Assembly (NCBI GenBank): GCA_017540585.1
Contig: JAFYAT010000079.1
Coordinates: forward strand, 1 to 36,990
Direction: 5' to 3'
Source: Bacteroidaceae bacterium
Lineage (GTDB): Bacteria; Bacteroidota; Bacteroidia; Bacteroidales; Bacteroidaceae
DNA: 36,990 nucleotides
Shown piece after piece: positions 1 to 36,990 of this stretch. Position numbers and translations under genes: made by a program. Each line of letters begins with the position of its first letter. Within the stretch, counting starts at the first letter, position 1. A model generated the notes under the pieces. That model did not search any database. It saw nothing but the letters and a program-made list of their open reading frames with translations, and had not been told where the DNA came from.

Positions 1-55
1 CCCACGACATTCAGAACCACAATCTGACGCTCTAACCAACTGAACTACATCCACC
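1..55 (-). tRNA. tRNA-His (GTG), partial at window edge
   Basis: Bases 1-55 are identical to the matching part of the complete tRNA-His at 152-226: acceptor 5' strand, D arm, anticodon arm with GTG, variable loop and the start of the T arm. The 3' end lies beyond the window edge. It is the downstream member of a tandem pair and is probably co-transcribed from the promoter at 278-308, because no other promoter is visible in the 96-nt spacer. Confidence 0.93.
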
Positions 56-151
56 ATGTTGGGGAACTTATTTTAATCATAATGTTAACTTCATGCGTTC
101 CGTTCATGAATATGATATAAAGTCTGTGACCATATACCTAACATTATTGGG

Positions 152-226
152 GGTGGAGGGTGGGACTCGAACCCACGACATTCAGAACCACAATCTGACG
201 CTCTAACCAACTGAACTACATCCACC
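152..226 (-). tRNA. tRNA-His (GTG)
   Basis: Read on the minus strand, this folds as a cloverleaf. The acceptor 5' strand is GGTGGATG with the extra G(-1) typical of tRNA-His. The D arm contains AGTTCAGTTGG. The anticodon stem is TCAGA/TCTGA around loop TTGTGGT, giving anticodon GTG for His codons. The T arm contains GGGTTCGAGTCCC. One T:C mismatch is seen in the acceptor stem. Several C residues follow the acceptor, so whether CCA is encoded is ambiguous. Confidence 0.96.
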
Positions 227-277
227 ATGTTGGACAAATAAGAGAGTTACCTTGGGGTGCTCCCCTTTTTGCGAGTG

Positions 278-308
278 CAAAGGTACAATCTTTTTTTGAA
301 CTGACAAA
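278..308 (-). promoter_or_regulatory. Promoter of the tRNA-His pair
   Basis: On the minus strand TTTG (305-308) is followed after exactly 19 nt by TACCTTTG (278-285). This is the canonical Bacteroidetes -33/-7 arrangement, about 45 nt upstream of the tRNA-His 5' end. Confidence 0.85.
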
Positions 309-624
309 AAAATAAATGACTTTTTTTATTATTACCCGATGTTTTGTCCTTTAACAATCATGGGAGTTAATAAATGTGTATAGGAATAAACTGACGAGAC
401 ATTGTTATATCTCAAATTTATGCCTTCATTGGGTGATTTCAGGTCTAATATATACAAATAATTCAAGTTTCGCAAGTGCTCAACTTGTAAAGGTCATTAG
501 GTTTAAGGTTATCGGGGCGCTACGCTTTTAGGTTTGAGTGTTCTCAACTACAAGTCTCAAACCTGATAACCTAAGACCTGACAACCTCTCAGATGAAGCT
601 TGCGGAAGTTGAGTAAGGAACACT
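309..624. repeat. Gene-free stretch with nested inverted repeats
   Basis: No gene is visible. Between about 466 and 618 there are nested inverted repeats. AGGTTTGAG (530-538) pairs with CTCAAACCT further on. Outside it, segments containing AGGTTATC and GATAACCT pair imperfectly. Short CGCAAG/CTTGCG and CTCAACTT/AAGTTGAG segments flank them. It could be a degenerate miniature element or a structured 3' region; the function is unknown. Confidence 0.5.
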
Positions 625-672
625 ACAAAAACAAAAAAGGAGCGACCAACCTTTGTCTTGTTGGATGGTCGC
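625..672 (-). terminator. Rho-independent terminator of the M16 protease gene
   Basis: GCGACCA (642-648) pairs perfectly with TGGTCGC (666-672). On the minus strand the hairpin is followed by CTCCTTTTTTGTTTTTG. It lies about 60 nt after the stop of the gene at 731-3646. Confidence 0.8.
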
Positions 673-680
673 CCCATTAG

Positions 681-715
681 TTTCCTGCGGTCTGTGAGAC
701 CGTTTCGTTAAGTTG
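681..715 (-). repeat. 3'-end hairpin repeat, copy 1
   Basis: On the minus strand this reads AACTTAACGAAACGGTCTCA and continues with CAGACCGCAGG. It forms a CGGTC/GACCG hairpin. A near-identical copy (roughly 30 of 35 positions) lies at 30725-30759. Both copies sit 7-16 nt after a stop codon in the same orientation relative to the upstream gene. Confidence 0.6.
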
Positions 716-730
716 AGGAATAGAACTGAC

Positions 731-3646
731 TTAGTATCCGAACACCTGTTCTGGTGTAAGTTCGGTTACTGGGCCAAGAGTCTTGAGCACGTTGAAGTCG
801 AGTGCAGACTTCTTGCCTACGATACCATAATGGTATGGCTTACCCTTGACATACTTCTGCTGGAACTTGACGACATCGGCAAGGGTCATATCCTTCACCT
901 TCTCATATACAAGTGCATCAGGGTCGGTGTCAAGTCCACGGTCACGTGCTGAGAAGTATGCACGGATAATATCCATACCCGTAGTACGCTGAGTACGGAG
1001 ACGTGCAATGACTGCTTCCTTGGCAATACGGAAAGACTCCTTCACTTCTGGCATATCGTTGATGATACCATTGAATGTAGCAACGACATCATTAAGCTTG
1101 TCACTCTGTGATTCTGCGTATGACACGAAGTACATATAGTCATTCTTGCGTGAAGGAATTATAATACGTGCATTTGCACCATATACAAGTGCTTTCTTCT
1201 CACGCATATCCTGGAATACGATTGAGTTCATTCCACCACCGAAGTACTCCTGATATAGGCTTACAGCAGGAAGGATTGACGAGTCATACTCCTTACCCTC
1301 GCTTCCGTAGTGTGTGAGGTCAAAGTTCATTGTATCATCAAATGGTACGAAGAATACACGGTTATCCTTCACGATGACATTCTTCCATTCTTTGTTTGCA
1401 AGTGGTGCCTTGAGTGATGCTGCCACATGATGATTATCTGCAAGTACCTTTACAGCCTCATCTACTGAACGTGGTCCATAGTAAGCCACCTCATGCTGAT
1501 ACTGTGAGAGGTTCTTCAAGTTGAGAAGAAGTGTATCAGGTGAGAGGCTGCGAAGGCGTTCATTACTCAAGTTCTGTTCCTTTGACCACTCTTCACCCCA
1601 TGCAAGGTATGAACGCATTGCACTGAGATAAGAGCTGAAGTCGCCAAGCTGCATCTTACGTGCCTGTATCTGTGCATCGAGATATGTGTTCCATGCGTCC
1701 TTGTCTGTACGAGCATGTGTCATGAGATGGTCAAGAAGTGCCACCGCCTTATCGAGATTCTCATCAAGTCCACGCAATGTAACATAGATACGCTTGTTAC
1801 CTACATTTATGTTGTAAGAACATCCAAGACGATAGAATGCCTCAGACACCTGCTCTGCCGTAAGGCTGTCTGTACCTACATATTCGAGGTAGTTAGATGC
1901 AAATGGCAATGTAGGGTCAGCAAATGAACCCATGTCGTAGATGTAGTTGAGAGTAAATAGCTTGTTGATGCTATTCTGACGATATACGACAGGCAACTTG
2001 TTTGCTGTCTCTGCCTTTGTGATGTCCTTTGAGAAATCGAGGAACACTGGTTCGATAGGTTCAACCTTTGAGTCGCTGACAGCCTTTACGAAGTCGCTTG
2101 TTACGTCACGATTCATGACGATAGGTGTGATGGCCGGCTTCTCAACTGGCTGTATGTTAGGGTCAGTACCCTTACGCTTATATACTACTACATAATTGTC
2201 CTTGCGGATATGCTTGTTAGCGAATTCCACAACGGCATCCTTGCTGATCTTTGCCTCACGGTCAGTCATTGTCACTACATCGCTCCACTGCTGGTCGTTG
2301 ATGAAGGCATTGACCATCATAGTCACACGCTGTGAATTGCTTTCGAGCTTCTTCTGCTCGGAGAGTTTCTCGTTGTTGATTACTGCCTCCATGAGTTCCT
2401 TAGAGAACTTACCCTTGCGGAGCTTCTCTATCTCATCGAGAACGATAGTCTTCACGTCATCGAGAGTCTGTCCTGGCATTGGGTATGCACGGAGTTCCCA
2501 ATATGAGTAGTCGGCAGCATCATTCACACCACTCTGTGCATAGAGCACCTTGTGCTTGAGGTTGAGGTCAAGGTCAAAGAGACCTGCCTTACCGTTGCAT
2601 ACTATATTATCAAGAACAGAGAGAGTATCCAACTGATGACTTGCAGTACCATCAAATCGCCATGCAATAGACACATATTCCTCCTGTGGAGTGACAACAG
2701 TCTTGCTTACAGATGCCTTCAGCTCAGGGTCACGCTTGAACTTGAACTTCTTCAATGACTCGTTTGGCTTCATGTCACCAAAGTAACGCTCGACAACTGC
2801 TATCATTGAGTCAGTAATAAAGTCGCCAGACACACAGATTGCCATGTTGTTTGGCACATAGTATGTCTCAAAGAACTTCTTGATATTGGTGATTGACGGA
2901 TTCTTGAGATGTTCCTGCTTACCGATGATACCACGACGGTAAGAGTGGCTTGGATAGAGAACCGTAGATATAGTGTCATGAAGCTTGTCCCAGTCCTCAG
3001 TAAGTCCACCATTATACTCCTCATATACAGCTTCAAGCTCTGTATGGAAACCACGGATAACCATATTCTTGAAACGGTCTGCCTGTACCTTTGCCCAGTT
3101 GTCTATCTGGTTGGACGGTATGTCTTCCACATAACAAGTAAGGTCATAACTTGTGTAAGCATTTGAACCATCTGAACCGATAGTCGCCATCAACTTGTCA
3201 TACTCATTAGGAATAGCAAGCTTTGATGCCTCATAGCTCACACTGTCTATCTGGTGATAGATAGCCTTACGCTCTGCAGGGTCTGTAGTCTTGCGATACA
3301 CCTCATAGAGACGTTCTATCTCATCAAGCATAGGCTTCTCCTTGGCATAGTCGAGTGTTCCGAACTGCTCTGTACCCTTGAACATCACGTGCTCAAGATA
3401 GTGAGCAAGACCAGTACTCTCCTCTGGCTCGTTCTTTGCACCTGCATGTACAGCTATAGCCGTCTGAATGCGTGGCTGTTCCTTGTTGACTGACATATAG
3501 ACCTTGAGACCATTCTTGAGGGTGTACATCTGTACTCCCATAGGGTCGCCTTCTACTGTCTCATAATTGTACTTTGAATTGTTACAAGCTGTGAGAAACA
3601 TTGTTGTCACAGCACCAAACATAACAGATTTAATTAATCTTTTCAT
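731..3646 (-). CDS. M16 family zinc metalloprotease, lipoprotein
   Basis: This 971-residue protein starts with a lipoprotein signal (lipobox LTAC, Cys21), so it is probably anchored in the envelope on the periplasmic side or at the surface. The inverzincin motif HYLEH (residues 82-86) supplies two His ligands and the catalytic Glu. The ELEAVYEE segment (203-210) holds the expected third ligand Glu. A second, non-catalytic M16 half follows, with the RPY-like region replaced by conserved glycine-rich GGGMNSIVFQDMREKK. This length fits the two-domain pitrilysin/insulinase layout, as in other Bacteroidetes 'insulinase family' proteins that degrade peptides. It is monocistronic with its own terminator at 625-672. 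The start is supported by the signal peptide. Substrate unknown. Confidence 0.93.
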   Translation of the reverse strand: MKRLIKSVMFGAVTTMFLTACNNSKYNYETVEGDPMGVQMYTLKNGLKVYMSVNKEQPRIQTAIAVHAGAKNEPEESTGLAHYLEHVMFKGTEQFGTLDYAKEKPMLDEIERLYEVYRKTTDPAERKAIYHQIDSVSYEASKLAIPNEYDKLMATIGSDGSNAYTSYDLTCYVEDIPSNQIDNWAKVQADRFKNMVIRGFHTELEAVYEEYNGGLTEDWDKLHDTISTVLYPSHSYRRGIIGKQEHLKNPSITNIKKFFETYYVPNNMAICVSGDFITDSMIAVVERYFGDMKPNESLKKFKFKRDPELKASVSKTVVTPQEEYVSIAWRFDGTASHQLDTLSVLDNIVCNGKAGLFDLDLNLKHKVLYAQSGVNDAADYSYWELRAYPMPGQTLDDVKTIVLDEIEKLRKGKFSKELMEAVINNEKLSEQKKLESNSQRVTMMVNAFINDQQWSDVVTMTDREAKISKDAVVEFANKHIRKDNYVVVYKRKGTDPNIQPVEKPAITPIVMNRDVTSDFVKAVSDSKVEPIEPVFLDFSKDITKAETANKLPVVYRQNSINKLFTLNYIYDMGSFADPTLPFASNYLEYVGTDSLTAEQVSEAFYRLGCSYNINVGNKRIYVTLRGLDENLDKAVALLDHLMTHARTDKDAWNTYLDAQIQARKMQLGDFSSYLSAMRSYLAWGEEWSKEQNLSNERLRSLSPDTLLLNLKNLSQYQHEVAYYGPRSVDEAVKVLADNHHVAASLKAPLANKEWKNVIVKDNRVFFVPFDDTMNFDLTHYGSEGKEYDSSILPAVSLYQEYFGGGMNSIVFQDMREKKALVYGANARIIIPSRKNDYMYFVSYAESQSDKLNDVVATFNGIINDMPEVKESFRIAKEAVIARLRTQRTTGMDIIRAYFSARDRGLDTDPDALVYEKVKDMTLADVVKFQQKYVKGKPYHYGIVGKKSALDFNVLKTLGPVTELTPEQVFGY

Positions 3647-3798
3647 CGTTATATCATATATGTTAATTAAGTTTTTAAGCTTATATGTTCGTGAGTTTTT
3701 ATGTTTGTAGGGGGTAATGTAGAAAGCATGACATTAATCATCTGCAAAAACATATTGATTTCATATCATCAACAGCCTTCTACCTGTTTTTACCAGCG

Positions 3799-3806
3799 CA
3801 AAGTTA
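3799..3806 (-). promoter_or_regulatory. Candidate -7 element for the M16 gene
   Basis: TAACTTTG on the minus strand, about 150 nt upstream of the start codon, matches the TAnnTTTG -7 consensus. No good TTTG is present at the expected -33 distance, so the call is tentative. Confidence 0.4.
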
Positions 3807-3878
3807 TACTTTTTTAGTTCAATAATAGCAGAAAACACAAATAATTATGTTATAAAGCATGATTTTAAGTGATAAAAA

Positions 3879-3909
3879 TTGGTAAAAGCGTGGTTTTGTC
3901 TTAACTTTG
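3879..3909 (+). promoter_or_regulatory. Promoter of pyruvate kinase
   Basis: TAACTTTG (3902-3909) with TTGG about 20 nt upstream (3879-3882) fits the Bacteroidetes pattern. It implies a long 5' leader of about 280 nt, which holds a small CCTGTAT/ATACAGG hairpin (3923-3941) and the inverted repeats at 3943-4134. Confidence 0.6.
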
Positions 3910-3942
3910 CACCCGATTTAAACCTGTATTCTTCATACAGGA

Positions 3943-4134
3943 GTTAACAATTAACAGTTAATAGTTAAAAGTTGAGTTGAGAAATTTGAAGTTCTTGAAA
4001 AGAATCTCAAATTCCGAATCTATGATTTATGCCTCCGGTTCATGTCGGTACGCATAGACTTGACATTATAGATTTAACATGACAAATGAGTAATCTCCAA
4101 TTTTTAACTTTTAACTCTTAACTTTTAACTCTTG
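3943..4134. repeat. TTAACTTTTAAC-type inverted repeats in the pyk leader
   Basis: The left arm (3943-3978) is built of AGTTAA/AGTTAAAAG units and the right arm (4099-4134) of their complement (TTTTAACTCTTAACTTTTAAC). Between them lie further inverted pairs: AATCTAT with ATAGATT, and TATGC with GCATA. Similar TTAACTTTTAA tracts occur at 29569-29599, and related A/T repeats at 27857-27890. It looks like a composite dispersed intergenic repeat inserted in, or forming, the pyk leader. Confidence 0.55.
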
Positions 4135-4195
4135 CATTATGAAGAATGAATAATGCAAGGTAAGGTAGATTGTTTTTTTAATAAGCAAAAATATT

Positions 4196-5665
4196 ATGAT
4201 GCTCAAGCAGACAAAGATTGTCGCATCCATCTCCGATTTAAGATGCGAAGTTGACTTCATTCGTTCACTCTTCGAGGCTGGAATGAATGTAGTACGTATG
4301 AACACAGCCCACGGAACACGTGAAGGTATGGATAAGCTTATCCATAATGTACGTGAGGTAAGCAACCGTATCGCCATCCTTATCGACACAAAGGGTCCTG
4401 AGGTCCGTACAACAAGGATTGCAGGATTGGAAGACTCAGAACAGCTTCAGTTCCATATCGGTGACATCGTGAAGGTTGTAGGCAACCCTGATATCGAGAC
4501 TACTCGCGAGCAGATTGCCGTATCATACAAGAACTTCGTAGATGACCTCAAGGTAGGTTCTTACATCCTTATTGATGATGGTGAACTTGAGTTGTTCGTA
4601 CGCGAAAAGCATACTGACCACCTCGTATGTGAAGTACAGAACGAGGCTTCAATGGGTCACCGCAAGAGCGTGAACGTACCAGGTGTACGTATCAACCTCC
4701 CTTCACTCACAGACAAGGACAAGGCCAACATCAAGTATGCCATAGAGCGTGACATCGACTTCATCGCTCACTCATTCGTCCGCACAAAGCAGGACATCCT
4801 CGACATCAAGGAGATTCTTGACGCTTACGGTAGTGACATCAAGATTATCGCCAAGATTGAGAACCAGGAGGGCGTTGACAATATCGACGAGATTCTTGAG
4901 GTGGCAGATGGTGTAATGGTTGCACGTGGTGACCTTGGTATCGAGGTTCCACAGGAGCGCATCCCTGGTATCCAGCGCATCCTCATCAAGAAGTGCGTAC
5001 TTGCCAAGAAGCCTGTCATCGTGGCTACTCAGATGCTCCACACTATGATTAAGAATCCTCGTCCAACACGTGCCGAGGTAACAGATATCGCAAACGCTAT
5101 CTACTACCGTACAGATGCTATCATGCTCTCTGGTGAGACAGCATACGGCAAGTACCCAGTAGAGGCAGTACAGACAATGGCTAAGGTAGCTAAGCAGGCA
5201 GAGATAGACAAGCTCCCTGACAACGATATCAAGATTCCTCTCACAGAGAATACTGACGTTACAGCTTTCCTTGCCAAGCAGGCAGTAAAGGCTACTAACG
5301 TGATGCCTATCAAGGCTATCATCACAGACAGCTTCTCAGGAACAACAGCTCGCAACCTTGCAGCATTCCGCGGCAAGTACCCTGTACTCGCAATCTGTTA
5401 CAAGGAGAAGACAATGCGTCACCTTGCTCTCTCTTATGGAGTCGAGGCTATCTACATGCCAGAAAAGGCTAACGGTCAGGCATACTACTTTGCTGCTCTC
5501 CAGAAGCTCATGGACGACGGAGTACTCAAGGGTACAGACATGGTTGCATACCTCAGCAGTGGTAAGAAGGGAACAAAGACATCATTCCTTGAAATCAACA
5601 CTGTAGGCGATGTTCTCAAGGCAGGTCTTGACTACGTATTGCCAAACAGGAACAGGTATTTGTAG
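4196..5665 (+). CDS. pyk: Pyruvate kinase
   Basis: Converts phosphoenolpyruvate and ADP to pyruvate and ATP, the last step of glycolysis, in the cytoplasm. The N-terminus TKIVASIS followed by FEAGMNVVRMNTAHG is the usual first barrel segment, and LIDTKGPEVRT is the substrate/K+ binding segment. A beta domain interrupts the barrel at about 75-165. The active-site signature IIAKIENQEGVDNIDEI and MVARGDLGIEVP follow. The C-terminal domain starts near residue 355. The 489-residue length is normal. ATGATG doubles the start; the first ATG is used here. The gene is convergent with the radical SAM operon, and a large hairpin separates them. The stop codon merges with a GC-rich 3' repeat. Confidence 0.97.
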   Translation: MMLKQTKIVASISDLRCEVDFIRSLFEAGMNVVRMNTAHGTREGMDKLIHNVREVSNRIAILIDTKGPEVRTTRIAGLEDSEQLQFHIGDIVKVVGNPDIETTREQIAVSYKNFVDDLKVGSYILIDDGELELFVREKHTDHLVCEVQNEASMGHRKSVNVPGVRINLPSLTDKDKANIKYAIERDIDFIAHSFVRTKQDILDIKEILDAYGSDIKIIAKIENQEGVDNIDEILEVADGVMVARGDLGIEVPQERIPGIQRILIKKCVLAKKPVIVATQMLHTMIKNPRPTRAEVTDIANAIYYRTDAIMLSGETAYGKYPVEAVQTMAKVAKQAEIDKLPDNDIKIPLTENTDVTAFLAKQAVKATNVMPIKAIITDSFSGTTARNLAAFRGKYPVLAICYKEKTMRHLALSYGVEAIYMPEKANGQAYYFAALQKLMDDGVLKGTDMVAYLSSGKKGTKTSFLEINTVGDVLKAGLDYVLPNRNRYL

Positions 5666-5696
5666 CCCCCCAGCCCCCGAAGGGGGCGGCCTCCGG
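5664..5696 (+). repeat. GC-rich 3'-end repeat, copy 1
   Basis: AGCCCCCCAGCCCCCGAAGG followed by GGGCGGCCTCCGG starts inside the pyk stop codon. It contains a GCCCCC/GGGGGC hairpin. Copy 2 at 5801-5835 is its near-perfect inverse (pairing over about 33 bp) and copy 3 is at 15143-15176. Confidence 0.75.
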
Positions 5697-5721
5697 GTTC
5701 AGTCATTATAAATAAAATAAT

Positions 5722-5764
5722 AGAAGCAATAAATACTATAGCAACTATAGCGTTTATTGCTTCT
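5722..5764. terminator. Hairpin between convergent pyk and radical SAM genes
   Basis: AGAAGCAATAAA pairs with TTTATTGCTTCT, and the inner CTATAG pairs with CTATAG across a CAA loop, giving about 18 pairs of 20. A/T-rich flanks on both sides fit a bidirectional terminator, although the T tract is short. Confidence 0.6.
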
Positions 5765-5800
5765 AATTTATTGTAGTAACAAGCTTTCATCACACGTTAT

Positions 5801-5835
5801 CCGGATGGCCGCCCCCTTCGGGGGTTGGGGGGCTT
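5801..5835 (-). repeat. GC-rich 3'-end repeat, copy 2
   Basis: On the minus strand it reads AGCCCCCCAACCCCCGAAGG followed by GGGCGGCCATCCGG. It sits 16 nt after the stop of the radical SAM gene, in the same sense relative to that gene as copy 1 is to pyk. Confidence 0.75.
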
Positions 5836-5851
5836 TCGGTGGTCTTGTTGG

Positions 5852-6952
5852 CTACCTCTGCCACTTCTTCATCCTGCACATGATAAGTTCGTCGTTGTCT
5901 CCACGTTGATGCATTCCACCACCCTCGCAATAACGGAAGAAGGAGCAATCGGAACATGGCTCTTTCTTTGCCATCCACGAGTGGTCACGATACACTTGGA
6001 ACTTAGTGTTCCACACCTCCCATAGGTTATCGTGATAGATATTGCCTTGGTGGTAATCGCTACGAATACTTGAGCAAGCAGATATTGAGCCATCTATAAG
6101 GACGGAGACAACATTAATTCCTGCTATGCAATTGAAGAAATGACCTCGTGACTCATTCTCGTAAGCCCCAAGAAAACCTTCACAACCGAAATAGCAAAGC
6201 ATAGATGTCTTGTCTGCAATCTTATCCAACCTTTTCTGCTTAATGAACTCCATAAGCTGTTCAAACTCTTCATCCGTGATAATCATATCCGGATCCTTAC
6301 GGGCACGTCCCATAGGGAAGATGGAGAGGAGACGCCAACGAGGTACACCCTCTGCCTCAAGTGCAGCGAATATCTTGTCAAGCGACTTGATGTTACGACG
6401 GTTTACACAAGTATCCACATCCCACGTGAGTCCTGTAGTATGGCAAAGAAGACGGATAGCATTCCATGTCCTTGCAAAACTGCCCTTTCTGCCTCGCATC
6501 CAGTCATGGTCATCCTCCAGTCCGTCAAGACTTATCGTCAGGCTTCGCATACCAGCTGCAAGGAGTGAACGAAGACGAGCCTCATCAAGCAACCAGCCGT
6601 TTGTGACAAGTCCCCAGTTATATCCACGCTTCACCACTTCACGACCGACATCCTCTATATCCTTACGTACAAGCGGCTCACCTCCGGTTATGACGATAAG
6701 CACTTCACTTGTATTGACATTAGGTGTAATGGTGTCGAGTGCCTTGAGGAAATCCTCCGCAGGCATATCCTCATGAAGGGCAGTAGCCGTCTTACAGTCG
6801 CTACCACAATGGCGACACTGGAGGTTGCAACGCAAGGTACACTCCCAGAACACCTGTTTTATCGGGTGCTGTTTCTTGTTGATGTTACGCATCTGACGGA
6901 ACACCTCCAGTTGCAACCGCTTCCTCAGTCCTATTTTTCTTTCAGATATCAT
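5852..6952 (-). CDS. Radical SAM/SPASM enzyme of an rSAM/lipoprotein system
   Basis: This 366-residue protein has the radical SAM cluster motif CNLQCRHC (Cys42, Cys46, Cys49; another Cys at 38), the SAM-binding TGGEPL motif (near residue 90) and a C-terminal cysteine-rich SPASM-type region (FNCIAG, ISACSS, EPCSDCSFFRYC, MCRM). That region should hold auxiliary Fe-S clusters, as in peptide-modifying enzymes such as anSME and RiPP maturases. Its start codon overlaps the stop of the preceding lipoprotein gene (TAATG), so translation is probably coupled. The context matches the Bacteroidetes family named 'radical SAM enzyme, rSAM/lipoprotein system', whose chemistry is not established to my knowledge. 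Inference: it modifies one or both neighbouring lipoproteins before export. Confidence 0.88.
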   Translation of the reverse strand: MISERKIGLRKRLQLEVFRQMRNINKKQHPIKQVFWECTLRCNLQCRHCGSDCKTATALHEDMPAEDFLKALDTITPNVNTSEVLIVITGGEPLVRKDIEDVGREVVKRGYNWGLVTNGWLLDEARLRSLLAAGMRSLTISLDGLEDDHDWMRGRKGSFARTWNAIRLLCHTTGLTWDVDTCVNRRNIKSLDKIFAALEAEGVPRWRLLSIFPMGRARKDPDMIITDEEFEQLMEFIKQKRLDKIADKTSMLCYFGCEGFLGAYENESRGHFFNCIAGINVVSVLIDGSISACSSIRSDYHQGNIYHDNLWEVWNTKFQVYRDHSWMAKKEPCSDCSFFRYCEGGGMHQRGDNDELIMCRMKKWQR

Positions 6953-7446
6953 TATTTTGCTTCGCTTGCTTTCTTATGAAGGGTGAAGTTAGCCGTAGCT
7001 GTAGCCTTGAACTTATCCGTAGCCAAGCTGTCCAACTTCACGTCAACGTACATGGTATCATTCTCATACACGCCCGACTTGTCGGAAGCAATAACCTGCA
7101 GTTGTTTGAATGTCTCGCTTACGCTACTATTGCCAATCTTTTCGATACGTGAGTTTGAGAAGTACTTGCCATTACCGTCAGATGCCACATTTTCCACGCC
7201 TCTAACATTATAATAATTAACATCAGTAGGGAAAGACACTACTTGCACATTAGGCACAGGTTCGCCTTCGGTATTAAGTACAAGACCAGTCGTCTCACTT
7301 AGAATCTCAGCTGTAGGAGAAGGCGTTCCATACATAACTGCTTCAGATTTCTCAGAATCACAACCAGTAACGCCCATCAAAGCGAGCAGGCATCCCAAAA
7401 CACGTGTCAGTTTTGACAACAGATAGTTGTTAAGTTTTTTTGTCAT
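6952..7446 (-). CDS. Radical SAM-associated putative lipoprotein (second of two)
   Basis: This 164-residue protein has a lipobox GVTGC (Cys29) after a hydrophobic segment, then a short immunoglobulin/transthyretin-like region (GLVLNTEGEPVPNVQVVSFP) resembling carboxypeptidase-regulatory-like folds. It is a paralogue of the protein encoded just upstream (7477-8016). They share the TKxLNN start, the LYG/MYGTP segment after the lipobox, GVYENDTxYxD, and the tail TATANFTLHKK. It overlaps the radical SAM gene by one base and is the likely substrate or partner of that enzyme. An outer-membrane location is inferred from the lipobox. Confidence 0.82.
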   Translation of the reverse strand: MTKKLNNYLLSKLTRVLGCLLALMGVTGCDSEKSEAVMYGTPSPTAEILSETTGLVLNTEGEPVPNVQVVSFPTDVNYYNVRGVENVASDGNGKYFSNSRIEKIGNSSVSETFKQLQVIASDKSGVYENDTMYVDVKLDSLATDKFKATATANFTLHKKASEAK

Positions 7447-7476
7447 AATTTTATAATGTTTATAATGTGTTTATTG

Positions 7477-8016
7477 TTAATTCTTTTTCTTGTGAAGAGT
7501 GAAGTTTGCTGTAGCAGTTGAAGTATAGTTAAAATGTTCATCTCCATCCAACCTATCCAACGCATAATCTATATATAATGTATCATTCTCATACACGCCT
7601 GTACTATCAGTAGCAATAGCCATATATGAAGGGAAATAGTTCTTAAAGCCAGCCACATCCGTACCTTCAGGCATGCCATAAAAATACAAGACAAAACTTT
7701 TATATTTTCCGTCTTGACCTGTAACTCCAGTACTACTAGTTGCGATTCCAAGTGTTCCATCTTGTTTTACGAGACCAACACGAACATTGATATTTTCGAT
7801 TGGATTTCCGATAGAATCAGTCACAAGACCTGCGACCTCCCCCTTCACAGCATAATCAGCAGTAGGAACACCATAAAGACATACAGCCCTTTTAGGATCC
7901 CATTCTTTTTCTTCTTCGTCTCCACAACTTGTGAATCCGAGCACAACAAGGACAGCACCAAGGAAAGACATAACCTTGTTTAATACATAGTCATTGTTAA
8001 GAATTTTTGTAATCAT
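7477..8016 (-). CDS. Radical SAM-associated putative lipoprotein (first of two)
   Basis: The start is set at 8016 (MITKILNN), not at the upstream in-frame ATG at 8178. This start matches the paralogue at 6952-7446, gives a proper lipoprotein signal (GFTSC, Cys31), and lies downstream of the promoter at 8053-8082. The 179-residue protein has an acidic linker (DEEEKEWD), CLYGVPTADY, a domain with GLVTDSIGNPIENINVRVG, and the conserved end GVYENDTLYIDYALDRL...TATANFTLHKK. First gene of a three-gene operon; 30 nt separate it from the next gene. Function is unknown beyond association with the radical SAM enzyme. Confidence 0.82.
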   Translation of the reverse strand: MITKILNNDYVLNKVMSFLGAVLVVLGFTSCGDEEEKEWDPKRAVCLYGVPTADYAVKGEVAGLVTDSIGNPIENINVRVGLVKQDGTLGIATSSTGVTGQDGKYKSFVLYFYGMPEGTDVAGFKNYFPSYMAIATDSTGVYENDTLYIDYALDRLDGDEHFNYTSTATANFTLHKKKN

Positions 8017-8052
8017 AGTTTTATCGTTTTTACAATTATTAAAGATATTTTG

Positions 8053-8082
8053 CAAATGTACAACTTTAGTTTGAAATGGCAA
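8053..8082 (-). promoter_or_regulatory. Promoter of the rSAM/lipoprotein operon
   Basis: TTG (8080-8082), a 19-nt spacer and TACATTTG (8053-8060) on the minus strand fit the Bacteroidetes consensus. It lies inside the longer reading frame that starts at 8178, which rules out that upstream start. Confidence 0.8.
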
Positions 8083-8093
8083 TAATTTTCCCA

Positions 8094-8134
8094 CAAAAAG
8101 AGGATGCATCATGTGTGGCGCATCCTCTTTTTTT
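8094..8134 (-). terminator. Terminator after the RNase E/G gene
   Basis: AAAAGAGGATGC (8096-8107) pairs with GCATCCTCTTTT, giving a stem flanked by A and T runs. It ends the upstream RNase gene and insulates the next operon. It could work in both directions. Confidence 0.85.
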
Positions 8135-8170
8135 AATCCTTTTGTGTTACCCTGTTGATGATTCTGTATC

Positions 8171-9748
8171 TTATCCAACAGTTTCGATTTCTTCTGTCAT
8201 GTTAATCTCATTGCCTTTGTTATCCTTGAACTTGTACTGAAGGAATCCCAAAGACTGGTCAGCAATGACTTTCAAACCGAAACCATATTTCATCTTCCAT
8301 CTGAACTTGAGGCTGAAGAGTCCCTTGTTGATGTAAGCGGAAACGTATGGATGGACATAGAGCTTGAATTTCTTCATTCCAAGATTATTGACGACATAGT
8401 CTATCTTGTTCTCCAGCGTGTCTGTAAAGAGGATTGACGACTTGATTGTTCCCTTGCCGAAACATGTAGGACAAGTCTCCTCCACATGGACATCCATAGC
8501 CGGGCGCACTCTCTGACGGGTAATCTGCATGAGACCAAATTTGCTGAGAGGTAGAATGTTGTGCCTTGCACGATCATTCTTCATCAACTCCGTCATGTGC
8601 TCATAGAGCTTCTGTCTGTGCTCTGCCGAATCCATGTCGATAAAGTCAACCACAATGATACCTCCCATGTCTCGGAGTCGAAGCTGGCGAGCCAACTCTT
8701 CGGCTGCACCCATGTTCACCTCAAATGCGTTGGCTTCCTGACCGTCAACGCCACGTGAACGATTACCACTGTTCACATCGACCACATGGAGGGCTTCGGT
8801 ATGCTCAATCACGAGATAAGCACCTCGCTTGTAACTTACAGCCTTGCCCAGTCCTGACTTTATCTGTTTGGTGACAGAGAAATTGTCGAATATCGGAACC
8901 TCTCCCTTGTAGAGCTTTACTATGTTCTCTCTCTCTGGAGCAATGAGCGACACATATTTCTTTACTTCCTTGTACACCTCTGCATTGTTCACATGAATGC
9001 TTTCGTATGAGGGATTGAAGAGGTCACGTAGCATTGATACTGTTCTTCCCGTCTCTTCGTGTACGAGTACTGGGAGGTCTGTGCTCTGCTGTATCTTGTT
9101 GATAGCATCATTCCAGTTTTCTATCAGCACAGACAACTCGTTGTTCAGTTCAGCCGCCCTCTTTCCTTCAGCCACCGTACGCACAATCACACCAAACTGA
9201 CGTGGCTTGATGCTCTGGATGAGCTGTTTCAGTCTTGTTCTTTCTTCCTTGGACTTAATCTTGGATGATACGGATACCTTGTCTGTAAAAGGTATAAGAA
9301 CAAGGAAACGTCCAGCAAAGGATATCTCTCCCGTAAGTCGTGGTCCTTTGGTGTTAATCGGTTCCTTAGTGATTTGTACCATCACCTCCTGTCCTACTTC
9401 AAGAACATTCTGTATGCTTCCTCCTTTCTCAAGGTCTGGCTGCTTGCCTGCCTTGTGCATAGGAGCAAGTTTTTTCTTGTCGCTTGCAACTTGTCTCACA
9501 TATTTCTCGAGAGAGAGAAACTGTGTTCCTAAATCCTGGTAGTGCAGAAATGCCTCACGCTCATGACCGACATCAACGAAACATGCATTAAGCGCAGGCA
9601 TGATTTTCTTTACCTTTCCTGCGTAGATGTTGCCCACGGAGAACTTGGAGTCCTGACCTTCTTTCTGGAATTCCACCAGTCTCTGGTCTTCAAGGAGTGC
9701 AATGGTTACTTCCTTGGGCTGAACGTCGATAATAAGTTCGCTTGTCAT
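8171..9748 (-). CDS. rng: Ribonuclease E/G family endoribonuclease
   Basis: Single-strand-specific endoribonuclease of the Rne/Rng family, acting in rRNA and mRNA processing in the cytoplasm. At 525 residues it is G-type, without the long E. coli RNase E tail. The N-terminal segment (TSELIIDVQP...VEF) leads to an S1-like RNA-binding domain (about 35-130: GNIYAGKVKKIMPALNACFVDVG). The catalytic DNase I-like region has GGIIVVDFIDMD, with Mg2+-binding Asp residues, and CPTCFGKG is the Zn-link tetramer motif. It may share a transcript with the small COX24-like gene upstream: 154 nt lie between them with no evident terminator. Confidence 0.95.
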   Translation of the reverse strand: MTSELIIDVQPKEVTIALLEDQRLVEFQKEGQDSKFSVGNIYAGKVKKIMPALNACFVDVGHEREAFLHYQDLGTQFLSLEKYVRQVASDKKKLAPMHKAGKQPDLEKGGSIQNVLEVGQEVMVQITKEPINTKGPRLTGEISFAGRFLVLIPFTDKVSVSSKIKSKEERTRLKQLIQSIKPRQFGVIVRTVAEGKRAAELNNELSVLIENWNDAINKIQQSTDLPVLVHEETGRTVSMLRDLFNPSYESIHVNNAEVYKEVKKYVSLIAPERENIVKLYKGEVPIFDNFSVTKQIKSGLGKAVSYKRGAYLVIEHTEALHVVDVNSGNRSRGVDGQEANAFEVNMGAAEELARQLRLRDMGGIIVVDFIDMDSAEHRQKLYEHMTELMKNDRARHNILPLSKFGLMQITRQRVRPAMDVHVEETCPTCFGKGTIKSSILFTDTLENKIDYVVNNLGMKKFKLYVHPYVSAYINKGLFSLKFRWKMKYGFGLKVIADQSLGFLQYKFKDNKGNEINMTEEIETVG

Positions 9749-9902
9749 TTTGCTTTTGATTGTTTACTGCCGCAAATGTTGATTATCGCCAATTGCGGCT
9801 CGTCGTGACTAAAAAAGACAAACCTTAAAGCAGACATCCTTATGTGTGAGGACTTCTGACTCTAACAGTTTGCCTTTTCCTTTCGTCCTGCTGAGCAGTT
9901 GA

Positions 9903-9992
9903 CTACTTGCTCTTGTGACGATTCTTTCTCAGTCTCTTCTTACGCTTGTGAGTAGAGATCTTGTGTCTTTTCTTCTTCTTACCGTTTGGCAT
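9903..9992 (-). CDS. AURKAIP1/COX24-type 29-residue basic protein
   Basis: The reading frame is MPNGKKKKRHKISTHKRKKR followed by LRKNRHKSK. More than half the residues are Lys, Arg or His. This matches the very short basic proteins of Bacteroidetes placed in the AURKAIP1/COX24 family, related to the mitochondrial ribosomal protein mS38. Inference: it binds rRNA in the small ribosomal subunit. A -7 motif (TATATTTG) lies about 95 nt upstream. The gene is too short for standard ORF cut-offs. Confidence 0.85.
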   Translation of the reverse strand: MPNGKKKKRHKISTHKRKKRLRKNRHKSK

Positions 9993-10087
9993 AGTCCTTG
10001 AAAATTAAATTGTTTATAATAATTTTTACTATATCTCTCATTTGACTGACGAAGCGGGCAAGCATACCCTTTTCATCTTTCAGCTTG

Positions 10088-10095
10088 CAAATATA
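10088..10095 (-). promoter_or_regulatory. -7 element upstream of the COX24-like gene
   Basis: TATATTTG on the minus strand matches the -7 consensus; the -33 region has only TTTC. It implies a leader of roughly 90 nt before the start at 9992 and may also drive the RNase gene. Confidence 0.5.
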
Positions 10096-10302
10096 CTACA
10101 TTTTGCCAACATGAAGAAATTTTTTTTCGAAAATATATCATTCTTACTCGTCTCCCCCACATTTTGAATAACAAAACATGAAGAATGGCAAATGGGAAAA
10201 GACAAAAGAAGGAAGACAGACAAAGAATTATAGTCACCCTCACAAAACCAACTGATTTTGGAACAAATCGCCCCCTATAACTTAGAATAAGCGAGAGACA
10301 CA

Positions 10303-13182
10303 TTACTTTTTCTTTACTGGGCTCTTATTAAATCTATAGCTTGTGGAGAAGAGGACATAAGCTGGGAGTGAGACAGCATGAGTCTCACGTATGCCTCGCT
10401 CGTTAGTGACGTATGCGAGTGACTTGTACTGATGCAGGATGTCGATGGCAGAAAGTTTGAGGACCACCTTGCCCTTCAGGATTGACTTAGACACATTGGC
10501 GTCCCAGATGAATGACACCTTGTTAAGTTCGTCATTTGAATATCCGTCACGTTTAACGACATCCACTCCAGTCTTGAAATCAAGGAATGAGAAGTTACCC
10601 GATACATAAAAACTTGTGCGGTACGCTATTGCATCCTCGTAACTCACATTCGCCCTGTTGTTGAATGACTTGTCCCATGAGATGCTTGCGGTAAAATCAA
10701 CCCATAATTTTTTATCTAACATACGTGCTACAAACGTCAATGGGATTTCTGAATGAAGTCCGTTGTTATTCACCATCTGGGCAGAGCCTGTCTCCTCGTC
10801 AACGATGGAGTTCTTCATCTTGTTGAACAATGAGTACATTCTCCACCTGAATATAAACTTGAGGTCCTGGAAATAATGTTCACCAGTTAGCCTTGAGCTG
10901 ATATTCCATGTGCCATTCACATTTTCTGGTTTATTATTATACACACCTGTCAATGCGTTATAGCTATATGTATTTATAATCCTGTCTAAGAACATTGTAT
11001 AATCTAATTCATACCGCAAGAAACCATTTTTCCGATTATTTATCGCCCTGTACCATGAAAAGTTTGATGTCCATGCAGACGAGTTCTTCAGATTACCGTT
11101 TCCTGAGAATATGTTTATCCTGTCTGATGTGACAGGCAATTCAATCATCATGAGCGGGTCTGTAATGTTATGTTTCAAAGAAGTTGATATGGTGTAACGC
11201 CATTTTTCCGAAGTTGACAGGTTGTCATACAATCTCTTTATGGAAAACGATACGGATGGGTCCACGAAGAATGGAGTCTGCTCAATACACCTGTCAACGA
11301 CAGACCTGTTGTAATAAGTCTTTCTGTCAACAAAAGTGCAAGGTATTGACCAGTCAAAATTAGTAAACGTCATCTCTCCGCCAGGCATGCTGAATCGACT
11401 ATAGTGATAGTCAACACCAGCAACATAGACATTCTCCTTTGTCTTTTTGTCATAACTGTTATCTATGTCTATGGCAGCGGAATTGATGTCTGTTATCGTC
11501 TCGTTGTCCTTGTCATCATTATGTCTGTATCTGACGAAAGCAGACATTCCTGCACGTGAGAACAGGCGACAGAACTTGTATGTGAGGTCGGCATTTACTC
11601 CAATATGCGTACTTGGCTTATCAATATATTCCATCACATCCTGACGTGAATACTCCGGACGGAAAAGAAGATAATTGTCCGTACGGTCATTGTCAAAAGT
11701 CCTCTTGGTATAATCCACACCAGCATTGAAGTCAATGATATCGGCATCGAACACTTTTCTTGATACATTGAAAGACTGCGAAGCCTCGTATGTCTTTGTC
11801 TTGCCTGCATTGGTACGTCTGCGTGCATTCAGCATCAGCGTGTCGTTGACGGACACTCCGAGGTTATAGAGCGAATCAAGCATTCCTATACCATCCTGCC
11901 ATATATTGCGTCGTGAGTTGGAATATCGTTCCTCATTGGTATTCTTTGAGTCATTGACGCTGAACTTAGTCTTGCTCTCAAGCCAGAAAGGTTTCTTGAG
12001 TGTGAAATGATTATTGGCATTGAATCCTATGTTCTTATCAACATTTGAGTATCTGCTGACGCTGAATGTACTCTTGTCATCACCAAGAAATGTCTCCTGA
12101 TACTCATCGCTTCCAGCATCGGTCTTTTTGCGAAGCACCTCAAGCGTGAGGACGTTCTTACAGTCATGATGCTCATAAAGACGCTCAGCAAGAAGTCGCT
12201 TGCTGTCCGTCCTTCCGTTGCGAGGCTGACCACCTGTAATGTAACCGCCAAGAGTATAGTCATCCATATTCAGGTTGTTTGCTCCTCCCACAATGGTAAA
12301 ACGTGTGTGGTCGGTAAAGCGAAGTCCGAACAGACGGGCAAGGTAGCTGTCCTCTGTTCCTGCGCCAAGCTCCACATTAGCCATATAGCCCTTGCTGTAT
12401 TCCTTCTTAAGATAGACATCCATCACAAAGTCCTTAGGGGCATCCTTGTCATTAAGCGCAACAGCCTTGTCGGTAGTACGGTCATACACCTTTATATCCT
12501 TCACCGTATAATAAGGTAGATTCTCGAGCATCATCCTGTTATTGCCACGGAAGAAGTCCTTACCATTGAGAAGAAGGTTGTCAATCTTCCTACCGTTGAC
12601 AAAGATTTCGCCATTCTTGTTCAGTTCCACACCTGGCAACTGCTTGATAAGAGCATCGAGCATACTACCGTCTGCCACATTGAAAGCATCTGCATTATAC
12701 ACTATTGTATCACCCTTGTATAACACCTTCACCTTTGTAGCCACCACACTCACGTCATCAAGCATCCTGTCGAGGAACGAGTTACGACGCTTCACAAGGA
12801 TATCAGGCACTTCCACACGTGTCATCTTGCCAATGTGCTTTAGTGAAAGGTTGGTGTATGTCGTATAGTAATCAGGATGCTCCACCTTGATTATGTACGA
12901 TTTTACCGATTTGTTTTTCCCTATTTCAAAATCGTATGAAGCATCAATGCCATTTGTACCACCATGCATAAAGTTACCAATGTACGTTGGTGACTCACCT
13001 ATCACGGTACTGTCCTTATCCATAAGGGTGACCTTGGCATCCTTTATACCAGCACCGGTGAAATTGTCATAGACATAACCTAAAATAAGGAGAGGCGTAC
13101 TCTTATCCTGAGCACGAATAACCGCATGGAAAAATATTCCCATGGCCATAGCAATTGAAAAGAATAGTTTTTTAATGTTCAT
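10303..13182 (-). CDS. Outer-membrane beta-barrel protein with carboxypeptidase-like domain
   Basis: The start is set at 13182 (MNIKKLFFSIAMAMG), which gives a signal peptide ending near AVIRAQ; the upstream in-frame ATG would bury it. The 959-residue protein has a carboxypeptidase-regulatory-like/TTR domain first (LILGYVYDNFTGAGIKDAKV). A TonB-plug-like segment follows (GDTIVYNADAF...SMLDALIKQLPGVELNKNGEIFVNGR, with LLLNGKDFF). A long beta-barrel ends in an aromatic strand (LFSTSYRFNKSP). This is the 'outer membrane beta-barrel family' (OMP_b-brl type), related to but distinct from classical SusC receptors. Substrate unknown; no SusD partner is next to it. It has its own promoter at 13275-13306. 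Confidence 0.85.
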   Translation of the reverse strand: MNIKKLFFSIAMAMGIFFHAVIRAQDKSTPLLILGYVYDNFTGAGIKDAKVTLMDKDSTVIGESPTYIGNFMHGGTNGIDASYDFEIGKNKSVKSYIIKVEHPDYYTTYTNLSLKHIGKMTRVEVPDILVKRRNSFLDRMLDDVSVVATKVKVLYKGDTIVYNADAFNVADGSMLDALIKQLPGVELNKNGEIFVNGRKIDNLLLNGKDFFRGNNRMMLENLPYYTVKDIKVYDRTTDKAVALNDKDAPKDFVMDVYLKKEYSKGYMANVELGAGTEDSYLARLFGLRFTDHTRFTIVGGANNLNMDDYTLGGYITGGQPRNGRTDSKRLLAERLYEHHDCKNVLTLEVLRKKTDAGSDEYQETFLGDDKSTFSVSRYSNVDKNIGFNANNHFTLKKPFWLESKTKFSVNDSKNTNEERYSNSRRNIWQDGIGMLDSLYNLGVSVNDTLMLNARRRTNAGKTKTYEASQSFNVSRKVFDADIIDFNAGVDYTKRTFDNDRTDNYLLFRPEYSRQDVMEYIDKPSTHIGVNADLTYKFCRLFSRAGMSAFVRYRHNDDKDNETITDINSAAIDIDNSYDKKTKENVYVAGVDYHYSRFSMPGGEMTFTNFDWSIPCTFVDRKTYYNRSVVDRCIEQTPFFVDPSVSFSIKRLYDNLSTSEKWRYTISTSLKHNITDPLMMIELPVTSDRINIFSGNGNLKNSSAWTSNFSWYRAINNRKNGFLRYELDYTMFLDRIINTYSYNALTGVYNNKPENVNGTWNISSRLTGEHYFQDLKFIFRWRMYSLFNKMKNSIVDEETGSAQMVNNNGLHSEIPLTFVARMLDKKLWVDFTASISWDKSFNNRANVSYEDAIAYRTSFYVSGNFSFLDFKTGVDVVKRDGYSNDELNKVSFIWDANVSKSILKGKVVLKLSAIDILHQYKSLAYVTNERGIRETHAVSLPAYVLFSTSYRFNKSPVKKK

Positions 13183-13274
13183 CGTTTTTAAAATTGTTTT
13201 CCTTGGCTGTGTTCTCATGAATCTAAAGGCATGAGGGGGCAGCATGGGGGATTGTTTTAGGTTTCTTTGTCAGA

Positions 13275-13306
13275 CAAAGATACATCTTTTACATCTTTCC
13301 CCAAAA
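13275..13306 (-). promoter_or_regulatory. Promoter of the outer-membrane barrel gene
   Basis: TTTTG (13302-13306), a 19-nt spacer, then TATCTTTG (13275-13282) on the minus strand: a full match to the Bacteroidetes consensus. The leader is about 85 nt. Confidence 0.85.
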
Positions 13307-13411
13307 TATTCAGAAGAAATTCTGTACCATTCGATACACTTTTTTGAAAAATAAAATGGAATCTGAACAGAACAAACAAAAACAAATTGTCACTTCATAT
13401 TCCTCCGACAA

Positions 13412-13445
13412 TCCTTCGATAAGGGTTCGTTAACCATTCGTAATT
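13412..13445. repeat. CCTTCGTTAACC-type repeat, copy 1
   Basis: CCTTCGATAAGGGTTCGTTA followed by ACCATTCGTAATT resembles the stretch at 25582-25613 (CCTTCGTTAACCCTTCGGTA and on). Both precede short ...ATCA(C)AAGT... segments, so the similarity extends past the core. Confidence 0.5.
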
Positions 13446-13555
13446 TTCTCGAGACATCACAAGTAACAAAAAGAAAGTGGATGTTCGTTAGCAAATAGCA
13501 TTATGACAAAGCCTATATTTGTATGTGCGAAGAGAAAATTTTCCTGCATCACGAA

Positions 13556-13591
13556 GGAAAATAATTTTGTACGCGTACAAAATTATTTTCC
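13556..13591. repeat. 36-bp perfect palindrome
   Basis: GGAAAATAATTTTGTACG is followed immediately by its exact reverse complement, centred on GTACGCGTAC. A second TACGCGTACA follows directly at 13592-13601. There is no T tract, so it is not an ordinary terminator. It could be a protein-binding site, a cruciform, or the core of a mobile repeat. Confidence 0.9.
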
Positions 13592-14589
13592 TACGCGTAC
13601 AAAAAAAATGCCCATTTTCCATCGACTTTATGCTGACAGCGATCAAAAGGATTGCAAAGAAAGTAAATTGCCCAAAAAAGTAGCATTATGTCACAACGAA
13701 GTAAACAAGAAAGTGTCATCGTGTCAAAAAGCACGAACCGAAGGAAAAGCGAAGGATTCCCGAACAAAACCCGAAGGATTCCCGATGTATCATTATGTCA
13801 TTCAAGTTTCACAAGCGTTTCTCATAGTGTAATTGGCTTCGCCGAGCTAAAGGTTCGTGGTAAAGACATCACCCACACGAATTATTGTAGTTCTTTAAAA
13901 ACAAAGTTTGCCCCTCCTAATCACGGAGTGGCAAAACCTTTTATCCAATTCTTGAGACTGACGCTTCAGAGAAGAATGAAGGACGGGAATTTTCAGAAAG
14001 TAATTTTAAACTTAGTAAAAGTTTTTTTTAGAACACTGCAAAGGTATGTACTTTGACACTAACATTTTTTCACTCTGAACGCAAAAATGTCTTATTTTTA
14101 TATTCTAACGTAACATTATTGTCTTAAAAACATGTAACGAACATCTATTTACCATAGGCAAATTTCCATATCCTGTCCAAAAACAGAACATGCCGACAGA
14201 CATATTAACCAACGAATAGTCGAAAGTGGCGAAAAGCAGCAAAATAATAACATAAACAAACTTAGACTCCCCTTTTACTTACAATTTTCATTCCGACACA
14301 CGTATTTTTTTATCAAAATACACAAAACAAGGATAAAATCATAATAGGTACTCATGACACACTTAGTAGTAAAAAGCAATCTTACCACCAAAATAAATGG
14401 TGTACAAAAGACAACAAATCAACATTTTATATTGAGTGTACATTTAACATTCTCGTTTTGCACACTTTTTCCGCACAATAATATATTTAAAAAAATCTAT
14501 TTGTGAAAACGACATAAGAAACACACATCAAATTCTGACAAATGAAATATGTTGCGTCTAAAATGCAAACAACTTTTGTAAAAACAGCA

Positions 14590-14597
14590 TATCTTTG
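14590..14597 (+). promoter_or_regulatory. -7 element in the gene-free region
   Basis: TATCTTTG followed by CAGTGTC is a typical Bacteroidetes start region, but TTTTG lies only 11 nt upstream. It faces the terminator at 15003-15037. Confidence 0.4.
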
Positions 14598-14845
14598 CAG
14601 TGTCAAAAAACAAAAACAGTTTACAATACTATTAAGTTTTTAGACACAAAAAAATGAGAATCTAAACAACAGGTTCTTCACAAATAAAAAATGATGCTTT
14701 TCATTGTTAGATATACGGGATTTTCAAGAAACATTTTTTGTACGGGATTTTTTGAATGAATAAAGTGAACAAGAAAAGAACAAGAGAGTAAAAAAAAGTA
14801 GCAAGTGATTGCGAAAGTCTTGGTAAAAGTTTTCAAAGGTATAAG

Positions 14846-14890
14846 ATTGGGGATATATAGCATATCAATCGGGGATATAGCATATTAATA
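14846..14890. repeat. Two tandem copies of a 21-23 bp unit
   Basis: ATTGGGGATATATAGCATAT is followed by ATCGGGGATATAGCATATTA. The copies differ by a TA insertion and two substitutions. Confidence 0.7.
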
Positions 14891-15002
14891 TTGGTTAGTT
14901 ATTACGGGTTATTAATAATGATTGTAAAAAGGGTTCGTTAGTTTATATTTCTCTCAATAGGTAAACACAATATATTAAGTATTAAGTTAGATGTTAGTTC
15001 GG

Positions 15003-15037
15003 TACGCACTGCTCGCGCGAGTAGTGCGTATTTTTTT
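15003..15037 (+). terminator. Strong Rho-independent terminator
   Basis: ACGCACTGCTCGC pairs with GCGAGTAGTGCGT (one G-U pair) and is followed by a seven-T run on the plus strand. No plus-strand protein gene precedes it, which is the main support for a transcript in this region. Confidence 0.85.
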
Positions 15038-15047
15038 ATATAAACTA

Positions 15048-15096
15048 TCCGCCCCCCTCCCCCGCCCTCCCCCATATATGGGGAGGGAGAAGTTAC
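15048..15096. repeat. C/G-rich hairpin segment
   Basis: CCGCCCCCCTCCCCCGCCCT is followed by CCCCCATATATGGGGAGGG, a hairpin of CCCTCCCC with GGGGAGGG. It resembles the CCCTCCCTACATGGAGGG stretch at 29530 and the CCGCCCTCCCCAAGGGGCGG stretch at 31995. These are probably dispersed intergenic repeats. Confidence 0.5.
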
Positions 15097-15142
15097 CATA
15101 GATACATAGAGAAGTTACATAACAAAATCTCTATATTTCAAT

Positions 15143-15176
15143 CCGGATGGGCGCCCCCTTTGGGGGCTGGGGGGCT
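15143..15176 (-). repeat. GC-rich 3'-end repeat, copy 3
   Basis: On the minus strand it reads AGCCCCCAGCCCCCAAAGG-like sequence ending in GGGCGCCCATCCGG. It begins directly after the TAA stop of the DUF4374 gene, in the same sense as copies 1 and 2 relative to their genes. Confidence 0.75.
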
Positions 15177-16547
15177 TTACTGCTCAACTACAGAGAGACG
15201 ATTGAAATAGAAGCCAGCCTCAAGACGTGCACCGAGAGAGACAGTACCAGTCTTGCTGTCATACACATAGATACGTGGCGAACCATACTTAGCTTCTTCC
15301 GGATTAACTCCGATATATGCCTTGCCTCCAAGTGTCGCAACACGGTCTGTGAAAGAGCCGCATGATGCAGGAAGTGTAGCACCATCGTATGAAAGCTCTG
15401 TATATGTATTTGACGCAATATCATAGATATAATAGAAGCTGTTGAAACTATTCTGTCCCCAACCACCTTCGTAGATAATATTCTCTGCTACGAGACCAGC
15501 CTTAGCAGGATTAGTTACATAGAGCACACACTTATTGTTACCGATGTAATCAGCTGTAAGTATCTTACCGAAAGCCTCTTCATTGATTCCAAGGTAAGAA
15601 GCATCAGCTTCCATCTTCTTGTCATTAACACGGACAAGTGAGCCATACTGTTGTGAGTCTTTCTCTGATTCAGGTATCTGAGTACCACAGGCAATGTAGA
15701 GATTCTGGTTGTCATCAAAGAACATCTTGTCCTGCTGAAGTTCTCCGTATGCTGTTCCAGCCATTTCATCTACACGAGTCTCATGATATACATTCTTGAT
15801 TTGCATCGTTGTAGCATCGACAAAAGCAATGAAGAATCCCTTCACAGGCTTTGTACTTGCATCAGTATAGCAATAGATGATTGTGTTGTCTGACTTACGG
15901 TATGTAGCAAGACCACTTGTACAGAATGCATTTACATCCTCATTGCAATACTTCTTAGTAGCAGCAGTAAGGTCAAGTTTACCCTCTGTCTTGACACTAA
16001 GAGCATCACCATCAACAAGTTTAGTCCACATAATCTCATTATCACTATATTTTGACTTACGGTTCACACTACGGTTTGCTCCAATGAAGACAAGGGTGTC
16101 GTTTGCAATCCACGCATGAGTATATTGACGTTCGAGGAATGAGTTGGTTGCAAACTCATGACGTGCAACAGGCTCAACGCCAGTATTTGATACGGTATAT
16201 TTTCCAAAATAAGTATTCTTCAGAGGTGAAGCCTCATAGTAATACTTACCCTTGATAATTGATTCTGCATTGATATCATTAGAAACATCTGCTCCGATAC
16301 CCTTCAGAGTGATTTCAGCATCAGGATTAGATAATTCATCTATTGACACACTACGAATAAGAGTAGATGTTACACCTGTTGATGACATACCCGTAGTTGC
16401 ACCAACGCTCACGAGCAAGTCAAAATGATATGACTCAACCGGGTCAGTGACATGATTAGGAGTGTCATCGTCCTCAGAACAAGACACAAAGCCTGTGCCA
16501 ATACTCATTGCAGCAAAGGCTGCAAACATGTACTTTAATGTTTTCAT
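15177..16547 (-). CDS. DUF4374 surface lipoprotein, TonB-receptor partner
   Basis: This 456-residue protein has a lipobox GFVSC (Cys23) followed by SEDDD, an acidic tail of the kind linked to surface export of Bacteroidetes lipoproteins. The repeated blade-like strands (FIAFVDATTMQIKNVY, LYIACGTQIP, FYYIYDIASNTYTEL, PRIYVYDSKTGTV) suggest a beta-propeller, in line with DUF4374. As I recall, family members such as Bacteroides XusB bind siderophores with a TonB receptor. Here the gene is second in an operon whose leader is a cobalamin riboswitch, so a role in capturing a corrinoid, analogous to BtuG, is more likely. It lies 75 nt after the receptor gene. No PepSY gene follows. Confidence 0.83.
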   Translation of the reverse strand: MKTLKYMFAAFAAMSIGTGFVSCSEDDDTPNHVTDPVESYHFDLLVSVGATTGMSSTGVTSTLIRSVSIDELSNPDAEITLKGIGADVSNDINAESIIKGKYYYEASPLKNTYFGKYTVSNTGVEPVARHEFATNSFLERQYTHAWIANDTLVFIGANRSVNRKSKYSDNEIMWTKLVDGDALSVKTEGKLDLTAATKKYCNEDVNAFCTSGLATYRKSDNTIIYCYTDASTKPVKGFFIAFVDATTMQIKNVYHETRVDEMAGTAYGELQQDKMFFDDNQNLYIACGTQIPESEKDSQQYGSLVRVNDKKMEADASYLGINEEAFGKILTADYIGNNKCVLYVTNPAKAGLVAENIIYEGGWGQNSFNSFYYIYDIASNTYTELSYDGATLPASCGSFTDRVATLGGKAYIGVNPEEAKYGSPRIYVYDSKTGTVSLGARLEAGFYFNRLSVVEQ

Positions 16548-16622
16548 TGTAAAATATTTTATAATAATTGTTAATAAAACTCATACGTGTTTTGCAAATA
16601 TGAAAGTTACATAATTGCAAAC

Positions 16623-18818
16623 CTATCTTAAATATATACGGAATTTCAACGTGAAATTTCTACCTGGTTTCTGCAGTTTGTAGTTATCGTATGATGTAGC
16701 ATCAAACATATTCTCACATAGCAAAGAAAGATTATATGTCTCTGCCCTCCATGAATATGTGAGCGATGCATCATGCATATTCTGTGTAGGAATACGTGCC
16801 TTTGATGGCTTATAGCCGTATGCCTCCCAGGTGAGATAGAACCAATGTACATACTTGTAAGCATAGGTGAAACGAAGACAATCATCCTTTTGCAAAATGC
16901 CAGAATACTTTAACATAAGCTCCGAATTGGCATTAAGCCACGGTCTGTTCGGTATCCTATTGAGATATGTGGCACTCTTGTTGCCATTCTCGAGATACCG
17001 GTTCATATCCTTACTTACCTGATAACTCACGTTAGTAGAGAACTGAAGCCAATCGGAAAAAGAATAACGTACCTCGCCCTCAAGTCCACGAGTAGTGACA
17101 TCATTCACATTCTCATACTGTGCAGTACCATCAGAATTATTGATACGAAGATGAATATAGTCATTCGTAAAGCGTAAGAAACCGCTCAATTCATAATATA
17201 TGGAATGTTCCTTACCAAGAGGAATTGTACCATACGCACCAAGATTGATATTATGACTTGTCTCGGGACGGAGCGCAAGATTAGGATATGTAGTTGTACC
17301 ATTGCCTAACAGCTCATTGACCTGAGGCAGACGAACAGAGTGTTCGAAACTGAACTTAGGGGCAAAGAAACCAGATACTGCAAAACGAGTAGCAAGACCA
17401 TAGCCAATAAAATTCTTTGTGGCTGATGTAGGTACTTCGTCAGAATGAGTTATCCATGAGAGGTCTGTCTGCTGAGACGATACATGATTGACATAATCTT
17501 TAAGGAACACAGCCGTAACAAACCTTTCGTCCATAAGACTGAGGTCATATCCAAGACCTATGATATGCTTCTCTACATGATCAGTAGAAGGTGTAAAGTA
17601 ACTGTCATTACCCTCATCCTGATAATAGTCGAGCGTTGTGTCATAGCGTTTGTTTCCCGTACGTGAGTAAGAATAGTTGAGAGCAAGTGAACTGAAGTCG
17701 TTAATCTCATAACTGAAATTAGCACGTCCCAAGGTCATCGGGCGTTTATAGTGGCGAAACATCCTGCCTCTGCCACTCGTCTCGCTCTTGGTAGTAGGAC
17801 GACAAGTACCATTCCACGAATACCTAAGTAGAGCGGTATCAATAGTTACACTATGGTCCCAAGTATGGGATAGATGGAGTATGGCAGATAGTCTATCCGT
17901 AAGGAATCCACGTTTACGATAACTGGCATGAACATCTACGGCATCTTGATTACGTTCAGCCTTGCCATAGACAATATTCTGCACGGTTCCCGTCTGCAAC
18001 TCTTTCTTGATATTATTGAACCCAACGCCAACAAGAAACTGGTCAGTCCATGACTTATGTTCCACACCCATATCTATCTGTCCCTGAATAGAGACATAAC
18101 GGTCATGGAAACGACAGCGACTAACAGTATCGTAACGGCTCTCATTATCATTCCACACCTCTACCCCATGTACCTTATAATCGTTCTTGGAGTAATCATA
18201 ACTGAACTGTGGACGTAGTAGCAGTCCTTTATTATTCAGGACTATCTGCGAATTGACATCTGCACGATACGTATGAAAACTACCAACACTCACAGAAGCA
18301 TCCACAAAGGAACGATGCTCACGACGTGTTACAATATTTATAGCACCACCAAGAGCATCACTACCAAGAAATGATGGAACAACACCCTTGTAAATCTCCA
18401 CATGATCTATGTTGTTAAGAGGGATATTGCTTATGTTCGCACCACCACCTCTCAACTGCATAGGTACACCGTCAATGAAATAACGTATGCTGTTACCACT
18501 CATGCCATTCACGGACAGATTGAAGTCTGAACCAAGTCCGCCTTCCTTTCTTATATTTATACCAGAGGAACGACTGATGATATCAGCAAGGTTATTAACA
18601 GAGTTAATCTGCTGGCGCACATCAACGGCATTGACACTATAAGCAGACTCCCTCAACGACTGTACACGACTCTTGCCCATTACGACAATAGTGTTCAGTT
18701 GCACAGAGTCACGCCTTGTGCCAACATCATCGCGGTATTCACCATCTACCATAGCCACAGCATCCATGCCGATAGCAACAAGACAGATGGAAAACAAATT
18801 TCTCAACGTTAATGTCAT
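16623..18818 (-). CDS. TonB-dependent receptor, likely corrinoid (BtuB-like)
   Basis: Outer-membrane active transporter of 731 residues with a signal peptide at the N-terminus. A TonB-box-like segment (LNTIVVMGK, near 41-49) is followed by a plug domain (LADIISRSSGINIRKEGGLGSDFNLSVNGM, FIDGVPMQL, VEIYKGVVPSFLGSDALGGAINIVTR). A 22-strand barrel ends in the aromatic-rich FTLKFRIYLR. It has no N-terminal carboxypeptidase-like domain, unlike SusC types. It is the first gene after the cobalamin riboswitch, which argues for cobalamin or another corrinoid as substrate. Pairing with the DUF4374 lipoprotein downstream suggests a two-part surface complex. A siderophore receptor under unusual control is the alternative. 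Confidence 0.87.
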   Translation of the reverse strand: MTLTLRNLFSICLVAIGMDAVAMVDGEYRDDVGTRRDSVQLNTIVVMGKSRVQSLRESAYSVNAVDVRQQINSVNNLADIISRSSGINIRKEGGLGSDFNLSVNGMSGNSIRYFIDGVPMQLRGGGANISNIPLNNIDHVEIYKGVVPSFLGSDALGGAINIVTRREHRSFVDASVSVGSFHTYRADVNSQIVLNNKGLLLRPQFSYDYSKNDYKVHGVEVWNDNESRYDTVSRCRFHDRYVSIQGQIDMGVEHKSWTDQFLVGVGFNNIKKELQTGTVQNIVYGKAERNQDAVDVHASYRKRGFLTDRLSAILHLSHTWDHSVTIDTALLRYSWNGTCRPTTKSETSGRGRMFRHYKRPMTLGRANFSYEINDFSSLALNYSYSRTGNKRYDTTLDYYQDEGNDSYFTPSTDHVEKHIIGLGYDLSLMDERFVTAVFLKDYVNHVSSQQTDLSWITHSDEVPTSATKNFIGYGLATRFAVSGFFAPKFSFEHSVRLPQVNELLGNGTTTYPNLALRPETSHNINLGAYGTIPLGKEHSIYYELSGFLRFTNDYIHLRINNSDGTAQYENVNDVTTRGLEGEVRYSFSDWLQFSTNVSYQVSKDMNRYLENGNKSATYLNRIPNRPWLNANSELMLKYSGILQKDDCLRFTYAYKYVHWFYLTWEAYGYKPSKARIPTQNMHDASLTYSWRAETYNLSLLCENMFDATSYDNYKLQKPGRNFTLKFRIYLR

Positions 18819-18917
18819 AGATTATGTCAATTGTTATAATATAGAACTGACAGCCACGCTTATCCCCTGAAGCAACGGCAATCATGAGTGGAAAGAGAAT
18901 TATGTCCTCTTGCCACC

Positions 18918-19088
18918 ATTAGAGGCAGGTCTTCTGACTTGTCCTTTGCAAGAACACCTTCCCAGTTGGACGTAACATTCAACCAGTGGTTATGATTGTT
19001 CTTACATATTGCAAGGACTTACAGCAGCAGGGACTGTACAGGATTTCCACCTGATTCCCTTTTAATCGACTGCGTCGAACCTCTAACG
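18918..19088 (-). promoter_or_regulatory. Cobalamin riboswitch aptamer
   Basis: On the minus strand, P1 is GTTAGAGG with CCTCTAAT. Within it lie the class hallmarks GGGAATCAGGTGGAAATCC, GTCCCTGCTGCTGTAAG and the B12 box AGTCAGAAGACCTGCC just before the 3' side of P1. It precedes the TonB receptor start by 100 nt. No T tract follows, so control is more likely at translation, with gene expression reduced when cobalamin is bound. Confidence 0.93.
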
Positions 19089-19093
19089 GAGGG

Positions 19094-19124
19094 CAAAAGT
19101 ACAACAAAAAATCTGTATGGCAAA
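19094..19124 (-). promoter_or_regulatory. Promoter of the riboswitch-receptor operon
   Basis: TTTG (19121-19124), 19 nt, then TACTTTTG (19094-19101) on the minus strand. Transcription would start almost at the first base of the aptamer. Confidence 0.85.
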
Positions 19125-19349
19125 GTATTTTATACCTTATTTCTCATACTGTCTATTTTTTTTACCAATGCTCCGTTCAAAATCGAAATCACATATTTAT
19201 AATTTGTGTCCCAGTAATTTCATATCTGAAATCTATGATTTATGGTTTCCGTCACTATTGGATGGGCACAAAGATTTGCCATTCCTTTGTCAAGGATTGA
19301 ATCCTTTTGAGATTTATGGAAACATGAAACGCTTTTTATCACGATGATA

Positions 19350-19381
19350 TTTGAGTGTTATTATTTTTATGCGTAAATTTG
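19350..19381 (+). promoter_or_regulatory. Promoter of nadC
   Basis: TTTG (19350-19353), a 20-nt spacer and TAAATTTG (19374-19381). The leader to the nadC start is about 55 nt. The 19125-19349 stretch before it shows no gene. Confidence 0.75.
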
Positions 19382-19443
19382 CAAATCACAAAAACCGTCA
19401 AGGGCGGGTAATGTACAGAACATAAAAACAAAAATATAATAAT

Positions 19444-20319
19444 ATGTTATCAGTAGAAGAACTTAATGACAGACTTATCGACCTCGCATTTGCTGAGGAC
19501 ATAGGTGATGGTGACCACACAACACTTTGCTGTATTCCAGCAGATTCAGTAAGCGAGAGTAAGCTTCTCATCAAGCAGGAAGGAATCTTTGCAGGAGTAG
19601 AAATAGCAAAGCAGGTATTCCACCGTTTCGACCCAACCATGGAGGTTGAAGTATATATCAAGGATGGAGACCACGTAAAGCCAGGCGACATCGTAATGTC
19701 TGTTAAGGGTAAGGAACAGAGTCTTCTCCAGACAGAACGACTCATGCTCAACATACTCCAGCGTATGTCTGGAATTGCAACAATGACTCACAAATACCAG
19801 CAGGCACTTATAGATGCAGGAACAAAGACACGAGTACTCGACACTCGTAAGACTACTCCGGGTATGCGCATGCTTGAGAAGGAAGCCGTAAAGATTGGTG
19901 GTGGTATGAATCACCGTATCGGTCTCTTCGACATGATTCTTCTCAAAGACAACCATATCGACTTCTGCGGTGGCGTTCACAACGCTATCTCACGTGCAAA
20001 GCAGTACTGCAAGGAGAAGGGTAAGGACCTCAAGATTGAGTGTGAGGTACGTAACTGGAAAGAACTTGAGGAAGCACTTGCTGAGGGATGTGACCGTATC
20101 ATGTTCGATAACTTCACTCCTGAAGACACAAAGAAGGCTGTTGAGCTTGTAGCAGGACGTGCTGAAACAGAATCAAGTGGCGGTATCACATTCGACACAA
20201 TGATTCCATACGCAAAAGCTGGAGTTGACTTCATCTCATTCGGTGCTCTCACCCACTCTGTCAAGGGACTCGACATGAGTTTCAAGGCAGCAGGAAGTGA
20301 CAAGCTTATCATCAAGTAA
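19444..20319 (+). CDS. nadC: Nicotinate-nucleotide pyrophosphorylase (carboxylating)
   Basis: Converts quinolinate and PRPP to nicotinate mononucleotide, CO2 and pyrophosphate in de novo NAD synthesis. The 291-residue protein has the family order: N-terminal AFAEDIGDGDHTT, the LNILQRMSGIAT segment, the TRKTTPGMR motif that contacts phosphate, GGGMNHRIGLFDMILLKDNHI, the IECEVRN barrel strand, MFDNF and SSGGI. Length and motifs are complete. nadA lies about 9 kb away on the same strand (29695-30717) and nadB is not in this window, so the pathway is scattered. The gene has its own promoter and terminator. Confidence 0.97.
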   Translation: MLSVEELNDRLIDLAFAEDIGDGDHTTLCCIPADSVSESKLLIKQEGIFAGVEIAKQVFHRFDPTMEVEVYIKDGDHVKPGDIVMSVKGKEQSLLQTERLMLNILQRMSGIATMTHKYQQALIDAGTKTRVLDTRKTTPGMRMLEKEAVKIGGGMNHRIGLFDMILLKDNHIDFCGGVHNAISRAKQYCKEKGKDLKIECEVRNWKELEEALAEGCDRIMFDNFTPEDTKKAVELVAGRAETESSGGITFDTMIPYAKAGVDFISFGALTHSVKGLDMSFKAAGSDKLIIK

Positions 20320-20342
20320 CTCACACATAAATGTCATAGCTT

Positions 20343-20377
20343 AAGAATCCCGTCATCTGATGGGATTCTTCTTTTTT
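20343..20377 (+). terminator. Terminator of nadC
   Basis: AAGAATCCC (20343-20351) pairs with GGGATTCTT (20362-20370), followed by CTTTTTT, 24 nt after the nadC stop. Confidence 0.9.
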
Positions 20378-20383
20378 AAAGAT

Positions 20384-20416
20384 AAAAAAAGAGGATAGTC
20401 ATCAACGACTGTCCTC
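20384..20416 (-). terminator. Terminator of a minus-strand transcript
   Basis: GAGGATAGTC pairs with GACTGTCCTC (one G-U pair). On the minus strand it is followed by seven T. It is too far from the large protein gene at 21380, which has its own terminator, so it probably ends a separate RNA. Confidence 0.8.
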
Positions 20417-20676
20417 ATCTCATTATTTTTATACAAAATCAATTTCTTTGGAAGCTCAAATTAAATAATAACTTTCTCCTTGTTCATTTTCTAACTAAAG
20501 TTCTATTCACCCGTACTTTCATTCATTCACTCTTGTTCATTCATATAAAGCTTTTCCTAAGTACAACCTTAACGATTAGCTCCCAATTCTAAAACTACAT
20601 TACAGTTACATTAGTAAGTCCAAATTCAATTCTATTATTATATATTAAAAACAACTTGTATGTCTATTAATTTTTC
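20384..20676 (-). ncRNA. Candidate small RNA of about 290 nt
   Basis: On the minus strand TATCTTTG (20682-20689) is a good -7 element and a strong terminator closes the unit. Inside there are only very short frames, such as MNKEKVII and MNESTGE. An A/G-rich stretch, GAATGAACAAGAGTGAATGA, resembles GAATGAATAAAGTGAACAAG in the candidate transcript at 14605-15037. The -33 box is poor. No known RNA family was recognised. Confidence 0.45.
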
Positions 20677-20689
20677 CGATGCAAAGATA

Positions 20690-21301
20690 CGGCGAAAAAT
20701 CGTCCACGGATTGTACATAACTACAAATGTAATTTGGTTTGTGTTTCATTTTTGCAAAAATTACGTTTTATCACCATTTTTTTATCCAAAAGAATGAATT
20801 ATTCGCTAAGATTAGTATTTTTTTAGCCATTTTTAGAGATTTCAAGACTTCAGAAAAGATAAATTTTGTGCATAAAATCCCAGTCTCAGAACGTGAATTG
20901 TACTTTTATGATAGTACATTAGTCCAATTTAGACTATAAACAAGTATAAACCATACACATTTACCTCTGCTATAACTCAAATAATTACCCAAAAGAATCA
21001 ATACAGCATAATCGCTTTTTCTGCTTATAGCCTTTCGGTCTGAGAGAGAATTCTCGACGATTTTTATTTTCCATTGGTCAATTAGACCGATTCGCAAAGT
21101 TCTAACATACACCTATGTGAAAACTGAAACAGTACAGTTCGTTTTTTTATGTAGAAGACTTTTTCATCAAACACATATATTATTAAAAGGTATTGTAGTC
21201 TTATAATCCCACCTTACGGAGAACTCTGAGTTTTAAAACCTACTCCTTCCATATCTATTGGAGTTTACCAAGGTTGCTGGAGGTTCATGGAGCGCTATCA
21301 G
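20690..21301. other. Gene-free A/T-rich stretch
   Basis: Roughly 600 nt between the candidate small RNA and the end of the large secreted-protein gene. Open frames of 66 and 68 codons have no recognisable features. Nothing else definite was seen. Confidence 0.55.
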
Positions 21302-21331
21302 AAAAAAAAGGGGGAGCAACCCGTGCTCCCC
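21302..21331 (-). terminator. Terminator of the large secreted-protein gene
   Basis: GGGGAGCA pairs with TGCTCCCC across an ACCCG-like loop. On the minus strand it is followed by a run of eight T (complement of 21302-21309). Confidence 0.85.
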
Positions 21332-21379
21332 GCGTTGACGCAGACATTCACATGTGTGCGGCAAAGGTAAAATATTTTT

Positions 21380-24300
21380 TTATTTCTTTATCATAATCTT
21401 GATGACTGAACCGTCAGACATCTTGACGATGTTGATACCTGCCTGTGGTGCGGATATGCGCTTACCAGATACTGTGTAGAATGCTACTGGTGTTGCATCT
21501 GTTGCGCTTACCTCTACGTCGTCAATATCCGTAACAGAATCTACCCTGTTACCACTGCCGTAGTAATAGAGATTCCACTTGCCGACAACTGTATAATCGT
21601 TTGTACCGATTGTCTCGTCAAGCTTCAATCCGATTGTAGCCTTACCCGTATTGTCAACATAGAACACAAGCTCGTTGAGGTAGAGACCTGCATCGAAGCA
21701 CTTGACTGATGCACCTGTGCCATCAGGAACGGTAATGCCGTTGATAACCCTTGTGCTGATGTCAGCTGGAAGAGTAACACCCTTAGCACCCTCAGAAAGG
21801 TTTATTACAGCCTTCTCGAAAGTGTTATCAGAAGCAACTGCATAAAGTTTCATGAGGTGAGTATCCTTACCTGCATTGATATTTGCCTCTTCTTCCTCAT
21901 AGCTGCCTGCACGATAGTATGTGTGGACAGTAACACGGTAAGTTCCTTCTGTAAGTCCGGAAAGCTCTTGATTGAGGTCGAATGTACCCTTGTTAAATGA
22001 GCAAGAATAAGACTTGTAACCATTGAGAGCACCAGACACGTTCCATCCGTCAATACGCTTCTCATCCTTGTTACCATTGGCAGGGTCGAAGTTGTTGTTG
22101 ACAATGACTGAAGAGTAATCCTGCATTGTTACAGATGGGTCACCCATGTAGAGAAGACTCCACTTACCAACAACAGTATAGTCATTTGTACCGATTGTCT
22201 CGTCAAGCTTCAAACCGATTGTAACAATACCGTCTTCGCCTACGATAAACTCAAGCTCGTTGAGGTAGAGACCTGCATCATAGCACTTGACTGATGCACC
22301 AGTGCCATCAGGTACGGTGATACCGTTGACAACCTTTGTGCTGATGTCAGCAGGAAGAGTAACGCCCTGAGCACCCTCTGAGAGGTTCATGATGTTTCCT
22401 TCAAAGTCCTTATCTGCTGTGTTTGCAAATATCTTCATGAGGTGAGTATCCTTGCCTGCCTTGATGTTAGCCTCTTCTTCTTCATAGCTACCTGCACGGT
22501 AGTAAGTGTGTACTGTGACCTTATACTTACCCTTTGGAAGACCTTCGAGCTTCTGTGAGAGCTTGAATGTTCCCTTGTTGAATGAGCAAGAGTAAGACTT
22601 GTAACCATTGAGAGCACCTTCTACTTCCCAACCATCAATGCGCTTCTCGTCCTTGTTACCCTTCTCTGGGTCAAAATTGTTATTGACGATAGCAGAAGAA
22701 TAGTCGGCTGGATTATCTTCTGTTGCCTGCTGTCCACCCATCTTGAGAGATACTGTGATGGCCTTGAGTTCAGAGATAGCGTTCTCGGCAGTCTCATTAT
22801 TATATGACTTAGCCTCGTATGCTGCAAGTGCTGCATTATAGAGTTCTGTAGCTGCCTCAGTAGTAACCTTGTCTGCGTTACTGTCCTTGAGCGCATCCTT
22901 GAGTCCGTTGATTGCAACTACAAGGCTCTTGTAAAGGTCAACGCTCTTGTTTGCAGCATCAAGTGCAGCCTTGAGTTCAACGAGTGCATTGTAACCAAGG
23001 TCACCAGAGATGCCTGATGCGGAATTGATAGCAACCTGAAGATTGTTAACTTCTTCCTTTCCAAGGTCGCCAACGACTACTGTATTGGCAATATCTTCGA
23101 GAGATGTGAGGAGTGAAGCACAAGCTTCAGCATTCTTTGCACGATAGGTGAGCTTGACACCACCAGCCCAGAGAACACCTTGTTCACCAGTACGGAGACG
23201 GTTAGCAATACCAAGGCACAACGTGTTGTCCGTCACAAGACCGTATGCTGTTACTGTATAGAGTCCGTCCTTGAAGGCATCAGAAGCTTCGTCGGCAGAT
23301 GTAACAGGATGATCCTCTGTTGGTACACCAATCTTAGTGTCGAAGTCATTGATATAAGCGTATGTCTGACGGATAGCCTCATCATTATCTGGCTTATAGA
23401 CAGCCTGAAGAGTCATCTCGTAGATACCATTCTGGAGGTCCTTGAGTGTCTGGTTAACGTCACACACACGTCCCCATGCCTGGAACAACTTGAAGTCATC
23501 CTTACCCAATGGCCATTCGATGCCAGCAGCAGAGTTCCAACCACCCATTTCCTTGAAATCAGGGTTGACGAGGAGCTGTGTACAGTCGTCACCATCCTTC
23601 ATACTTCCTGCCATTGCAGCAGAGTATAGAGTACTGAGATATTCATATTCACTTGCTATCTGCTCAGGTGTGAGAAGTCCGTTAGCGATGATGTACATGG
23701 CACCACCATTACCGTTGAACTTGCCTGTTACAGGTCCTTCCTCATCTTCGAGATAAGAGGCGAGAAGTTCGATGTCGTCACCATCAGCCACGACAGTATT
23801 CAACCATTCTATTGCATCGTTAAACTTATTGAGGTATGGAGCGTATGTCTCTATGCTCTTCTCCATATCCTGACGTGCAAGAATAAGGTTGTTGAATGCT
23901 GTCGCATATTCCTCGCCAGTAGTATTTCTTACTGCCTCGAATGCCTTCTTTGCCTCATCATACCTATTATATATAGACATCTCAAATGCAGAGGTGTAGT
24001 TTTCGAGGTCAGACTTATAGTCTTCCTCTGTTGCGTCAAGCACTTCGTTGACGGCAGCATAAGCTTCTGCACTATTGCCACGATAATAAAGGTGTACATT
24101 ATCAAGACCGACCCAGTTGGTTGTGTTGTTTGCCACATCAAGACCAATCTCAAGAGTGCCGCCATTTATTACAGTTACACAATCATAATCTTCGTCTATA
24201 TCTATCTTTGTTCCAGTCACCTCCGTGCGGGCATTGCCTGCATAAAGGCTTGCGCCCTTACCTGATGCTGTGTAAGCCAAAGCATTAAGCTGGTACACAC

Positions 24301-25306
24301 CAGGAAGAAGGTTGTTGACCGTTGCACTAATCTTACCTGCAGAGAACACACCACCACTCCAGTTCTCATAGTGGTTGCCAGTCACGTTGAAGTCCTTGGC
24401 ATTATTTCCGTTTGTCGCACCCTTGTTGACTGCACCTGTTGTTGATGTCCATCCTGTGTCCTTGCCATCAGTGAAGTCTGTGGCAATACCAAAGATTGGG
24501 AGTACATCTACTGGGTCTTCAAGAGTTGCAACGCTCAGTTTAGCTTGACCGATTGCAATACGTATTGCCTCTGTTGCAGCTTTAAGCTCGTCAACTGTGC
24601 TTGACTCATTGGCATAACGAGCCTCAGCATCGCTGATAGCTTTTGCATCCGTACCTGTCGTTGCCTTAGCTTCCTTGATAGCCTTGTCAAGTTCAACTGA
24701 AGCGAGATATGCCTCATTCTTAGGAATGAAAGCCTCGTAGTCAGCAGATGTGACAAGTATCCATGTGAGTTTACACTCTGCCTCAGGATAGTTGTTAGTG
24801 TCCGTTAGGTCACATATATATAAACGTGTGTCGTCCTCGTTCTTGCCGAGTCCTATGAACGCATCCTCATATTCGGTGAGTGTGAACGTGTTATTGGCAT
24901 CAGACAAGCATATTCTGAACTTATTGTCACCAAGCGACTTGAATGTATATTGATTGTTTTTCTTGCCATCCTTGGTGTTGTCCACCCAGATGTTTCTATC
25001 ATCTTCTATGAACATATATCCCCATTGGTCTTTCATGCCACCTTGAAGGACATAGTTCGTAATGTAGTAAGAAGCAGCTTGTGTTCCTGCCTCAAGTTTA
25101 ACCTTGTGACCCAATGTCGGGCTTACGCTGGCACGCGTACCCCAATCGTTGGCTCCCACAAGGAAACCACGTGCCTCTACATTGAATAGGTAAAATTCCT
25201 GCCCCTCAGCAATAGGCTGAGCCTGAGGAACTGCTGGCTGTTTCCACTCTGCATACGAAGACATGCACAGAACGGCAGCTGCTGCGGATAGTAATAATCT
25301 CTTCAT
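21380..25306 (-). CDS. Large secreted repeat protein with T9SS-like C-terminal tail
   Basis: This 1308-residue protein has a signal peptide cut near SSYA/EW (19-20). Residues about 30-190 look like a ricin/lectin-type or ligand-binding segment (EFYLFNVEARGFLVGAND, YMFIEDDRNIWVD). Helical stretches rich in Ala, Glu and Lys follow (205-265, 800-860), resembling FIVAR-type linkers. Jelly-roll-like segments (270-410, 590-740) resemble carbohydrate-binding modules, with GVYQLNALAYTASG and LQNGIYEMTLQAVYKP. Two nearly identical 195-residue repeats start at residues 868 and 1063. The end, PVAFYTVSGKRI then QAGINIVKMSDGSVIK, matches type A sorting domains of the type IX secretion system. No catalytic domain was recognised; an extracellular glycan- or protein-binding role is inferred. 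Confidence 0.78.
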   Translation of the reverse strand: MKRLLLSAAAAVLCMSSYAEWKQPAVPQAQPIAEGQEFYLFNVEARGFLVGANDWGTRASVSPTLGHKVKLEAGTQAASYYITNYVLQGGMKDQWGYMFIEDDRNIWVDNTKDGKKNNQYTFKSLGDNKFRICLSDANNTFTLTEYEDAFIGLGKNEDDTRLYICDLTDTNNYPEAECKLTWILVTSADYEAFIPKNEAYLASVELDKAIKEAKATTGTDAKAISDAEARYANESSTVDELKAATEAIRIAIGQAKLSVATLEDPVDVLPIFGIATDFTDGKDTGWTSTTGAVNKGATNGNNAKDFNVTGNHYENWSGGVFSAGKISATVNNLLPGVYQLNALAYTASGKGASLYAGNARTEVTGTKIDIDEDYDCVTVINGGTLEIGLDVANNTTNWVGLDNVHLYYRGNSAEAYAAVNEVLDATEEDYKSDLENYTSAFEMSIYNRYDEAKKAFEAVRNTTGEEYATAFNNLILARQDMEKSIETYAPYLNKFNDAIEWLNTVVADGDDIELLASYLEDEEGPVTGKFNGNGGAMYIIANGLLTPEQIASEYEYLSTLYSAAMAGSMKDGDDCTQLLVNPDFKEMGGWNSAAGIEWPLGKDDFKLFQAWGRVCDVNQTLKDLQNGIYEMTLQAVYKPDNDEAIRQTYAYINDFDTKIGVPTEDHPVTSADEASDAFKDGLYTVTAYGLVTDNTLCLGIANRLRTGEQGVLWAGGVKLTYRAKNAEACASLLTSLEDIANTVVVGDLGKEEVNNLQVAINSASGISGDLGYNALVELKAALDAANKSVDLYKSLVVAINGLKDALKDSNADKVTTEAATELYNAALAAYEAKSYNNETAENAISELKAITVSLKMGGQQATEDNPADYSSAIVNNNFDPEKGNKDEKRIDGWEVEGALNGYKSYSCSFNKGTFKLSQKLEGLPKGKYKVTVHTYYRAGSYEEEEANIKAGKDTHLMKIFANTADKDFEGNIMNLSEGAQGVTLPADISTKVVNGITVPDGTGASVKCYDAGLYLNELEFIVGEDGIVTIGLKLDETIGTNDYTVVGKWSLLYMGDPSVTMQDYSSVIVNNNFDPANGNKDEKRIDGWNVSGALNGYKSYSCSFNKGTFDLNQELSGLTEGTYRVTVHTYYRAGSYEEEEANINAGKDTHLMKLYAVASDNTFEKAVINLSEGAKGVTLPADISTRVINGITVPDGTGASVKCFDAGLYLNELVFYVDNTGKATIGLKLDETIGTNDYTVVGKWNLYYYGSGNRVDSVTDIDDVEVSATDATPVAFYTVSGKRISAPQAGINIVKMSDGSVIKIMIKK
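21557..22705 (-). repeat. Tandem 585-bp repeat inside the secreted protein
   Basis: Residues 868-1062 and 1063-1250 align without gaps over about 185 residues. Whole blocks are identical, such as GNKDEKRIDGW, ALNGYKSYSCSFNKGTF, VTVHTYYRAGSYEEEEANI and GLKLDETIGTNDYTVVGKW. The DNA is also very similar, pointing to a recent internal duplication or ongoing homogenisation. Confidence 0.92.
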
Positions 25307-25354
25307 AGTTCTTGTTAAGTTATTAGTATATTTAGTATAGTTTCAATTACGATA

Positions 25355-25384
25355 CAAATCAGTTAGTGTGATTTTGATTGCAAA
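25355..25384 (-). promoter_or_regulatory. Candidate promoter of the secreted-protein gene
   Basis: TTTG (25381-25384) and CTGATTTG (25355-25362) on the minus strand, 18 nt apart. The -7 box departs from TAnnTTTG at its first bases. Confidence 0.45.
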
Positions 25385-25851
25385 CATACAAATAATATTT
25401 GAAACAAAGCAAGAGATTCCGCCATTTATTTTAAAGGATATGTTGAATAACATACAAAATCAATTCCCATTTTGTACTTTAGAAAATTCACTTTTTTACA
25501 TAGCCTTCGTATTCCATTAGCATTTTGCCAAGAAAACGCAAGGAATGTTATCTTTATGTCACGCGTCCATCCTCCATTAATCCTTCGTTAACCCTTCGGT
25601 AACCCTTCGTAATTCTTCCGTGAATCATCAAGTGTCAAAATGTAAGTTTGGTCTTACGGATGTTCAACTTGTGGCAATTACACTATGATGGAGTTCTATA
25701 CACAAGCTCTCCTACAACTTCTTCGTGGAACGTCAGACACAAGTCGGTCTTCACCTATTACCAAAGAATCCATCCATGAACATTGGAATTATTGGCAAAG
25801 ACAGACTCATTGAATAAATATTACGTAGAAAGCGAATTAATAGTAGTTTCC
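25385..25851. other. Intergenic stretch between divergent genes
   Basis: Contains the CCTTCGTTAACC repeat at 25582-25613. A 42-codon plus-strand frame (25685-25813, starting MMEFYTQALLQLLRGTSDTS) has no promoter or recognised relative and may be a gene remnant. Nothing else is clear. Confidence 0.45.
25582..25613. repeat. CCTTCGTTAACC-type repeat, copy 2
   Basis: Three imperfect units of about 12 bp, (A)CCCTTCGGTA-like, related to the stretch at 13412-13445. Confidence 0.5.
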
Positions 25852-25882
25852 TTTGAGAAACAAGAATAAATGTGTAATTTTG
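25852..25882 (+). promoter_or_regulatory. Promoter of the small ORF/fimbrillin operon
   Basis: TTTG (25852-25855), exactly 19 nt, then TAATTTTG (25875-25882). The start codon of the 56-residue ORF follows about 25 nt downstream, so this promoter drives both genes. Confidence 0.88.
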
Positions 25883-25907
25883 CACTCAAAACCAAATTAT
25901 CTAAAAA

Positions 25908-26078
25908 ATGAATCCAATGAATTATTCGTCACCTCGTACGGAAGTGCGCAAGACAGGAATACGCATGAGTATTCTTGCAAGTAGCTCAACAGTTGTAAAA
26001 GGACATGATTTACAAATTGTTGATGCACGTGAGAGAAAAGTATCAACAACAACTTTTGAAAACACATCATTCGATTAA
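25908..26078 (+). CDS. Small protein of unknown function upstream of fimbrillin gene
   Basis: 56 codons: MNPMNYSSPRTEVRKTGIRM, then SILASSSTVVKGHDLQIVDA and on. It has no signal peptide or membrane segment. It follows the strong promoter by 25 nt and ends 3 nt before the fimbrillin/FISUMP start, so the two are co-transcribed and possibly coupled in translation. Its layout (YxSPxxEV near the start, then ILASSS) resembles short uncharacterised proteins often found in Prevotella next to surface lipoprotein genes. No function can be given. Confidence 0.7.
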   Translation: MNPMNYSSPRTEVRKTGIRMSILASSSTVVKGHDLQIVDARERKVSTTTFENTSFD

Positions 26079-26081
26079 AGT

Positions 26082-27530
26082 ATGAAATCAAACTATTTAA
26101 CATTCATGTCGGTATGCCTGCTTACATCATGCTCTTTCGAGTTGGCAGACGAGACAAACAATAATATAACGAGTGATATAGATAAGGTTACTCTCTATAG
26201 TAAGCCATTTGTGTATGAAGACGACACTCGTACAAATCTTACTCCTACAGACAAGTCCATCGTTTTTTCGTGGTCATCAACTGACGCAATAGGTGTGTTC
26301 CCTATAAAGCCTACAACTAATAGTCAGGCAAAACAGGAACTCCAACTGCCAGCAGATTGTGAGAACGATGCACATTACGCAAGTTTTGACGGCGCAGGCT
26401 GGGGATTAAGGGACGGCAATACTTATGCTGCCTATACTCCTTACAATGGTAAACTTACTTCTGAAACTCCATATACAGACGTACCAATTGACATGACTGG
26501 ACAGGACGGAACGCTTGCAACCATTGGCGAGAAGTACGACTATATGTATGCTCCATCAAAGTTGAATGAAGAGTCATGCTCCACAAATTCATCACACGTG
26601 GTCGTATTTGATTTCGAGCACGCTGTAGCCATCGTGGAGCTAAAACTCACTATGCCTGTGGCAACAACGTGGAAAGGTATCACGATTGCAAATGCAGATG
26701 GTAAGAAGGTATGGACAACAAATGCTACTATGAATGTGGCTGATGGTACAATAAAATCAACTGAAACATCTGCAAGCATTAGTGCCACGTTCAAAAATGT
26801 TACAACAACAAGCGGCAATAAACAACTTACACTATATATTGCTGTGCTTCCTACTATTACAGAGTCTCTTACGCTTACAGCAACGACTATAGATGGTGCA
26901 GAATATACTGCAAAACTTGCAAGTAAGAACATTGTGCATGGTAAGGCTTACCGATGGACTGCATCTTTGGCAGCAGTCCAAACTCCAGGAAATGGTCGTG
27001 AATGGATTGACCTTGGGTTACCTTCTGGTTTGAAGTGGGCAACAATGAATGTTGGTGCCACAAATCCAGGAGACTATGGTGAACATTATGGTAGTGTGTC
27101 TAAAGAATATGATGCTGCTACAAAGTACTGGGGCGGAGCATGGCGTACGCCTACCCGCTCGGAGATGGAAGAACTCGTGAACTGCTGCTATTGGGTATGG
27201 ACGAGTAACTATAATGGTACAAGTAAAGCTGGTTACATTGTATATAAGGTAAAATTATCGTCGGACAAGGGACAAATAGTAACGTCGGATAAGACTCCGT
27301 CAAGCAGTTATTCTTTGTCTGACTCTCACATTTTTCTTCCTGCAGCAGGAAGATGTTGGAACACTGAAGATGTGGATTTTGCGGGTACTGACGGCTACTA
27401 TTGGTCATCTACGCCTACTGAAATCGATAGCTGGTATTTCTGGTCGCTAAAATTCAGTCCAGATGGAGTCGGATTCAACAAGCTGAGTGCTCATCACTTT
27501 TTTTTAAGTGTTCTGGCAGTTTGTATGTAA
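26082..27530 (+). CDS. Fimbrillin-like lipoprotein with C-terminal FISUMP domain
   Basis: This 482-residue protein has a short lipoprotein signal (LLTSC, Cys17). Residues 30-295 look like a fimbrillin-A/Mfa-type fold (DTRTNLTPTDKSIVFSWSSTDAIGVFP, YAAYTPY, FEHAVAIVELKL). The C-terminal third is the FISUMP/'Fibrobacter succinogenes major paralogous' domain: EWIDLGLPSGLKWATMNVGA, WGGAWRTPTRSEMEEL, HIFLPAAGRCW, YWSSTP. The usual ending SVRPVC appears here as SVLAVCM, so the last strand has diverged. Likely a surface adhesin or pilus-related subunit; no chaperone or anchor genes are adjacent. Co-transcribed with the 56-residue ORF. Confidence 0.85.
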   Translation: MKSNYLTFMSVCLLTSCSFELADETNNNITSDIDKVTLYSKPFVYEDDTRTNLTPTDKSIVFSWSSTDAIGVFPIKPTTNSQAKQELQLPADCENDAHYASFDGAGWGLRDGNTYAAYTPYNGKLTSETPYTDVPIDMTGQDGTLATIGEKYDYMYAPSKLNEESCSTNSSHVVVFDFEHAVAIVELKLTMPVATTWKGITIANADGKKVWTTNATMNVADGTIKSTETSASISATFKNVTTTSGNKQLTLYIAVLPTITESLTLTATTIDGAEYTAKLASKNIVHGKAYRWTASLAAVQTPGNGREWIDLGLPSGLKWATMNVGATNPGDYGEHYGSVSKEYDAATKYWGGAWRTPTRSEMEELVNCCYWVWTSNYNGTSKAGYIVYKVKLSSDKGQIVTSDKTPSSSYSLSDSHIFLPAAGRCWNTEDVDFAGTDGYYWSSTPTEIDSWYFWSLKFSPDGVGFNKLSAHHFFLSVLAVCM

Positions 27531-27591
27531 AAACGACACAAGTTTGATTGATATTTAGCTGTCGTCTTTAGGGCTTGATAAATAGTCGTTC

Positions 27592-27627
27592 GGAGCAAAC
27601 TGTTCCGAATGACTATAATCGTAAAAT
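27592..27627 (+). terminator. Hairpin after the fimbrillin gene
   Basis: ATAGTCGTTCGGA pairs with TCCGAATGACTAT (one G-U pair). The following T tract is weak, so termination is probable rather than certain. Confidence 0.6.
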
Positions 27628-27674
27628 AGGTATCGTACACTTTTGTGTCAAAATGAAAGTATGATACTTACATA

Positions 27675-27738
27675 ATGTAAAGTGCCACTTTACGCATCGT
27701 AAACATTATGTTTACACAGCGTAAAGTGGCAGCTTTTA
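27675..27738 (+). repeat. Nested inverted repeat, possible second terminator or structured RNA
   Basis: TGCCACTTTACGC (27683-27695) pairs perfectly with GCGTAAAGTGGCA (27719-27731). Inside it GTAAAC pairs with GTTTAC. On the 5' side GTAAAGTG can pair instead with CACTTTAC, so two mutually exclusive folds are possible. It ends in GCTTTTAAG. Confidence 0.65.
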
Positions 27739-27916
27739 AGTTATGAGTTGTAAATTATGAGTTATGAATCATCCTTCTGAGTTGAAAAATGAAAACAGGA
27801 TGGTTTTAATCTAAATGCTTATCACGAACAGACGTAATTTTTTGCTTTCGTCTGTTAAATCTTAAATCTTAAATCTTAATTCTTAATTTTCCGCTCTTAT
27901 TCTTAATTTATTTCCG

Positions 27917-27924
27917 TATCTTTG
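27917..27924 (+). promoter_or_regulatory. -7 element of the AAA-ATPase gene
   Basis: TATCTTTG, 27 nt upstream of the start. No TTTG at the -33 position. It follows an A/T repeat tract of CTTAAAT/CTTAATT units (27857-27890). Confidence 0.55.
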
Positions 27925-27950
27925 CATCATAATCAAACTTTTGGTGGATT

Positions 27951-29507
27951 ATGGAACAACTGAAGACCTTGCCAATTGGCATACAGAGTTTTGAGAGCCT
28001 TCGTAAGGAAGAATTTCTTTATGTAGATAAGACAGAACTTATCTACAAGATGATTAAGGGAGGACATTACTATTTTCTCTCACGACCTCGTCGTTTCGGT
28101 AAGTCGTTGTTGATGTCCACCATCCATGCTGTCTTTGACGGCAAGCGTGAGTTGTTCGAAGGTCTTGCCATAGCTGATAAGTCTGATATGGATTGGGCAA
28201 AGCATCCTGTCTTGCACCTTGACTTGAATACAGAGAAGTATGACAGTAAGGAAAAGCTTGAAAACAAGATTGATGTGTTCCTTTCAGAAAATGAGGACTT
28301 ATATGGTAAAAACGCCAACGAAAAAACTCTTGGTACACGTTTCGAAGGAGTCATTCAGCGTGCATATGACAAGACAGGTAAGGGAGTCGTCATCCTTGTG
28401 GATGAATATGACAAGCCAATGCTTCAAGCCATAGGCAACGAAGAGCTGCAGAATGAGTTCCGTGGTACGTTGAAGGGCTTCTATGGCGCGTTGAAGAGTA
28501 AGGATGCCTGCATCAAGTTTGCCTTGCTTACTGGTGTTACCAAGTTCGGCAAGGTAAGCGTGTTTAGCGACCTCAATAACCTCGAAGATATCTCAATGGA
28601 TTATGAGTACCATAATATCTGTGGATTGACAGAAGAAGAGGTGACTGTTACACTCAAGGATTATGTCAAGGTTCTTGCAGACGCAAACGGCATGACAATG
28701 GAAGAGTGTACACAGAAACTTCGCACGATGTATGACGGCTATCATTTCCACCCAAGAGGATGTGGAATGTACAATCCGTTCAGTGTACTCAACACATTCA
28801 AGAAGAAAGAGTTTGGCAGCTACTGGTTTGAGACGGGTACACCTACATATCTCGTTGAGCTTCTTCAGCGTGACGAGTATAACCTCAACGACATGGAGCA
28901 TGCTAAAGCTGATGCCGACACACTCAATAGTATTGATTCAACATCCAAAGACCCAATACCAGTCATTTACCAGAGTGGCTACCTTACCATCAAAGATTAT
29001 GACCCTGAGTTTGGCGAATACACTCTTGGGTTCCCAAACAAGGAAGTGGAGATGGGCTTCACAAAGTTTCTCCTTCCTTGGTACATCTCAAAGGACAAGA
29101 GCAGGACGGCGTTTGACATAAAGAACTTTGTGCTTGACATCCGTTCGGGAAATACAGAGCAATTTGTCAAGCGTCTCAAGGCACTCTTTGCAGATACGCC
29201 ATATATGTTGATAAGGGATTTGGAGAATCATTATCAGAATATCATCTGGGCGGTATGCAAACTTGCAGGTTTCTATGTTCAGGCAGAATACATGACAAGT
29301 GACGGACGCATAGACCTTGTGCTCCAAACTCCTAAGTTCTGCTACGTCATGGAGTTCAAGCTTGACGGCACAGCCGAGGAAGCACTTGCACAGATAGAGG
29401 ACAAGCATTACGCCCTCCCATTTGAACTTAACGGGCAACAAGTAATCCACATAGGCATGAACTTCAGCAAGGAAACGAAGAATATAGAAAAGGCGATCAT
29501 TGGCTAA
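27951..29507 (+). CDS. AAA-ATPase with C-terminal PD-(D/E)XK nuclease-like domain
   Basis: This 518-residue protein matches the AAA-ATPase_like/DUF1703 architecture that is very abundant in Prevotella and other anaerobes. The N-terminus LPIGIQSFESLRKEEFLYVDKTELI is family-typical. Walker A is SRPRRFGKSLL (about 44-54) and Walker B is GVVILVDEYDKPM (about 145-157). The C-terminal part has GRIDLVLQTPKFCYVMEFKLDG, i.e. the D...ExK core of a PD-(D/E)XK fold. The biological role of the family is unknown; nucleic-acid cleavage or mobile-element/defence roles have been suggested. It is a single gene with its own promoter element and has no defence neighbours here. Confidence 0.92.
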   Translation: MEQLKTLPIGIQSFESLRKEEFLYVDKTELIYKMIKGGHYYFLSRPRRFGKSLLMSTIHAVFDGKRELFEGLAIADKSDMDWAKHPVLHLDLNTEKYDSKEKLENKIDVFLSENEDLYGKNANEKTLGTRFEGVIQRAYDKTGKGVVILVDEYDKPMLQAIGNEELQNEFRGTLKGFYGALKSKDACIKFALLTGVTKFGKVSVFSDLNNLEDISMDYEYHNICGLTEEEVTVTLKDYVKVLADANGMTMEECTQKLRTMYDGYHFHPRGCGMYNPFSVLNTFKKKEFGSYWFETGTPTYLVELLQRDEYNLNDMEHAKADADTLNSIDSTSKDPIPVIYQSGYLTIKDYDPEFGEYTLGFPNKEVEMGFTKFLLPWYISKDKSRTAFDIKNFVLDIRSGNTEQFVKRLKALFADTPYMLIRDLENHYQNIIWAVCKLAGFYVQAEYMTSDGRIDLVLQTPKFCYVMEFKLDGTAEEALAQIEDKHYALPFELNGQQVIHIGMNFSKETKNIEKAIIG

Positions 29508-29659
29508 CGGCCCAAAGACCCACCCTAACCCTCCCTACATGGAGGGGACTTGGTTACTCTGTTCGCAGTTTTTAACTTTTAATTTTTAACTTTTAACTCC
29601 GAAGGTCGTGGCAGATGTAATTATTGTTCGTTTTAGTTCTGCCACTAAGAAAAAAGACG

Positions 29660-29667
29660 TAACTTTG
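29660..29667 (+). promoter_or_regulatory. -7 element of nadA
   Basis: TAACTTTG, 27 nt upstream of the chosen nadA start. Because it lies inside the longer open frame that begins at 29608, that longer start is unlikely. Upstream, 29513-29599 holds CCCTCCCTACATGGAGGG and TTAACTTTTAA repeats. Confidence 0.6.
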
Positions 29668-29694
29668 CAGCAGAAAAAGATAAACATACAAGAT

Positions 29695-30717
29695 ATGCAG
29701 GTAAAGGATTCATGGAAAGAGAAGGGATATGTGGATGAACCTGTTCCTTCTGACATAGATATAAAGGCGGAGATTCGCCGTATGTGTAAAGAGAAGAATG
29801 CAGTCATTCTTGCACATTACTATACTGATGGTGCTGTGCAGGACATTGCAGACTTCGTAGGCGACTCGCTTGCACTTGCCCAGTGGAGCGCAAAGACGGA
29901 TGCAGACATCATCGTGATGTGTGGTGTTCACTTCATGGGAGAGACAAATAAGATTCTCTGCCCTGACAAGAAGGTACTTGTACTCGACCTCAATGCTGGT
30001 TGTTCACTTGCCGACAGTTGCAAGGCTGATGACCTTGCCAAGTTCGTAGCAGAGCATCCTGGATATAAGGTTGTGTCATACGTGAACACTACCGCTGCCG
30101 TAAAGGCTCTCACCGATGTTGTTGTTACGTCAAGCAACGCAAAACTTGTGATTGACAGTTTCCCACAGCATGAAAAGCTTATCTTCGGTCCAGACAAGAA
30201 CCTTGGTGCATACATCAATTCGGTCACAGGTCGCAATATGCTCCTATGGAATGGCGGCTGCCATGTTCATGGACAGTTCTCACTTGAGGCAATCTTGAAG
30301 TTGAAGGCTGAGCATCCTGATGCCAAGATTCTCGTACACCCAGAGTGCCCTGCACCAATACAGAAGGTGGCAGACGTGATTGGCTCAACGGCAGGTCTCC
30401 TCAACTATGCCATTAAGGATGATGCCAAGGAGTTCATCGTGGCTACTGAGAGCGGAATACTCCATGAGATGACTAAGGCTTGTCCTGACAAGACATTCAT
30501 ACCTGCCCCTCCAGAGGCATCAGAGACAATAGGATGCAGCTGTAATGAATGTGCATACATGAAGCTCAATACTCTCAACAAGTTGTATAACACTCTTAAA
30601 TACGAGTGGCCTACTATCGAGGTAGAGCCATCCATTGCCGAGAAGGCAATCCGCCCAATTGACAAGATGCTTGAAATTTCAAAGAATCTCAAGAGTGCAA
30701 TGGCAGCGAAGAATTAA
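29695..30717 (+). CDS. nadA: Quinolinate synthase
   Basis: Condenses iminoaspartate with dihydroxyacetone phosphate to quinolinate, using a [4Fe-4S] cluster. The start at 29695 (MQVKDSWKEKG) is chosen because a -7 element lies just upstream; the resulting 340 residues is a normal length. Motifs: LAHYYTDGAVQDIADFVGDSLALA, CGVHFMGETNKIL (first cluster Cys), LDLNAGCSLADSC, NGGCHVHGQF (cluster Cys), HPECPAP, and GCSCNECAYMKLNTL with the last ligand. It works with nadC (19444-20319), while nadB is not in the window. A hairpin repeat (30725-30759) follows the stop. Confidence 0.95.
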   Translation: MQVKDSWKEKGYVDEPVPSDIDIKAEIRRMCKEKNAVILAHYYTDGAVQDIADFVGDSLALAQWSAKTDADIIVMCGVHFMGETNKILCPDKKVLVLDLNAGCSLADSCKADDLAKFVAEHPGYKVVSYVNTTAAVKALTDVVVTSSNAKLVIDSFPQHEKLIFGPDKNLGAYINSVTGRNMLLWNGGCHVHGQFSLEAILKLKAEHPDAKILVHPECPAPIQKVADVIGSTAGLLNYAIKDDAKEFIVATESGILHEMTKACPDKTFIPAPPEASETIGCSCNECAYMKLNTLNKLYNTLKYEWPTIEVEPSIAEKAIRPIDKMLEISKNLKSAMAAKN

Positions 30718-30724
30718 GAGTTAA

Positions 30725-30759
30725 GAACTTAGCGAAGCGGTCTCACTGACCGCAGGGAA
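30725..30759 (+). repeat. 3'-end hairpin repeat, copy 2
   Basis: AACTTAGCGAAGCGGTCTCA continues with CTGACCGCAGGGAAG, forming a CGGTC/GACCG hairpin. It is a copy of 681-715 and starts within 10 nt of the nadA stop, in the same sense. Confidence 0.6.
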
Positions 30760-30817
30760 GTAATTAAGATTTTAATAAAAATATTACTTGCGGATGGTTT
30801 GTGCGTGAGTAAGGATG

Positions 30818-30902
30818 AAACACAGAGTGCACAGAGCACACAGAGTTTTTTCTTTATGAAATACGTTTTCCTCTGAGTTCTCCGTGTTCTCTGTGTTTTT
30901 TT
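30818..30902 (+). terminator. Long CACAGAG-repeat hairpin before mnmA
   Basis: The left arm (30818-30845) is AAACACAGAGTGCACAGAGC then ACACAGAG. The right arm (about 30874-30902) is the near-complement, CTCTGAGTTCTCCGTGTTCT then CTGTGTTTTTTT. The arms consist of 9-bp units (CACAGAGnn). The T run makes it a terminator, but it ends only 20 nt before the mnmA start, so it could also act on mnmA expression. No other mnmA promoter was found. Confidence 0.6.
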
Positions 30903-30921
30903 AGACTCCCATCGGAAAGAT

Positions 30922-31986
30922 ATGAACGTAGCAATGCTTGTGAGTGGTGGCGTTGATTCTGCCGTTTCGGTTCACATGTTGAAGGAACAAGGAATTGACC
31001 CTCACCTTTTTTATATAAAGATAGGTCCAGACAAGGATACGGAATGGAACTGCACCTCCGAGGAGGATGTGGAGATATGCCAGTGGCTTGCTCGCAAGTA
31101 CGGGCTGAAGCTTGATGTCATCGACCTTCACAAGGAATACTGGGAGAAAGTTGTGGGCTATACCATGGACAAGGCTCGTCAGGGACTTACCCCTAATCCT
31201 GATGTGATGTGTAACAAACTCATTAAGTTCGGGTGCTTTGAGGATGTTGCAGGTAAGGACTTTGACAAGACAGCCACAGGTCACTATGCAACTACGTCCA
31301 TACTTAATAATAAGGTATGGCTCAGTACAAGTCCTGACCCAGTAAAGGATCAGACGGACTTCCTCTGTCAGATAGACTCCCTGCAAGTAAGTAAACTCAT
31401 GTTTCCTATAGGTCATCTATGGAAGCACGAGGTACGAGAGATAGCAGAGAAGGCAAAGTTGCTTAATGCAGAACGCAAGGACAGTCAGGGAATATGTTTC
31501 CTCGGAAACATAGATTTCCGCGATTATATCAAGGCACATCTCGGTGAGAATCCTGGCGATGTACGTGAACTTGAGACAGGCAAGAAGATTGGTGAGCACA
31601 AGGGACTTTGGTTCTATACCATTGGTCAGCGTAAGGGCTTAGGCTTCGGTGGCGGACCTTGGTTTGTAGTAAAGAAGAACCTGAAGCGTAACATTCTCTT
31701 TGTGAGTCATGGTTATGAGCCAGAGAAGGTGTTCAAGGACCACATGACGATGAATGACTTCCATTTCATCACCGAAGACCCTTGGACAGATGATACTGCT
31801 CCTCACCGCATCACATTCAAGATACGCCACACACCAGAGTATCTTCCAGGCACGATACTGAAGAAGGAAGACGGCTCTTGGTTCGTACAGGCAGACGATA
31901 AGATTCATGGCGTAGCTCCCGGTCAGTTCTGTGTGGTGTATGACGAGAACCACCACCTCTGTTTCGGAAGCGGAGAGATAAACTAA
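30922..31986 (+). CDS. mnmA: tRNA-uridine 2-sulfurtransferase MnmA
   Basis: Adds sulfur to U34 of tRNA-Lys, -Glu and -Gln, in the cytoplasm. This 354-residue protein starts with the PP-loop SGGVDSAVS (residues 8-16) that binds ATP. The catalytic Cys lies in [13 protein letters not shown] and the second in [17 protein letters not shown] and [11 protein letters not shown] are family-typical, and a C-terminal beta-barrel ends in [10 protein letters not shown]. Length and motifs are complete. Bacteroidetes often carry two MnmA paralogues; this one begins [10 protein letters not shown] without the usual MSGG. A GC-rich hairpin (31994-32016) follows the stop. Confidence 0.95.
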
Positions 31987-31993
31987 ACACAGC

Positions 31994-32016
31994 CCCGCCC
32001 TCCCCAAGGGGCGGGA
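31994..32016 (+). repeat. GC-rich hairpin after mnmA
   Basis: CCCGCCCT pairs with GGGGCGGG across CCCCAA, 7 nt after the mnmA stop. It may act as a terminator-like structure but lacks a T tract. It resembles the other GC-rich 3'-end hairpins in the window. Confidence 0.5.
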
Positions 32017-32166
32017 GCATTGTCACAGTGGAGGATTGAATCACATCATGTACTCCATCATTGGCAATACAAAACCATGAATGACCCACCGACAATTGTC
32101 AACAATATTGCAACACGACATTCATTTAATAGAAAACAATACCAAAATAATATACATATAACCAGA

Positions 32167-35100
32167 ATGAAAAAGAAAATTCTTCTAACACTGCTTATGC
32201 TCGTAGGAATTGTGTATGCAAAGGCACAGAGCATAGAGAATGACAAAGTTGTAAATGCCATGAAAGAAGAGATGGATTACAACCTCAAAGAACTTGCCAA
32301 ACAGCAAATACCAGCTTATTTTCTCAGTCTCCGACTTGTCTGCAACAAAAACATTGGAGTAGAAAGCAACATGGGCAAGTCCGTATCTTTCGAGTCGAGT
32401 AACAGCGGTATCACACCACAAGTAAGGGTGGGCAGTATGGACGTGGACAACTTCAAGTACAAGAATCAAGGAACACAGAGCCAACGACGTGACGAAGGTG
32501 CACATTCCGTACCTGTTACCCAAGGTAACCTCATGCCTTACCGACTTGCCATCTGGAGAGAAACAATATCAAGATATCGTATCGCTGTGCGCAACTACCA
32601 TGAAGCGCTCTCTAAGATGCAGACAAACGTGGATAATGAGGACAAGGCGCCATGCTTTAGCAAGGCACCCGTGGAACAATATTATGAAAAGCCTCTTACT
32701 CCTGCCGAAACATCACTCGACACAGCAGCATGGCGAGTACGCCTCGATAAGGTAACAAGCGTTTTTGCAGAATATCCAGAACTGGAAAACGGAAGTGCCG
32801 TCATCAACTCAGGATACGAGCGTAAGTATATTGTCAACTCCGAGGGTTCTGTGGTAGTACAGAACCGACGCGTGATACAATTATCTATTATGGCGAGTGC
32901 CATTGCCGATGACGGTTATGAGTGTCCTATGCAAAAGTCTTACTTCGCCTTTGATGAGTCACAGTTTCCATCAACAGATTCACTCGTGGCTGCTGCCAGA
33001 GACATCGTGGAACGCATTTTAAAGTTGCGTGCTGCGCCTGTTGCTGATCCTTATACAGGTCCGGCAATCCTTTCGGGCGATGCAAGCGGTGTGTTATTCC
33101 ATGAGATATTCGGCCATCGACTTGAGAGTCACCGTATGAAGACTGGTGGACAGACATTCAAGAAGATGGTAGGACAATCTGTACTTCCTGCTGACTTCAA
33201 CGTATATAGTGACCCTACACTTAAATACTACGGCAACGATGGGTTAAATGGATATTATCTATACGATGACGAAGGAACAAAGGCACGTCGTGTGACGAAT
33301 GTAAAGAATGGTAAACTCACAGAGTTCCTCATGGGACGTCTTCCTATCGAAGGATTCCCATCAAGCAACGGTCATGCTCGTGCTTCTGGTGGTACTGACC
33401 CAGTATCACGTCAGTCCAACCTTATCATAGAGACTTCAAAGCCTTATACCGATGCCCAGTTGCGACAGATGCTCAAGGACGAAGCAAAGAAACAAGGCAA
33501 GGAATACGGCTACTATTTCCGTTCTGCTACAAGCGGACTCACATTCACGGGCGAAGGCAACACAATCAACTCCTTCAATGTTGATCCAGTGGAAGTCTAT
33601 CGTATATATGTAGATGGCAGACCTGATGAACTTGTACGTGGAGTAACACTTATCGGTACACCACTATCTGTGTTCTCCAATGTGACAGCAGGAGGCGAAA
33701 CACCAAAGGTGTTCTTCGGAAGCTGTGGCGCAGAATCAGGATGGATTCCTGTTACCGCCATTGCACCTTCTGTTTTCGTATCAAAGATTGAGACTCAACG
33801 CAATTCAATCACACGCCCTCTTCCACGTGTACTTCCAAAGCCAGAACTGCGTAACACAAACCATACCAATGGTAAGGATGACTGTATAATGACAGCCATG
33901 AAGGACGAGATGGCACGAACAATAGAAGGTCTCAAGACTGAGTCACAAGACAAACCATGCTTTGTAGATTACTACATGGAGAAGTACCGCTATTTCTATG
34001 TGCAGGCAACACTTGGAGAAATTGAGAGAACAACTCATACTCCATTTATAATTCAGGGAAAGGCAAATGTACTGCTTGGAGACAAGAACAGGACAAGTGC
34101 AATAAACGATAACATGCAGAGCTTCTTGATTACAACAGGTGACGACTACAATGCTATCCGCAAGGAACTGTGGAAAACAACAGACTCACGTTTCAAGAGC
34201 GCCATCAATGAGATGACAAACAAACTAAATAGACTCAAGCAGTCTCCTCTGCCTGAAGAGGATGTAGATGTTCCTGACATGATAGAGTTGCCTGCCATCG
34301 AACATATTGCCAACACAGGACATACACATGCCATTGATACTACATGGTGCAAGACTGCCACAAAGGAATTGTCGGCAGTACTCTGCGACTATCCAGAGTT
34401 ATACAACACATCATGTAACGCTACATGGCGAATAGCAGACTCATATCATGTAACTTCCGAAGGTCAGGTTGTCCGTCTGCCTAATGAATGGGGAGAACTA
34501 AATGTCATTGCAAACATAAAGGCTGTAGATGGCACAACAAAGAATGGGATATGGACTTATGCCGTAAGGTCAAAAGATGCTTATCCTTCACTTGATGAAC
34601 TCAAAGCAGAGGTACGTGCCTTTGCAGATAACCTAAGGGCACAAGGAAGCGCAGAAGCTGTCAAGGAATACTATGTAGGACCACTCATGATTGAGGAAGA
34701 GGCTGTATCAGAAACATTCATGCGTAGTGTGATTACACCGTTTGCATCAGCTTCACGTTCTACAACAGCAGGAAGTGGGACAAACAGTATGCTTGTAGGT
34801 AAGCGTCTAATAGATACAAAGTTGAATATTTATCAACTATCAGACATTCCGTCTTATCATGGCACAAATCTTGTGGGCAACTACACCATCGATATAAATG
34901 GAGTGAAACCAGCAAGTCGTATGCCACTCGTAGAGAATGGTCTGCTCAAGAATCTTATGTGCGGTCGCAAACCAGCAGTAGGAGCACTTACAACGACAGG
35001 CAACAATGCACTCGGAATGTATCTTAACGACTTTGTCTATCCGGGAATATTCAGCGTAACAAGCGAAAAGACCGTTCCTATGTCTAAGATGAAGTCACGC

Positions 35101-35430
35101 CTTCTGTCAGAAGCAAAGAAGGCTGGTCTTGACCACGCTTATATTGTCAAAGCACCTAAACATCGCTGGCGTTACATTGTGCGTGTAGATGTCGCTACTG
35201 GCAAGGAAGAAATTGTACGGGCAAGAAACATACTTCAGCCATCAAAATCTGACCTCATGCACGTATCTGCAGTATCGAAGGAAGAGTTCGTTTCAAATCA
35301 GATAGACAATGGCAACCGACTCTTCTCAGGCATAGTACCAAAGGCAATAATCATTGAGAGTGTAGAGTACAAGATTGAGCGACCTGTTCGCGAACAGAAA
35401 GACGAACTTGTACATCCTGCACTCAGGTAA
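32167..35430 (+). CDS. Exported double TldD/TldE-like metallopeptidase
   Basis: The start is set at 32167 (MKKKILLTLLMLVGIVYAKAQ), a clear signal peptide; the longer frame from 32020 lacks one. The 1087-residue protein has two consecutive modules of the TldD/PmbA fold. Module 1 (about 25-560) has the zinc motif HEIFGHRLE (His312, Glu313, His317) followed by SHRMKTGGQ, and the expected Cys ligand in GSCGAESGW (Cys520). Module 2 (about 570-1087) repeats the order (YPELYN, TSEGQVV, YYVGPLMIEEEA) but at the HExxxH position reads FMRSVIT, so it cannot bind zinc the same way. It resembles a fused TldD (active) and TldE/PmbA (inactive) pair. E. coli TldD/TldE is a cytosolic heterodimer of about 480- and 450-residue subunits. 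Substrate unknown. Confidence 0.85.
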   Translation: MKKKILLTLLMLVGIVYAKAQSIENDKVVNAMKEEMDYNLKELAKQQIPAYFLSLRLVCNKNIGVESNMGKSVSFESSNSGITPQVRVGSMDVDNFKYKNQGTQSQRRDEGAHSVPVTQGNLMPYRLAIWRETISRYRIAVRNYHEALSKMQTNVDNEDKAPCFSKAPVEQYYEKPLTPAETSLDTAAWRVRLDKVTSVFAEYPELENGSAVINSGYERKYIVNSEGSVVVQNRRVIQLSIMASAIADDGYECPMQKSYFAFDESQFPSTDSLVAAARDIVERILKLRAAPVADPYTGPAILSGDASGVLFHEIFGHRLESHRMKTGGQTFKKMVGQSVLPADFNVYSDPTLKYYGNDGLNGYYLYDDEGTKARRVTNVKNGKLTEFLMGRLPIEGFPSSNGHARASGGTDPVSRQSNLIIETSKPYTDAQLRQMLKDEAKKQGKEYGYYFRSATSGLTFTGEGNTINSFNVDPVEVYRIYVDGRPDELVRGVTLIGTPLSVFSNVTAGGETPKVFFGSCGAESGWIPVTAIAPSVFVSKIETQRNSITRPLPRVLPKPELRNTNHTNGKDDCIMTAMKDEMARTIEGLKTESQDKPCFVDYYMEKYRYFYVQATLGEIERTTHTPFIIQGKANVLLGDKNRTSAINDNMQSFLITTGDDYNAIRKELWKTTDSRFKSAINEMTNKLNRLKQSPLPEEDVDVPDMIELPAIEHIANTGHTHAIDTTWCKTATKELSAVLCDYPELYNTSCNATWRIADSYHVTSEGQVVRLPNEWGELNVIANIKAVDGTTKNGIWTYAVRSKDAYPSLDELKAEVRAFADNLRAQGSAEAVKEYYVGPLMIEEEAVSETFMRSVITPFASASRSTTAGSGTNSMLVGKRLIDTKLNIYQLSDIPSYHGTNLVGNYTIDINGVKPASRMPLVENGLLKNLMCGRKPAVGALTTTGNNALGMYLNDFVYPGIFSVTSEKTVPMSKMKSRLLSEAKKAGLDHAYIVKAPKHRWRYIVRVDVATGKEEIVRARNILQPSKSDLMHVSAVSKEEFVSNQIDNGNRLFSGIVPKAIIIESVEYKIERPVREQKDELVHPALR

Positions 35431-35484
35431 TCTGCCATACACAAGACCTCAAATGGAGAATGAACAAATTCGGGACTAATAATC

Positions 35485-35523
35485 AAAAAGTGCCACACTA
35501 CACTTGGTAGCGTGGCACTTTTA
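35485..35523. terminator. Bidirectional terminator between the TldD-like gene and mscL
   Basis: AGTGCCACACTA pairs with TAGCGTGGCACT (one G-U pair), flanked by AAAA on one side and TTTT on the other. It serves both convergent genes. Confidence 0.88.
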
Positions 35524-35557
35524 TTATTGCCTTCATTATGCAGAGGTCAACGTTAAC

Positions 35558-36025
35558 TTATTTCTTCTCCTTCAACAAGTCACGAATCTCTGTGAGAAGC
35601 TTCTCCTCTGCTGATGGTTCTGGAGCAGGAGCAGGTTCAGCAGCCTTCTCTTCAGCCTTCTTCTTTGCTGCCATAGCTGTGAGCTTAGTGATTCCCTTAA
35701 TCATGAAGAATATTGCGAGAGCGACGATAAGGAAGTCGATGACATTCTGGATAAACATACCGTAGTTGAGAGTCACAGCTTCAGTAGCAGCTGTAACCTC
35801 ATTGCCTGCCGCATCGAGAGTGGCAGGAACAGCATCCTTGAGCACAAACTTGAGGTCCTTGAAATCAACACCACCCGTCATAACTCCGATAGGAGGCATG
35901 ATAACATCATTCACGAGTGAAGTAACAATTTTACCAAATGCACCGCCGATGATTACACCGACTGCCATGTCAACCACATTGCCCTTGAGAGCGAATGCCT
36001 TGAAATCTTCAATAAACTTTCCCAT
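35558..36025 (-). CDS. mscL: Large-conductance mechanosensitive channel
   Basis: Homopentameric inner-membrane channel that opens on osmotic downshock. The 155-residue protein has the first transmembrane helix and pore segment [34 protein letters not shown] (conserved N-terminal helix, gate-lining Gly/Val), [10 protein letters not shown], a periplasmic loop, TM2 ([22 protein letters not shown]) and the C-terminal helix [15 protein letters not shown]. An Ala/Pro/Glu-rich linker ([17 protein letters not shown]) before that helix is longer than usual. A -7 element TAACTTTG (36089-36096, minus strand) lies about 65 nt upstream. Confidence 0.97.
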
Positions 36026-36088
36026 GGTTTATGTAATTAAAAAATTAAAAATTGTGTCCTAACATTAAATTTATTTGCTTTTCGTATG

Positions 36089-36117
36089 CAAAGTTAAAAA
36101 AATAATTCATAACTTTG
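36089..36117. promoter_or_regulatory. Divergent -7 elements for mscL and the mini-lipoprotein
   Basis: CAAAGTTA at 36089-36096 is TAACTTTG on the minus strand, toward mscL. TAACTTTG at 36110-36117 lies on the plus strand, toward the 30-residue ORF. The two form an inverted pair 13 nt apart. Neither has a clear TTTG at -33. Confidence 0.5.
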
Positions 36118-36137
36118 TCGGAGAAATTGAAAAAAGC

Positions 36138-36230
36138 ATGAAATATCGCGTTTTTACATACATGATTCTTGCAGTAATGCTGCTTTTGGTTGTAGGTTGT
36201 TCAACTGCACACTATTGTAACTGCGGTTAG
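36138..36230 (+). CDS. 30-residue Cys-rich mini-lipoprotein
   Basis: The frame MKYRVFTYMILAVMLLLVVG continues with CSTAHYCNCG and then stops. Residues 2-19 are a complete lipoprotein signal with lipobox VVGC (Cys20), so the mature protein would be a lipidated decapeptide or so with two more Cys. A -7 element lies 20 nt upstream. It stands alone about 95 nt before gapA and may share its transcript. Too short for ordinary gene callers. No family recognised. Confidence 0.65.
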   Translation: MKYRVFTYMILAVMLLLVVGCSTAHYCNCG

Positions 36231-36325
36231 CTTTTTCGTTATTTTGTATAAGTATTAATTTAGGAAATTAAGTAAATTCTGAGATAATAAACATATTTTT
36301 AACAATTTAAAAATTTTTATTCCAA

Positions 36326-36990
36326 ATGACTAAAGTTGCTATTAACGGATTCGGCCGTATCGGTCGTCTCGCTTTCCGTCAGATGTTTGAGGCTGAAGGT
36401 TATGAGGTAGTTGCTATCAACGACCTTACATCTCCAAAGATGCTCGCTCACCTTCTCAAGTACGATACTGCTCAGGGTGGTTTCGCTGGTAAGTTCGGTG
36501 AAGGCAAGCACACTGTAGAGGCTACTGACAACTCTATCATCGTTGATGGTAAGGAGATTAAGATCTCTGCTGAGGCTGACGCAACAAAGTGCCCATGGGC
36601 TGCTAACGATGTTGACGTTGTTCTTGAGTGTACAGGTTTCTATACTTCTAAGGAGAAGGCAAGCGCACACCTCGCTGCTGGTGCTAAGAAGGTAGTTATC
36701 TCTGCTCCAGCTGGTAACGACCTCCCAACAATCGTTTACAACGTAAACCACAAGACTCTTACTGCTGCTGACAAGGTTATTTCAGCTGCTTCTTGTACTA
36801 CTAACTGTCTTGCACCAATGGCTGCTGCTCTTCACAAGTATGCTGCTATCCAGTCAGGTATCATGTCAACAATCCACGCTTACACTGGTGACCAGATGAT
36901 CCTTGACGGTCCACAGCGTAAGGGCGACCTCCGTCGTTCACGTGCAGGTGCTTGCAACATCGTTCCTAACTCAACTGGTGCTGCTAAGGC
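36326..36990 (+). CDS. gapA: Glyceraldehyde-3-phosphate dehydrogenase, partial (3' end missing)
   Basis: Oxidises glyceraldehyde 3-phosphate to 1,3-bisphosphoglycerate with NAD+ in glycolysis. The first 221 codons are present and run off the window edge. The NAD-binding start is [16 protein letters not shown] with AINDLT as the dinucleotide-binding Asp. The catalytic segment is [12 protein letters not shown], followed by [10 protein letters not shown] and [20 protein letters not shown]. Start MTKVAING is the family's usual one. The Cys and T-rich codon choices (GCT, GGT, ACT) suggest strong expression. Confidence 0.97.

Follow-up and report, generated by a model that had tools for sequence, protein, structure and literature searches.

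Radical SAM/SPASM enzymes of family TIGR04133 are mostly encoded beside small proteins whose recurring feature is a Tyr-Gly motif, usually Y-G-x-P, and not one lipoprotein fold. We propose that these enzymes are splicease-like, working without a RiPP leader or a detected RRE. Very probably the enzyme acts at XYG, which we infer to be the modified site, and by analogy with known spliceases we give a rough probability of 0.57 to the reaction being tyramine excision. The pairing itself is already catalogued in NCBIfam (TIGR04133/TIGR04134, rSAM_w_lipo/lipo_with_rSAM), with no function named; the Tyr-Gly motif as the recurring partner element is new here. The proposal gives this catalogued, functionless pair a chemistry and a target residue, and it predicts one exact, testable mass change at one residue.

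A cassette of two lipoproteins and one enzyme

The cassette lies on the minus strand of the window, the whole stretch of 36,990 nucleotides analysed here, in the order lipoprotein A, lipoprotein B, enzyme, with lipoprotein B starting 30 nt downstream of A (Table 1). The earlier note had described two paralogous small lipoproteins ahead of a radical SAM/SPASM gene, with a TAATG overlap and a promoter of their own, and this description is borne out. The coordinates are exact, both lipoproteins exceed the TIGR04134 cut-off of 39.8 bits (A 58.0, B 44.5), and the overlap consists of the lipoprotein B stop (TAA, 6954-6952) and the enzyme start (ATG, 6952-6950), which share the single base 6952. The promoter candidate follows what we take to be the Bacteroides -33/-7 pattern, of which there are 6 matches across the whole window against 0.68 expected; a scan for sigma-70-type promoters gave no clear excess (8 sites against 5.4 expected). 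A longer, TTG-started frame of lipoprotein A, reaching 8178, is also present. Because the flanking genes, judged by reading the sequence, look like RNase G (8171-9748, minus) and pyruvate kinase (4196-5665, plus), the cassette seems to stand alone.

Table 1 Features of the cassette in the window
Feature	Position	Strand	Remark
Radical SAM/SPASM enzyme, TIGR04133, 366 aa	5852-6952	minus	Proposed splicease-like enzyme
Radical SAM cluster motif C42-x3-C46-x2-C49, then GSDC	6806-6829	minus	Coordinates derived from codon positions
SPASM region, C275 to C359	5876-6130	minus	Pfam SPASM residues 275-336 plus invariant cysteines
Lipoprotein B, TIGR04134, 164 aa	6952-7446	minus	TAATG overlap with enzyme gene
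M38-Y39-G40-T41-P42 of lipoprotein B	7321-7335	minus	Proposed modification site, from motif statistics
Lipoprotein A, TIGR04134, 179 aa, lipobox Cys31	7477-8016	minus	Start taken as ATG at 8016
L47-Y48-G49-V50-P51 of lipoprotein A	7864-7878	minus	Proposed modification site, linker between lipid anchor and domain
F112-Y113-G114-M115-P116, second YGxP of lipoprotein A	7669-7683	minus	End of predicted strand
Bacteroides-type promoter TTG-N19-TACATTTG	8053-8082	minus	Upstream of lipoprotein A

Two further elements of the window were noted. The pyruvate-kinase-like and enzyme genes converge, and the DNA separating them holds a MITE- or REP-like element with 28-nt inverted repeats at 5664-5691 and 5807-5834 (96% complementary, 115 nt apart) and an A+T-rich inner hairpin at 5714-5772 (28-nt inverted repeat, 82%). 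Positions 15177-16547 encode a 456-aa lipoprotein-like protein of another kind with KYGSP near its C-terminus (residue 420), probably by chance, though an unlinked substrate is a possibility.

The motif reads MYGTP in lipoprotein B and LYGVP in lipoprotein A. Lipoprotein A is predicted to form a transthyretin-like β-sandwich from residue 56, and VIA-align ranks small transthyretin-like domains, among others. LYGVP falls in a low-confidence linker after Cys31 (pLDDT about 60 for residues 41-50). The second YGxP, FYGMP, is probably not a modification site. An intradiol dioxygenase function, suggested by the top Foldseek matches, was rejected given an rmsd of about 8-10. Transthyretin-like domains also occur as CarboxypepD_reg and SusC NTE domains, from which the window lipoprotein differs in being free-standing with an XYG linker; the fold that the model appears to share with them would not indicate a function. 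The same tandem lipoprotein pair is found in another genome of the genus (G616).

Family and predicted structure of the enzyme

The window enzyme scores 506.8 bits against TIGR04133 (curated cut-off 425) and is thus a member of that family. Against TIGR04103 (nif11-class maturase 3), which we take to be the family of the splicease PlpX, it reaches 127.8 bits, far under the cut-off of 725, and it scores about as high against other SPASM families (TIGR04053 128.6, TIGR04545 127.8 bits). In a 39-row alignment, C42, C46 and C49 of the CX3CX2C motif are invariant, as are C275, C293, C333, C336, C342 and C359 of the SPASM region. The AlphaFold2 model (mean pLDDT 92.8) comprises an N-terminal helix, a barrel and the SPASM region; no RRE-like domain was seen in it, and its top Foldseek matches are SkfB, anSME and SuiB.

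An unrooted 65-row tree resolves three separate, well-supported groups: TIGR04133 with Bacillota and Actinomycetota relatives, a putative splicease group, and a heme/Nir/Mft group. Conserved columns do not favour the spliceases, since TIGR04133 shares 2 with the splicease group only and 3 with the heme group only, and 5 are common to the splicease and heme groups against TIGR04133. With similar scores to heme-type families and an unrooted tree, the enzyme sequence does not decide kinship with the spliceases.

The eight Bacillota and Actinomycetota relatives (L191, L192, L193, L195, L196, L198, L199, L200) have 32-37% identity and neighbour TIGR04133 in the tree, with values of 100/99 for the branch joining both and 92/64 for the relatives as a group. 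Scans of three of them (L191, L196 and L199) gave scores under the TIGR04133 cut-off, and VYGPP occurs in lipobox proteins of 5 of the 8.

Enzyme and lipoproteins co-occur across genomes

We sampled 295 genomes from the order and found an enzyme match in 69 (E<=1e-60; 61 over the cut-off) and a TIGR04134 match in 40 (E<=1e-8). The co-occurrence claimed in the earlier note holds, as the enzyme is present in all but one of these 40 genomes (39) and lipoproteins without it are not frequent; the sole exception, G227, has a TIGR04134 protein with QYGA and no enzyme match at E<=1e-60. The enzyme is rare more widely, with matches in only 2 genomes, one of them that of the window, out of 296 sampled from the whole phylum. 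Relatives also occur in a Treponema plasmid and in Bacillota. On the Treponema saccharophilum plasmid, pTS1, the enzyme-lipoprotein pair adjoins a Mpi-type DNA invertase gene and is possibly a trace of transfer between phyla.

The converse pairing, from enzyme to TIGR04134, looked loose, and the neighbourhoods of the enzyme genes were therefore examined. In a search of 61 relative genomes (37 of the window's genus including its own, 24 of the order), 28 had the enzyme and 6 a TIGR04134 match (E<=1e-6).

A Tyr-Gly motif recurs in the adjacent partners

Three sets of enzymes were used. The order set comprises 84 enzyme genes from the 295 sampled genomes. The named set comprises 73 enzymes: 69 loci of a named-genome scan of 80 loci, L215 and three plasmid loci. 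Loci L203-L214 of that scan, other SPASM families at 26-29% identity, were left out except L208 (44% identity), which has YGGP and is counted, as is the L218 partner. The genus set comprises 20 loci: besides the window's own, 21 genomes of the genus have the enzyme, and of these the contig-cut G620 was left out; only G616 and G617 among these 20 have a TIGR04134 match. ORFs counted as adjacent if they ended at most 60 nt inside the enzyme gene and at most 250 nt upstream of its start; they were not chosen for their motif, and lipoboxes were called by a home-made rule that makes some false calls (e.g. L109 at d511).

An adjacent lipobox ORF was found at 71 of the 84 order-set enzymes, with YG at 68 and YGxP at 65 of those 71; counted by ORF, YGxP is present in 67/75 against 1.14 expected after shuffling. 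The named set gave a closely similar picture (lipobox ORF at 56/73 enzymes, YG at 55/56, YGxP at 49/56; by ORF 50/57 against 1.14 expected). All 16 genus-set loci with such an ORF, out of 20 and with some near copies among them, have YGxP (by ORF 17/17 against 0.35). Clustering the combined 177 enzymes at 80% identity left 139, with 7 clusters mixing sets; a species may thus be represented in more than one of the three sets. A lipobox ORF lies directly upstream at 111 of the 139, with YG at 108 and YGxP at 99 of the 111, and YGxP occurs in 102 of 116 adjacent lipobox ORFs, against 2.05 expected after shuffling. The invariance of YGP in one alignment (A2) was discounted as evidence because its rows had been chosen for YGxP.

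We consider it highly improbable that YGxP is a structural or surface-sorting signal and that the enzyme has another substrate. Lipoprotein export signals in Bacteroidota lie soon after the lipobox, and YGxP resembles them in position, but it is present in 0/101 other lipobox ORFs of the order-set loci (many such frames probably not being genes) and is absent from a lipoprotein of related sequence that the window's genome encodes at another place (L004; a TIGR04134 score of 21.4 bits, under the cut-off). Moreover, partners exported via a signal-peptidase-I-like leader keep it.

The earlier note had regarded the two tandem substrates as what makes the window's version informative. Tandem substrates are not rare: within 2.5 kb upstream, 2-4 YGxP lipoproteins were found at 11/84 enzymes of the order set and at 11/72 of the named set (the tandem count and the count of 184 YGxP sites below use 72 named-set enzymes, not 73). 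At L081 (5375-7514), a single enzyme is preceded by a tandem row of six YG proteins of 71 to 153 aa, of which five have a lipobox and the other has a signal-peptidase-I-like AQYGAP start.

Partner kinds and exceptions

Most enzymes have a small exported protein beside them, which may be a domain protein of ~95-165 mature residues (transthyretin-like in some cases), a charged repeat protein or a mini-lipoprotein with 22-45 residues when mature; some partners lack a lipobox. Y and G recur in the motif, and X can be C, E, M, K, V, L or another residue. The shortest mature lipopeptides, of 22-23 residues (L068, L041), have little in common but Cys, Tyr, Gly and (x)Pro.

These features bear on whether YGxP might be a docking motif only, with the modified residue elsewhere, for instance the lipobox Cys. 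That Cys is itself residue X in 38 of 184 YGxP sites, which brings the Cys near YG in many partners. YG is nevertheless kept in some partners without a lipobox (L091 and L119, both AQYGAP, and L168, L169, L173, L178 and L215), and the shortest partners share almost nothing else, which makes docking alone highly improbable. The recurrence of the motif, also in some neighbours that are not lipoproteins, points to specific chemistry.

Enzymes without an adjacent upstream partner were inspected individually. The order set has 13 that lack an upstream YG lipoprotein: at L091 and L119 the AQYGAP protein lies downstream, L121, L069 and L049 are at contig edges, L089 is near a run of N, and L053, L064 and L075 are outliers at 155-178 bits. 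No YG partner was seen near the enzyme in the neighbourhoods of L046, L057, L061, L089 and L092. In the named set, a YG protein lies no further than about 2.5 kb from eleven more enzymes (L141, L163, L168, L169, L173, L178, L190, L191, L192, L215, L230), picked by eye and hence weaker evidence, and none was near the enzyme at L150, L164, L165, L167, L176 and L193, nor at L202, where the enzyme is contig-cut. The genus set has four loci without an adjacent lipobox ORF: L246 is at a contig edge, at L241 the opposite strand bears a TIGR04134 match at a distance of about 2.9 kb, and L253 and L256 have no YG partner near the enzyme. In the lipoproteins adjacent to the enzyme at L085 and L110, CYA takes the place of the usual CYG. 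Fifteen unlinked, downstream or far-upstream TIGR04134 places were also picked by hand; YG is kept in 14, several without P, and lacking at L080. The L168 partner is a 182-aa protein (MNKDNKRRK...) downstream of the enzyme, without a lipobox, in which MYGVKPVYGP is followed by what looks by eye like an acyl-carrier-protein-like tail.

Comparison with known splicing systems

NCBIfam defines the partner by lipoprotein family, whereas here it is XYG that recurs, also in partners missed by TIGR04134. PlpXY excises tyramine (C8H9NO) at XYG, with MYG and LYG as natural sites; PIRPGYGLPI, which contains a YGxP, is present in the two FtsZ variants that were spliced, most FtsZ tag insertions failed, and another splicease tag reads GYGVV, so YGxP is not universal among splicease tags (PMC10533398). 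PlpX is a SPASM radical SAM enzyme (IPR026482) with an RRE partner protein, PlpY, and the PlpX/PlpY precursors have Nif11 or nitrile-hydratase-like leaders (PMC11002830). The TIGR04133 systems resemble PlpXY in placing a SPASM radical SAM enzyme beside small XYG substrates, as seen in MYG and LYG of the window and in the family counts. They differ in lacking a Nif11/NHLP leader and in their low sequence similarity, and no conserved small partner was found; most of their substrates, moreover, are lipoproteins, of which many contain a folded domain.

In Nostoc sp. C057, the Nif11 precursor at a locus annotated TIGR04103 ends in ALYGLPPELF. Small ORFs downstream of the enzyme at 156 loci included no conserved partner, one group recurring in 3 loci only, and none matched a 71-aa Nostoc protein whose PlpY-like identity is a guess. 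The search for an RRE protein covered the TIGR04133 operons and found neither a separate nor a fused one. The TIGR03913, GDL motif (DUF1843) maturases also have small YG peptides beside the enzyme (L129, L220-L222), in Azospirillum, Aureibacter and one further genome. These YG peptides are presumably spliced, and they differ from the partners described here in being about 60 residues long. The L129 enzyme has 26% identity to the window enzyme over 325 columns.

Proposed chemistry and its meaning

Splicing is our best guess on three grounds: the motif itself, the variability of residue X and the existence of very short partners. A reaction that keeps X and removes Tyr would be expected to show this pattern of a variable X next to recurrent Y and G. 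The cytoplasmic enzyme would act on XYG, usually XYGxP, of both prelipoproteins before Sec export and lipidation, and splicing would cut the tyrosine piece (tyramine) out of the lipoprotein backbone. Modification before export is the natural reading, because the enzyme, by reading, has no signal peptide. After export, the lipoprotein on the cell surface would carry an electrophilic ketoamide in its linker, beside the lipid anchor.

Other radical chemistry at the same Tyr-Gly site, such as a Tyr-to-neighbour crosslink (three-residue cyclophane), hydroxylation or epimerisation, is the more serious alternative, if a rather unlikely one. The chemistry of SPASM enzymes is varied, and sequence does not group TIGR04133 with the spliceases. 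To our knowledge, however, spliceases are the only enzymes for which XYG is a defining motif. Linking Tyr to the third residue in a cyclophane (triceptide) needs a β-carbon there, and that residue is Gly in 6 of the 184 YGxP sites, the β-carbon being present at the other 178, including both window sites; a cyclophane would also leave Gly at position 2 unexplained.

If tyramine excision is correct, backbone splicing would be a gut-bacterial lipoprotein modification that needs no RiPP leader, and might serve to introduce ketoamides into proteins. PMC11117315 and PMC10373908, citing Scott et al., describe products of splicing that inhibit proteases, which invites a speculative reading as surface-tethered inhibitors. 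We regard it as unlikely, though worth stating, that this anaerobe enzyme family splices tyramine from surface lipoproteins to make membrane-tethered ketoamide traps that inhibit proteases. Speculatively, X would then occupy P1 (as Lys, Glu, Met, Val or Leu) in a reversible covalent inhibitor, the targets could be gut or competitor proteases, and the partners, from transthyretin-like domains to ~22-residue lipopeptides, might be viewed as lipidated RiPPs on the producer cell.

In full-text literature we found no paper on TIGR04133 with radical SAM, TIGR04134 or rSAM_w_lipo, and among the matches listed for tyramine/XYG, spliceotide and radical SAM plus lipoprotein the pair was absent from titles and the starts of abstracts. 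Scott et al. 2022 (Chem 8:2659) predicted 939 systems, according to PMC10533398, and the TIGR04133 family may already be within that splicease set. As a separate observation, an Agathobacter rectalis plasmid (L219) encodes, near elongation factor genes, a SPASM enzyme that groups with splicease-type enzymes, and 81 nt upstream of it lies an unannotated 68-aa ORF ending VMYGTGVRM.
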